A stretch of DNA of 64,000 bases, from assembly GCA_007922225.1 (NCBI GenBank), contig ML679961.1, positions 4,479,295-4,543,294 on the forward strand. Direction: 5' to 3'. Origin of the DNA: Emydura subglobosa (Eukaryota > Chordata > Testudines > Chelidae). Under the pieces are notes generated by a model that ran no database searches, was not told the origin of the DNA, and was given only the letters and a program-made list of their open reading frames with translations. Position numbers and translations under genes: made by a program. Shown here piece after piece: positions 1 through 64,000 of this stretch. The number at the start of each line of letters is the position of its first letter. Within the stretch, counting starts at the first letter, position 1.

Positions 1-625
1 TGACTTTTTTTTTCCTCTTTTTTAAAACATTTTTAGTCTAAATTTATTACATTTTTTAAAATGAAAAGCCGTTTCAACTCAAAACTTTCCAACTTGTACA
101 TCTGAAAACAAGATTTTTCCTCCCAAAAATGTTTCCAGTAGGGACATTCATTGAAATTGACCCTGTCTGGCAAACAGTTTCTCTTTTGACAAATGGGCAT
201 TTTTCAGTGGAAAAAATGATATGTTGAAAATGTCATGACCAGCTCTAATTACAATAGTGCATAGAGGCCCCCGCTCAAGATCAGGATTGCATTGTTCTAA
301 GCAGAATACACATACATGGTTGGAGAGAGTCCTTGCTTCAAAGAGCATGAAATCTAAATACACAATGCAAACAAAGGGAGAAAGCTTAATCAGCTTAATA
401 TTTCCTAAGAGACACAAAGGACTGTTCACGGCTGAGGATCTGGCCTATTAATTCTGACATCTAACTTAACACGCTGTTTTTAACACACACACCCACATAT
501 TGGAAATTTCTGTTTGCCCAGCACAAAAAAGGCCTTAATTTTGTGCTAGAGTGCAACTCACTAATCTTCTTTTCTAACGTCCCAATCCTGCAACTGAATC
601 TATGTGGCTGGACCTTCGCACCCAC
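1..625. other. Intronic or intergenic sequence, nothing recognised
   Basis: AT-rich DNA with T and A homopolymer runs near the left edge and a short CA-rich run near 484-496. No open frame has coding character or splice context, and no repeat family is recognised. Confidence 0.6.
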
Positions 626-748
626 CTAGGGTGACCAGACGTCCTGATTTTACAGGGACAGTCTCGATATGTGGGGCTTTTCCTTTTACAGGTGCCTATC
701 ACCCACCCACTTCCTGTCCCAATTTTTCACACTTACCATCTTGTCATG
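626..748. mobile_element. Short MITE of the 'agggtgaccagac' type
   Basis: The left end reads AGGGTGACCAGACGTCC, followed by a 'cctgattttacagggacag' segment and, near 715-731, 'tgtcccaatttttcacac'. These are hallmarks of a very abundant turtle non-autonomous DNA transposon whose two ends are inverted copies of the gtgaccagac motif. The right end (about 733-748) is eroded, so the target duplication cannot be defined. It has no coding capacity. It is one of the better taxonomic hints that the host is a turtle. Confidence 0.65.
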
Positions 749-3700
749 CTACTGCCACCTGGAGTCTGATCTGATCTCAGCATCAAGGTGTATAATACTT
801 ATTTACTCTCCTAATCTACAGAAGATGTTTTGGGGTTTTTTTTAAATTAACATTTATCCTACGGATATGTAAGTGTTCGAGTAGTAACTGGCAGGCTGGC
901 ATGGCAGACTATTCTTATTCTGTACAGGTATATCAGGAGTCTCATTCTATGTACTCTGGAGTAATAATGCTCTTTTTTTTTTTTGGATCGGTAAGACGAA
1001 GTGTAGTTTGCAACTTTAATTGCAACCTAAGAATTTTTTTTATTTTTTTTAACATAGGAACACACATAAAGAAAATGTGTGTTCAGATTGCAAGTGCAAT
1101 GACTGAAGATTCAGAAATTGTATAGTCACCTTTTACCATATAAGCCTACATGGATTTATGTGAAATGATGATGATGATTTTTTAAATTGTAACCACAAGA
1201 CATAATTGTACTGCACTGGCCTACAAAGTAGATTAGTGCCATTTAAATTGATGTGACTGTGCTTACTTGGAGCACTGCGTGTTCTCTTGCAGAATAATAT
1301 ATGCATCTATGAAGTGATTTGTCAAGCCAAGTCTGAATGTAATCATGATGTCATTCATACTATGCTAATTTGTCTTTTCTCCATGCTATGAAGTGGCCAC
1401 AGTGTAAAGAAGATGCAAAATAAAGTATTTGTGCGTACTTTTGATTGATAGTATCCAGATATTAGTGTGGTTTCCTTTCTTGATCTACAGCCAAAAGTAG
1501 GAGTTAGGAGGCTAAGATATTTTCTAAAGAGCACGTTACTGAGATTTTCTGATTTATAGTTTCCACATTTTGGACATTAATTCAAATAAGCTCATTGGAA
1601 ATTACATGTGTTTGTATCTGAACAATGTAAATGCTAATCTGCAGTTGCTGGTTTTCACTGACAGTGTGAATGAATTGATAGTGAGGAAGGTTTACCTGTA
1701 AGAAGTATGCTACATTTCATTATCTGCAGAACTGTACATATGTGTAGATTTGGGGCTTATAAAGCAGTTGAGAAACTGTGGGTGGAAATTTCATTATTTT
1801 GAATGGGAATATTTTGAAAACCCAGGGAAATTATGATCACCTAGCGTATAATATTTTTGGGCAGATCTCCAGCTCATGCAAACCTGCCTCGCTTCACTGA
1901 AATCAGAGATGCTAGAGCTAAAAACTGTATTTCTCGCCTAAAGCAAGCATACCAATCAGAGGTGTCAATAAAAATTTTAAAGGTTGTTGAAAATAGGGCT
2001 TTTTAATGTAAGCCTGATACAAACCTTACCTGTGGAATGACTACCACCGCTCCATAATAATAAAATACAGGCACTCTGAAGTCTTGAGGAGATTGAACAG
2101 CATAAAAGCACGTTTGTTTACATTTTTGAGACTCTCTGATGGATAAAAATGCTTGGAAAAGAGAGAGACTGCTAGTGCTTGAGACATGTATAGTACAGGT
2201 GAGTATTATACAAACATCTCCATACAGTGCTAGCAATATACCTCAGTCCTGGGACTTGCACTAATCTTAGTGTTTCCAACCCTGCATTTCCCTTGAGCAG
2301 AAAATAGCACGTGTGTTAAATTCTATGGTTTTCATAGTGAAAACTTTGCAAAACGGGGAATTAAAAATTAAGCTGTAACTATAATAGGATTTGGATTTAG
2401 ATGTGAAGAAGGGAAAATTGGTGCCCTAACCTAGTGGGATCCTGGTTTAAGTCAATGAAAACTGAGGGTTACTGGCTTCTTGCAGGATCCAGCCTCTGGT
2501 ACCAGTAAACTGTGCATTTAAAATCAGTCTGTTCTGTTTTTACTTTTCTGTAGTTCACCGATGGCTTTTTAACCAGGGGGAAACTACAGAATTATAGTTA
2601 CTGTGCCTCGGAAAAAAACATAGTGGATATGCAAACCAGGTTTATTTTTTCCACACATATCTTTCAAGTTTTATGAAGGTAGAATCTGACATTTTAACTT
2701 CTTGCTGGTAGCCAGCAGTCCGCTACCACTGCCAGAAGCACGCAGAGGAAACCAACTTCTATGACTAATGTGGCCACAAAAAGAAAAGACATGATGAAAA
2801 TTGTTTGTTGATTCTTGCAAACTTTCCAAAAACTCTTAAAGGATGAAAATTCCCCCCCGCCCCCCTGCAGAGCCAACACACAGACTATACACTGTGTAAA
2901 CCCATCTTAATCCTGCAAAGTCGGATTTAAATGGGACACCGCCCTTCTGTTCTCTCTCTGTACAGCTGTAGCGTTCAGCTCAGTTCAAAGAAAGATGCTG
3001 CAAATTAACATCTCTAGTTAGAATGAGACCAAGCTGCATTTTATCCTGGATTTTTAAAAAAAGGGAATAAAATATAATTACCCTGATGATTAATGTATAA
3101 TATACGAAGAGATATAGGTTATCAGTATCAGAGCTCACAACGGAATACTCATATATTAGTGAGAGAATTAAACCAACTGTACTTTTCAATAAGAAATGTC
3201 CAAAGAGATGATGTGCGAAACGTTCGCTGGTACTAATGGAATCCAGGATATGTTCTTCTTGGAGACTGAATACAACTCAGTACACATTTGATTAAAAATA
3301 TTCTGAAAAATCTTAAAATTCCAAAATGCTTCTCTGCTTGGCCGGATGACCCAAGGAACAAGTGTTTGCACTGAAAAGCGGTTTGCAAATAGTTACCTTA
3401 ATCGTCCTTTCTAGCCACATTCCCTCTGCTTTTATTTTAATTCTTGGGTAAATATTTACAATGTGCCATCTACACTTCTGTGGACTTGCTGCTGTGAAAT
3501 GCATCTTGTCAGCCTATTAACAACCTCTCTATGAATCAAGCATTTCAAGGTTATAAATATAAAACTCTTCACTGGGGTAAATGTGTGTGATCTCATTATT
3601 TTATGGCTGCATCTAGAACACCTTGAAAATGTAGCTTTACAACAGGCGTGCTGAGACAACTGTTATGATAGTGACGCTGACATACACCCGCATTTGAAGT

Positions 3701-4250
3701 GCATGACAGTAAACTAGAGTTCTACTTTAAAGGAAAGCGGCTTGAGATTTCTCCTGTTGATTTGCAGCCCATTTGTGATCTTTAAAGCAGCAAAGTTGCA
3801 GCCACCAGCATCAATAGCACTGAGTTTCATTCCAAAAGGACGGTATCCATCGGGCATATAATGCAAAGTGCTTGTTTTCTGCTGGGTGGTTTGATTTTGC
3901 AGTGGGTACCCAATCAGCACATTTAAACTGCGTGTGTATTTCATTCAAATCTGTATCAGTGTCTGATCGGAGAACAAACTTCCCTCCAGCAGAAGCAGGC
4001 CCTTTATGTCACACGGAGGAGGTGTTTCTCCCCATGCTGGGCTAGACACTTCCCTTGACTTAACAAGTCAGCAAAAACCTGAATTCTGCAAGTGACCTTG
4101 TGGGTCGTGAATGTATATGCTTCTAGCACACTGCCGCAGCGGATACTTGAAACAATCTCTTGTACTCCACAGGCAAGCGGCACTGCTAGAGGAGCACTGG
4201 GGAGATGTGCTAAGCACCCATCAACGGGATGCTGCTCTTTGCATATCTTA
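749..4250. other. Long stretch with no recognised feature
   Basis: About 3.5 kb of AT-rich non-coding DNA. Open frames here are short (60-77 codons), lie on both strands, and show no domain or splice-site support. No CR1, SINE or LTR signature was recognised. It is probably old intron sequence with decayed repeats. Confidence 0.55.
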
Positions 4251-4536
4251 GGAAGAGGAAGGATAACCCAGGGGTTAAGATGCTAACCTGGAGCTCAGGC
4301 AACCTAAGTGACCTGGGTTTAATTCCCTGCTTTGCCGCGTACTCCCCATATGACCTTGGGCAAGTTGCTCAGTCTCTCTGGGCCTCAATTCTAGTTGGGA
4401 GGTGGAATTGCTATAGCCTTTGTTTTATGGAAATCTCCAAACGTCGTCAACATTTCCCTACCTAGTAGGGGTGTTGTGAAGTGCTCATGTACTACACTAC
4501 TACAGTACTACACTAAAGGGGCCATATAAGTAACTA
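4251..4536 (+). mobile_element. tRNA-derived CORE-SINE (MIR-like)
   Basis: The 5' part resembles a tRNA gene: an A-box-like stretch with 'ggggttaagatgctaacc' and a B-box-like GGGTTTAATTCC at 4315-4326. It continues into the conserved core 'tgaccttgggcaagttgctc' and 'tctctgggcctca', then a 3' segment with 'gtaggggtgttgtgaagtgctc', ending in 'gggccatataagtaacta'. This order (tRNA head, core, 3' tail) is that of amniote CORE-SINEs. It is diverged and would be non-functional. Confidence 0.8.
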
Positions 4537-6228
4537 AAGCAGGAGGGTATTGTACCTATGTACATAGGTACCTATGGTAAGAGGGTATTGTCAGGTATTG
4601 GATTATGGAGGTTTCTTCCCTTATATTAAACCTCATTTCTCCCTGGATTATTCGAGTCCGGCCAGCAGATGAACAAGCATTTTTCACTTTGACGTGCTAT
4701 TAAAATGTTTCTTCTTTCAGCTCCTGCTTTGGTTAGTTCATCCGTTCAGACACAAATACGTTGCTTAGACTTCTACTTTCTGCAAAATGCAAACATCTCG
4801 AGTTTGACGATTCATCCTGTGCGCAGGGTAACTGTCCTGAAGCGGAAAGTACATATCTGTGCCTGTGGAATCAATATTTCTGTTGATCTCTTCTCATTTT
4901 TTCTTGTTGATATTAACACACACACATAAATGATTTGCATTGGGATTGAGCATGGCTGAGCTAATAATTGATCATGAATAATTTATCTGAGAAATGCAGC
5001 CTGTTTTTCTTTTTCATGAACTGTGCACCAGCACTTTACACTTTTCTCAAATCGATTCATTATTCAAAATTATTTGACAGATAATTTCTGGGAGTAATTC
5101 TTGGTCTGCAGATTGCCTCTGAGCCATCTGTTATAGCTGATATCCAAAAATCGAGCTCTCTTAAATATTTATATAGCACTGGCCACTGTGCGATCTAGGT
5201 GCTGGAATGTCTAGGAATTATATTGGTTAGTTTTGACTTGACATGTCACATGTCGTCTCTTTCCTGTTTGGATGAGGGTAACACAGAATCAGGTTTCTAA
5301 TGCTGACACTTGCATTTCCAACTTTAAAATTCCCTTTCTACAAATATCCTCTAATATGTGCTTAAATGGACTTCATTTTTTCAGTTAAAAATCCTTCCCG
5401 TCACTGGGCCAGGTCCTCAGTTAGTATTATTTTGGCCCAGCTCCACTGACTTCAGTAGAGATGCATTATGTGGGGATATAGTCCTTTCATTATGAAAATT
5501 GCAGAAAGTGAACACAAAAGGGAAACAGATAGGAAAGGAGAATTCAATTCATTAAGCAAATATTCACAAAAATGAAGGTTTTTGTGCAGAGTTTGGAGAT
5601 TTCCATCAAATGAAGGCTATAGCAATCCTACCTCCCAACTAGATTCATGTGAGCATCTGGGGGTTATAGTAGGAAGACTCTTACACTTGCCCTGAACTAG
5701 AGAGAGTCTGAATTTTTTTGGCTGAAACATTTTTGGGGTGAAAGAGGCTGTTTTTGTCAAAATTCAAATGTTCTAAAAAAGTGTCAAGATTGACAAAATT
5801 TTGTTTGGAAAAAGTTCCAAGAGGAAGGGTTTTGACATTTTCAGAAGGGAATATTTACCTTTGTTTTGAAACAACTTTTTTAAACTAACTTCATCATTTA
5901 TATATATATATATATAAATAAAATAAAAAGTTAGAAAGGTTAAAAACGGAACAAAGTATTTAGATTTTACCCAGACTAAATGTTTCAATCTACCCAAAAT
6001 GATTTTTCCTGAATTTTATTTCATGAGAAATTTCCAAATTTTTGTGGCTTCGTTCCAGTTCAGAATCGAACAAAATGGAGATTGTGGAATTTCCAGGGAA
6101 ATAGAAATGCCTGCCGCTGCCCAGCTCTATGCACAGCAACACGCTTTATGCGAGCACAAGGGTCTACCTGTGACAGTCTAATTACAGGATTGGGACCTAA
6201 AACATAATTCTACCCATTTCTTCAATTT
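4537..6228. other. No gene recognised; short TA microsatellite
   Basis: AT-rich non-coding DNA. It contains a simple (TA)n run at about 5898-5916. At 5401-5470 there is a fragment with 'gctccactgacttcagtagag', similar to a palindromic motif common in sauropsid MITEs. At 5168-5200 'tttatatagcactgg' hints at a decayed SINE tail. None is complete enough to classify. Confidence 0.5.
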
Positions 6229-7212
6229 CATGGAGTGATAGAGAAGAAGACCTTGAGAAGCCATCAAGTCTAGCCCCCTGCACTGAGGCAGGACCAAGTA
6301 AATCTAGACCATCCCTCACAGGTGTTTGTCCAAACTTTGCTTTAAAATATCCTGTGATGGGGATTCCACAACCTCCCTTGGAAGCCAGTTCCAGTGCTTA
6401 ACTAACTTACAGTTAGAAAGCTTTTCTTAATGTCGAACTTAAATCTCCCTTGTTGCAGATTTAGTTCATCGCTACTTGTCCTGTCCTCAGTGGGCATGGA
6501 GAACAACGGATCACTTTCCTCTTTAAAATATTCGAAGACTATTATCAGGTCCCCCCTCAGCCTTCTTATCTCAAGACTAAACATGCCCAGGTTTTGTTTA
6601 GCTTTTCCTCATGTTTTCTAAACCTTTTATCATTTTTGTTGCTCTCCTTTGGACTCTCTCTAATTTGTTCACATCTTTCCTAAAGTGTGGCATCCAGGAT
6701 TGGATACAATGCTCCAGCTGAGGCCTCACCAGTACCAAATAGAGCAGGACAATTACCTCCTGCGTCTTACATGCAACACTCCTGTTATTACACCCCAGAA
6801 TGAGAATACTTTTTTGCATATTCATTCATTCACATTCATATTCAATATTAACCCATATTCAGTTTGTGATCCATTATAATACCCAGATCCTTCTCTTAGC
6901 AGTACTACTACTTAGTTCCTCCTTTTGTATTTGTGCATCTGATCTTTTCTTTCTGAGTGTAGTACTTTGCGTGTCTCTTTATTGGATTTCACCTTGTTTA
7001 TTTCAGACCAACTTGTCACAGTCATTTCAAATTGGAACCCCATCCTTCTACATGCTAGTAACCCCTCCCCATTTAGTGACATGCCGTCTGCATTCCATGA
7101 GTCACTAATGAAAATATTGAATAGTAGCGGACCCAATACAGACCCCTGCTGGGCCCCACTAGATCCATTCCCTCAATTTGACATCAAATCATTGATACCT
7201 GCTCTTTGAGCA
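6229..7212 (-). mobile_element. CR1 LINE, 5'-truncated, antisense
   Basis: On the plus strand this begins with a degraded copy of the CR1 3' end and runs backwards through the end of ORF2. Recognisable landmarks include 'ttccacaacctcccttgg', 'ttgctctcctttggactctc' and 'gctccagctgaggcctcacc'. Further in, the minus-strand frame at about 7100-7136 reads GPLLFNIFISD, a reverse-transcriptase motif typical of CR1 ORF2. Frameshifts and stops break the frame. The copy is about 1 kb, much shorter than a full 4-5 kb CR1, as expected for 5' truncation during target-primed reverse transcription. Confidence 0.9.
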
Positions 7213-7328
7213 TTATTATGCAGTTTACAGTGACAGCAACTAAAGCCTGCTCTGAACTGCATGTTACAAGTTACTTTAAACAGTGTGGCCCATATTCCAG
7301 TATGGCTTCTGTTACAGTAAGATCTTAC

Positions 7329-7506
7329 CACTATATCGGATGACACGAATGGTTGCATCTCCCTCCCCAAATCTGGTGATGGGAGTCAGGCGGACTTCAT
7401 AAGCCTCTGGCTTGATCAGCTCAGTCAGGTTGTATGTAATTAACTCTCCTTTCTGAATGTTTCCATTTACCGTGATCTCCTGTTCCCACCAACGCTGTTG
7501 TCCGGC
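7329..7506 (-). CDS. Single internal exon: fibronectin type III segment, MDGA-like
   Basis: Read on the minus strand, the exon is preceded by a good acceptor (CTTTTGATTTCAG) and followed by a good donor (AGTG|GTAAGATC). Only one of the three frames is open through all 178 bp; the other two hit stops. That frame gives 59 residues including [16 protein letters not shown], which has the Y-x-V-R and G-x-G-x-x spacing of the last strands of an FNIII domain. From family knowledge the best match in style is the FNIII domain of MDGA1/MDGA2, GPI-anchored Ig/MAM proteins that bind neuroligins at synapses. It starts in phase 0 and ends with one base over. The nearest neighbours are an antisense CR1 and a foldback element. 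MDGA2 is favoured over MDGA1 only because no other exon is seen within 64 kb, suggesting giant introns; no symbol is assigned for that reason. Confidence 0.8.
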
Positions 7507-8010
7507 CTGAAATCAAAAGAATCATGGAAAGATTGGAGCTTTTTGCACAAACTGCCACCGTTTGATTCTGGAAATGGAGCACAGGGGTATGCAGAAGTGC
7601 TGCGTACGTAGTATATTTCACTGTTTGCTTGATTAGCTATGGATCAGAACACAAAATCTCTCTTCTGTAACCGAAAACACAAAAGCCATTTTTTTTTAAA
7701 TAACTAATGGATCATCTAATTGAAGTTGCAGAGGAAACTGGTCTTAAAAACCACAATTCCTACCCTCTGCAATGTGAGGGCAAATAAGTTAATTCCATTT
7801 GTTCCACCTACCATTCCTACGCATCAAACTCTTCATTCAATTTTTTGCTGTTCCACATCTGCTCCTCACAAGTGCTTTTGGGACACACATAATGACAGAC
7901 CTTTCAGAGTGCTATGAGGTTCATTAATATGAAAGAAACCAAGCATTTTCAGTTTTTCATCTTAAAAAGTTTCTAACACCTATTGGAAAGAGGCTTAATA
8001 CAAAGCACCA
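7507..8010. other. Intron upstream of the FNIII exon
   Basis: Contains the polypyrimidine tract and acceptor of the minus-strand exon next to 7506 and otherwise non-coding sequence. No repeat is recognised. Confidence 0.6.
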
Positions 8011-8132
8011 GGGTCCTGATTTTTAAAAGTATTTAGTTGCCTAAAAATTCAGATAGCCACCTAAATGCTTTTGAAAATCCCACTAGCATCTCTCGGCATC
8101 TTTAGGCACCTAAATACCTCTAAAATTCTGGC
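8011..8132. mobile_element. Foldback MITE with 'taggcacctaaata' arms
   Basis: The left arm 'gatttttaaaagtatttag' followed by 'ttgcctaaa' is an imperfect inverted copy of the right arm 'tttaggcacctaaatacctc' followed by 'taaaattctgg'. Similar arms occur near 17970-18170, 48250-48425 and 61656-61860, so this is one family scattered through the window. Internal 'tgcttttgaaaatcccac' is also typical. No coding capacity. Confidence 0.65.
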
Positions 8133-8996
8133 TTTAAGTTACAAATTCAACGGAGAGACTCAATTAGGTTTATGAATGGTGTACACGAACCCTCTTTTAA
8201 AAATCAGCTCTTCAGGTGATGCACTTAAAGGTCCCAAATTTGTGCTCACTGCTATTCCTGAATGTCCTTTCACAGAGTGGCTATGCCCTGCAAAGAGACT
8301 GTGTACAAGGCAGCGCTGTGCCTGGCAGACCTGCTCCTAATGCGTGTTTGACAGTAGTGTCAAAAGTAAGTGCTTTTGCCTCGCACTGGCTGGCAATTTT
8401 CTGATGAAACTTAAGTTTTCTTGGAAAACGCCACTTTGGTAGAGCAAAACGTTCTGCCGAATCCATCACAGACATGATAAAACATTCTTCAAAACGCAGG
8501 CAAGTTCCCTGCCTCCCTCCCGGCTCCAGAGGACGGAGAAGCACAGAGCCAGGCTGCTCTGCCTTCCAATGTCCCCCCAATCTCCAGAAGATGGGTAATG
8601 TCTCGCCGACTCTTGCAGGCACCCTGGAAAGCTGTGGTCAGCGTCACAGACCATTCCCTGAGGGCAGCTGATCATTTCTGTTTCTGTTTTCCTGAAATGG
8701 AGTTTTTCTGGAAATCCCTTTCCGTGACAACTTGCATTTTTGGCGTTTTGTCCTTGCTTCAGGATGAAACTTGTATTCAAAAGCACGAACGTTGTTTGAG
8801 GAAAGGGATTCCCTTTTTTGGCCACCTCTCCTTACTCCTCTTCTCTCTGCAGTGCTCTCAGCCGTGGCAGAGCGAGCTGGGGTCCATCCTTCCTCACCGA
8901 AAACACTGCTCCCTCATGCCCAGTCAGGGGCCTCTCTGCATCCCCATTAGGGCAATGGGGCAGCCCCGGTGTCATCTGGGGCAGAACTGAAGTTAA
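8133..8996. other. No recognised feature
   Basis: Moderately GC-rich between 8500 and 8980. Frames of up to 130 codons exist on both strands but overlap one another without domain content, so they are not called as genes. Confidence 0.5.
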
Positions 8997-9296
8997 TCAT
9001 AGAAGTGTAGGACTGGAAGGGACCTCAAGAAGTCATCTAGTCCAGTCCCCTGCAAGCATGGCAGGACTATTATCTGGCCCTTCCCTGACAGGTGTCTGTC
9101 CAACCTGCTCTTAAAAATCTCCAATGACAGAGATTCCACAACCTCCCTGGGCAATTTACTCCAGGGCGTAACCACCCTGCCAGCTAGGAAGATTTTCCTA
9201 ATATCTAACCTAAACTGCCCTTCCTTCAATTTAAGCCCATTTTGTCTTGTCCTCTCCTCAGAGGTTAACAGAACAATTTTTCTCCCTCCTCCTTGT
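8997..9296 (-). mobile_element. CR1 LINE 3' fragment, antisense
   Basis: Plus-strand text runs from the CR1 3' end ('tcatagaagtgtaggactgg', 'gggacctcaagaagtcat') through 'gacaggtgtctgtccaacct' to 'ttccacaacctccctgggc' and the end of ORF2. The minus-strand frame across 9000-9280 still shows the typical C-terminal pattern with FRLDIRKIFL and WSKLPREVVESLSLEIFKSR. About 300 bp, heavily 5' truncated. Confidence 0.9.
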
Positions 9297-10431
9297 AACA
9301 ATAATGAGAAGGTACAGGAGTAACGGAGAGCAGGGTGACTCCCCATGCATGACCACTTCTATCAGTGAGTGGGAAAGGAATCACCCAGCTTGACTCTCAA
9401 ACCTCCAACAGAGTCAGCAGTTCGAAGGAAACGCCTCTTAGCTGCACAATGAGCACGAAATCATTGCGAGACCGTTCCATAACCCCACGATCTCACACTT
9501 CACAGGTGAATTACGCCAGAAGTCAGCAGGAGTGGGGGACACTCGGCACTGATTAGGAACACGCTCCACACTTCTTAACAGCCCTGTTAACTTCAGAAAG
9601 ATGGGTGGATTGAAAAGAACAATGGAACGTCAATACGAAGCACATAAGGAGGAGTTGTATATATTTACACGTCAGAGACTGTACAGTATTTTCAACGTCT
9701 AAATCAATACGCTTTGTCATTTTCAATGCACTTAACCAAGAGATAAAAAATCTAATTAGAGAGAAAGTTTAACAAAACAGTGAATGTCACTTTATTCCTT
9801 CGTGCTTCAAATGGTTTATTAATGACCAGAAACACTCAAAAGATATGCACTTTGGGTAGGAAATGTAGTTGACATTTCAATATTACCTGAAGATACACTG
9901 ACTTATTACAGGCATCCTCTCCAGGCCATGAAGAAAAAAATCAATAAATATTTACTATACATCCTAAAGGAACCCTGTAGGTGCTATGTTGTTATAATGA
10001 GATGTTCTACTCAGCTGATTATACTTGACAGGTGCACTGATGTCATTAATTATTACAAACTCACTATTACAGCACTTCAGGTTTATTAACAACAACCCCC
10101 CCCCTCTTTTTTCAGATTTTTAATCAAAGCTGTTAGAAAAGAGTATGCTTAAAGACTTGGGGAGAATAAGCCACTAAAGCATCCTATTGGATGGCAGTGA
10201 AGGATGTGAAGAGCAAAATGAAAACATCGACTGGAAGGTTTAAATCGGCATTAATGGAAAAGAAAGCAGGCCTGGTCTATTATATTAAACTATGACACAA
10301 ACCCATCTCAAGTAAAAATAAGGTAGAGAAACCAACAAAAAGTAAGAAAATTCCGAAGGCAGGCTGGGATTTTCAGAAATGCCGTCATTCGCTTGCTCTG
10401 CTCCCATTGGAGACAGTGGGAATGTTATGTT
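9297..10431. other. No recognised feature
   Basis: AT-rich non-coding DNA. There is a C-rich run at about 10097-10106. No gene or repeat family is recognised. Confidence 0.55.
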
Positions 10432-10500
10432 AGAATCACAGAAGATTAGGGCCGGAAGGGACCTCAGGAGGTCATCTAGTCCAACCCCAACTAAATCATC
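10432..10500 (-). mobile_element. CR1 3' end fragment, antisense
   Basis: A 69-bp piece reading 'agaatcacagaagattagg', 'gccggaagggacctcaggag' and 'gtcatctagtccaacccc', the conserved CR1 3' terminus in reverse. Too short for any coding content. Confidence 0.85.
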
Positions 10501-12689
10501 ACTGCCAGGGCGTTGTCATTAGCTTCAGCGGGAACTGAGTGAGGACAATGCTGAGGGCTTTGGAAAACCTCATCCTAAGATTGTGACCCTGCCAATGTTT
10601 TGGGACGTGCATGACTTTACTGAAGTGAGGTATCCAACGGACTTCAGTGGGTCTGCTCAGGAGTTAACTTTTACACACGTGGAATGCTGGGGAAAAAATA
10701 AAACCGGTGGTCCATTAAGAAAAAGCTGGAATGAGAGAGAAAGACCAGAAAGTTTAAAAAGAAGCATACAAAAGAGGAGCAATATTGTCTATAAAAGGCA
10801 GAGGTTCTGCTGTTTATTACAAACGGGGTGCGTATGGCATATGGTCCTCTACTCGTTAAAACATGTCCTCTTGCTGCAACACTCTCTACTGAAAAGGTAG
10901 TTTTGAAATGAACATGAAGTAAGCTGCTGCATGAGAAGGATTATTTATGTCATAGCACTACCCAGAAGTCCATTAATACACGATCGGTTAGTTCGTGGGG
11001 TCTGTCAGGAGAAACAAGCAGGTGCGGCACAGTACAGCAGCACAGGCAGCAATTTCATAGTCGCTTGTGACAAATGACTACAGAAGAAAGGCTGGTTTCA
11101 AACTGCAGCCGCGAAGAGACATATTCTAATTATTCCTTTGCTGTGCCTGAGTCAGATAGGTAAAAGGGTATTTCACTCTCAACATTGATTTATTATACAT
11201 TCCAGGAAGGGCAAACTGAAATTAACTGTTAAAAGGGAACATCTGTCTCTGAATGTCTGGTTGCTCTTCTTTAACTGCATTTAAATAAAATGTGACAATG
11301 CAGCTATTTGTCTCAGTAGGCGGCTACCACATAGAGACAACCACACAAAACTTGGCAGAAAAGACCAAGTTGTCTTGAACTGCAGGGATTTGAGCTGAAT
11401 CAGTTGCTGCATGCTGGGAAGGAACTGAACACATGCACTGTCATAAAACTCTCAGGCTTTGTGACTGTCAGAGTGGTAGAAAAGGAGGAAAACAAGTGGG
11501 ATTTAGGGCTGGAAAGGCAATTATGGATGGGACAAGTGCAAACTGCAGTTCATCAAATCAGACAGTTCAACAAATTTGTCATTGTTACTGTTTATAGCGT
11601 CGGTTCAAAGCTTCCCATAAAAACACTTGAGTGCCCACAGCATAGCTATTCTTCCCCTGTGGTAAGGTATTTAAAATATCACTGTGCTACAGGAGGAAAT
11701 TACACCTCTGCACTCCTTAATGTCTTACTTCTAGGCTACCAAGACATGTAAGCCTCTGACTAAAGAGAGATGGGAATCACGTGTACCAAAAAACTTCAGA
11801 TGTTCTCACTGGATCAGGAGACGGGAGAAACATCATTTCATGCTAATTCATGATCTGTTTTAAAACAGACATTAGTGATGTGCAGCAAGCCCACTCCGTC
11901 TCTGAAGGCTGTCCACACTGATTATGCAGGAGGCTCTCTGGACCTTGGCGTGATCCATAGCTCACTGAAGTCACTAGCAAGTCTCCCAGTGACGTCAACA
12001 GGTCTTGGATCAGGACCCCAGTGCATGCCGAAGGGTGGTCTCCCTGCCGGTTCTGGCTAGCCAACACAGAGCTCAGCCCAATTCCAACCCACTCTCTGGT
12101 AGACCTTTGTCAACATCCCAACCCCCCACATAACGTGACCCAGCTTAGCCTGTGGCAGATCTGTGGGTAGGCGTATAGAGTACAGACACGGCACGCCCAG
12201 CTAGCATGGGTGTAAACAGAAGTGCAGACAGTGAGGCGATGCTTAGGGAAGCAGAACAAAGACACGACAGAGCCCTAGGGTATATACCTTACATAGCTCT
12301 CAACATGCCCAAGCAGTGCCTCTCATATCTTCACTGCGTGTTTTCAGCAGTGTTGTGTCCCACCGCCTCTCCCCTGACAAAGCCTTTCCTGCCACGGGTA
12401 GTTAACCACCACAGTGTGAACGTAGCCTGCCTTTCATGTCATGGGTAGCTACAAATACCCTGTTGTGGACAAGCTAGTGAATGGGGAGAGAGGAGAGCTC
12501 CTTAGTGCCCGAGAGGCTTGATCCTGCACGGTGCTGAGCATACTAATTCAGCAAAGCACTCAAGCGTGTACCTAATTTCTAGAGATGACAATTTCCTAAC
12601 TCAAAAAATGTTGCAGCCAACACAAGGGGATTCTTTCTTAGACCGTGTCCCACCAGGTACGGAGGAACTGAACGCCGAACTAAAAAGTA
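10501..12689. other. Long stretch with no recognised feature
   Basis: About 2.2 kb without splice-flanked coding frames. A 115-codon frame at 11404-11751 has no recognisable domain and no exon context. Short direct A/T runs only. Confidence 0.5.
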
Positions 12690-14376
12690 ATGGGATTTGA
12701 GGTACAAATGATCATGACTTGATCACATCGATAATGTGGAAGCAGAACAAAGTCCAAACCAGTAATATATGCACTTAGTGCTTTAATAGGGCCTGTTTCA
12801 CAAAGCTGAAACCAGTTATGAGCCAGATCAGCTGCCAGGAATAATTTAAGCAGAAAAAATGTGAATGACCATTGGGAATCATTAAGAACATCTTCCTGGA
12901 TGCCCCAAAAAGCTACAAACCCATCACTGAGGAACAAGGCTGTACTGCTCAAAAAACCCGATCTGGTTTAAAGGGAAAGTGACGACAACTACAAAAAAAC
13001 AAAATAAAATATATATAGCAAATGGGAAGAAAGGGGAAGTTAATAGTAATGAGTATAAATGAGAAATTAGGAATTGTTAAAAATAATAGATAAGGGAAGG
13101 AAAAGGACACAAGGAGAAATCTATGGCCAGCAGAGTAAAGGACAATAAGGAGGAGTTTTTAAATTATATAAGAAAGAAAAAAGAATCCTGACAATGGTAT
13201 TGGACCATTACTAAATGGAAATGGTAGAATTATCCATAAGAATGCAGAAAAGGCAGAAGTATTCAGTAAATATTTCTGTTCTGTACTTGGTGATAAAACG
13301 GATGATATAGGCTCATCATATGATGATTTTTTTCCATTCCACTATTCTCTCTAAAGGATGTTAAACAGAAGCTGTTAAAGTCAGACATTTTTAAATCAGT
13401 AGGTCCAGATAACTTGCTTCCAAGAGTTTTAAAAGAGCTGGCTGAGGAGCTCGCTGGATTGTTAATGTTCATTTTCAAAAAGTCTTGAAGCACTGGGGAA
13501 GTTCCAAGAGACTGGAAGAAAGCTAATTATAGACCCGCCAGCCTGACATTGATTCCAGACAACATAATGGAATGGTTGACACAGGACTTGATTAAAAAAG
13601 AATTAAAGGAGGGTAATGAAATTAATGCAAATCAACCTGAGTTTATATAGAAAATAGATCCTGTCAAATTAACTTAATACCTTTTCTTTTAAACGAGATT
13701 ACAAATTTGCGTGATAAAGGAAGCAGTGCTAATGTAATATACTTAGACTTTCTGTAAGGTATTTTACTTCGTACCGCAAAACATTTTGATTAAAAATCAA
13801 GAAAAATCTAAAATTAACAAGGCACTCATTAAATGGAATAAAAATGGACGAACAGAATAGGTCTCAAAATGTAAGTGTAAATGGGGAATTGTCATCAACT
13901 CGGTTGTGTTTCCAGCGAAGTCCTGCAAGGATTGCTTCTTGGCCCTACACTATTTAAAATGTTTTCAATGACCTGAAAGGAAACATAAAATCATCACTGT
14001 TAAAGTCTTCAGATGACCCCATAATTGGGGGGGGGTGGTAAACAATGAAGAGGACAAGTCACTGATTCAGAGTGATCTGGATCACTCGGTAAACTGGGCG
14101 CAAGCGAACAATGTGTGTTTTAATACGAGTAAATGTAAATGTATAACACTCAGGAACAAAGAATGTCTGCCATGCTGACGGGCGGGGGACTCTATTCTGG
14201 GATGCAATATGATGCTGTGGCCAAAAAGAGCTAATGCAACCCTATGATGCATAAACAGGGGAATCTTTAGGAGGACCCGAGAGGTTATTTTACCTCTGTA
14301 TTTGGCACTGGCGCAACCACTGCTGGAATGCTGTGTCCAGTTCTGGTGCCCACAATTCAGGAAGAACCATGGGTGG
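12690..14376 (+). mobile_element. CR1 LINE ORF2 fragment, sense
   Basis: A long but broken CR1 in sense orientation. Successive landmarks of ORF2 can be read: 'aatgatcatgacttgatcac' in the linker after the endonuclease, 'gccagatcagctgccaggaa', 'tggatgccccaaaaagctac', then the start of the RT domain with 'ttccaagagactggaagaaa' and 'accgtgagcctgacat'-like text at 13530-13550. It ends with 'ctggaatgctgtgtccagtt' and 'ctggtgcccacaattcagga' (14320-14365), matching the conserved [14 protein letters not shown] region. Many stops and frameshifts disable it. The 3' end is missing: CR1 sequence stops abruptly where a GC-rich block begins. Confidence 0.88.
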
Positions 14377-15251
14377 CAGGTGCAGCATCCCTCAGGAAGG
14401 CTAGCTTCCCATCCCACTTCTTCTGCCTCAGGCCCCGCCCTCATCCCCACTCTGCCCCAGGCCACGCCCCTTCCCCCCTCACCGCCGCGTGCATCCCTGG
14501 CTGATTCCATCCTCTGCTTCCCACTCTCCGCCTCTCCATTCCTGGCCTGCCATGAGCTGCTGTGTGCCTCCATGAGCAACTGGGTCAGCGCAGAGCCACC
14601 CTAGGACGCCTCAGCCTGATCATCCTCCCTCCGTCCTGAAACGATGCTCAATGCTGCAGCAGCCCCTCCATGCACCAGGGCAGGGTGTGAGATGCTCCGC
14701 CAGCCCTCCCCCCATCTCACAGGCTTGTTCTGCCCCCAGTACTGGCAAGCCCCAGGAGGGCGGTGAGCGGGGGAGTAGAAGAGAGATGTGGTGGGGCGGG
14801 GAAGAGGAGGCACCGGCAAGCAGCGGCAACAAGGACCTCCGGAGTCTGGATTCAGAGATTGGGGGAGGGGGGGTGGCCTGGTATGCAGCTTGAGAGGAAC
14901 CACCCAGCCAGGCAGGCAGCGACAAGCGAAGACCGGAGGAGAACGCTGCCTGCCTACCTGTCTGCGCTGACATGCAGGTCCCTGGGTCAGTTGGGAGGTG
15001 GCATCTACTACTCAGCTTCCTGGCTTATCAGTAATCTCCCTGGGGAGTTCCAGGGACCCAGGAAGCTGAGTAGCAGATACTGTGGCCACCTCCTCAGCTG
15101 GCAAGGAACCGGCATGGTGCATAAAAACTTCTGCCCTCCCAGCAGGGAGAGGAAGAGGCTGGGCCACCACGGCCCAGGGCATCCGGTGGCTGCGACAGGA
15201 AAAGCTTAGCCTTCCCCGGCCTTTGCTACCCACTGCCGATGTGAAGAAGAC
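14377..15251. other. GC-rich block of unknown origin between two CR1 pieces
   Basis: This block is much richer in G+C than its surroundings, with polypurine tracts (ggggagggggggtggcctgg at about 14861-14880) and polypyrimidine tracts (about 14400-14530). Open frames of 100-165 codons on both strands overlap and look like composition artefacts. It contains an inverted repeat at 14994-15093. It could be an unclassified transposon interior or a GC-rich minisatellite. No protein domain is visible. Confidence 0.5.
14994..15093. repeat. Inverted repeat, potential hairpin
   Basis: The left arm (14994-15022) reads ggaggtggcatctactactc then agcttcctgg; the right arm (about 15058-15093) reads ccaggaagctgagtagcag then atactgtggccacctcc. 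They are close reverse complements over about 29 bases with a small insertion in the right arm. The roughly 35-bp loop holds a second nested inverted motif, 'tccctgggg' against 'ttccaggga'. Confidence 0.75.
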
Positions 15252-15388
15252 AAGAACATATACCAGGTCAGACCAATGGTCCATCTAGCCCAGCATCCTG
15301 TCTTCTGACAGTGGTCAATGCCAGGTGCTTCAGAGGGAATGAACAGAAGAGGGGAATTATTGAGTGATCCGTCCCCTGTCGTCCAATC
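15252..15388 (-). mobile_element. CR1 3' end fragment, antisense
   Basis: Reads 'aagaacatataccaggtcag', 'accaatggtccatctagccc' and 'gtgcttcagagggaatgaac', the 3' end of another CR1 subfamily in reverse. It directly abuts a sense-strand CR1, giving a tail-to-body junction of two copies. Confidence 0.85.
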
Positions 15389-15870
15389 TCAGCAGGAGGA
15401 TGTTGATAAACTGCAGAAGCGTCAAAGAAGAACCATGAGAATCATTGAAGTATTAGAAAACATGCCTGAGAGAGAGAGAGAGAGACTCAGAGCTCAATCA
15501 ATGTAGCTTAACAAAGAGAAAGTTAAAGGGTGACTTGATAATAGTGTATAAGTACCTGCACAGGAGGAACAGATATTTAATAATGGACTTTCAAGGTATA
15601 ACACAACTCAATGGCTAGAAGCTGAAGCCAGACAAATTCAGACCGCAAATAAAGTGTAAATTTTTGATAGTCAGCGTAATTAAGCACTGGAACAATTTAC
15701 CAGAGGTCATGGTGGATTCTACATCACTGACAATTGTTAAATCACGAATGGATGTTATTCTAACAGATCTGCTCTAGGAATTATTTTGGAGAAGTTCTCT
15801 GGCCTGTGTTATACAGAAGATCAGACTAGATGAGCACAATGGTCCTTTCTGGCCTTGGAATCTATTAATC
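15389..15870 (+). mobile_element. CR1 LINE 3' fragment, sense
   Basis: End of ORF2 and 3' UTR of a CR1: 'tgataaactgcagaagcgtc', 'gcactggaacaatttaccag' and finally 'gatgagcacaatggtccttt' followed by 'ctggccttggaatctatta'. A GA microsatellite (15470-15487) has expanded within it. Not coding any more. Confidence 0.85.
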
Positions 15871-16054
15871 TTATTTTCAGGCTGTAAACAGTCCCACTGC
15901 CAAGTGCTGAATGAGGACTAGTTGCTCAGCAGCTTACAGGTTTGAGTCCTATACCAGAACATAGTAAATAGCATTAACTCTCCTCATTCATGAGCACAGA
16001 AATAACCAAACTTCATAGATCTAATATTAATAAAGTATCTACTATGTACCAACA

Positions 16055-16155
16055 GGCCTAAGTGTTTGTACAATGCCAACCATCCCAGGGGCCTGGTCCA
16101 TGACTGGGATTCCTAGGCCAGCACAATAAGTAAATCATTATTAGTAATAATTATA
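16055..16155 (+). mobile_element. L3-type LINE 3' tail
   Basis: Contains 'agtgtttgtacaatgccaac', 'ctggtccatgactgggattc' and a terminal 'aataagtaaatcattatta' run. This is the characteristic 3' end of L3-type (CR1-clade) LINEs, ending in imperfect AAT-rich repeats. The same tail occurs at several other places in this window. Confidence 0.75.
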
Positions 16156-16614
16156 AGAGCATGACAAAATGTGTGGCATTTTGTACCTTTAAAAAGATCA
16201 TATAAGCATATTTAATAACAAATTAAAAATGGACAGATGTCTGCTAGATGTTGGTTCTTCCGGTGTCGATGATTACGTCACCAATGAGAGCCAATGAAAT
16301 GAAACTTGAAAGCCAAGGCATCTGTTGTGTAGCAGGCACTCAGTCTCTTATCTCTCCCCCCACTTTGGATACGCATGGATATGAATACACCATGAATATC
16401 AGATCTATTCAGGTATTGCAGAAAGTGTTATTTTCATATCACACATCTTGCAAAGGAAATGTTTGCACCTGTTAGAATTTATGCCACTCGGAGAATTGTT
16501 CCTTCTGTCGTTTGTATTGTAGCTGCTGTTATGCCACATGGAGTTCTTCTATTCATGTCTCAAACAAACCCTTAATTCAAGTGTAACAAATTACCCAGGC
16601 TAAATTTGATGGGG
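16156..16614. other. No recognised feature
   Basis: AT-rich non-coding sequence without repeats I recognise. Confidence 0.5.
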
Positions 16615-16743
16615 GCTTCAACCCTTTTTTTCTTTCATGGACCTCTAAAAGATTTCAAATGGAGCTGTGGATCCCTTTAGAAATCTTAGACATAGTCTGT
16701 GGACCCCCAGCATCCTCGGACCACAGGTTGAAAACTACTGGAA
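16615..16743. mobile_element. hAT-like MITE fragment
   Basis: Left end 'gcttcaacccttttttt' and right end 'ggaccacaggttgaaaac' followed by 'tactgg' are imperfect inverted copies (tcaaccct against aggttga). The interior 'tctttcatggacctctaaaa' and 'gtggacccccagcatcct' is a common sauropsid hAT MITE. Only about 130 bp remain. Confidence 0.6.
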
Positions 16744-17560
16744 TAGGGCAATACGCTGGATAAACTGCACATCACTTGTAAGGCATGGTGGGCAGGAAAG
16801 CAGCACATAACACTGTAGAACTCAACACCAATTACACTTGCAGCTAAATTCAGATCTACATCAAACACTCATAACACAGATGATTTAGTAGTATGGGAAA
16901 ATAAAGTGGAAAGAAACACAAAGGACATGAGGACGTTTAATATTCCTTGAATAATGCATAATACACTCTGTACCTTCACAATCTGTCAGGAAACCTTACA
17001 TATTAATGAATAAACCTTGTCTCAAGCAGACTGTGCTGTCCTTGAGAGCTAAGGAACACGAGTGCTGCAGAGAAGATGTTAAGGGTAATTATAACAAGAT
17101 TTAGGGCTACGTTTTCAAAGCGGCGCATGGGGAATTCAGCCATATGAATCTTATTCACCAAAATGGGAATCTCACGGGCAGATGCATTGAGAACTCTCAC
17201 AGAGTTTAGCTCAGCATTATCGTTAGCCGGCATTGAAATCAGAACTAGCCTTCTAACTTCTAATCAAGATTTAAGCAAACCTTTCCAAGACCAAATAAAA
17301 CTGTTAGACTGTACGCTCTTTGGCAGCTATTTTTGTTATATGTCTAAATGGTGCTCTAATCCTTCATCATTCTGCATAATAATAAAAACTATTGACATCA
17401 CTTTTCAATTCTTCATGTTCTTTTCACCCTCAGTTTTTTGAGATTCTTCATTTTGATCATCTTACATAGCTCACCAGCTCGATCATCCTACACATGTATT
17501 CTTCAGCCCATCACCTGTCCGCCCATAACCTTGTAGTTCACTGACGTGGTTCCACCAATG
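16744..17560. other. No recognised feature
   Basis: Non-coding sequence with no recognised repeat. Frames of 76-92 codons lack domains and splice context. Confidence 0.5.
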
Positions 17561-17969
17561 CTGCGGCTCTCAACCTTTCCAGACTACTGTACCCTTTTCA
17601 GGAGTCCGACTCATCTTGCGCAACCCCACGTTTCACTTCACATAAAAACTACTTGCTTACAAAATCAGACATAAAAATACAAAAATGTCCCAGCACACTG
17701 TTACTGAAAAATTGCTGATTTGCTCATTTTTTACCTTATAATTATAAAATAAATCAATTGGAATATAAATATTGTACTCCCATCTCAGTGTGTAGCATAT
17801 AGAGCAGTACAAACAAGTCGTTGTCCGTATGAAATTTTAGTTTGTACTGACTTTGCTAGTGCTTTGTATGCAGCCTATTGTAAAATTAGGCAAATATCTA
17901 GATGAGTTGATGTACCCCCTGGAAGACCTCTACATACCCCCAGGTACCCCTAGTGGAGAACTACTGGCC
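17561..17969 (+). mobile_element. hAT MITE (family shared with 44884-45312)
   Basis: The left end 'ggctctcaacctttccagac' and right end 'tagtggagaactactggcc' form degraded hAT-type inverted ends. The interior includes 'aaaaatgtcccagcacactg', 'ttgctgatttgctcattttt', 'agatgagttgatgtaccccc' and 'tacccctagtggagaactac'. The same sequence appears in reverse orientation at 44884-45312, so this is a multi-copy family. No transposase. Confidence 0.75.
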
Positions 17970-18170
17970 TAAAGGTGCAGTTAGGCACCTAGTGGGATTT
18001 TCAAAATTGCCTAAATGGATTAGATGCCTAACTCTGATTAATTTCAACATAAGGTGCTTAGGGGCTTTTAAAATACCTCCCTAGGCACATATCTGCATTT
18101 TTACGGGCCTAAATGCCTTGGAAAACCTGGTCCTAAATGCCTACGTCACTTTTGAAAATGAGATTTAGGT
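17970..18170. mobile_element. Foldback MITE ('taggcacctaa' family)
   Basis: Contains 'gcagttaggcacctagtggg', 'attttcaaaattgcctaaat', 'cataaggtgcttagggg' and 'gacttttgaaaatg'-like text near the right side. These inverted 'ttaggcacct / aggtgctta' motifs match the foldback family described at 61656-61860. It lies directly against the hAT MITE. Boundaries are approximate. Confidence 0.55.
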
Positions 18171-19069
18171 ATTTATGAAAATATTACACCTAAGCTTATT
18201 GTTCTGTTCCTGAGAGTGCCAATGATGGATGAGTCAGAGATGTGCAGGAAACGCCACAGCTGACAATGATGGAGTAACCTCTCCATAGAGGAAGTATCTT
18301 CTGATCTTCTGTCAGTAAACTGAGTGGTTGCTCTCCTCTGAACCTCATCCTCACTTGTGGTGTCCACAACAAATTCCAGGTGTGGCTGTGCCAGAGCCAT
18401 AAACAGAGGGAATCTATCACCCATTGATGTCTTTGGTATCCCAGGATGTCATCAAATACTGAGTTTAAGAGTCTCCGTATGTGGCCCTTTATGTGGACAC
18501 AGTATAACACAGTCTGTAATTATGTGATCACGTACTGTTCCCAAACACAATCTAGTATCATACTTCTTTTTCCTCAGACCCATAGACACATGTAAGTAGA
18601 CTGTAGACTCTTCTGTGCATGATAAGACAGAGAGAGTCCATGTAAAGTCATAACACAATAAGGCAAGGGCTCCTGCCTTGCCTGCTTGTCTCACTCACTG
18701 CACACCACACAATGGTAATATTCAGAGCGAATGAGGCAGGGGCTCCAATTGCCCAAGGTGAATTACATTCTGGCTGAACTGGTAGTCATGTGTGTGAAGA
18801 TGGATACCAAGTACCCCTCAGACTGGACTGCAGATCACGATCAAATGAGTACATTGTATTGACTTTAACTTGAAAGTGATGAGGCAGCAGAGTTAATACA
18901 ATTCAGAAAGAGCACAGAACTCATTTGCCTGAACATATTCATCTATTTACAAATTGAGATCTAAGATCTAGATTCGTTGTTTGGCCTGGCCATTGCTCTT
19001 ACAAAATTGAGCAATGGTAATATATTGGAACAGAAGCAGCTCTACAGACCCACTTACAGGTATTAGAAG
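18171..19069. other. No recognised feature
   Basis: Non-coding DNA. The minus-strand frames of 80-104 codons contain a stretch reminiscent of decayed LINE coding ('MALAQPHLEF' near 18360-18395), so a very old CR1 remnant may lie at 18190-18430. Too decayed to claim firmly. Confidence 0.4.
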
Positions 19070-19793
19070 TGTCACACTTTGGAGCCACTGCACCTGTATT
19101 TCCCCCTCTATGGTCCAGCAAGGGCACCGCCCCTAGGCTCCCACCTCCTCAGCTGTCCCCTCTCTTGGGTGGAGACATGCATCTCTCTCCTGATTGGGGT
19201 ATTCCCGGGCTGCACAGATCCCTGCCTAAACTGTGAATGCCCCAACAAAGTTAGATTGCCTGAGCAGGCCTGCTTTATTTTTTTCCCCACAGATGGCAAG
19301 CAGTGTAATCGCCCACAGTTAAGTTACCGCACAGCTCCTTCTAAGCAAGCACGCTTATCCTTAAGGGGAAGAGCGACACAGAGAAAACATATGAAAACAA
19401 CACAAGAACCTACGCACCGGCGAATATGACCACTACAGATCAGCCTCCTATCTCCACGAGGGGCTCTGGCTAGTGTCAGGCTTTCTAACCCTTCCCTAAG
19501 GATTGGGGCCCTCCCCTTGGACAGAAAGCCCTGTCCATTTGCTGGATCAGAAAGAAGGCCCCGAGCCACGTCAAACTGAAGCTATTTATCCCAAAGTCCT
19601 TTTTGTGTCTTACTGTTGGCCTCTGGAGGACCCAGTTTGAACTAGTCTAGTGGAGCTTCCCCAGGAGGTGATATCTCTCTGGAGGTGTTAAATCCTAAGT
19701 GAATTTGCCTAAACATTTCCCACTGCTCTTAGTTCCTGAAGGAGCCATAGTTTCCCTCCCGTACAGAATTACATAAAATCCCTGGCCCACAAT
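19070..19793 (-). mobile_element. Candidate LTR (solo), antisense
   Basis: Read on the minus strand, the segment has LTR-like order: a TATA-like GGGATAAATAG (19582-19592), then about 300 bp downstream an AATAAA polyadenylation signal (complement of 19274-19279) inside 'aaaataaagcaggcctgc', then a short 3' part ending TGTGACA at 19070. A possible 5' end is TGTGGGCCAGGG at 19793. I see no convincing 5-bp target duplication, so the left and right edges are tentative. No viral coding sequence is attached. Confidence 0.4.
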
Positions 19794-19799
19794 GATCCA

Positions 19800-21040
19800 T
19801 AAATGTAATACAGTAAGTTATTGGAAAGACATTGCATGAAATTGGCATATCAGTGTCAGAAATCACACTGATTTATTTCCGCTGTGTTGTTGCTCGTCGC
19901 TGTCTTGGCAAAAGAAGCTTCTTATACATTGAGTGCTAAAGACTTATATAAAAGTCAAAATGAAAACTAGAGATACAAATGTAAGAACTATCTGTGCACT
20001 GAAGAGGGAACAACTGCCTATACCACAAAGGCAAACTACTTGCTGTGAAAGGAAAGGCTTCCATTCTGAAGTCACAATTTTGCTAAAACCAAGAGGGAAC
20101 TAAAATTGGATTCTGCAGTGGAGAACATTAGATAATTATTAAACAGTAAACAATCCGTCTCTTTTCTGGGACAGCCAATAGTAGAATTTTACATTGGGAG
20201 CCTTTATCTAACTCATACAAATACTGTTTAGTTACAATTTGGAATATTTGTTATATCCTCACTATGCTGCTAGATGTATGAACCAATGATTGCAGGGTTT
20301 CCAATGTATACATGTTTTGCTATTAATTAATTCAGACATTTGCTGAAACTTATAGATTCCTAGAGTTGGGACTTTTATCACACTTCCTTTTGGTGGAGGA
20401 AGGGAGCAGTACTTAAGTGTAATTCTTGTCTTGGTAAGCTAGTAATTTGGGGTAAAAATTTCAAAAGACCCCAAGCTACTTAGGGACCTGATTTCAATAG
20501 GAATCCTGGAAATTAAGCAGCTACATAAAGACATTATACACAGAGCCCAGAAATCTCTCCTTTAGAGATATGTAATAAGTAATAATCACTGAGCTGCCTG
20601 TAAAATTCTGTCAGTGTCAAGCATGAAAATAGGCCCGTTAATTAACCAAACAAGGCTTGACATGGACAGCTTGTTAGCCAGGCTAGATATCCACATGGCA
20701 TATTTATTTAAGAAAGGCAAAGAGCTGAAATCCAGAATGAAAACCAACGACATATTTTAATGGCAAATATTAAAAGCAAATGTATTATAAAAAGCGTTAT
20801 ATACTGCATCTCCTACATGCTTTGACAATTAGTTCAGCTACCGTAGTAAACTTAACTGATTCCCAGTACTGGGATCCCTTTTCATGCATGAGGCTCTGCT
20901 TATGGGACATATCAGCTAATACTTACATCAACCAGTCATTTCTTTTAATGCAAGAAGATATGATGGAAAAGAAAAAATAAAAATCCCTCTGAACTTTGAG
21001 GGGCACATGGGGGATGGATCAGCATTGATCTTACACCATA
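19800..21040. other. No recognised feature
   Basis: AT-rich non-coding sequence, with only short fragments (about 20455-20520, 'tttcaaaagaccccaagcta') that recall foldback MITE interiors. Confidence 0.5.
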
Positions 21041-21160
21041 AAATTGTCAAAAATGCCCAAATACTATTTTCAAAAGTCACATAGGAGCCCATGTGACTTT
21101 TGAAAATGGCATTAAAACCTCCTCAATCAGGCAGGCGTTTTTGAAAATTTTATCTTAGAT
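21041..21160. mobile_element. Foldback MITE fragment with perfect 16-bp arms
   Basis: At its centre lies a perfect inverted repeat: TTTTCAAAAGTCACAT (21067-21082) and ATGTGACTTTTGAAAA (21091-21106) separated by 8 bases. Flanking 'aaaaatgcccaaatac' and 'gcgtttttgaaaattttat' extend the weak symmetry. It resembles the interiors of the 'tttgaaaat / taggcacct' foldback family elsewhere in the window. Confidence 0.65.
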
Positions 21161-22474
21161 TTAGGGGATTGACTTCCAATCAAATTTGGAGCCATGATGT
21201 GTTGCAAAAGCTCCACCCATCGTTATTTACTTAACTAATTTTCAAAGCACAGAGCAGAGAGGAAGTATAGAGCCCCCTGTATGCTATGTTTATATTAGTG
21301 TCAATTAAGTTCCATTCCAGAAGCAGGAAACTCCCACTGCAAAGCTCATTGCCGGATCTGAATAAAAGGGTGGGGCGAAGGAGGAGAAATTAACCTAATG
21401 TTTCTGAAATGCAACAGAAGTTGAGTTCCAATTAGTTTTTGAATAAAAGTTTTAGAAGGAGGAGGCTCCTTATTTCATCCAAATCAGTTTACCCAACCTA
21501 CATTAGGCTGAAATTCACTTAAGGAGCTCTGCTTATGTCCTAAATTGCAAGAACAGCAGCTCTAATAACTTATGACCACGAGCAGAACTAGTGGAGAAGA
21601 AGTGGTATAACTGTTTGGGCATTTATTAATGATTCTTATTCTGTGTCTGACAGCTAATTAACATTACACAGCATGCCAAAATATACACAATTCCAAAATG
21701 GGGCAGACCAAAATGGACTGACATCTTTTTGGAATTATCTTTTAATGTTTAAAAATTTTAGTTCACCAGTGTCAAAAAAAATGGGGGGCTGAACAGCTAC
21801 CAGATGTCAGTGAAAGTGCAGTGTAAAAACCTGGTGAGACTTTATTATGACATGCTGAAAATACCTTCTCACTGCTGTGGATTAAAGGAATTGCCAATTT
21901 ATTCTTTGACTGTTTGCTTAGAAATAAACTGGCACTCTGTCCTCTAAAAGGTTTTAACCAATGGGTTTTTTTTGACAAATTAATCCCATGAGACATTTAA
22001 TATGGATTATATTACATGCACAGTTATGTTTATAAAGAATAAATGCATCCTTAATCCAGTGTACTTGGCCTATTCATTACAACCACAAATTGTCTGCATT
22101 GACTCAAATAAATGAGGCAAACATATCTTTAGTTAACGATGGCTAATGTAAATGAACCTATTGCATCTTTCCCACAAGTATCTGTGGCATTAATTAGTTA
22201 TTTAGTTAAAATCCATCAGTAATAATAAAATAGAAATGTAGCAATACCATTTTTTCCTTAATGAACCAAAAATATCAATGAGTTTATCCTTGATAAATAC
22301 GTAGTTTGCATACTGTGCATGCTCAAAAGGGAATGGCCTTTACATGTAATCTCATTTATGGTGAGCAGGCTGTTACATTTCATTAAAAATCTTCTCTAAT
22401 ATCTTAAATCATTGGTGTCTCACAAAGCTCTCCAAATGTGAGGTTATTATACCTCCCTCGTATGTTTCACAGCA
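21161..22474. other. No recognised feature
   Basis: AT-rich non-coding sequence without recognised repeats or exons. Confidence 0.5.
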
Positions 22475-23175
22475 TAGGGAAGAAAAACCAAATGCAAAAA
22501 TACAGAATGGGGGATAACTGGCTTGGCAACAGCACAACTGAGAAGGATGTGGGAGTTGTGGTGGATCACAACCTCAACGTGAGTCAGCAATGTGATGCTG
22601 TTGCAAAAAAAGCAAATGCAATTTTACGTTGCATTAACAGAGGCATAGCATGTAAGTCAACGGAGGTGATAGTACCGCTCTACACAGTGCTCATTTGGCC
22701 TCACTTGGAGTACTGTGTCCAGTTTTGGCCTCCAATGTATAAAATGGATGAGAAGAAACTGGAAAGGCTCCAGAGGTGAGCGACAAAGATGATCAAAGGG
22801 ATGGAATACAAGCCATACGAGCAAAGGCTGAAGGAACTGGGTATGTTTAGCTGGGAAAAGAGGAGATTAAGTAGAGACATGATAGCCATCTTCAGATACT
22901 TGAAAGGTTGCTATGAAAAAGATGAAGAAAAGTTGTTCTCTTTTGCCACAGAAGGCAGGACAAGAGGCAATGGTTCAAACCACAGCATGGCAGATTTAGA
23001 TTAATTCTCAGGAAAAACTTCCTACATGTCAGACAGTAGGACAATGGAACAGACTGCTTAGGAACGTCATGGAAGCTTCTTCACCAGAGATTTTCCAAAG
23101 GAGGCTGGATAGCCATCTGTCGTGTATGGTTTAGACCCAACAAATCCTGCATCTTGGCAGGGGGTTAGACGAGAT
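22475..23175 (+). mobile_element. CR1 LINE ORF2 3' half, sense (left part, split by a hAT element)
   Basis: This copy retains a fairly long readable frame. From 22500 it shows the ORF2 C-terminal region, including [19 protein letters not shown] at about 22678-22734. One in-frame stop at 22778 then separates it from a second open piece (22789-23004) containing 'LGMFSWEKRRLSRDMIAIFR'. After the frame ends, 'gccatctgtcgtgtatggtt' and 'gggggttagac' lead to the insertion point of a hAT element at 23175. The CR1 resumes at 24476 (or after the duplicated target site at 24484). Confidence 0.92.
23168..23175. repeat. 8-bp target site duplication, left copy
   Basis: GACGAGAT, matched by GACTAGAT at 24476-24483 (7 of 8). 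Eight base pairs is the duplication length made by hAT transposases. The single difference can be a later mutation. Confidence 0.75.
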
Positions 23176-24475
23176 CATAGTTTCTCAACCTGTGGTATGT
23201 GTACCGCTGGGGGTCCGCGAGACACAGGCAGGGGGTACTCGGGAAAAACAGAGTGAAGGGGAGGCGGGCGGCAGTTGCCGACTTCTGGGGAAGCCAGGCG
23301 GCAGCAGCCTGCTTTCCACCCAGTCCCAGTTCCCAGCTAGGAGATGTGCAGCAGCCCCCGGCTTCTGGGGAAGGCGGTCAGCAGCCCCCATGCTTCCTGC
23401 CCAGTCACAGCTCCCAGCCGGGAGGCAGGCGGCAGCCCTACAGTCCCAGGAAGCTGGGCTGCAGCCAGTTGCTTCCCAACAGGTCACAGCTGCAAGGTTT
23501 TTGGAAGCCGGGCAGCAGCAGCCCACCTCCCGTCCAGTCACAGCTCCTAGCAGGGAGGCAGGTGGTAGCCACCAGCTTCTGGGGGAGGCAGGCAGCAACC
23601 CCCCGCTTCCTGCTGGGTTCCAGCTCCCAGCTGGCAGGCGGGCGGCAGCTGCCATAGTCCTGGAAAGCCAGGCTGCAGCCACCTGCTTCCTAGCCGGTCC
23701 CAGCTGGGAGGCAGGCAGCAGCCGATGGCTTTTGGGGGAGGCAGGTGGCAGCCGCCTGCTTCTTTCCAGGTCCGAGCTCCCAGGTGGGTGCACCCTGGCT
23801 CCAAGCCGAGGGACAGCCTCCTACTCCCCGGCTTGCAGATGGGCAGCAGCTGCCTGCCCACATCCCTGGGTCCCAGCCAGTGCAGAAGCCTCCTCTGCCC
23901 CAGCTCGGATTGGGTGACAGTCACCCACCTCCTGGGCTGACAGCCAGGCGGCAGCCACCTGCAACTTGCCCAGGTGGCAGCCCCCCTCCCTGGCTCAAAG
24001 CCCAGTGCCCAGAAAACTTGTCCATTTCACTGCTCTAGCTGAACAGTGAAATTGACAACTATGACAGCCCCAGATTTCACCAGTTACCCTCTTTTCCTTC
24101 CTCTCTGTCTCTTGCCCTCCTTTCCTGTCTCTCTCTCACTCCTTCCTCCTCTCAAATCTATGGCAAAAAATTGGGCACGGCACTTTATATTCCCCAGCAT
24201 TGACATGCCACTCAAAGCCTCCTAGCTTTGGCCAACATCACCACTAGTCCAGGTACATACTTGAGTTGCGCACCCCAGGTGTAAAAATGGTAATCCTACC
24301 CACACTAGCTCTGACATCTGTCATCTCGCGGCCTTATATATTCAGCCTTTGTTCCAGCATATGGCTCACGTTAGACTGTAAATATAAAATCCCATGGAAA
24401 ATTGAGTGTTGGGATACTTATTAAAATTTTCAGAAGTTAGGGGGTACTTGCTTCTTAAAAGGTTGAGAAACACTG
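23176..24475. mobile_element. hAT-type non-autonomous element, 1.3 kb, with GC-rich tandem repeats inside
   Basis: The ends are inverted copies: CATAGTTTCTCAACCT at the left and AGGTTGAGAAACACTG at the right (14 of 16 match after reverse complementing). It is flanked by an 8-bp duplication and sits inside a CR1, whose sequence continues on both sides. The interior at about 23240-24010 is a degenerate GC-rich array built on motifs such as 'cagctcccagc', 'gggaggcaggcggcagcc' and 'cttctgggg'; the last recurs at spacings near 79, 216 and 151, pointing to a unit of about 75 bp. No transposase domain is visible. The long frames over the array (up to 241 codons) exist on both strands and are repeat artefacts rich in A, G, P, S and Q. 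Confidence 0.85.
23240..24010. repeat. Degenerate GC-rich tandem repeat, unit about 75 bp
   Basis: Recurring blocks 'cttctggggaag/gagg', 'ctgcttcctgcc', 'gtcacagctcccagc' and 'gggaggcaggcggcag' follow in the same order several times between 23240 and 23790, then fade. The unit length is estimated by eye from spacing of the 'cttctgggg' motif. It lies wholly inside the hAT element. Confidence 0.7.
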
Positions 24476-24528
24476 GACTAGATGACCCTTGCAGTCCCTT
24501 CTTACCCTCTGGTTCTATGATTCTATGG
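24476..24528 (+). mobile_element. CR1 LINE 3' end (right part of the split copy)
   Basis: Continues the CR1 interrupted at 23175: 'gactagatgacccttgcagt', 'cccttcttaccctctggttc' and the terminal 'tatgattctatggg'. The join with the left part reproduces the usual CR1 order, which proves the hAT element inserted later. Confidence 0.9.
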
Positions 24529-25679
24529 GTACCAAAATGATCCAAAGTGATGAATTTCTGTAATTTGGATGAAAAGAGCTAAACCAGGCCCCTAAGTTTT
24601 TTGTTGTTGTCTTGGTTTTCACTTTACGTTAACTGATAGAGCCATTTACGATATTTCAGTTTTATAACATCTTCTGATACAGTCATTGGAACGGTCACTC
24701 AGCTCTCGGGTCGATGTTTAATTTAGTCTTTGGTCCCAGTTCATTTTTCAGGTGCAGTGGCTCAGCCCTTTGGGCGTCAAGACAATTCAGTCCAAAGGGC
24801 CAAATTCAGCTCTGGTACGAGAAGCCCCTGGAGTCGTGGGAGTTGTGCCCATTTGTGCAAAATACTGACTAACTGCTGAGCTAATTCTCACACAAGTGGA
24901 CTTTGACGTTAAAAACACTGAAGATATTTGGCTAGAAGATGATTTTGGGGGTGTAAGGAAGATAGGCGCCTGGACTATACGCACTGTCCTTTTGTCTATC
25001 CAGCGAGTACTGACTAGCTAGTAACTATCCATACCAGAGTCTACATGCTTGATCCTGCAGACTTGCATATACTCATCTCTGCTTTGCAGAAATGGCATCA
25101 GCAGCAGACACACAGGGAGATGACAGCTGTCCTGCAGAATTCCCCCGCACTGCACAGAATATCCGCAGTGCAGAGCTCAACTCTGGACAGATGAGGTGAG
25201 TGTGATTAGATGGTAGGACAAGAGGAGTAAGGCAGCTATCCCCCAACACGGCATCTTCCCACTCAACACCGATGCCACCAATAATCTGATAAATTATTGT
25301 AAATCGCTCCTGCTCGTAGCAGCGGCAACTCTTCTTCCATTGTTTTTATAGACCACAGAGCATCGTCAGTCCTGCAGCTCTGCAGGCTTCCCTCCATGTG
25401 GGAGTTCTGCAGGGAGTACCAGTGTGTCAGGATGTGTGTTTCTGTCCTTTCACATGAGAAGGAAAAGATCTGTTCCTCAACACTTAGCCAAAACTCCTAG
25501 TAAAGGATTTCTGATTTGGACCATCTGTGACTAAGAACAGAATAAAAAATTAGCAATCTTAACTCCAATCCTAACTGTACAGCGAACATTAAATATATTA
25601 ATGCAAACAATGACTCTCAGGAATAGAACTGTAGCGGTCAGCAAAGGTGTGGCAATGTAGACATAGCGTGTTGGAAACT
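24529..25679. other. No gene; possible decayed MITE pieces
   Basis: Non-coding. 'gggccaaattcagctctggt' at about 24798-24817 recalls one end of a common sauropsid palindromic MITE, but the partner arm is not clear. 'gcaatgtagacatagcgtg' at about 25652-25670 resembles a Harbinger-like end just before the next MITE. Confidence 0.45.
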
Positions 25680-25932
25680 AAGGGTGTGTCTACACTGATG
25701 GCGGCAAAGTCACCGCCGTCAGATTGACTATCTGGATCAATTGAGCAGTCAGTGAAGACCCGCTAATCAATCCAGAAGTTGACGCAGTAAAACACCCCCT
25801 GAAGTGGTGCAGTGAAGACGCCGGGCAGAAAGGAAGCAAAGCAGTCGACGGGAGTTATGCAAGCTACTCTGCATAGCTTGCGCAACTCCCGTCAACTGCC
25901 GCCAAATTGCCAGGTAAGTGTAGACCAGGGCT
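25680..25932. mobile_element. Harbinger-like MITE ('gtctacact' ends)
   Basis: The left end AGGGTGTGTCTACACT (25681-25696) and right end AAGTGTAGACCAGGGCT are inverted copies. Inside, 'gacgggagttatgcaagcta' (25848-25867) and 'tagcttgcgcaactcccgtc' (25875-25894) form a second hairpin. The family is shared with 60610-60844 and, more loosely, 37821-38088. No transposase. Confidence 0.75.
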
Positions 25933-26377
25933 CAGAGTACATCTCTATCTGCAGTGAATAAGATGTCCTGCAACAGCATCACTAGTGACTGAACACCAGA
26001 AAAAATATAAGGAAGGTGGCTCGGGGAATTTTAGACAGGAGATCTCCACACTTAGCTAAGGAAAACATTTAATAAAATAGCATGTGTGTATGCACTAGAC
26101 CCCTATATTTGTCTCCAAGGAAATACCAATGTGAGGTGAGATAGTGCATATTGAGGAAGCTGCCCAAGGGCTTCCTCTTCTCTCCTGCTTCTCCCATGCT
26201 CCTGGGGATAATAATTCAGTATTACTCTCTGCCATCCATAAACTACAACCCCCTCTGCACAGGCCGCGCTCTCCTGGCCAGTAAGGGAGTGGTGGTGCTG
26301 AAACTCTGCTCACTATCCATCTACCTACCCCAGGGAGGGCAGAAGTGAAGTGAGCACTTAGCCCAGCTATTCTGGAG

Positions 26378-26711
26378 AGGAAGGATTGTCCCATGGCTCA
26401 GGTACTAGACTGGGACTCAATTCCTTGCTCAGTCAGATTTCCTGTGTGATGTTGGGCACGCCCCATAGGGGAAGATTTTCAAAGAGACACGGGTATTTAG
26501 GCACCCAACTCCCACTGAAAGTCACTGGAAGCTGAGCATTTAATTCCCACCTGTGCCTTCGAAAATCAACCCTTAATCTCCCTGTGCCTCAGTTCCGCAC
26601 CAGCAAAAGCGGGATAATAAACATGCCTATTTCCCGGGGTGTTGTGAAGATAACTAATTACAGATTGTGACATGCTCAGATCCAATGACAACGGGGGATG
26701 TATAGGCACCT
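26378..26711 (+). mobile_element. CORE-SINE interrupted by a foldback MITE
   Basis: The tRNA-like head ('attgtcccatggctcaggta', 'actagactgggactcaattc') is followed by the start of the core ('ttcctgtgtgatgttgggca'). The core then breaks and resumes at about 26572 with 'cttaatctccctgtgcctca' and 'gttccgcaccagcaaaagcg', ending 'cggggtgttgtgaagataac' and 'gatgtataggcacctaaaac'. The break (about 26466-26571) holds a foldback MITE. Confidence 0.75.
26466..26571. mobile_element. Foldback MITE inserted in a CORE-SINE
   Basis: 'aggggaagattttcaaagag' at the left and 'gccttcgaaaatcaaccctt' at the right are imperfect inverted copies, enclosing 'tatttaggcacccaactccc' and 'aagctgagcatttaattccc'. The SINE core is contiguous only when this block is removed. 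Confidence 0.65.
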
Positions 26712-27514
26712 AAAACACAGATTAGCCCCATTTACCCCTGCATGCTTGGACTCAAGGTCTGTGCAGGTGGCGTTCTTACGCTCTTTTGCATAGGTGTCTA
26801 GTTACCGTGTAGTCCTTAGTAACTTTAAAACCTGTTTGCCTAAATAATTCCAGCACTCTTTGGGACAAAATAAAGCCAAACTATAATGCAAATGAAAGAA
26901 AGAAAATGAACACCAGAAACACATAATCTTCATTCTGCTATCCTAGTTCTCCTCCTAATCTACGCAATAAGCAAGGACTGAGTGAGAGTTTACATGACAC
27001 ATTATGTCATTTGTAGTCAGTAAAATTATATTTTTATATTATTTGCCTCATTAGACAAACAGTATCAAACTCTCAGCACCATCCTCTGTTACTAGGCATT
27101 TCTGGTGGAAAATAAAAACCCGCCTGCAATTATTTTTCTAGGGTTTAGACTCATAGACGCTAGCAGCCACCTGGGGCTAGTTTTGCCCTCATGCAACTGT
27201 TGGAGGCCCAATGCAATTTGAACTGCCTGACCACGGTCCTACAGGACTAGCATAGCTTCAGGTGCTGGCTTGGCTATTCTGACCCCCGTAGCAAGACATC
27301 TTCCGGTTGGCAGAGATGAATAAAACTGCTGAGTAACCTTGCAGACGTCTCAGTTTCTGCATACCACGGCACATAACAAAACAAGATACACAACATGTGC
27401 GCTTGCAGCTGCACATAAGTAACAGTAATAAAAACAAGTTATCCTTAAATGTCTAGGGATACACTTTTTCACTGCCAAGGGGTATACCTTTATACCACCC
27501 CTCCTATCACCAAA
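26712..27514. other. Left flank of the endogenous retrovirus
   Basis: Ordinary AT-rich non-coding sequence with normal G content on both strands. A motif 'gatgaataaaactgctgag' at 27315-27333 looks like a polyadenylation context and might belong to an older LTR, but no ends were found. Confidence 0.45.
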
Positions 27515-27955
27515 TGTTGTTTTAACAATCCCAATTACCATAACAAAAATAAAATATAATCAAAAATAAAAACCCAGTACAAATAATTAGCATATATAAT
27601 AATAAATAAAAATATTAAATAAAAACTCTTTATAAAAAAAACATAAAAGTCACTACTTAAACAAAAAAGTGCACTCCATGAACACCTGACTCCATGGGAG
27701 GTACTGGCAGTCGAACCAAAGGCCACTGACTCCCTGGCGGGGCCCCTAAAAAAAGTATTTCCTGTATACAGCCTTCAAAGTGACTGCTTAGCTCTCTAAG
27801 CTTAGTAAATATAATATATTGTAATTAATTCTAGGCTTTATATGCAACTAGTATATCTATAAAAAGCCTTACACATTAAACCTTATTGATCTGCAAATCG
27901 GGCGTACCGTGTCTCACTGGTATTCACACTAATCATTAAGCATCTAGTATCAACA
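27515..27955 (+). repeat. 5' LTR of the endogenous retrovirus
   Basis: It begins TGTTG and ends CAACA, a perfect 5-bp inverted end of the TG...CA type, 441 bp apart, with the primer-binding site 2 bases further on. A TATA box (TATAAAAA, 27858-27865) and an ATTAAA that could serve as polyadenylation signal (27875-27880) lie near the 3' side, so U3 is about 360 bp. The part at 27520-27660 is A-rich and G-poor, like the hypermutated body, whereas 27661-27955 has normal G. No second copy was found downstream. Confidence 0.8.
27858..27865 (+). promoter_or_regulatory. TATA box of the retroviral LTR
   Basis: TATAAAAA, 90-97 bases before the LTR end, in the expected place between U3 and R. It is followed 10 bases later by ATTAAA. 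Activity today is unknown. Confidence 0.65.
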
Positions 27956-27957
27956 AT

Positions 27958-27975
27958 TGGCATCCCTGGGTGTGC
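27958..27975 (+). promoter_or_regulatory. Primer-binding site, tRNA-Asn type
   Basis: TGGCATCCCTGGGTGTGC matches the complement of the 3' end of vertebrate tRNA-Asn(GTT) at 16 of 18 positions, and the match continues into the next bases (tcga). The two differences are one G-to-A and one G-to-T. The site begins 2 bases after the LTR, the normal spacing. tRNA-Asn is an uncommon primer among retroviruses. Confidence 0.8.
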
Positions 27976-28095
27976 TCGATCAGCTGTGAGTGAGACGATC
28001 TTTGAGGCGTACGGTGCAAGGGTTTCTCTCCCTGCGTCTCAGCTGGATAGCAACCTGTCTGACACAGTTTTCTGCGAAACTGTATCTGTATTTGG

Positions 28096-28943
28096 CTTCA
28101 GAAAAAGGGCATTATGTCCTCTATAGGAATGTGTTGTAAGTCAGGCGGTCGAGGGGTTGCCACTCCTGCCCTCCTTTTGCTAGAACCAGTCTCGAATATA
28201 AAAGTTTTTGTAGATGGCCAAAAAAACAAAAAAACAAAACCCCATGGTCTAAAGAAACATTTAAAAGTAAACCAGCATATGCAGACTTGGTGCTCCAGTG
28301 GGAACAATTCATAAAGACAAAGCCTGATCGTAATAAAAAGTGCGTGGCTGCTCTACATGGGCTCGTTTTAGTATCTAAAACCCTTACTGAAGAGTTAAGG
28401 AAGTTAGCCAAAAAAACCAAGCAGCTGCATAAACAGTTAACAGCATACCAAAATCAAATACAAAAAATAAAACTAAAGTATCAATCTTCAGCTAATTTGC
28501 TCTCTAACTCTCAGCGCAATATAAAAAAATACAAAAAACCCCCAACTAAACAGTAAAAAAACCCAGCTCATCTCTAAAAAGCAAAATATAAGGATGCGCT
28601 AGTTGTGGTACGCATTGTCCTGGAGAAGAAAAAGGGCCAGTCCCGTGGAGCTTGTTGGCGGCAGTTATCTCAGTGTACAAAGCAATTGGCTGCTGCTCAG
28701 GGAATTATTGCTGCCATGCAGGCAGATGAAGGTTGTAACGGTGTAAAAAGTGTTGGTATGCAGGACTTTGATCTGTCAGCCCTCTGTTATGCAGAGGCTG
28801 CGAAAAATAAAAACCAGTCAAATCAGAGCATAGAATGTCCTTTCCCCTATGTTCCTCTCCGGCAAATAGTAAAACAACTGGTTAAAAAAAAATATGTTGC
28901 GGGCTGCAGCACCCATGGCTCCTGTAATTATTTTTTTTTTTAA
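28096..28943 (+). pseudogene. gag-like region of the endogenous retrovirus
   Basis: The region after the leader carries two open pieces in different frames. The first starts at 28114 and closes at 28314; the second, 28287-28556, has a coiled-coil-like heptad pattern (for example LTEELRKLAKKTKQLHKQL at about 28386-28442). A third piece (28605-28943) continues with text typical of a structural polyprotein but no motif I can name. Position between primer-binding site and protease makes Gag the natural call. Frameshifts and Lys-rich substitutions (AAA from GAA or AGA) show decay and editing. Confidence 0.55.
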
Positions 28944-29320
28944 AACATTAAAAAAAAATTTTAAAAACCCACCTCCCACACTAACACCAAAGTAAATAAA
29001 ATATTAAAACTTAAACAAGTGCAGGTACTAAAAAAAAGCTTTAAAAAACATCACCCCTGAGAATGTAGTTGCCTAGTTTGCACAGCTTATCACAGTGCCT
29101 CAGTTAAATTATAGTAATTATGCCTTACTCTTAAAAAAATGTTTCCCATTAAACACCTTCTTAAAACTCTCCGTACATATACAAAAAAAAAAAAAAAAGT
29201 ACCCATATAAAAATGTTTTTAAAGTAGTAAATCCTGGCAAGCACATTAAGGTGTGCTTTCATCGAAAGCGGTAAGACCTAAAAAACACCCTAATGCTTAC
29301 TTTAAACGTAAAAAAATCTT

Positions 29321-30000
29321 ATGGCAAGCTATAGGGCATTAAAAAAAAGTCAAAACCTTATAAACACAGACTTTCCAACTCGTTTAATAAAAAGTAAGAG
29401 TTGCTTTAGGTACGCTAAATTTACCAGCTATAACATGGAAGGCACTGTTACAGAAATTCAGCAAGCTCATTTACTAGTAAGGCAAGCCTTCCCTAATAAA
29501 CACCAGAAAAAAGCTGCTAAAGAAACCAGAAAAAAAAAGTGGCTGCTCAAATCACCTTTCAGAATCAAGGGAGCAAGAAAGGTGATTTAGTCCCTAAGGC
29601 AGTTAATAGAGGGCATGGCCGAGGGCGAGGCCATGGGAGGATCGATCCCCTGTGCTGGGAACTGTGGAATGAAGCTCTCCGATATGCCCTTAAAGCTCTA
29701 ATTAATTGCAAATCAAATAAGCAGCTGGCTGACTTAATTTATCAAAAAAAAAAAAAATGTCATACTCCAAAAATACATGCTAAGAAGGGTCAATGGCCGA
29801 TCCCACTGCCTGAAGGAAAGCCCTCGGAGGCAGGCAGGCATCCCCTAATACATGCAGCACCTTCAACATATAATAAATTAAAACAACCCAATATTGGGGT
29901 GGATTTTGAACCGGGGGTGTTTGGAGAGCATATGCTTATAAATATTGGTGCTACTATTTCATTAATTAATGACCGCTTAGTTCCTGCAACAGTCAAATAA
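29321..30000 (+). pseudogene. gag-pol junction with protease remnant
   Basis: The frame 29539-30000 contains a basic GR-rich run, RGHGRGRGHGR (about 29606-29640), then a protease-like end. Here the active-site region reads INIGAT, with the codon at 29941-29943 being AAT (Asn) where retroviral aspartic proteases have the catalytic Asp. A GR-rich stretch before protease is reminiscent of spuma-like Gag but could be chance. The stretch 29590-29700 keeps many GG dinucleotides, so editing is patchy here. Confidence 0.65.
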
Positions 30001-30429
30001 AAAAAAAAAAAATCACCAACAAAAATTTTAAAAATGTAAAAGTTCCAGTGTAAATATGCCCCTCTCTCATCCCCTTACTTACACCATTATTAAAAAAACA
30101 AACACCTTTTTTTAGTTTGGCAAATGCTAAAAAAGCAGCTATTTTAGGCATAAACTCTGTGCTTAAATGCAGGATGTTGTTGATTTAACTAATTGAGTGA
30201 TATAAATTAAATTAAAAATTCCTAAAATTATTGCAGCTGCACACAGGGTGGCAGCTTTTAAAGAAACAGAGCTAGTCTCAGTTACAGTAGAGTGGTATTC
30301 CCTAAATGTTGCTAACATAGCACAGGCACACCCACAAGCATGGGCCAAAAATAAATTAAACTGTGTCGAGTGGATGCCTGTGTTCTTATTGTAAGACTTA
30401 ATCCACCACCCCAAAAGCAGTACAAATAC

Positions 30430-31090
30430 CCAAAAAAGGCTAAAAAAAAAAAAAAAATTGTTACCAACAAAAAGTCCTAGTAAAAACTAATAGCATACAC
30501 AACTCCCCCATATGGTCAGTCCATAAAGCAGACAAAAAAACCTGGTGACTTACAGTAAATTTCAGAGCATTAAATACATATACACCCAAAACAGTCCCTG
30601 TAGTAGCCAAGTTACCAAATGTTATGGCTGCAGTAGGTATGGGAACTAAATAGTTTTCAGTAATGAATATATCAAATGCATTATTTGCTATTCCTCAGCA
30701 TCCTGGTATAAATTTGCTATTACCCACAGGGATCATCAACTCACATTCATCCGTGTTCCACAGGGGCTACACTGCTCCCCCATCATTTGTCACACCCATA
30801 TTATTAAATTATAAAATACGTGCACAGCACCAATAAATGTTCTCTCTTATGTAAATAATGTTCTCATTTAAACTATAACCCAAGAAGCCCAGTTGCTTTT
30901 GCTCAATGCAGTAATCTCCCTAATTAAGCAAGCAGGATTCCAAATTAATTTTAAAAAAGCCCAATTGTGTCAGCAAAATATCCACTACCTAAGTTCAGTA
31001 TTAAAACAACAAAAAATACCCCTAATCAGCAAAAAGTAAAATGAATTTGTAAACTGCCAGCACCCACTAATGTCTCTGCATTGCAATCCT
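30430..31090 (+). pseudogene. Reverse transcriptase remnant
   Basis: Two frames together show RT order. In one, VNFRALNTYTPKTVPVV (about 30556-30606) precedes FSVMNISNALF (30654-30686). In another, VPQGLHCSP (about 30755-30781) precedes YVNN (30848-30859) and an 'AQLCQQ' segment. At the metal-binding positions of motif A (30666-30668) and motif C (30854-30859) all three residues read Asn (AAT) where the family has Asp. A frameshift lies between about 30690 and 30722, and several stops are present. It is non-functional. Confidence 0.8.
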
Positions 31091-31091
31091 T

Positions 31092-31448
31092 TTGAAGTCT
31101 CACAAAATAGCTCCACATCCGTGTAAAAAATGTTGCCTTAAAGCCACAGCCACCGTACCAGCTACTACAAAAAGAGTACCCTACAAATGGGGCCCAAAAC
31201 AGGATCGGGCCCTATTAAAACTAAAGGAAGCAGTAACATCCGCCCCTGCGCTACCATACCCAAATAACACAAAACCATTTGTGTCGCAGTTAGCTCATTT
31301 CCCAAAGGGAATAAAAGCTATTTTAATCCAAAAAAGGTCCTCTGGTCAAAAGCCAGTAGCGTTTCCTTCCCAAATACTAAAAGGGCCAAAAATCACCTTT
31401 ACCCCTTATAAAAAAATGCTAGCATTGGTATGGGCCTTAGAGCACTGA
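31092..31448 (+). pseudogene. RT connection / RNase H-like region
   Basis: An open 118-codon frame includes KWGPKQDRALLKLKEAVTSA near the start, then GIKAILIQ, QKPVAFPSQIL and a closing MLALVWALEH. The order matches the segment after the RT palm in retroviral and Ty3-like Pol (an 'APAL..P' motif, then a 'PVAF.S..L' motif, then an 'ALVWALE' motif). Several GG and GA dinucleotides survive around 31190-31260, so this island is less edited than the sequence on either side. Confidence 0.75.
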
Positions 31449-32689
31449 CAATCCCTCACTGGTTCTGCCCCATTATTTTTCGACTGGCCCACACCCCTCT
31501 TAAATACATAATATCAAATAATAAAAAAGGCAAATATCCAGCCCCATATTAGCTAAATAAACCATAACTTTAATAAATAAAACTATAAAATTCCAACCAC
31601 CTACGGCTTCCAATCAGGCCCCATATACCCTAATAATTAAGAGTGCTAAGCATAATTGCCCTCTCTCTCTGACAAAGCCAGCGCTTCTCAAACCTTTTCA
31701 GCCTGTAAATGGTTGAAGAGCCATAAAAACTCTACCTAAAAGCCCAAAAATTTAGTTCGTAAATAAATCCTCTTACATAAAACAACAATCTCCCAAAACA
31801 ATGTATGCAGCAATTTGCTACCCACATAAAACCCTTATAGCAAAAAGCTGCATGCCATACTCCGCAAAAGCAGCGAAATCCGTTGCTGTGCATGCCACAT
31901 TAATAAGTGCAGAGACTAATATTCCTGTAGTTATAGCCTCAAACTCTAACTGGACTATACAAGCATGCTTAAATTAAATACTCATATACAAAAAAAAACA
32001 TGTACAGCTTAAATAATAAACCCATCTGTCATGCTAAAAAAAATTAAGGCATTATAAAAAAACAAACTGCAACACCAACCTCCAATCTGGCTACCAAAAA
32101 TATCCACCCATAAAAAAATAAAAATAATAACAAAATAAAACAAACAAAGCAGCCAACCCCACCCCCATATTCAAAATGGCAGGCGCCAATCTCCCCAATA
32201 CTGCTGCTCAAAAAATCCAAAAAAAATCTCTACCCATTGCAAGTTTAGCAACTTTACAAAAAAATAAAGCTAGCACACAACAGCTGCTGAAACAAAAATA
32301 AATAAATAAAAAGGTTAAAGAGCATTCAAATAGTTGCTTATAGCCAAACAAAAAAAAATTTAAAAAAAACTTTATAAATTATTCCAACAAAATATTGTAT
32401 TAAAAGCAAGGCATGAAAATAGCCATTTTCATATTAAAAAAACTCTAATCCGCTTAAAAACAATAAAATAATAATCCAATATAAAACACTAAATTAACAA
32501 TTGCCTAGCCTGTGCAATAAACCACCCAAATATTTCTAAAAAAACCCAAAACCCACTTAGCCACCAAAAGCTTATAAAACCCTAAAGTCACCTCCAAATA
32601 AGTTATACTAAGATACTCACCAGTAAAACAGGCCATTGTTTCTGTTTAGTAATTATTAATCCATTTACCAAACATGTCAAAGCCTTTCC

Positions 32690-33100
32690 CACTCAAAACA
32701 ATACTACTCGTACCACAGCTAAGATACTAGTAAATCACATCTTCGCCAAATAAGAACTCCCCCTCAAAATTAACAAATAATAATAGTCCTCACTTTATTA
32801 ATAAAATCTGAAAATATACGTATAAAACCTTAAGCATAAAACAAAAATAACATATACCATACCATCCTCAAACTTCAAAAGCAATGAAACGCACTAATCA
32901 AACTTTAAAATTGGCTTTAAAAAAAGTAATCAATGCTCAAAAAAAATTAAATTGCCAAATTGCCCTTAATACTCATGGCTCTAAAAATAACAAAAGTGCC
33001 CATGAGTATTCCCCCTTTAAAATTATAACTCTAGTAAATGCTATAAATGCTAGTAAACAAGTAATCCTCCAAATAAGCTCCAACCCAAATTATTAGCTAA
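32690..33100 (+). pseudogene. Integrase remnant
   Basis: The frame through 32860-33094 reads HPQTSKAMKRTNQTLKLALK, which aligns with the end of the retroviral integrase core. The third catalytic residue of the D,D-35-E triad is a Glu in that motif, but here the codon at 32887-32889 is AAA (Lys). Upstream text (about 32740-32860) has the right spacing for the preceding core but is broken by stops at former Trp or Arg codons. Downstream, the frame stays open to 33094. Confidence 0.78.
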
Positions 33101-34790
33101 TCAATATATGTTACAATTGCTACAAAATATTATGCACATACATCAACAAATAGCTAATACACTTAATACAAATATTAAAAATATAAATCAGCAATTTGGT
33201 CCCATATTAAGACCCCAAAAATAACAAATTACAAATCAAATGCTATACAAAGTTACAAAAAATTTGCACATTCTTTAAACCCACAATAAATAAAACCTAT
33301 ATTCATAATAAATAAAACTAGCCCCGATATATATCAAATACAAATTAAAAATTAAAAAACATTATATTAATTTCATTCTTTACAGCTTAAAACATAAAAA
33401 ATACCTAAATTATAGGCAAAAACAACAAAGCCTGTGCCCGTAATACATCCTTTAAAGCACCTATTCTAATATTTTTAATCACATTGTTAATTATGCCATA
33501 AATAACCACCCTATATTCAAAAAACCCGTTATTATAATATATCAAGCCTCTTGCCACAACTCATTTCAATTTATTTACTTGCAAAGTAACCGCTGCATAT
33601 CTAAATAGCAAACTAAATGTAATAACCGCCAACTCATATAATTCCTACAAAACCAATAAAATTTACAATACAAAAAAATATAAAATACCACAATACAATT
33701 CCTCTATTATGCCATATAATTTAATAAACCACTAAATAACAACAAATATAAAAATTAAATATATATTATAAATAAATAATACTAATAAAATCTTTAAATC
33801 CTGCTTTTATTTTGTGGATTTTTATGTGTAAATAATTATCACACAAATCCACAAGGGCACACAAAAACACAAAGTAAGAACATACAATATTAAAAAAAAT
33901 ATATAATGTTCTTGCTATTATAATATAAACAAAAACAAAATATACAATCTCAAACAAATATCACAAAATAACACACCTGCCCACTACTGTCTACCAAAAA
34001 AAATGCTTTAAAGTTTAAAATAATAGCTTTTTGTAATTTTAAAAAGTAACCCACAATTAATATCAGCAAAATGAATATCCCCCCACAAAAAAGCCAGCCT
34101 AAATACTTTAATTTATTTACACAAAATAAATTAAACCAAAAAAACCCAAAACAACACACCATTATAATATCAAAATCAATGTAAAATAATTTACAACAAA
34201 GCCAGTTTTAACTATTACTACATAAAATATTCCACCTAATGAAAAAAACACCTGCTACTAAACTAAAAATATATTATCCACAATAAATTTTCATTAATTC
34301 CTCTGTCAGTATGACAATATACATAAACACCTATCAAAATATCATTACACATCGTGCTCCCAAGCCCCAAAAACATATTTAAAAAAATTATGAAAGCCAA
34401 ATACTAAACCCCCCAGAAGGTCACTTTATAAAAACACATATAAATATACAAAATATTAACATATCCCGCCTACTTCCCCATTGCGCACCATTTGTAACAC
34501 CCCAATATAAAAATAGCTTCACTACACAAACACCTAAATAACACACAATGCTAACGCATGTGCACATCCTAAACAAAACGTTAAAAAACCTTTAAAAATA
34601 TATATATATATAAAAGCATCAACAAAAATACTAAATACAATTAATAATTTTTTTAAACAAATAAATTAAGCATTCAAAACAAAACCCTTAAAGCCCTATC
34701 GAATCCCATACTACACACATATTCAGCCTTAAAATATACAAAAACAATTACTTAAAAATATATGAATACCCTAAAAAATAAAAAACACGC
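33101..34790 (+). other. 3' part of the retrovirus, extreme G loss, env not identifiable
   Basis: About 1.7 kb of A-, T- and C-rich sequence with very few G. Position suggests env, but no motif can be named and all frames are closed by stops. A-rich runs at 34771-34787 could be what is left of the polypurine tract. Near 34790 composition returns abruptly to normal ('cgcccctggcctggggacaa') without any LTR-like end. Confidence 0.55.
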
Positions 34791-34909
34791 CCCTGGCCTG
34801 GGGACAAAGAGAAGGGGTGGCTCAGTCCCGTCTGGAGGCCAGTATCGCTCCACCACTCCTTGAGCTTAGTGTGGGATCTGGAAAGCCCATCACACACAGA
34901 CAGGTGTGC

Positions 34910-35012
34910 CCTTGTTTCTGATTGTCGGGGTAGGGATCATGTCTTTCGTTTGCAGAACAGTTGCCACAATGAGGTGCTGATCCCAACCAGGTACTACTGC
35001 AGTACAAGTATC
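34910..35012 (+). mobile_element. L3-type LINE 3' tail
   Basis: 'attgtcggggtagggatcat', 'gtctttcgtttgcagaacag', 'cacaatgaggtgctgatccc' and 'ggtactactgcagtacaagt' follow the L3 3' end in sense orientation, ending in 'acaagtatcg'. Close to the right edge of the retrovirus. Confidence 0.7.
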
Positions 35013-35168
35013 GAGATGTGAACATTACCGAATAATACCGAGATGTGAAGATTAGACTGTCTATTGTTCAGTCCATTCCCTTACAGAAGTAAATGGTTCT
35101 TGGGGAGCAGTGCTGGGAGGACCTGGGACTTCTCTTCACCTTTCTCAATCAGGTGTCATTCCATTAAC

Positions 35169-35292
35169 GTCTACAGCCTTAGGACTTGGGGCTGTGATCC
35201 TGTTAGAACTCATAAAGTAAGTACGACTGAGCCTGGATAGTAGTTGGATGAGGAAAAAGTCCCAAGAAAACCCAGACTCTGCAGGAGGTGCT
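35169..35292 (+). mobile_element. 5S rRNA-derived SINE head or 5S pseudogene
   Basis: The segment aligns with vertebrate 5S rRNA from 'gtctacagcc' at its start to 'ggtgct' at its end over about 124 bases, close to the 120-base gene. The internal control region match is strongest: GCCTGGATAGTAGTTGGATG (35231-35250) agrees with the 5S C-box region at 18 of 20 positions. The rest is well diverged. Amniote genomes contain 5S-derived SINEs, and sequence after 35292 may be the SINE body. A simple 5S pseudogene is the alternative. Confidence 0.65.
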
Positions 35293-37670
35293 CTCACCAG
35301 GTCAGTAGGTAGCCCTCTTTGCTCCATGTACCAGCCAGGGGATTTAGACCGCACTGTGCTCCTGGTGGTACTATCCTTTGGGTGGAATATAAGCATGAGG
35401 TCCGGACCACAGTGGCTCTGTAACAATCACAGCTGTTGTAACGAATGTTAACCTTAATGTCCAGACCAAGGTTAGGTAATCACATTCTGTTTGCATGCAG
35501 TAAATTCACCCTGTGGTTTAAACGAGATAAGAAGTTCTTCACTTCCAAAAGAGTGGTGTATGCTGTTAAGCAGCTGCTGTACTCCACCCCAGGGGTGGCT
35601 GCTGGGTGAAGTGATATGTCCTTATATGGATAGGCAGTAAAGTGCTCCATGTCCCTTCTGGTTAAAGCGTGCTATGTAACTTTAAACTCTTGAAATAAAG
35701 GAGTGGCTCCACTGTTTAATGCTGGCAGAAGCACCAACAGCCTGGATTTAGGCCACGTTATTTTCCAGTCAGGGCAGGAGGTGAGATGGGATTTCTGAGA
35801 TGTGCACAGCAAGATCAGTCACTGTTTTTAATGTGATGTCACTGTAACTAAACGGTCTTTTCTCCTTTGTAAAATAACACGAATGTTGCAAGGTAAACAA
35901 AAAAAAAAGCAAGAGACTCCATTTTAAGACTGAAAATTTAGTTCTTTCCCAAATTAATCTGTTTAAGTTTGTGTGATTAAACAAGAACCATTACTGTATT
36001 TAACCACACTGGGTGGGAAGAGGGGTTGTTCGTGATTTACTATTGTTACACTTCCATACAACAGATTTTTAATTCCGTTTAATGGTTTTTATTGCATCCA
36101 TTTTAGTGATGTTTTCCAGAGGACTTTTTCTCTCTCATTTTCACTGCAACACACACACTGAAGATTGAATAATGGGGAAATTCTTCCGACTCCCTTGTAG
36201 ATACTCTACTCTTTGCAGATGCAGTGTAAGCAACAGCTCTGCACACATCACTTACAAAGTTCAATAACATCATCTGTGAGCAGAAATCCATGATAAGCAC
36301 CCAGTTCTACAACTCTTAAATGTAGTATCACTCCCACAAAATAGTCCCATTGTCTTCAATGGGGCAAGAGAATTACAGCTATCATGCAGTTAAAAGCAGC
36401 ATTTCAATTCAGTTTCTAGGTCTAAAATAAACATTTGATATTACAACAAACAAACCACAGTAAACAAACACAACAAAACCCCCAAAATGTCCACAATTCA
36501 GAAACCATCCTAAGGCTCTCACACTATATTCCAGTAAAAGTCATTTTACTGAGTTGCCTGGAACTGTACCATTCTCCCTGGAAAAATCTGGAGAATGATG
36601 GGTAGTGAGTTCCCATCACTGCTAACTTAATTGATTTTATTATGATTTCTAGAAGCTATTCATGAACAACCACTCTTTCATACTGAATAACGATGCCCTG
36701 CCATGTTAATGAAGATAGTGGCCATCAAGAAGACAACCGAAAGCCTTTTCGAGTATAGCAGACTAGTGCGTCAATATTCAGTCAATACTGTAAACAAACA
36801 AGGCTGTCTTTGTAAATGAAATGGAAACCCAAGACTGCATTATAAGCCTCCTTCATGACTCTGTTGTATAAATCTATCAGTGAGTAATAAGGCAATTGGA
36901 TGATGTTGATGTGCGTTTCCATGGACAATTCATGTGCTCCTTTTTTGCATATCTTGCTTTCATAAGATAATGCTATTTAACAAAAAGTACTCAACTCACA
37001 GACATGAATGTTTCCCATAACCCATTGTTTAAACATTGCAGATAGTTACTCTACTGAATAAGAGAAATATCTACAAGGTTCATTAATGAAGTTCTCAAAG
37101 TGTGAATGTGTTTTTGTTAAGTCAGTCTGAAAGCACAGCAGCATTTCTTTACTGGTTTGTTTACCAATGAATGATGACATGATTTTTATTCATTTAAAAA
37201 CTGATACATTCAATTCAGAGGCTGCAATGTTTTCTGAAAACAAAAGAACAGATCAAACGGCCCCATTCAGTGGCCAGGAAGCAATGCAGTCCATTAGGGA
37301 AAAACTCACCATTGATCCAGTGTCTTATCATTTCTATAACACATGTTATCTAAGGTAAGTGCTTAACTGCTAGCTCTGGCTATGTGCTATAATACTCATT
37401 ATGCCATTCCCGCATCTGGAAGCAGGGGGGAATTACAAAAGGGATTACACAATGTGGTTGGTCTTTAAAAAACCAGCAACAAACAACATAACCCTGGTCA
37501 CCCTCTGCCCATCTCCCGCCACAGCTGAAATGTTATCGGGACCTTTTCAAAATATTGTTCACCCTCTTGGTCACAGTTATGGCAAATGCATCTACCTGCA
37601 TATCAGCTGTGCCTCACTGTTCCAGCACAACTGCAAGAGGTTCCACCAGCCGAGACCCACTGAAGGGTAA
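35293..37670. other. Mostly unrecognised; possible SINE body at the left
   Basis: 35293-35720 might be the body of the 5S-derived SINE, ending near 'cttgaaataaaggagtggct', but I could not match it to a named core domain. The remaining 2 kb is AT-rich and non-coding with no repeat recognised. Confidence 0.4.
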
Positions 37671-37772
37671 GAGTATTATTATTGTTCTTGAATGGTGCTT
37701 AGAAGCCCTCGCTGGTGGGTGGCCACCACAGTAAGAGAAAGTCCTGCCCCCAAAGAGTTGACAGTCTAAGGT
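37671..37772 (-). mobile_element. L3-type LINE 3' tail, antisense
   Basis: 'gagtattattattgttcttg', 'atggtgcttagaagccctcg' and 'tcctgcccccaaagagttga' followed by 'cagtctaagg' are the reverse of the L3 3' end. Confidence 0.7.
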
Positions 37773-37820
37773 TCCCGTTGTGAACAGACTCACACTTGGG
37801 CAGTCAATGGGACCATTCAT

Positions 37821-38088
37821 AGGCCTTGTCTATAATGGCAGCAGCAGATAGGGTATGTGGAGCTACACCCCACAATAAAAGTCTGGTAGTGGGGAACTAA
37901 AAAAAGCAGTGTAAAGACCTGAGAAGCACTGCTTGGGTGTTTAGAGACCCATGAACATACTCTAAAGATCTGGCATGTCTACTCTATTGACTTAAGCCTT
38001 GCCTCCCTGTCTACACTGCTGTTATACCCATGATAGTCAGTGTGCAGTGTTTTTACTCTACACGCCACCGTGAGTGTAGACCTATCCA
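37821..38088. mobile_element. Harbinger-like MITE ('gtctaca' ends)
   Basis: The left end AGGCCTTGTCTATA and right end GAGTGTAGACCTATCC are imperfect inverted copies. Internally 'gtgtaaagacctgagaagca' and 'ccctgtctacactgctgtta' repeat the theme. No transposase. Boundaries are within a few bases. Confidence 0.6.
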
Positions 38089-38836
38089 TATAGTTTAAGG
38101 CCAGAACGAATCGCTGGATCATTCCGTCTGACCTCCTGTATAACACAGGCCCTTAAATTTCACCCAGTTACCCCTGCATTAAGCCCAATGATGTGTATTC
38201 AGGAGAATGACTACCTGCATGACAGAGGGCTAACAGGATCAGCTTCAAGGCTGTGAATCCATTACTGCTAAATGCACAAGTAATATTCGTGTTTGGAAAG
38301 TAACTTTGTATAGATGCACCAGTTATTAACAGGGTTTTATTTGTTGTAGGCAGACCTCAAACAGGTGAGGAGCTTCAGTTCATACACACATCCAGAAGTT
38401 CAAAAGTTTATCCAAACTTCTTGGGTCTTAGAAATGAGTCCACATATCTCATGAGATCAGGATCTCTTTAGAGATCGTGGTAGCTTCTTAGGTTTTGACC
38501 AGTACAGAGTTGCTGAGACAAAAATTGCCTTTCCCATGACGTAGTATTTCTATTTCTGGCCAAAACAAGCAATGCAAAGAATATTTTAACACACCCAACA
38601 ACAAATGTTAATTGCACTTTTTCACCCACCGCAGTGAAAGGTCACATTTTGTTTGAATTTGTGGCAAACGTTTGGTTGTCTCTGATTTTATTTAAACACT
38701 TTCTACCATGCTCTTCTTAGCCTCTCTAAAAATACAGTAAATTTTCACTACAATTAGAGATGCATGAATCACATTGAGACTTTTCTTCAGCCCCTCTCCC
38801 AGCTGCACCAATAACTTGTCTGAATAAAAATTAATA
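38089..38836. other. No recognised feature, short repeat trace at left
   Basis: 38098-38200 contains 'ggccagaacgaatcgctgga' and 'gacctcctgtataacacagg', which look like part of a CR1 3' region in reverse ('tctgacctcctgtataacac' is a common CR1 tail). The remainder is unrecognised. Confidence 0.45.
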
Positions 38837-39436
38837 AACATAAGAACATAAGAAAGGCCATACTGGGTCAGATCAATGGTCCATCCAGTCCAGTATCCCG
38901 TCTTCCGACAGTGGTCAATACCAGGTGCTTCAGAGGGAATGAATAGAACAGGAACCATCATGTGATACATCCCTTGTTGTCCACTCCCAGCTTCTGGCAA
39001 ACAGAGGCTAGGGACACAGAGCATGGGGTTGCATCCCTGATCCTCCTGACCAATAGCCACTGATGGACCTATCCTCCATAAAGGCATCTAATTCTTTTTT
39101 GAACCCAGTTATAGTTCTGGCCTTCACAACATCCCTTGGCAATGAGTTCCACAGGTTGACTGTGTGTTGTGTGAAGAAGTACTTCCTTTTGTTTGTTTTA
39201 AACCTGCTGCCTATTAATTTCATTTGGTGACCCCTGGTTCTTGTGTTATGTAAAGGAGTAAATCACATTTGCTTATTCACTTTTTCCACACCAATCAAGA
39301 TTTTATAGACCTCTATCATATCCCCTCTTAGACATCTCTTTTCCAAGCTGAAAAGTCAGTATTTTTAATCTGTCCTCATACAGAAGCTGTTTCATACCCT
39401 TAATCATTTTCTTGCCCTTCTCTGTACCTTTTAACC
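38837..39436 (-). mobile_element. CR1 LINE 3' fragment, antisense
   Basis: A well preserved 600-bp copy: 'aacataagaacataagaaag', 'gccatactgggtcagatcaa', 'taccaggtgcttcagaggga', 'gacctatcctccataaaggc', 'gaagtacttccttttgtttg' and 'tagacctctatcatatcccc'. The minus-strand frame around 39008-39223 reads [20 protein letters not shown], the CR1 ORF2 C-terminus. This subfamily's text is highly characteristic of turtle genomes. Confidence 0.93.
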
Positions 39437-40389
39437 AAGCTGCAGTTTAAAACAAAGGGAGAAGATGAAAGAAAAAAAAAGAAACAAACACCTCATTTCC
39501 AGCACAAGAAGAAACATGAAAAACTACTTGCACATCTCCACGCATTCAGGACACAGTTCAATGGGCTCAGGTGTCTTGGAAGCCGTAAGATACTTAATAG
39601 TTGTAACGGCAGCAGGAGGACAAGGCTCTGAAGGTCTCTACATCGCTTTTGTACTGTGACTAATGTATGATTTCTTTTACTGCAGGGAGAAATTTTCTCA
39701 AGTATCTGCTCACATGGAATTCTTCAACAGCCCTTGTTATTTTCCACCTTTGCTGCTTTACCAGCAGCAAAGAAAACTGCATGTCCTAAACAGCTGCCAA
39801 ACTTCTTTTCACGAGTAGCTACTTTTTTGAAAGTTGAAAATCTTCTTTAACTTCCCCTCACATTGCCTGGCAGGAGTATGGCTCAGCAAGAGCCTGGGAA
39901 GGGGAAAAGATGGAGCTGCCACATAACCAGCACTGGAGAGGAGATCATACAACCAGCACACGAGGATTCTCCTTTCTAACTCTCAGCGTGGCTCCTGTTC
40001 CCTCGAGAGTGGGCGTCATTCCCACCTCGGAAACACAATCAGCTCCTTTGGGGTTGGTTTAAATAACTGTGGTACCACTTAATCCAACTCCACCTGCCAT
40101 TGCAGAGTATAAAGGATCTAACAACTCCCAACATTTCAGAGGTGGCTACTGTTCCTCCCATTTGTCAAACGCTCACTCGCATGAGGCCTGAGACAAGCCC
40201 ATGAAAATTAGTGAGAATTTTCCCGCTGACTTCAATGAGCTTTGGATCAGGCCCATACTGTCGGTAAGCGCTCCGTGGGGTGTTGCTTTCTGTACATTAG
40301 ACTACCACTGGAAGAGCAACATGCATTGGCAAGTCACTATTGTGGCAAACGACCCTAGTGGGTCTCGTGCTTTTGCCTCTTGTAGTGGG
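39437..40389. other. No recognised feature
   Basis: Non-coding sequence. 'tgagaattttcccgctgact' then 'tcaatgagctttggatcagg' at 40210-40253 is a fragment of a common sauropsid repeat, too short to name. Confidence 0.45.
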
Positions 40390-41330
40390 CCAGGGTGTCA
40401 CCAGTTACCCCGTCTCCCCAGGGAGGGGGGTAGGGACCCAGGCCCACCCGCTATTCCAGGTCCCAGCCCAGGGACCCTATGTGTAGCAGCTTTGTGCTCC
40501 CGGCACCGTGCTCCCAGCTGCAGTCTTTTCCCCTACACTAATTTCCCCTCTCTGTCCTTCTGGCTTCTTGAGCCCGGTACCTTCCTCAGCACTCCTGTCT
40601 GCTCCTCCACACACTCCGCAACCCTTCCTGCTCATTCACACAGCTCGGCACTCCTGCACACGCACGGCACGGCACTCCTACTCCTCCAGCTTGCACCCTA
40701 TCTATCTGGAGCAGAGGATTTTTATGAAGCACCTGTCTGGTCCTTAATTGGCCTCAGCTGCTCCTAATTGCCCCTAATGTCTTCTAGCTAGTCTGCAGGG
40801 AACAGAGGCCTGAGCATTCTGGGGCTTACAGAGCTCCCTTCGAGACACTGCTGGACGAAGTTGCTCCTGCTGTTGCTGTTTGTGGGTCCTGCTGGCCTGC
40901 CTGCCTGCACTTCTCCCCACACCTGTTCATTTACGCACACCCCATCCATGGCCCCATGAAGTCACGGGACCTCCTCGTCAACCTCCTCCTGGCCCTGGCC
41001 AAAATGGCTATCTACAAGACCAGGGAGAGGAGGTTGGCGGGGGGTAGGGGGGGCGCTCTGCAACTGTGGGGACTACTTCCGTTCCCTTGTGCACTCACGC
41101 ATCTGGGCAGAGTTCTTCTGGGTGGGGTCCGCTGGCTCCCTTGACACTTTCCAGGAGCAGTGGGCACTGTCCAGAGTTCTCTGCTTGGTGTCCTGTTCTG
41201 GTACTCTTCGTTTGACCCTGTGACCCCCACGTCCCTCCCTGCTTTTTTCATTAGTTGTCCCCAGTAATTAGTTGTATTCTGGGCTCAGTGGCTCCTCCCC
41301 TTAGACTGGAGGAGGGGCCTCCCTGGTTTA
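40390..41330 (+). mobile_element. Unclassified GC-rich repeat with a coding-like 3' piece
   Basis: The first 500 bases are C-rich and look like LTR or UTR text. The second part has a coding feel in sense orientation: one frame (40956-41144) reads MKSRDLLVNLLLALAKMAIY, then after a frameshift another reads DYFRSLVHSRIWAEFFWVGS and EQWALSRVLCLVS at about 41070-41195. The style (an Ala/Leu-rich helix followed by a W-containing segment) recalls the C-terminus of some LINE ORF2 proteins, but I cannot assign a family. It may equally be an LTR-retrotransposon fragment. Confidence 0.35.
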
Positions 41331-41369
41331 CAAATCGAAGCACACTCCTACTGCTCTGTGCCCTCGCTA

Positions 41370-42390
41370 TATCACAGTATGTACTGCATTACTCCATATC
41401 CAATCTCAACTTGAAAATCTACCTACTGATGAACTGTCTCCCTTCAGCCTATCTACTATCTCAGTCTGTCTTTCTGACATCTCTTCTTGGATGTCCGGTC
41501 ACCATCTTCACCTCATCATGGCCAAAACTGGGCTCTCTCTCTTTTCGCACCAGCCCTATCCTCTTCCCTTTTCTCCATCACTGTGGAGACCACCAACATC
41601 CTCCCAGTCACTCAGGCCACTAACCTGGGTGTCATCTTTCACTTAATCCTCAGACTATACCTACCCATTCCGGCCATTCACAAAACCAGCTGGTTTTACT
41701 TACACACTTTCTCCCTCTGCCCGTTCAGCCAAAACTCTCGTCCAAGCCCTTGTCCCATCAAGCCTTGACTGTCACAACTTCCTTTCCGCTAACCGTGCCC
41801 ACCGCAGACTTGTTCCACTCAGGCCTAATCAGAACGCGGCTGCTAAAATCATCTTGGCTCATCACTTTCACCGTGTCAGCCCCATCTCTGAGTCCCTCTG
41901 TTGGCTGCTACTCCACCTCAGATATGGGTTTATTGTCTTGACCTTTAAGGCCCTTTCAACACATAACCCACCACCTCTTAACTGATCTAGTAATTCATTG
42001 TGACGCTGAGCCCCACAATTGCTCCACTAGCATTTTCAGCCCTTAGCACCTACTGTCAGAGCTTCTCCCCTACACACCTCTATGCTCCGATACATCTAAA
42101 TAGCCACTACCTGATGCTCCTTCAGGCTCAACTCTGCCAAGTCGGCTGCAGAACCCAGCCTGCTGACGGTGGCAAGGCAGGTGATCAGCTGTGACAATTC
42201 CCCTTCCCTTCTCTCCTTTTTCCTGCTCGCTTCCTCCCCACCTTTGATCCATATAACTAAACCCTCCTACAATCACTGTCACTGGAGAAAGCTGCACCAA
42301 TTCTTCACCTCGCTCATTCACTGACGTGTGGTATCCCCTACTCTTCATCTGTGCTTTTTGGTGCTACCATACTATTAATTATTTAACAAC
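41370..42390 (+). mobile_element. L3/L2-type LINE body, sense, decayed
   Basis: Sense-strand text follows a LINE ORF2 C-terminal region: 'catcatggccaaaactgggc', 'taacctgggtgtcatctttc', 'tcaggcctaatcagaacgcg' and 'tcactttcaccgtgtcagcc'. A frame around 41850-41980 reads in the order HHFHRVSPISESLCWL, then FIVLTFKALST, the pattern 'H..PV..SL.WLP...R..FK...L..K' of L2-clade elements. The end at 42355-42390 has an AAC-rich tail. It parallels the copy at 47177-48212. Confidence 0.8.
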
Positions 42391-43368
42391 AACAACGATG
42401 CACAGCATGGGACCAAATTCTGTGGTCATTCATTAAACAGGCCTTCCCCAGAATTCATGGGTGAACATATTTCTGAGGAACCACGTGCAGCAAAATGAGT
42501 AACCAGAAAAGAGCCAGTTAAATGTCTCTTTGCCTTGGGAGGAGGGAGGAGTAAAACTAGAGGCACAAAAAGTAAAAATGTGTCATTTTTGCAATGTGAG
42601 CAGACATGCTGCATTTTGGGCAACACCGAACCATCCTCATTACATTCAATAATGGTAACCACCTGGGAATCCAGGCACTAACATCGTTTCTGAAATTAGC
42701 AGGAGATGGAATCTTTCCCCCTACATAGAAGAGATGGACCCAAATCTGGATTCCCAAAGTGAAGAACTCTGAACTTGGGAAAGGTGGCATCCAGACCAGG
42801 ACCACCAGAATCTAGAGTATCTTCCAGGTTTTGGATCCAGAAACCACAGGGGCATTTTCAAGCTTCCCGATTACAAACCTGCCCCATCCTGTCTGGTTCT
42901 TCTCAAACCCCTTTTCAATTCTTCACCATCCCTCTCCTTACCCCTCCCTCCTATTCATTCACCATTAGGGGTCTTCAAAGAAATGGAGTCCCTCGGCCAT
43001 CCACACCCTCTCCCTAGCAGAAGCTGTCATTCCTCAGAATTGACACTTTTGGGGAGATTACCACGCACATGGATCCTTTCCTCTGCCCCTTCCCAGCCCA
43101 CTGCACACTCCCATGGGGCTTTCTGCTGTGAATGGTAGCTGGTCTGAAGGACATACACATGGGGATTGTTTCTGCACCATTCACGTCAATAATCTATTAC
43201 AGATGGGGCTGGTAGCACTGCCTGTTATTAAGATTGCCCAAAAGTTCCCATTATAAGACCCTGTTTTCAGTTGCTTGTAACTTGGGAAAACATCAGTTGT
43301 TTGCATTGAGGCTAATTTTTAATTTAAGCAAAAATGGGTCAGTTGTCTTCAAGACTGAGGACAGGGAA
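42391..43368. other. No gene recognised
   Basis: Non-coding. 43230-43345 ('agttcccattataagaccct', 'gtttgcattgaggctaattt') may be an extra repeat at the start of the following CR1, but it was not identified. Confidence 0.45.
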
Positions 43369-44883
43369 ACAAATGTTGTTTTCTCCATGTATGTTGTAAG
43401 ATACATTAAGGACTACAGCTCATCAGAAAATGGGGTTAAAAATTACTTTGACAAGTTAGATGTCACCTCAAGTCACCAGGGCCTGATGAAATACATCCTA
43501 GAATACTCGAAGAGCTGACTGAGGAGATATCTGAGCCATTAAGCGATTATCTTAAAAAAGTCAGGGAAGATGGAGGACTGGAAAAGGGCAAATATAATGC
43601 CAATTTATAAAAAAAAATAATAAGGAAAACCCGGGGAATTAAAGACCAGTCAGTTTAACTTCAGTACCCAGAAAGATAATGGAGCAAATAATTAAGCAAT
43701 CAATTTGCAAACACCTAGAAGATAATAAGGTGAAAGGTAACATTCAACATCGATTTGTCAAGAACAAATCATGTCAAACCAACCTAATAACTTTCTTTGA
43801 CAAGACAAACCTTATAGATAGGGGAAGGTGGTATATCTTGACTTTAATAAGGCATTTGATACTGTCTTGCATAACCTCTTAAATGAACTAGGGAACTACA
43901 ACCCTAGATGGAGCTACTATAAGGTGAGTGGATAACTAGTTGGAAAACTGTTCCCAGAGAGTGGTTACCAATGGTTCACAGTCAAGCTGGAAGGTCATAT
44001 TGAGTGGGGTCTCACATTGATCAGTTTTGGGTCCAGTTTGTTCAATATCTTCATCAATGATTTAGACAACGGCTTAGAGAGTACACTTATAAAGTTTGCA
44101 GATGATACCAAGCTGGGAGGGGTTGTAAGTGTTTTGGAGGATAGGATTAAAATTCAAAATGATTTGGACAAACTGGAGAAATGATCTGAAGTAAATAGGA
44201 TGAAATTCAATAAGGACAAATGCAAAGTGCTCCACTTAAGAAGGAACAATCAATTGCACATGTACAAAATGGGAAATAACTGCCTAGGAAGGAGTACTGT
44301 GGAAAGGGATCTGGGGGGTCATAATGGATCACAAACTAAATATAAGAGTGAACACTAACACCGTTGCAGAAAAAAGCAAACATCAGTCTGGGATGTATTA
44401 AAAGGAGTGTTATAAGCAAGACACAAGAAGTAATTCTTCCACTCTACTGTTCACTGATTAGGCCTCAACTGGAGTATTGTATTTAGTTCTGGGTGCCACA
44501 TTTCAGGAAAGAGGTGGACAGATTGGAGAAAGTCCAGAGAAGATCAGCAAAAATGATTGAAGGTCTAGAAAACATGGTCTATGAGGGAAGATTGAAACAA
44601 CTGGGTTTGTTTAGTCAAGAGAAGAGAAGACTAGGGGAATGGGGGTGTGTGTGTGCATGATTACAGTTTTCAAGTACATAAAAGATTGTTACAAAGATGA
44701 TGGAGAAAAATTGTTTTCTTTAGTCTCTGAGGATAGAACAAGAAGCAAAGGTCTTCAATTGCAGGAAGGGCAATTTAGATTGGTCAATAGAAAAAACTTC
44801 CTAACCATCAGGGTAGTTAAGCACTGGAATAAATTTCCTAGAGAATTTGTGACATCTCTGTCATTGGAGATTTTTTAAGAGCA
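43369..44883 (+). mobile_element. CR1 LINE ORF2, sense, 1.5 kb (left part of a doubly interrupted copy)
   Basis: Sense CR1 ORF2 from the N-terminal RT region to near the end. The catalytic RT motif is intact as FADD (44095-44106) within FADDTKLGGVV. Later motifs include 'ggcctcaactggagtattgt' and, at 44639-44878, a frame with LQEGQFRLVNRKNFLTIRVV followed by KHWNKFPREFVTSLSLEIF. Several frameshifts and stops remove coding ability. It is followed by a hAT element at 44884, a short CR1 piece, a solo LTR, and the CR1 terminus. Confidence 0.92.
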
Positions 44884-45312
44884 TTTTTGACCAATGGTAC
44901 GTGTATTCCTGGGGGTACGCAGAGGTCTCCCAGGGGGTACATCAATTCATCTAGATATTTGCCTAGTTTTACAACAGGCTACATAAAAAGCACTAGCAAA
45001 GTCAGTACAAACAAAAATTTCATACAAGTGACTTGTTTATACTGCTCTATATACTATGTACTGAAATGGGAGTACAATATTTATATTTCAATTGATTTAT
45101 TTTATAATTATATGGTAAAAATGTGAAAATAAGCAATTTTTCAGCAATAGTGTGCTATGACACTTTTGTATTTTTATGTCTGGTTTTGTAAGCAAATAGT
45201 TTTAAGTGAAGTGAAACTTGGGTGAACTGAAACTTAAGTGAAGTGAAAGTCATGAAAGAAAAAACAGACTCCTGTAAGGGGTACAGTAGTCGGAAAAGGT
45301 TTAGAGCCACAG
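44884..45312 (-). mobile_element. hAT MITE inserted in CR1, reverse of 17561-17969
   Basis: Reads 'ttgaccaatggtacgtgtat', 'tcctgggggtacgcagaggt', 'gatatttgcctagttttaca', 'aattgatttattttataatt', 'caatttttcagcaatagtgt' and 'aggggtacagtagtcggaaa', ending 'ggtttagagccac'. This is the same family as 17561-17969 in opposite orientation. CR1 sequence lies on both sides. A clean 8-bp duplication could not be read. Confidence 0.8.
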
Positions 45313-45374
45313 AGTTAGACAAACACCTGTGAGGGATGGCCTAGATAATACTTAGTCCTGCCTTGGGACTGGAC
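45313..45374 (+). mobile_element. CR1 piece between hAT element and solo LTR
   Basis: 'agagttagacaaacacctgt', 'gagggatggcctagataata' and 'cttagtcctgccttgggact' continue the CR1 3' UTR. It ends with the 5-bp target site TGGAC (45370-45374) of the solo LTR. Confidence 0.88.
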
Positions 45375-46432
45375 TGTGACGCTGGCTGGATTAGGGGGAT
45401 CGTTTATTATATTATTTAACATCAATATTTCAAAATTACAATAATTCATAGGAGATAGGCCATGTCAGGTACTGTTAGAAAGGTTATACTTTGCTAAGTG
45501 TGATGCCATTGTGTATGTGTCTCATTTGTATTGGAAGTTATGGATATGTTTGATGTATCTGTATTTCAACCTGTGCTGTGTTTCTGGTCGACACCCAAAC
45601 AGGACGGCAGCAGCAATAAGCTGCTTAATGGCCCATTAAGGAAACTCACAGGTACAATGGGCCCAGGGAGAGAAGCTGGGGCTACACCTTATGAGTCACC
45701 AGGACTTACTGATGTGACCCTGGACTCCATCTTACTTCTGTAAATTTCCACAAGCAGCATGGCAAAGACCAAGGGACATAAAAGGCAGCTGTACGACATC
45801 CATTTTGTGTTTAGTCTTCAGTCTTCACCTACCTCTGGATCAATCCATCTACAACTGAAGCTGTGAATCAAAGGCCTGAGACCCAATCAGGTACCGGATG
45901 TTCATCAGAGGGACTATACAAGCCTGCAAACTCCACAATGCTAATGAAAACCTGATAGATAGGGACTTTCAAATCATTTGTATGTATCTGTTTGCTTTAA
46001 TCATTTACACTTTTCTCTTATAGTTTGTTTCTTTCTTTTTATAATAAACCTTTAATTTTAGCTACTAAAGGATTGACTGGCAGTGTGGTATTTTGGGTAA
46101 GATCCAAATTTATATTGATCTGGTAATGTGGATTACCCTTTGGGGTCAGAAGAACCTTTTTGGTAAAGAGCATAGAGTTTTAAATAACTGATCTCTTTAC
46201 TGAACCAAGTGGCTGACTGGGAGCCAGAAACTGAAGTGAAGTGAAGAGGGTTGTGTATATTTTGTTGTAGCTTCTTGATAACCAGTGTGGGGAATCAGAA
46301 GCACTGTCTGTGGTTGGTTGGGAAATCTACTTTCAATGTTACCCCCCAAGACTGGGAGTATCTACTCTCCTTTTGCAGCCTGCCCCGACTTTGGCATTTT
46401 CAGGTAGCCTACCTTAGGCCGGACGGGTCCCA
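45375..46432 (+). mobile_element. Solo LTR A, 1,058 bp, inserted in CR1
   Basis: It begins TGTGACGCTGGCTGG and ends GGGTCCCA, with TGGAC before and TGGAT after (4 of 5), so a 5-bp duplication with TG...CA ends. Internal LTR features: a TATA-like 'gggacataaaaggcag' at about 45773-45788, an AATAAA signal at about 46043-46048 in 'ataataaacctttaatttta', and a terminal U5-like part. No gag, pol or env is attached, so the internal virus was lost by recombination between LTRs. It is homologous along nearly its whole length to the LTR at 56378-57561. Confidence 0.88.
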
Positions 46433-46492
46433 TGGATGAGAAAATGTCTTGATGTCACTTCTAGTCCTACGATCCTATGATTCTATAAATGG
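46433..46492 (+). mobile_element. CR1 3' terminus (last part of the interrupted copy)
   Basis: 'tggatgagaaaatgtcttga', 'tgtcacttctagtcctacga' and 'tcctatgattctataaatgg' complete the CR1 end that was interrupted at 45374. The first five bases are the right copy of the LTR target duplication. Confidence 0.88.
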
Positions 46493-47082
46493 GTGAAACA
46501 ACTCAAAAGTTTGTGTCATGTAGGTGGACTCTGAATACCTAAATGACTTTTTGTCTTGTAGGTGTAGTCAGAATAAAATCAGACACAAATAACTTATGAA
46601 AATACATTTCTATAGCATTAGCAGCTCCATTCACTAAATTATTCTTCCATTCACCCCATTTTCTTCTGCTGCCTCTCTAAAAGTCTGACTGATACACTAT
46701 ACTTAGTGATCAATTCAAATTAAACAGGTTTCTGCTGAGAAGGAAGTAATGAAAGTTAAGGCATAATGATATGCACAGCCTAAAATTTTTATGTGGGAAT
46801 TAATTTTGGTGATGACAGATGAGAGCATAAACTCTAAAGCACATGCAATTTTAATATTCTTCTCTGGAGTATAAGGTTATGCTGTTGTCATCATTTTGTG
46901 CACGAGGTTGTGAGAATGCGTCCTCCTTTCCCCCAAGCACATAGTAGATTCACCTTTTGGGAAGTTACCAGTTCGATATTGTTAATCAAAGTCATGAATA
47001 TGACTTAGGAATCCCAGACATCTCTGCAGCATGGAAGTGCATGTATGTGGTGTGAGTGAGTCTGTAGAGCTGGATTAGCTGC
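46493..47082. other. No recognised feature
   Basis: AT-rich non-coding sequence. Confidence 0.5.
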
Positions 47083-47168
47083 TCATAGAATCATAGAAGA
47101 TGAGGGTTGGAAGGGACCTTAGGAGGTCAACCCCCTGCTCAAAGCAGGACTAACCCCAACTAAATCAA
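47083..47168 (-). mobile_element. CR1 3' end fragment, antisense
   Basis: 'tcatagaatcatagaagatg', 'agggttggaagggaccttag' and 'tgctcaaagcaggactaacc' are the reverse of a CR1 3' end, with a small internal deletion. Confidence 0.88.
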
Positions 47169-47176
47169 ACATAAAA

Positions 47177-48212
47177 AGAACAATTGCGACCTCTTTCTCT
47201 TCTCCCTCTACACATTATCTCTGGCTAATCTCATCTGCAAACACAATTCAGTACCATCTCTATGATGACAACTCACAGTTCTACCTCTCGATCCTAGACC
47301 TCTCTCCTTTGGTCCAAACGAAACTCTTGGCCTTTCTGACAGCTCCTTGTGGATGTCTAGCCACTAGTGGAAGCTCAACATGGCTAAAACAGAGCTCTTA
47401 ACCTCCCCTCCCCCCAACCCTCCCTGCTACCTCTTTTCTCAATCACAGTGGATAACACCACCATCCGCCTGTAACTCAGGGCTGCAGCGTGGGCGTCATC
47501 TTTGACTCAGACCTCTCTCCATCCAGACTCTGTCTAAATCTTGCAGATTCTTTCGGCAGAACATCTCTAAAATACGGCCTTTCTTACCCATCTGCACAGC
47601 TAAAACTCTCATCCAGGCTGTTACCGTCCTGTGCCCCATTTACTGCAACGTCCTTTTTTTTGGCCTTGAGAAATGCAATCTTGCCCAACTTGTAGCCATT
47701 CAGAATGCTGCCGCAAAGAATTTTTCTAGCCCATTCCTTTGGCCACAGCACCCTTTTCTTTGCCTCCCTTCACTGACTCCTCCTTTATCGCATCAAACAT
47801 GAGCTACTTTTACTCACTTTCAAAGCCTTCCGTGGCCTATCCCCACCCTACCTCTCATCTCACATACACTATCGAGATGTTGACTCCCACTTCCAGCCTC
47901 CATCACCTGCTTGTTAAATTTTCAAACAGGTGTCTCCCATGCTGCCCCAGGAAACATCCACAGATCTCATGTATTTTGCTGTGATGGCTATAAAAATTTG
48001 ACAATTAGATCTCTGAGACCACTGCCTGTCATGATGACCAATATCATCACATTGTTTGCTTGTACTGCCCTGACTGTATCTGTTGTCTCTTGTTTTATAA
48101 TTAGATTGAAAGTTTCTTGGGCAGGGACCAAGCACCTATCACAAAGAATCCTGGTTCATGGCTCAGACTTCTAGGCGTTATGTGAATACAAATCAATAAT
48201 AAGAATAATGAG
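47177..48212 (+). mobile_element. L3/L2-type LINE body with 3' tail, sense
   Basis: Sense ORF2 text: 'aacaattgcgacctctttct', 'cagtaccatctctatgatga' (a Y-D-D-like context), 'ggctaaaacagagctcttaa', 'gcgtgggcgtcatctttgac' (frame GVIFDSDLS), 'gccattcagaatgctgccgc' (frame AIQNAAAK) and 'tatcgcatcaaacatgagct'. The tail 'ttagattgaaagtttcttgg', 'gcagggaccaagcacctatc' and 'aatacaaatcaataataaga' is the L3 3' end. Frames are broken by shifts. About 1 kb, 5' truncated. Confidence 0.85.
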
Positions 48213-48249
48213 GTAAGATGAGCAAAGGAATAAAGTTTCAAAACAGCCA

Positions 48250-48425
48250 AAGGCTAAATTTTCCAAACTCGGAAACAGATTTTCAAAGGAGTTGAGTGCT
48301 CAGCATACACCTCCTGTGCAGAGTTCATTTGAAAATCGGGTCACTTGTTTAGGTGCCTGAACGGGAGCTGAGCTCTTTTGAAAATGTGACCCAATTGTAG
48401 GTATCTAGGCCTTCTTAAAATTCTA
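48250..48425. mobile_element. Foldback MITE ('tttgaaaat / taggtgcct' family)
   Basis: 'ggctaaattttccaaactcg', 'cagattttcaaaggagttga', 'ttgtttaggtgcctgaacgg', 'gagctgagctcttttgaaaa' and 'ggtatctaggccttcttaaa' give imperfect inverted arms around a centre with opposing 'ttcaaaggag / ctcttttgaaaat'. Confidence 0.6.
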
Positions 48426-48778
48426 GTGATAGTGTTCCTTTCAAACTGGGGCATTGAAAAATCAACGAAACCAAAATAAAAAAAACAAAACAACCCCAAA
48501 CAAAACAATAAATATGAAAGATTCGGAATTCCTAAAACATATCTGAACAATGTAATCTGAGCATACCGTTTTACAAATGTTGTTGTCAAACAATTTGTTA
48601 CTCCTTTGTAGGCGCCGGAATTTGGCGTTATTGAAATACTACATCCCTAGGGATGTCATAGTGTGCTACACATTGGTTGAGGGGTCACCAGACTCTGACC
48701 ACTCTCCAACGTGTGTCACCTCTCAAGAAACTATGGTTCCTATGCTGTCTCGCATCCTTCAGACAAGCTCCTTGTAAA

Positions 48779-49075
48779 CACCTCCAAAGCCACTTCATCG
48801 TACTCCATCAAAACCCTTCTTAAAGCTCTCCTGTGCTGTGATGCCTACAAAAAGCATGAGAACAATTAGGAAGCCGGTGTGCTGTGACCACTGTCATATG
48901 GATCAATATTGTCTCTCAGTTTCCTTCTGCTCCCGTCGTTTCTTGTCGCTTGTATATTTAGATTGCGATCTCCTTGCAGAAGGGCCTGTCATTGTGTTCT
49001 GTGTTTGTACAGGGCCTAGCACAATGCGGTCAAAGCTCTATGATTAGTTCTCCTAGGCACTGCAACAGTGCAAAC
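48779..49075 (+). mobile_element. L3-type LINE 3' end, sense
   Basis: 'ttagattgcgatctccttgc', 'agaagggcctgtcattgtgt', 'tctgtgtttgtacagggcct', 'agcacaatgcggtcaaagct' and 'aacaacaatatgaat' form an L3 3' end preceded by about 170 bp of ORF2 tail. Confidence 0.8.
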
Positions 49076-49434
49076 AACAATATGAATGCTAGAGTAACAA
49101 AAAGCTTCTATTCAAGACCCATTCTTTCAATGATTGTAGTAGATACAATTTGGGTATCTGCCAATACATTACTTGACAAAGCCACTGTCTTTCTAATAAT
49201 GTTCAAGAGACAAATTCATCAATCCAAGCTAGATACTAGAAGGGCTAAAAGGGAACAGCACATCAAACCCACTGCATAAATATATGTTTCGTACTGTAGT
49301 GTGCTGAGCAGGTTAAAATGTACTCTTGCATGTTTATACTATAGAATGGAAAACTAACCAAGGCGGTCTAAGCAGGCAGCAATTACTTGTATTGCCATAA
49401 TATGCCAGCTTCTGTCAGTGATCTATATATATAA
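49076..49434. other. No recognised feature
   Basis: Non-coding sequence ending in a 'tatatatata' run that served as target for the next MITE. Confidence 0.5.
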
Positions 49435-49642
49435 TAGAGGTGGTCAAACTGTGGCTTATGAGCCACATGCAACTCTTTTATGGTTCAAGTGAGGCTCGCG
49501 GAGTCCCCTCTGCCCCCCCATTCTCCGCCTACCAGACTGGGGTAGGGAACTCGGAGCTTCAGCCCTGCGGAGGGTGGTGGGGCTAGAGGATTCTGCCCAA
49601 CGGGGAGAGAAGTTTCGGGGGTCAGTAAGTTTGGCCACCCCG
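49435..49642. mobile_element. hAT MITE ('ggtggtcaaac' ends), 208 bp
   Basis: The left end TAGAGGTGGTCAAAC and right end GTTTGGCCACCCCG are inverted copies. It is flanked by ATATATAA (49427-49434) and ATATATAC (49643-49650), an 8-bp duplication with one mismatch. The interior 'tgtggcttatgagccacatg' followed by 'caactctttt' is a familiar sauropsid hAT MITE start. Confidence 0.8.
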
Positions 49643-49660
49643 ATATATACGGTGGCAGCG

Positions 49661-49783
49661 CATAGAATCATACCATCATAGGGCTGGAAGGGACCTCGAG
49701 AGGTCATCTAGTCCAGTCCCCTGCACTCATGGCAGGACCAAGTCATATCTAGACCAACCCTGACAGGTGTTTGTCTAACCTGC
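49661..49783 (-). mobile_element. CR1 3' end fragment, antisense
   Basis: 'catagaatcataccatcata', 'gggctggaagggacctcgag', 'aggtcatctagtccagtccc' and 'ctgacaggtgtttgtctaac' are the reverse of a CR1 terminus. It sits 10 bases from the right duplication of the hAT MITE. Confidence 0.88.
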
Positions 49784-52700
49784 ATGTGGCATCTGTAACA
49801 GTTTGAATTGTGTAAGTGCCAAGAGTAGTGAAAGCAAGTACCTTAGAAGGGAAAAGCACCGAAAAAAGTCTCAACGGTACACAGATATTTGCATCTGCAG
49901 TACAACGGCCCCAAAGGTATTAAATTTAATTCAGTGTGGTTTAACTGAATTTCACAAGATTTGCCCAGGGTATTGCAAGATACTGTCATATCTGTCACAC
50001 TACCCAGGTATAGCAGAACAAGGAAAGAAATTGGCTCAGTGGCATGAGTTTCCTGCTCATGTTAATGGATATAGTTCCATTGACATCAATGGATTTTGCC
50101 CATTTACACCAGAAGTGAATGTAGCCCATTATCTTCAGAGTGAGCCACCTGGCCATTTAGGCACCTTATTGAGGGAGAACTTCAGCAGCTAGTACCTTAT
50201 TCCAGCAGTAATCCCGTTCAATAGGACCGGTGGAATAAAGTGCTACTAGACCAGAATTAGAGCATCAGCCTTTGCGGGGTTAAGGTTCCATGTAACCCTT
50301 AACTTTGGGGTTTCTTGATTTTTGAGCAACCTTCATGTTCTGAACGTCGTTCTTTATATCAAATGAAGGCTGTTGCCAACTGACTGATTTGCATACAAAT
50401 GCACACAGGTCTCTCCCAATCTCATGCGAAGGATTTGTAGCGGTGATATTTCTAAAATTTCAGCTAAAAGAATCACTCACAACCCTATTAGCCATTGTAT
50501 CGAATGTTTACAATGACAGGGCTCGACTCGCTCCGTTTTGAATTCAAGACCCATCTCCTGGGCAATGAGCCTCCTACCAATAATATTACAAAATGAAAAT
50601 TGTAAAACAGCACCGTTGCTTCTCGAACTCAATTTACCAAAACACACAGAATCAATAAGAAGCATGCCTCTGCATGCTGTCCTCACTTTATTTGCCAAAC
50701 TGTATCTCTCAGTTTTTTCACAAGAACCGATGTAACAAGATGAATTTAAAAAAGCTTTATCTAGACTCAGAAAAGCAAATACATGCCATGAACAAACCTT
50801 TAAGACTGCACACGTCCCTCTGCTGGAGGCTGTTTGAAATGTTTCATAAAGGGAACAATATTAAAGGCATTCAATATATATTTGAATTAGCCTTCTCAAT
50901 ACGTTCTCTTTTTTATTTCCCTACAAATGAAGTACTACAGCCATGAGCACTTGTTTCTGGGTGGCTGCAAAATAGAAAGAATTACATGTTCAATCTTTAG
51001 TTCTTATACATGCTCCGTGACAGGGCAAATGAAAATGCCTTGATCTTAACCGACTTTCCCCCTGCACCAGGCTGAGCGGTGTGAAAGACAGCACAAGATT
51101 CCACTCTCACAGAATTTACATGGTATTTGTTTTCAGCAATCTGGGTTTTGTGTGTGCTCAGGTGAATACATTTCACATAACTCACTTTCATTTTAATTAC
51201 CATATGCTGGTAAATATATGATTATTTTCATTTCACTCTATTCAGAAGAATGACACAGCTTACTATCCATTGTGTTGCTACTCTTGGTTGTGTTGCTACT
51301 CTTTCACTTAACAGTGGCTCTCCCCCTTTTTGTCCTTCTTGATTTCACTGATCCATCACTAAACCAAATGCGGCATCTTTCTCAACTACTTATCACTAAT
51401 GGCTGGGATCTGAGGCACCTTCCTCTCCAATTTCTCTTCAATCTGCCCTTGAAGAGGCTGGTTAACGTCGTTCTTTTGGTTCTTCCACCCCTCAGCTCCT
51501 CCTTGTGTCTGAATCAGTTTTGTCTTTTGCCCCTATGGCAGGGTGTATGATCCTAGTGTCTGGAACAGAGACTCAGAGGATTTCTGATGATTCACCCTGA
51601 TAATCAGACAGGTGGGACATATTAGCTTCAGCCCTGAAATATTAAAAGGTTTGGATTGTCTCTGTTAGGAGGAGGAAACCACAAACAGAGACAGAGAAGT
51701 CCTACAAGAAGAACCTTAGGAACAGCTAAGTTCAGGAAAAAGAGTAGATTGAATTTTAGATTCTCTTATTATATTAAGAATATAGGAAAAGAAAGAAAAA
51801 TAAGAGAATTCTGAATACTAACTTACTCTGTGCCTGTAAGTGCATGTGTACTGTATGGACAGCTGGTGGGCACCCCAGAATCCTCTGTCTTTTTAGCTCA
51901 TGCCTTTAAGTCACCTAACTTCCAGCATGAAATTGGAAGCTTAATTCATTTTCAGACGATACTCAAATATTTAAGAATTAGGTCATTTTTCCTGGCCTGT
52001 TATTAACTCTTGGCTCTATACATAACTTTCTTCCAGTTGATGTTATCCACGTTTTTCTGAGTGATTATAAGGAAGAACATTTCAATTCTGCCATCTTCAT
52101 ATCCTTCCCTGACTACATTCTCACATTGTCTTGTACTGTCAGAACTCTAGATGGTCAAGTTGAATAAACATTGGTTTGCTTTCCACTTCTCCCAGCTGTG
52201 TATCTTTCCCCACCTGATGTTATTGACCCCAACTCTTTGCTGACAGGTTCACCTCCTCTGTTTTTCACCACTCCATTCTCTGACAGCTTTATGTCAGGAT
52301 GCTGTGGTATAGGGTGGTTTGTCAAATAATACAGCCCATCATTCCCAGTGCAGTTTAAAAATCAACACCATCCAGCTACAGCCATCTCATCTAATCAGAG
52401 ACAGTCACTATCTGTAAAAAATTAATGTTAAATACTGAATAGAGCCCTACAAGACAGTGAGAGAGACATCAATGCTCAAAACAAAATGTGATACATCCTC
52501 TGTAATTCTGACCTCTCCCTGACTCCCAGAAAGAAACAGTCCTCACACAGCAGTATTTAATCACGACCATTTCTCCTGAATAAACTCTGTTAACTATCAG
52601 GTTTTTGACACTGGAGGTTTATAGCGTTAAAGGAATTTTTTAAAAAGGAGCTACAATGTTGTCTGCAGTAATGAAAGACAAGGAGATGACAGCCATTTTA

Positions 52701-55700
52701 ATGTACCTGATCTTGTAGATTCTCAATTCACTTCTTAAATTGACTAGCTGGGTCTTTAAAGGTAACTTTTCCTTTACTTTAAATGTTACCATGTATTTAC
52801 TACTTCCCGGAGGCTTCCGAGAAACAGACTGATGGAAGCAGCTCAGTGACTTTCCCTCAGGAACGAAGGCAGAATAGTTTGGTATCTTTCATTATTTTCA
52901 GTTCTCAGCACAAAGCCACTGGACAGACTTTGAAAGAGTGGCTAATCGTTCACTGGATTCACCAAAACAAGCAGAGGGCCCAACCCTTTAAACTCTTAAA
53001 ACTCATGTGAGTAGTGCCAACTCACAGAATTGGTAACACAGAACCTGGAGGGTCCCTTTGAAGTAGCCCTCCCGTAACTTCTCTAGAGTCAAAACTTCCT
53101 GTGGTCTACAGGAACAGCCGTGGGTAAGTTCTTTTGTGCTGAAAGTGAAATGTTTGAATGCCCTCTGCTGTCATAACCTGGGAGTGCTTCCTGTTAGCAA
53201 GTTCCTGTTTGTTGGCGTCAGACACGGAGGCTGAAAGCTGAGGAGTTTATTTGCCCCAGGCATTATTACTTAGTTAAAAGGGAACACCTGAAAGTCACCC
53301 CTGTTATAATGAAAAAAAAAAAAGAAATGTTAAATAAGGAAATTACACACCAAAGATTCTGATGGCCCAGGGAAGCTCCTTAATTTAGACAGGTCCCCAG
53401 TGTTATTCATTTTGTGCCAGGGGCCACATGACAGCCAGGATGAAGAGGGCACAAAGGTGGCTTAAAACCACCTTAGCTCTCCTCTCTCTGGACTGCAAGA
53501 TCTGTACTACACGCCTCTTAAAGAGACGCCACGCAACACTGGATCTCACGCTTTCTGTGTTATAGGATTGCCCTCTCAGCACCTGGACAGCGCCACTTCC
53601 TTTGTTTTAGTAGCTCTTTTCCTTCTGTGCGCTCATTGTCCAGCTATGCTGGAAACAGGACAGGAGACACTGGATGTGGTTTAATTAGGCTGCAGTTTTA
53701 TTCTTACCTGGCAGATAAAACTGCACAGTGCAGGTAATTCCATAATCATTTCAGTGGATAGCCAGTGAGCTTCTCTCAGCCCTCCCGCCTCATCCATCCT
53801 GGTTCCAGCCAACGTGCTGCTGGGACCTCACCGTTCCCCTGCTCCCTCATGAGGGTTATGCAGGGGACTAAAAAAGAGGAGGGGTTGGCTCCCTGCCATA
53901 CCAGTCATAGGAGCCCCGAATCCCCCATTTCTGCTCCTTTAAAGAATACGTCCTTTAAATCCTTTCCCAATCTATTTGATCTGATCACTGTATCCCTTCG
54001 CTACAGAGTACCTGCACTGAACATCCACCCCACCTTTACATCATGAGTTATGGCACCACAGCCTAGCTCACGTTTTATGTTGGCCGCAACTAAGTCCCCC
54101 CAAACCTGCTGTGGGGAAGACAAAAAAAAAACCCCTTCACCTTGGCCAATCTGGCAGTGAGAGAAAGATTCCTTCCCAGCCCCCCCCCCGCCCAGGAAAG
54201 AAGCAGCTAGCACAATATCTACAGCAGATAAAACCTGGTATTTCACCACTTCCATGGTGGGAACTGCTCTGCCAGGTCCAGCGACATGAGGGCTTTTCCT
54301 GCACTGGGATGGACCTATATATGGTCCCAGCTCTCTGCCGGTCATCGGGGGGGGGGAAATGGGTCAACGTCCCCATGCTGACCTGGTCTGCCAATGCAGT
54401 CGAAAACCATTCTCTGGCTCTCTAACCCTTAACGGGGCGCACACCTTTTCCAACGAGCCAGGCAACACCGCTTCATGCAAAGTGAGATCATGCACTGGCA
54501 TTTCGGAGTTTCAGCTTCTCCTGTGTCACCAGCAACATTTTCAAAATTCTGGATGCCTGAGCCAGTCAGGCCAGAGATTGCACAAACGGGAAACCCATGC
54601 AAACATATACCTTTAATTCTACAGCATTACTGCCCTCTGATTGGCTGAGACAACCCAATTTCATTATAGGGCTCTGTAATCAGAGAACTATTTTACGGTG
54701 CCACGATTTCTTTTTAATGAGGAAAAAGTTCATCTGCAGCCTCTTATCATCAGGCTTCTTTTATATTTAACTGTTGCATTTATATTTTGCACAAGCATGC
54801 CCAACTGTCTGCCAAATACACAAAATGTTGAGGTTAACCCAAGCAAACATTTTATGAAAATTGCATTAAGATATCAAGATTATATTTCATGTTGAATCAG
54901 ATGCTTTAAAATCGCACAGAAAACCCCAGTAGATATAAACATGCAGAAGACTGTACATTCTCAAAATTCCACCTGGATATTTCCCAAAATAAAACAGCAA
55001 TGCATTGGTTTTGTATAGAAAGCAGGAAAACTTTTTAAGTCTCCGGTTTTAGCGTTATTCATGTAACAAGCATTTTGTTAATGGGATAAATGAGGCACTC
55101 TTTAGCTCATCATACACAGACACTAACCTTCTCACCTAGCCAATAATCTACCACTAGTGCTTCACAACACTTTAACGATTGTAAAAAAAAATCCCCCACA
55201 GTAAAAACTGCCACTGTTTCAAACAAAGACATGCAGAAGTCCTTTAATTTTAGAGCAACATATGCAATACTGGCTGACTAATGAAATGATGGTCTTGTGG
55301 TTCATGAAATGGCCTGGAACTCAGGATATTCTGGGCTCTTGCAAGATTTGCCAGTACCATAAGAGAACCTCTGTTCTTGTTGATCTTCTACCTCCTGATC
55401 TAAGTTTCTAGGCACCTTTGTGTGTTATCTTGTCTCTGGGTCACCCCCTGCGTAGTATCCTCCAACCTGCCAATGCATTCTTTTCCTTTGTCGACTTTTT
55501 TTTTTTTTTATAAGTGCCTTCCTCTTATCTTTCAATTAAAGAGGTGTCTGAGGTCCCTGCTGCCTTCACCATTTGTGGAAAGCCAAACAAGCAAACAAAC
55601 AACCAAATCAAACAATCAAAAAAACCATTAAAAGGGGCAAATCACTGGAATGTGCATATAACAAACAATAACAACAGAAGAAGTGTCCTTGTCGGGGTTG

Positions 55701-56112
55701 TTTTGGGAAGGTCTTACAAAGAAGGCAGGTACTGGGCACTTGTCAGGCAGCTAGTTCCCCAGCTGGGTTCTTCATTTAAGCCTGATCAAAACAGCCAAAC
55801 TAGCAAAATAAATAAGCTACAGACAAACAAGCCTATCTGCCATGCACTTTCCAGGAGTGACAGGGAGCACCGACTTCCTCACCCAGGTGTCTCTCTCCAT
55901 CCACACTAAGGACAGGGCTTATGTTCTCCTTTACTCTGCCCTGTCTCCCAGCATGCCTTGCTCCAGCACAGGACCCAATCCTGGCTGCCTTGAGGACTAC
56001 ATCTCCCAGCCTGCCTTGCTGTTCTAATTCTGATAGACAGGGCTTGGCTGGAAGTATCAGGGACCAGCCTGATTCCTCCCCACTTCAGAGAGGAGTTCCA
56101 GCTCATCCTATT
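49784..56112. other. Largest unannotated stretch (6.3 kb)
   Basis: No exon with splice sites and no complete repeat was recognised. 'atatagttccattgacatca' followed by 'atgg' (50069-50092) is a palindromic motif seen in sauropsid repeats. 53750-54450 is somewhat GC-richer with C and G runs (54180-54190, 54349-54358). Open frames of 80-130 codons lie on both strands and overlap, without domains. It is best read as old intron. Confidence 0.5.
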
Positions 56113-56377
56113 AGAATCATAGAAGATTAGAGTTGGAAGGGACCTCAGGAGGTATCTAGTTCAACCCCCTGCTCAAAGCAGGACTAACCACAGCTAAATC
56201 ATCCCAACCAGGGGTTTGTCCAGCTGCAGCTTAAAAACCTCCGAAGATGGAGATTCCACCACCTCCCCAGGTAACCCATTCCAGTGCTTCACCACCCTCC
56301 TAGTGAAAAACTTTTTTCCTAATATCCAACCTAGACCTCCCCCACTGCAACTTGAGACCGTTGCTCCTTGCTCTGTC
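56113..56377 (-). mobile_element. CR1 LINE 3' part, antisense (split by solo LTR B)
   Basis: 'agaatcatagaagattagag', 'ttggaagggacctcaggagg', 'gaccgttgctccttgctctg' and 'tc' follow CR1 from its 3' end back into ORF2. It ends with CTGTC (56373-56377), the left copy of the LTR target duplication, and continues at 57562. Confidence 0.92.
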
Positions 56378-56785
56378 TGTCACGTGGGCTGGCTTGAATG
56401 GGGGGGCATTTAGTATATTGTGTCACATCCGTATGTCAGAATCATGATGATTTGTGTGAGATATATCCCTTCTAACAGTACCAGACAGGATATATCGTGC
56501 TGAGTAAGATAATAATACTTATGTTCATATATTATACGTAAAATGGAAGTTATGGATGTATTTGATATTTCTGTATGTCAATTTGGGCTGGCTGGGACAC
56601 ACCCCAGACAGAGAGGCGGCAAGACAATAGCTTGCTTAATGGCCCATTAAGACACTCACAGAGGCAAGGGGCCCAGGAAGAAACCCCAGGCATAACTGAA
56701 GAGTTACCAGGATTGGCCCATGTGACTCTGGACTCCATCTTAGTTCTTGTGACTTTCCCCAAGCCGCATGGCCCAGGACGGAGGG

Positions 56786-56792
56786 TATATAA
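56786..56792 (+). promoter_or_regulatory. TATA box of solo LTR B
   Basis: TATATAA in a GC-richer context about 267 bases before the AATAAA signal. The corresponding place in LTR A reads 'acataaaagg', a weaker match. Confidence 0.65.
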
Positions 56793-57406
56793 GATCAAAC
56801 CACAGAATCCATTTTGTCTATGTTCCTGTCCAGCTGCAGACACACACCTACCTATGGATCAATTCATCTTGCAACTGAACTGAAGTACTTAGACCCATCC
56901 AGGTACTGGATGTGAACCAGAGGGAACTATACAAGCCTGCAACTCCACATTTCTTCCAGAAACCTGATATATATGGACTTTTAATCATTTGTACGTATGT
57001 GATTGCTCTAATCTTTTAACATTTCTCTCACGGTTTATTTCTTTCTTTTTACAATAAACCTTTAGTTTTAGTCACTAAAGGATTGGCTGGCAGCGTGGTA
57101 TTTTAGGTAAGATCCAAACTCATACTGAACTGGTACTGTGGCTGACCCCTTGGGGTCAGAGGGAACCTTTTTAGTAAAGAGCATAGAGTTTAAACAACTG
57201 GTCTCTTTACTGGACCTTGTGCTGATTTGGGAGCCAGGAACTGGAATGCAGTAAAGGGGGCTGTGTGCCTTTCTGTACTGGCTTCTGTGGGGATTCAGAA
57301 GTGCAGTTTGTAGCTGGTTGGGAAGTCTGGCTTCAGTGCCACCCACCAGTGCTGGGAGAATCTGCTCTCCTTTTACAGCCTGCCCTGATCTTGGCATTAT
57401 CAGGTG

Positions 57407-57548
57407 GCTACCCTGGGCACAGGGTACATGTTCTAACAAATGGGCTGCACTACAAAGCCACTATAAAAGCAAGACATGTGAATGCACAAACTACAGCACA
57501 TGGAACAAGGGCTGTGCTTCTGGCATTAATTTTGTGCTACCCTGGGCA
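57407..57548. mobile_element. 116-bp insertion in solo LTR B with 13-bp direct repeats
   Basis: GCTACCCTGGGCA occurs at 57407-57419 and again at 57536-57548. Removing one copy and the 116 bases between them (57420-57535) restores collinearity with solo LTR A, where 'gcctaccttaggc' runs straight on to the LTR end. A 13-bp duplication is of the size made by LINE-type retrotransposition. The inserted text itself is not recognised. Confidence 0.7.
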
Positions 57549-57561
57549 TGGACAGATCACA

Positions 57562-57886
57562 CTGTCATCTACTACCATCGAGAACAGCCTAGCTCCAGCC
57601 TCCCTGGAATCAGGTAGTTAAAGGCTGCTATCAAATCTCCCCTCATTCTTCTCTTCTGCAGGCTACACAAGCCTAGTTCCCTCAGCCTCTTCTCAGAAGT
57701 CTTGTGCTCCACCCCCCTTATACTTTTTGTTGCCCTCCTCTGAACTCTCTCCAAATTGTCCACATCCTTTTTGTATTGGGGGGCCCAAAACTGGACACAA
57801 TACTCCAAATGCGGCTTCACCAATGCTGAATAGAGGGGAATAATCACTTCCCTCAATCTGCTGGCCATGCTCCTAATAATGCAGCT
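57562..57886 (-). mobile_element. CR1 LINE ORF2 part, antisense (right part of the split copy)
   Basis: After the CTGTC duplication, CR1 resumes with 'atctactaccatcgagaaca', 'gcctagctccagcctccctg' and 'gttgccctcctctgaactct'. The minus-strand frame 57572-57889 reads [20 protein letters not shown] then [20 protein letters not shown] and is open for 105 codons, the best preserved CR1 ORF2 piece here. Confidence 0.93.
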
Positions 57887-58101
57887 CATGAAAGACCAGC
57901 CTCAGGGGCTAAAACCAAGGTCAGCACCATGATGTCCTGAGTGCTTCCCGCAGACCACTGCCCCCCATCAGTAACAGCATCGTCTGTCCCAGGAAATCCT
58001 GGTATTGATCAATGTGTTTTCCCTTTACAATCCGTACGGGCTGGTACACCCTGTTAGAAAGTGAGAGGAGAATCAGGCCAGCTGGATCCAGAAATGCTTA
58101 T

Positions 58102-58835
58102 AACATAACAACAGCCATACTGGGTCAGACCAATCGTCCATCTAGTCCAGTGTCCTGTCTTCTGACAGCAGCCAATGTCAGGTGTGTCAGAAGGAATGAA
58201 CAGAACAGGCAATTATCGAGTGACCCATCCCTGGTCGTCCACTCCCAGCTTCTGGCAGTCAGAGGATTAGGGACACCGAGAGCATGGGGTTGCATCCCTG
58301 TCCATCCTGGCTAATAGCCATTGATGGACCTATCCTCCATAAAGTCATCTAAGTCTTTTTTGAACCCAGTTATAGTTTTGGCCTTCACAACATCCTCTGG
58401 CAACAAGTTCCATAGGTTGTGTGAAGAAGTACTTCCTTTTGTTTGTTTTAAACCTGCTGCCTATTAATTTCATTGGGTGAATGAGTGAACCCCTGGTTCT
58501 TGTGTTATGTGAAGGGGTAAATAACATTTCCTTATTTACTTTCGGTGCACCATTCATGAGTTATAGCCCTCTATTATACCTCAGTCTTATTAGTCTATTT
58601 TCCACGCTAGACAATCCCGGTCTTTATAATCTCTCCTCAAACTGAAGCTGTGCCATACACTATCATTTTGGTGCCCTTCTCTGTATCTTTTCCATTTCTA
58701 ATAGATCTTTTTGAGATGAGGCAACCAGAACCACAGGTAGTATTGAAGATGTGGGTATTACATGGATTTACCCAGTAGCATTATGATATTCACTGAATTA
58801 TTATCTACCCTTTGCTAATGGTTCCGGACATTCTT
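58102..58835 (-). mobile_element. CR1 LINE 3' part, antisense (split by solo LTR C)
   Basis: 'aacataacaacagccatact', 'gggtcagaccaatcgtccat', 'gacctatcctccataaagtc', 'gaagtacttccttttgtttg' and 'cccttctctgtatcttttcc' follow CR1 backwards to 'gctaatggttccggacattc'. The same CR1 continues from about 59293. Confidence 0.92.
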
Positions 58836-59292
58836 TGTGACAGGGTGCTGGGGGATGAGCCCCTAGCCAGACCCTGCCACGCTAGTTTAGCTAGCTCAGA
58901 GGCAGCAGAGCCGGTAGCTGGGCTGGGGCTTGATTTCCTGAGGGGAGGCTGTGCATAGGCACAGGCGGAGCAGCCTCCCGGGGGTTTGATTAGGCCACAA
59001 GCTGCAGCTGCCCGGCAGGCCCAGTAGGGTTTATAAGCCAAGCCCCAGAGGGTTTGAGAGGCCAGACGGGAAAGGAGTTGGGGTAGGGGGGAAGTGCAGA
59101 GGCATTGCCTGTCTCTCTGGACCCTGAGCAGCTCCAGCGACGGCTGGCCCAGGCAAGGCCCTGTATGGTGGTGGGAGTTTCTTGTGCATGTTGTAAATAA
59201 ACCACTGGTGACTGCAAGCTTGAGGGTCCCCAAGTCTTTTGTGGTCCACAGGGACACCAAAGAGAGGCATGGCGAGGGGACACCGCGCTACA
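58836..59292 (+). mobile_element. Solo LTR C, 457 bp, inserted in CR1
   Basis: It starts TGTGACAGGGTGCTGGGGGA and ends CACCGCGCTACA (TG...CA). It has 'gggtttataagccaag' as TATA-like box at about 59026-59041 and 'gtaaataaaccactgg' with AATAAA at about 59193-59208. It splits a CR1 cleanly. It is GC-rich relative to its surroundings and unrelated in sequence to LTRs A and B. The flanking 5-mers (TTCTT and GTTCG) do not match, so the duplication has mutated or my edges are off by a base or two. Confidence 0.72.
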
Positions 59293-60414
59293 GTTCGGTT
59301 ATCTTTTTTGATTGCCACTGCACATTGAGGGGATATTTTCAGAGAACTATCCACAATAACGACAAGATATCTTTCTTGAGTGATAACAGCTAATTTAGAC
59401 CCACGTTTGGATCATTGAGATTATGTTTTCTAGCGTGCACTACTTTGCATTTCTCAACACTGATTTCATCTGCAGTTTTGTTGCCCAGTCACCCAGTTTT
59501 GTGAAACCCCTTTGTAACAACTCACAGTCTCCTTTGGACTTTACAAAATTACTCAAGATAGTTTTGTCTGTACTTTTTGCTACCACCCCGTTTACCTGTT
59601 TTCCCAGAACATTTATGAACACATTGAACAGCACTGGTCTCCGTACAGATCTCTGGGGGAAACCGCTATTTACCTCTCTCCATTCTGAAAACTGACCATT
59701 TATTTCTACTCTCTGTTTCCTGTCTTTTAAGCAGTTTAAGCAGATCCAGGAGAGGGCCTTCTTCTTAACCTATGACTATGTCCTTTCTTAAGAGTCTTTG
59801 GTGAGACAAAGGCTTTCTGAAAGTCTAAGTACAATATATCCACTGAATCACTCGTGTTTGTTGATCCCCTCAAAGTATTCTAATAGATTCTTGAGGCATG
59901 ATTACCTTGTATAAAAGGGAACTTTTGGACTCTTTCCCAGCAAATCGTGTTCATCTGTGTGCCTGATAATTCTGTTCTTTACTATAGTTTCAACCAAATT
60001 GCCTGGTACTGAAGTTAGGTTTACTAGCCTGCTATTGCCTGGATCACCCTCTGGAGCTTTTTTTAAAATTAGCATCATAATAGCTATCCTCTGGTTATGT
60101 GGTACAGAAGCTGATATAAGTGATAGGGTACATACCACAGTTAGTAGTTTTGCAATTTCACATTTGAGTTCCTTCAGAACTCTTGGGTGAATACCATCTA
60201 GTCCTGGTGACTTATTACTGTTTAATGTATCAATTTGTTCCTAAGTGGCCTCTATTGTCACCTCAGTCTGGCACAGTTCCTCAGATTTATCATTTAAAAA
60301 GAATGGCTGAGATGTGGGAATCCCACTTATATCATCTGCAATGAAGACCAATGCAAAGAATTCATTGAGCTTCTCAGCAATGGCCTTGTCTTCCTTGAGT
60401 GCTCCTTTAGCACC
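59293..60414 (-). mobile_element. CR1 LINE ORF2, antisense, long (continuation)
   Basis: After the LTR, CR1 ORF2 continues backwards: 'gattgccactgcacattgag', 'tgagtgataacagctaattt', 'aacattgaacagcactggtc' and 'ctagtcctggtgacttatta'. Minus-strand frames include LFNVFINVLGKQVNGVVAKS and KAPEGDPGNSRLVNLTSVPG (RT motifs of CR1). Together with 58102-58835 this is about 1.86 kb of one copy, the longest here, but frameshifted. Confidence 0.92.
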
Positions 60415-60521
60415 TTACATTCCCACTTCCACAATGTCTGTTAAAATCGATCATTTACATACATGAAACATCTGTATGAAATTATTCACAATGCAGTCAT
60501 ATATAATTTAAGGGATACTGT

Positions 60522-60983
60522 GTAAAACAGTTGGCAACGTTGTCTCATTGTTTGCTTGTACTCCCCGGTTGGTCTGTCTGTATACATCTGTTGTCTCATC
60601 TTATACTTAGGCTATGTTTTCACTGCCAGCAGCACAGCTGGCAGTGCAGGATCGATTTTGCGGGTTCGACTGAGTGGCAGTAAAGTCTCGTTCAATCAAA
60701 CCTGGAAGCCGATGCCGTAAATCCACCCAGGCAAGTGTAGCGCTGCGTCAATGGGAGGGCACTTCCCATTGGAAAGTTACTGTACATAGCTTGCTTATCT
60801 CCCAGCAACTGCTGCCGAAATCCACGGCCAGTGTAGACCAGGCCTTAGATTGGAAGCTCTCTGTGGCAAGGACCATCTTTTTTGTTCTGTGTTTCTACAG
60901 TGCATAGCACAACGGGATCCTGCTCCATGACTGGGGCTGGTAGGTGCTACCATCATATACACAATAAATAACAACAATACAAA
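60522..60983 (+). mobile_element. L3-type LINE 3' end split by a MITE
   Basis: The left piece 'ttgtctcattgtttgcttgt' with 'gtctgtatacatctgttgtc' and 'tcatcttatactta' is continued after 60845 by 'ttagattggaagctctctgt', 'ggcaaggaccatcttttttg', 'ttctgtgtttctacagtgca', 'tagcacaacgggatcctgct' and 'acacaataaataacaacaat'. Joined, this is an ordinary L3 tail. Confidence 0.82.
60610..60844. mobile_element. Harbinger-like MITE inserted in L3, TTA duplication
   Basis: The left end GGCTATGTTTTCACTGCC and right end GGCCAGTGTAGACCAGGCC are inverted copies, flanked by TTA at 60607-60609 and 60845-60847, the 3-bp duplication typical of Harbinger elements. 235 bp, non-coding. Its ends resemble those at 25680-25932. 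Confidence 0.82.
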
Positions 60984-61655
60984 TCTATTAATGTGTGTAA
61001 AGGGAAGGAAAGAGTTGGTGATAATCTGAATGGAGAGGTGAGCAAGTGACCATTACTGCTGGCAAACAAGAAAACTCCCCCGTGTATAATTTTTTTGTAT
61101 TATTTATAAGTGAATTTGATCAATGTACAGCCACCATACAAAGCTGTTCCCTATGGTGAAACAATGCTTTCCCTGTATTAGCATGACAGAGTGCTTTTCA
61201 AGATACAGTATGAAAGCTGATTCCATATTATTGCTGCCCAATCTGTCTGAAAAAACAGAACACATATTGCAAAATAAAATATCTGAACACAAACATTTCA
61301 GAGATCAAACTGCTATTTACGAACAGATTCAGAACTCTAATTATCACCCTTGTTTCAGGGGAAATCATGTGAAAAAACATGTCTGAATGCCTCAGATTTC
61401 CTACACACAAGGTTGAAAAGTAGCTCCAGATAGATGAAGCGAAAATATTTTGAATACATTTGATGTAAAAGTATTGTTACTGAAATTAATTTAAAGGATC
61501 TTCTAATTTAAGACCCAATGAAAGATAATGAAAATTACATTAAAATGGAATGGGTAAGGAAGGCTAAAAATCCTAATGTAAATACAAATATTAGCATGAT
61601 TTCTTTTTTTAATTCATCATAGACTTTTTTTAATTAAAACATTCTTTGGGGCACT
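60984..61655. other. No recognised feature
   Basis: AT-rich non-coding sequence. Confidence 0.5.
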
Positions 61656-61860
61656 GGGCCCAATTGACAAAGATATTTAGGTGCCTAATGATGCAGACAA
61701 GGGCCTACTCAGATTTAAAAATGTCTAAGTGAGTTAGGCACTTAATTCCCATTGTCTTTCAGGAGGCGTTAGATGCCTAACCTGCTTAGGCACTTTGGAA
61801 AATCTCAATAGGCATCTGTCTGCATCATTAAGCACCTAAATACCTTTGTCAACCTGGCCC
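61656..61860. mobile_element. Foldback MITE, 205 bp, with 43-bp inverted ends
   Basis: The left arm (61657-61699: 'ggcccaattgacaaagatat', 'ttaggtgcctaatgatgcag', 'aca') is nearly the reverse complement of the right arm (61817-61860: 'tgtctgcatcattaagcacc', 'taaatacctttgtcaacctg', 'gccc'), with only a few differences. The centre has further opposing 'taggcactta' motifs. It is the best preserved copy of the foldback family seen at 8011, 17970 and 48250. Confidence 0.82.
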
Positions 61861-62345
61861 GATAGCTAGTGCTACAGAATAAAAGCAAACAGAAACCAAA
61901 CCACCTACAAAAATGAAGGTGACCAATCACTTTCCCTGGTTAATCAGAACCAACTTCATTTAGCAGAAATATAAATACAAATACCATTAGCAATGAGCGA
62001 CAGGCAAGGAACAGTTTCAAAACCTGATGGCAATGAACTGAATGCCAGTGAACTGTTCAATTAGCTGAAATACCCCTGCACTGTTTTCAGCATCCATGTA
62101 CTGTAAGTGCCCAGGTAAGCAAACTCCCCATTGTTAACATTCCAATCCTTTTAAAAGACTCTTACTTTTCAGAACATTCTTTGATTTGCCTCCTAAGCCT
62201 ACCTTGGAGGCCTTTTTATTTTAAACACAATCTATGTAACACTTAGCAGGCCCTACAGCATTTCCTTTTGGTAGAAGATTCAATTCACAAGTGTCAGCTG
62301 TAAGGTCTTCACATAAAGAATAAAAGGTAGTGGGTAATTTCTCAG

Positions 62346-62403
62346 ATATAAATTATACGTTTAAGATCACAGACATATAAATTATACGTTTAAGATCACA
62401 GAC
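62346..62403. repeat. Perfect 29-bp tandem duplication
   Basis: Two identical 29-base units, 62346-62374 and 62375-62403, each starting ATATAAATTATACG and ending AAGATCACAGAC. With no differences between copies it is likely recent. Confidence 0.92.
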
Positions 62404-62559
62404 ACACTTACACAAAATAAAGGGAAAGACCTCTGCTTTCTTTGTTTTATTAGCAGACAGTAATTGTAGCTTAAGAAAGAGGCAATCAACGTGCTCCTCC
62501 TCTCATGTTACTCTTCCTGAAGAATTTCCTTTTATCGATTATGAGGTTGTCTGTGATAT

Positions 62560-62640
62560 ATTATCATTAGAATTATAGTGGCACTCAAAGGTTGTGCTAG
62601 GTGCCAAACATACACATAGACATGGTCACTGCCCCAAACA
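62560..62640 (-). mobile_element. L3-type LINE tail fragment, antisense
   Basis: 'ttatcattagaattatagtg', 'gttgtgctaggtgccaaaca' and 'catggtcactgccccaaaca' are the reverse of an L3 3' end. It adjoins the RTE-like remnant. Confidence 0.6.
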
Positions 62641-63720
62641 GTCAAATTTTGAAACATCTTCAATAACTGTGGAAGCTAATGGAGTGTCTTCTTCATTAGT
62701 GTCAAAAAAAGGATGCAATCCTTCCTGTAGCAAACTGCTAAGGGAAGTCCTTCCCACAGTGACTTTTCTTTGATTCTTCTTCTTCGGCTGTCCATCACAG
62801 TACGACGATGACTGTAGAGAACAGCTAGCACTTTCCCACATGCTGATGAGATGCAAGTCTAGCTCCTAAATGGAAACATCAGCCACATCGAAGGCAGGAA
62901 ATGTCTTTGTTGGTTTTGAGCCATGTTGTGTCATAGCTGACGTTGATACCGATAAATTGCTAATAATTTTTCTTTTACCTTTTCAATGGCCTCAGATGCA
63001 ACATTTCTCTACTGTTCATGGTTTTCTCCACATCGATGTCCACTGTCTTGAGATGTCTCTTAAGGACATCTTTGTAGTGTAACTTCTGACCACCCCAGCT
63101 CGTTTACCTTCCTTCAGTTCATCATAGAAGAGGATTTTCGGAAGCCTGTATTCTGGCATATGGATGCCATGTCCTGACCACCTCAGCTGTGAGGAAGTAA
63201 CTATTGCTTCTACACTGGGCATTTCAGCTCTTGCTAAAACTTCATTGTTAGGAATTCGGTTTTGCCACTTGATGTTCATGATTTGCCACAAGAGTCTCAG
63301 TTGGAGGCTCGCCAACTTTTTCAGATGTCTTCTATACAGTTTCAATGTCTCCACAAAGTAAAGAATAGACGGTATCACCACTGATCTGCAGACCTTGACC
63401 TTAGTAGCCAGTTTTATCCCATGCTAAGACCAAAGTCACTTTTTGATGCTTCCAAAAACCCTGGATGCAGTTTGAAGATGTGATGTTATCTCAACATCTG
63501 CAAAGTTGTCATTTGTCACTGTGCTACCCAGGTAAGTGAAGGAGTTCACACTCTCAAAAGGTTCACCATTGATGACAATATCTGGTCTAACATTGTTACC
63601 AGTTTGTCCATTGGCTGGTTGGAACAGTAATTTGGTCTTACTTGCATTGATCTTCAACCCAAACTTTGATTCTAGAACGTGTATCCTGCTATTCCCTGTG
63701 TATCTGTGAATCTAGGTGGA
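62641..63720 (-). mobile_element. LINE remnant, RTE-like RT C-terminus, antisense
   Basis: The minus strand carries two open pieces. The upstream one (63657-63436) includes SFTYLGSTVTNDN, a motif found after the RT palm in RTE-like and related LINEs. The downstream one (63381-63016) has TLKLYRRHLKKLASLQLRLL, then EVLARAEMPSVEAI, then LRWSGHGIHMPEYRLPKIL, in the standard order of these elements. A frameshift near 63400-63436 and later stops separate them. The family is clearly not CR1; RTE-type is likely but not proven. Confidence 0.82.
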
Positions 63721-63874
63721 GGACACAGAAATCTCTATTTGAAGTTCAACTAAAGGTGAGATTGAACAGAAAAAAATGGGTTCCAAAACAGTGCTGCATT
63801 AGAATTCACACAACTGTAAAATTTCCTCATTGGAGGCTGATGTTCTCTCAGATCTGACCCATTAATCCAAACCA

Positions 63875-64000
63875 ATTACTAGTAATAGTACTTAGCTTTT
63901 ATATAGCACTGTTCTGCAGCAGATTTGAAAGCACTGTACAAAGGAGATCAATACCACTATGCCCACTTTACAGAGGCAGAAGGGACATGCCCAAGGTCAC
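63875..64000 (-). mobile_element. MIR-like CORE-SINE, antisense, cut by window end
   Basis: 'tagcttttatatagcactgt', 'tctgcagcagatttgaaagc', 'actgtacaaaggagatcaat', 'ccactttacagaggcagaag' and 'catgcccaaggtcac' follow the reverse of the MIR/CORE consensus (tail, then 'ttttacagatg', then 'gcccaaggtcac'). The tRNA-like head would lie beyond position 64000. Confidence 0.75.

Follow-up and report, generated by a model that had tools for sequence, protein, structure and literature searches.

An endogenous retrovirus at 27198-34786 of the window, i.e., the entire stretch of 64,000 nucleotides analyzed here, has lost most of its GG and GA dinucleotides toward its 3' end. We conclude with high confidence that the minus-strand cDNA of this copy was edited during reverse transcription, before its insertion, by a cytosine deaminase of the APOBEC family; an APOBEC1-like enzyme is predicted.

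Extent and Parts of the Element

The original prediction placed the element at 27515..34790. These borders were corrected to an LTR start at 27198, where the letters were inspected directly, and an end of homology at about 34786 (34762 in one of seven relatives, 34778-34786 in the other six). The copy ends before the polypurine tract (PPT) and the 3' LTR and has the following parts:

27198..27955, plus strand: 5' LTR, TG...CA, 758 bp, aligned over its full length to the LTRs of the related loci L058, L060, L071, L082, and L083
27958..27975, plus strand: candidate primer binding site, 2 bases past the LTR end, read from the sequence; it begins with TGG, as retroviral primer binding sites do
28140..29590, plus strand: broken region with open pieces at 28140-28556, 28578-28943, and 29312-29590 (from ORFs), which we take from its position to be gag
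29521..30000, plus strand: open piece (ORF) with a stretch that is presumably protease-like, judged by a motif and position
31071..31448, plus strand: pol, RNase H-like end of reverse transcriptase (Pfam RT_RNaseH_2, E 1.3e-14)
31500..34786, plus strand: most heavily edited stretch, G fraction 0.05-0.08 (base counts)
32170..33410, plus strand: integrase region, broken, with approximate borders; domains inferred via alignment to L048
34020..34786, plus strand: truncated start of an env-like region, from alignment to L048; "env" is a positional guess
34786..34787, no strand: 3' truncation at the end of homology; the remaining env-like region, the PPT, and the 3' LTR are absent

In the window copy itself, the retroviral parts recognized are the 5' LTR and RNase H, and reverse transcriptase and integrase are recognized via relatives. 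L033 carries RVT_1 and RNase H within a single natural ORF, and the natural ORFs of L048 that align to the integrase region match Integrase_H2C2 (5e-6) and rve (4e-16) in Pfam; the last piece of this region gave Pfam matches below the cut-off only. L076 has longer natural ORFs across the gag region and L048 a 391-aa ORF opposite the env-like region. Pfam showed no gag or env match, and none for the protease-like piece. The PDB sequence matches were Pr125Pol (81 bits) and reverse transcriptase p80 (79 bits), which we take to be of foamy and murine type, respectively. When the RNase H piece was compared with proteins, eight candidates came up, none of them a homologue at E 0.001, and Rfam gave no match in the window at gathering scores. 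The 3' LTR is present in relatives; when the L060/L082 tail was sought across the window, the only hits were those of its LTR to the 5' LTR, plus weak ones within the element.

G-to-A Substitution and Sequence Context

The coding strand had been described as strikingly poor in G but not in C, and this was confirmed, with 6 G and 16 C in 33541-33600. Across four stretches, the G fraction drops from 0.167 in 27515-29500 to 0.053 in 33500-34790, and C stays at 0.20-0.22 in all four. The 35 G in 33541-34200 are followed by A in 3, G in 3, C in 17, and T in 12 cases, which reproduces precisely the 29 G before C or T counted earlier and bears out the near loss of GG and GA. All 660-bp windows outside the element (n = 1837, overlapping, step 30) contain at least 87 G.

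As the original prediction had proposed, substitutions were counted by type and by 3' neighbor against less mutated relatives, using non-CpG G and C positions and relatives in the host genome with normal G content (0.20-0.26). Such relatives were found, and G-to-A far exceeded C-to-T: in column counts, 632 of 1348 non-CpG G sites had changed to A vs. 72 of 1222 C sites to T. C-to-T, A-to-G, and T-to-C each reached 2-6%, compared with 47% for G-to-A. The change depended on the following base, affecting 270/345 GA, 202/373 GG, 111/290 GT, and 49/340 GC sites, i.e., 472/718 GR vs. 160/630 GY sites (odds ratio 5.6, p = 5e-51, column counts). The mirror context of C-to-T (YC 27/589, RC 45/633) showed no comparable effect. 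Pairwise counts without pooling, made for 18 of 41 panel loci (13 insertions), gave GR over GY odds ratios of 3.4-11.1 in all 18 loci (p ≤ 2e-8 each); G-to-A and C-to-T stood at 313/636 and 46/612 against L036, and at 419/600 and 44/587 against L048. Between 31700 and 34786, 343 of 492 G sites had become A, and toward the 3' end of the virus 88-95% of the GG and GA sites were changed.

The restriction of G-to-A to one strand and the preference for a following purine, seen against unedited relatives, support the proposed minus-strand deamination. Two outcomes had been named as speaking against it, namely relatives with the same low G content, or G-to-A not exceeding C-to-T and independent of the following base. 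Neither was found in that form, yet other G-poor copies do occur in the family. Both predicted targets, CC and TC, are edited; what had to be corrected is their ranking, as GA is changed more often than GG, corresponding to TC over CC on the minus strand. On the same counts, we rejected an APOBEC3G-like CC preference. Isolated GG pairs had become AA in 73 cases and GA in 6, remained GG in 75, and read AG in 27. The AG outcomes indicate that the first G was also edited alone and that CC is a direct target, so we rejected a model in which GG editing has to await that of the neighboring G. We infer a preferred order of TC>CC>AC>GC on the minus strand, which argues against AID as well as against an APOBEC3G-like enzyme.

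Gradient and LTR Pattern

In the window copy, editing stands at 0.16-0.39 close to the 5' end and reaches about 0.8 where the copy is cut off on its 3' side. The fitted rise is +0.48 logit per kb (LRT chi2 224), and the Spearman correlation with position is 0.87 for G-to-A and -0.24 for C-to-T. Successive stretches of the 5' LTR show non-CpG G-to-A at 2/28, 2/15, 12/22, 14/19, 7/30, and 5/18 sites, i.e., editing is near-absent in the first third, strong in the middle, and light in the last third. The window copy itself has no 3' LTR; the behavior at U3 was read in two other edited copies, C31 and C133. In both, editing collapses near the start of U3 and then rises anew along the 3' LTR, and in C133 the drop starts upstream of the LTR. 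Sixths of the 3' LTR show 0/15, 1/6, 12/22, 28/28, 27/30, and 10/11 edited sites in one of the two copies and 3/15, 3/7, 11/14, 20/20, 25/27, and 11/11 in the other. In one copy, mid-LTR edits are found in both LTRs and last-third edits almost exclusively in the 3' LTR.

A gradient, a collapse at U3, and a second rise are expected if minus-strand cDNA is deaminated during reverse transcription. The deaminase would be carried in the particle or would already be present in the target cell, and would act on single-stranded minus DNA in the order of preference given above. This DNA would be exposed longest directly upstream of the PPT and shortest at the start of plus-strand synthesis, and the edited copy would then integrate as a dead provirus.

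Relatives and Alternative Explanations

The context bias recurs in ten additional copies (GR/GY odds ratio 3.9-19) and is absent in many other relatives. Among the 150 matches listed in a search with the RNase H piece, 29 relatives were fetched; G-to-A amounted to 1-7% in 23 of them, 10% and 16% in two, and 33-36% in four.

The existence of several edited copies could mean that hypermutation struck a single ancestral copy, which passed its edits on to its descendants as it multiplied. In favor of this, shared edits exceed chance in 55 of 55 pairs, by 1-21% across copies, with the largest excess between C3 and C64 (21%) and between C3 and C25 (19%). However, this excess is far short of full sharing, and total editing in 31700-34786 differs widely, from 45% in L004 to 81% in L007. 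We therefore consider inherited edits an unlikely explanation.

All seven other loci fetched in the first DNA search were G-poor in the matched stretch, and the edited copies have other substitutions in common beyond expectation, as might be seen if the virus family, or a branch typified by the window copy, were naturally A-rich and G-poor; some retroviruses do have such a composition. It should be noted that an edited query returns edited copies and may thereby mimic such a family. We rejected an A-rich family because many relatives have a G fraction of 0.20-0.26 over the same positions. Moreover, an A-rich branch would not yield the 5'-3' gradient, the U3 reset, or different 5' and 3' LTRs in one copy, and sharing of edited sites in 31700-34786 is within 8% of the context expectation in 27 of 28 pairs. 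This makes natural A-richness very improbable.

AID, whose gene is present in the genome, has WRC (GYW on the plus strand) as its hotspot. This hotspot is avoided, with 108/408 GYW sites changed vs. 521/932 elsewhere, and AID was rejected as a mutator that has hardly any chance of being the right one. Post-insertion decay, through CpG loss or strand-biased mutation tied to transcription or repair, would fit the age of the copy, which is old, with differences at 313 of the 5069 non-G sites on which the relatives agree, but is practically negligible because CpG sites were left out of the counts, which rejects CpG decay, the other transitions stay far below G-to-A, and G-to-A is 1-6% (14%, 9/66, in one) and C-to-T 0-7% at fourteen loci of this family with normal G in the same genome.

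Host and Its Deaminase Genes

The APOBEC4 gene of the host is 89% identical to that of Mauremys, 88% to Pelusios, and 82% to Carettochelys (78% query coverage), and 93% to Terrapene over 54% of the query, with Alligator lower at 74%. As the three best matches are turtles and Alligator ranks behind them, a turtle host is supported.

Deamination of minus-strand cDNA in a reptile was predicted to require a member of the AID/APOBEC family other than APOBEC3, and a candidate was found, since three APOBEC1-like exons lie at most 60 kb from AID. Among six PF18769 matches they rank highest (145, 144, and 110 bits at C154:7012611, 6997558, and 6964524); AID scores 72 bits at C154:7021603, and all six, including AID and APOBEC2, are above the cut-off. 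No clear APOBEC3 was present among the deaminase exons found in the host genome. One APOBEC1-like enzyme of the cluster is equally close to APOBEC3 and APOBEC1. Known APOBEC1 prefers TC. We predict that the acting enzyme is one of the three APOBEC1-like proteins encoded near AID.

The chances appear even that, in turtles, with no clear APOBEC3 gene, the tandem APOBEC1-like cluster provides the antiretroviral hypermutators, and that an APOBEC3-style defense thus arose from APOBEC1 outside mammals. With three named candidate genes (seen as exons) beside AID and a predicted order of TC>CC>AC>GC, the question of what served the role of APOBEC3 outside placental mammals becomes testable.

Comparison With Known Systems

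This kind of editing is already known from mammals, birds, and lizards. Retroelement editing outside placental mammals is already described in PMC3880073 and PMC6523648. What stands out here is the strength of editing, the readable order of reverse transcription, and the fact that none of the exons found is clearly APOBEC3; the gradients, the U3 reset, and the LTR asymmetry of one copy are all legible in a turtle-like genome. Among the matches listed from the open-access literature, a scope outside which the 2016 vertebrate survey falls, no title reported turtle ERV hypermutation.

That survey (Knisbacher and Levanon 2016, as cited in PMC7760323 and PMC6523648) deals with LTR retrotransposons edited by APOBEC enzymes in vertebrates. 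It resembles our case in that G-to-A is confined to one strand of ERVs and LTR elements, zebra finch included, whose edited LTR elements are mentioned in PMC6523648, but is a genome survey. In lizards, according to the account of Lindic 2013 (PMC3880073), APOBEC1 is a DNA mutator and LINEs carry G-to-A changes. The likeness is a reptile deaminase acting on retroelements, with an APOBEC1-type candidate; the difference is that LINEs, not retroviruses, are affected, and that lizard LTR elements are reported there as unedited.

Endogenous murine leukemia viruses are described as APOBEC3-edited (Jern and others 2007, PMC2041998). Like the window copy, these proviruses are endogenous and show G-to-A over C-to-T and a 3'-base context; this account gives a TTC context on the minus strand and ascribes a 5' to 3' gradient to single-stranded minus DNA. 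Their host is a placental mammal with APOBEC3, whereas we find a turtle-like host and editing that climbs a second time within the LTR. Hypermutated HIV-1 shows twin gradients (Suspene 2006, as described in PMC3310730), which that source reports as not evident in every case. The likeness lies in a minimum immediately downstream of the polypurine tract, followed by a rise with distance, and in the near all-or-nothing editing of single genomes (PMC3310730). HIV-1 differs in being an exogenous lentivirus with a central PPT that is edited by APOBEC3G with a GG preference.

A hypermutated endogenous retrovirus and its relatives

The element at 27198-34786 (the window copy) is a sense-oriented endogenous retrovirus, with the following features:

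27198-27955, + strand: 5' LTR, from full-length alignment to the LTRs of relatives
within the window copy, + strand: RNase H-like stretch, from a Pfam match

Reverse transcriptase and integrase were found in natural open frames of relatives, and the gag, protease and env labels on the window copy are presumed ones, assigned from position. Homology to six of seven relatives breaks off at 34778-34786, that to the remaining one at 34762, and a search across the window for the rest of the retroviral tail found it nowhere else. The window copy thus has neither PPT nor 3' LTR.

The depletion of G is unique within the window, where 1837 other overlapping 660-bp windows contain at least 87 G each. Along the element, G content declines (0.167 to 0.053), with C at 0.20-0.22. 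The counts in the original prediction (6 G and 16 C in 33541-33600; 29 of 35 G in 33541-34200 standing before C or T) were reproduced exactly.

A DNA search with the window copy gave 43 matches, and the seven other loci retrieved were also G-poor in the matched stretch, in a search in which a G-depleted query favours G-depleted relatives. We also searched the host genome (1.93 Gb) with the RNase H piece as protein, which listed 150 matches, and retrieved 29 relatives besides the window. Most of these have G of 0.22-0.25 at the same positions, and the 4-kb downstream stretches of 14 of them contain about 16-36% G per 400 bp, mostly 18-28%. The less mutated relatives proposed for comparison therefore exist in the host genome. 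Sites with A in the window copy and G in normal-G relatives number in the hundreds and the opposite in the tens; for one relative, L036, the figures are 329 and 30, with C-T differences of 54 and 68.

In the RNase H search, contig pairs C10/C11, C1190/C1194, C873/C877 and C1021/C1072 gave paired matches that score the same or almost the same, which suggest that the assembly contains duplicates of some regions, where copy counts are upper bounds. A deletion derivative lacking about 2 kb (integrase region, 31690 to 33645) has a near-identical junction in six of the 14 loci with downstream stretches (L056-L061), so the deleted form has multiplied. Edited copies L028, L029 and L032, whose RNase H and 3' matches lie just 0.2-0.3 kb apart, appear to be deletion forms as well.

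Substitution type and context

Substitutions were counted against 41 normal-G loci (about 25 insertions), using columns with at least 3 panel loci present and at least 80% agreement and leaving out CpG sites. Editing denotes the fraction of agreed G sites that read A. In the window copy, 632 of 1352 sites were edited (632/1348 with a known next base), and the other changes in these columns were C-to-T 72/1226, A-to-G 38/1943 and T-to-C 54/1716. As the original prediction had anticipated, G-to-A lies far above C-to-T, and GA (270/345) and GG (202/373) exceed GT (111/290) and GC (49/340). On the minus strand, this order translates to TC>CC>AC>GC. The mirror test, C-to-T by preceding base, showed no comparable effect (YC 27/589, RC 45/633). 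Pairwise comparison with 18 panel loci (13 insertions), made without the agreement rule, gave an odds ratio of G before purine (GR) over G before pyrimidine (GY) of 3.4-11.1 in all 18. Sites matching the familiar AID hotspot motif were less edited (108/408) than the remaining sites (521/932).

Gradients along the element and in the LTRs

Per 500 bp from 5' to 3', editing in the window copy is 0.35, 0.16, 0.39, 0.29, 0.27, 0.42, 0.33, 0.41, 0.41, 0.50, 0.67, 0.69, 0.74, 0.81, 0.79 and 14/15. Position contributes beyond context (+0.48 logits per kb, LRT chi2 224), and C-to-T in the same copy has no such trend.

Because the window copy is truncated, we traced the 3' end in two other edited copies, on contigs C31 (L003 with L082) and C133 (L002 with L083). 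Both are still highly edited in the env-like region (e.g., 34/38 and 42/44), drop where the LTR begins (13/47, 2/45) before rising again; the drop is already under way before the LTR in the C133 copy (13/40 in the preceding bin) but not in the C31 copy (32/39). When the two 3' LTRs were aligned, edited sites numbered 0/15 and 3/15 in the first sixth, and 28/28, 27/30, 10/11 and 20/20, 25/27, 11/11 in the last three. The middle of the 5' LTR also rises (window copy 13/22, 20/26; C133 copy 13/18, 23/28), and its last two sixths fall (11/32, 3/12 and 9/30, 2/12). Between the C133 LTRs, G in the 5' and A in the 3' LTR occurs at 43 sites and the opposite at 11. A/G aside, 82 of 709 positions are different between the two, which marks both LTRs as old. 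Since the last third is low in the 5' but high in the 3' LTR, the edits there in the C133 3' LTR probably arose once its 5' counterpart had already been copied, as judged from this one pair. Upstream of its 3' LTR, the C133 copy carries an insert of about 0.9 kb with normal base composition (L083, about 274-1207).

Other edited copies

In ten other edited copies, the GR over GY odds ratio is 3.9 to 19, and seven of the ten are more heavily edited in 33000-34786 than in gag, a comparison for which L006 and L008 have too sparse 5' data. L008 falls from 0.69 to 0.40 over the last two bins, and the C3 copy (L004) is mixed, with 0.64 in 33000-34000 and 14/110 beyond. Per 150 bp across 33750-34650, L004 (C3:13.49 Mb) reads 20/23, 11/32, 8/22, then 0/20, 2/12, 1/36; this abrupt stop could reflect recombination, gene conversion or priming at a second site.

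Among the 29 relatives from the RNase H search, 23 show 1-7% editing, two show 10% and 16%, and four show 33-36%, the low values being partly built in since most low relatives helped define the G sites. L021 and L022 seem to represent a single copy that sits on duplicated contigs. Editing looks near all-or-nothing per copy. Within 31700-34786, shared edited sites lie within 8% of context expectation in 27 of 28 pairs, the exception being L004-L008 (89 against 66.3 expected); over the whole body, with position also matched, sharing is 1-21% above expectation in 55 of 55 pairs. We read this as mostly independent editing per copy plus finer hotspots or some common descent, short of proof of full independence. 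The mid-LTR of L066 (C24:10.06 Mb) carries many A positions of edited copies (14/38) and its gag region none (0/159); either editing was confined to the LTR, or an edited LTR variant went on replicating.

Candidate deaminases

The APOBEC_N profile matches the genome nine times: three AID exons, three APOBEC1-like exons, APOBEC2, APOBEC4 and one broken copy. The host's APOBEC4 has its nearest matches in turtles. The APOBEC1-like exons stand in tandem within 60 kb of AID (C154:6964434-7022235). For two of them the best solved structure is APOBEC-1 (138 and 121 bits vs 80 and 74 for the runner-up); the third scores 103 bits with APOBEC3G and 91 with APOBEC1, and in Pfam APOBEC1 (108.8 bits) ranks above APOBEC3 (87.5 bits). 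An APOBEC-like stretch at C23:25184468-25184878, whose matched frame is interrupted by eight stop codons, is probably a pseudogene. The proposal of an AID/APOBEC family member as the source agrees with the substitution pattern and with APOBEC1-like exons near AID, and we predict that one of the three APOBEC1-like proteins acted.

Relation to known editing

Strand-specific editing of vertebrate LTR elements, birds included, is described in PMC7760323 and PMC6523648, and LINE editing in a lizard in PMC3880073. No turtle case appeared in the literature searched, with the main vertebrate survey outside that search. The expectation that such editing would be notable in a turtle provirus is upheld for editing strength, host and the legible order of reverse transcription, but not for the kind of event.

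Direction, strand, context, gradients and the U3 reset form the pattern that minus-strand deamination in reverse transcription predicts, and from them we infer that the enzyme is an APOBEC; single-stranded minus DNA would have been deaminated during reverse transcription. Deamination of single-stranded minus DNA with such a pattern is described in PMC3310730 for HIV-1 and in PMC2041998 for mouse endogenous viruses.
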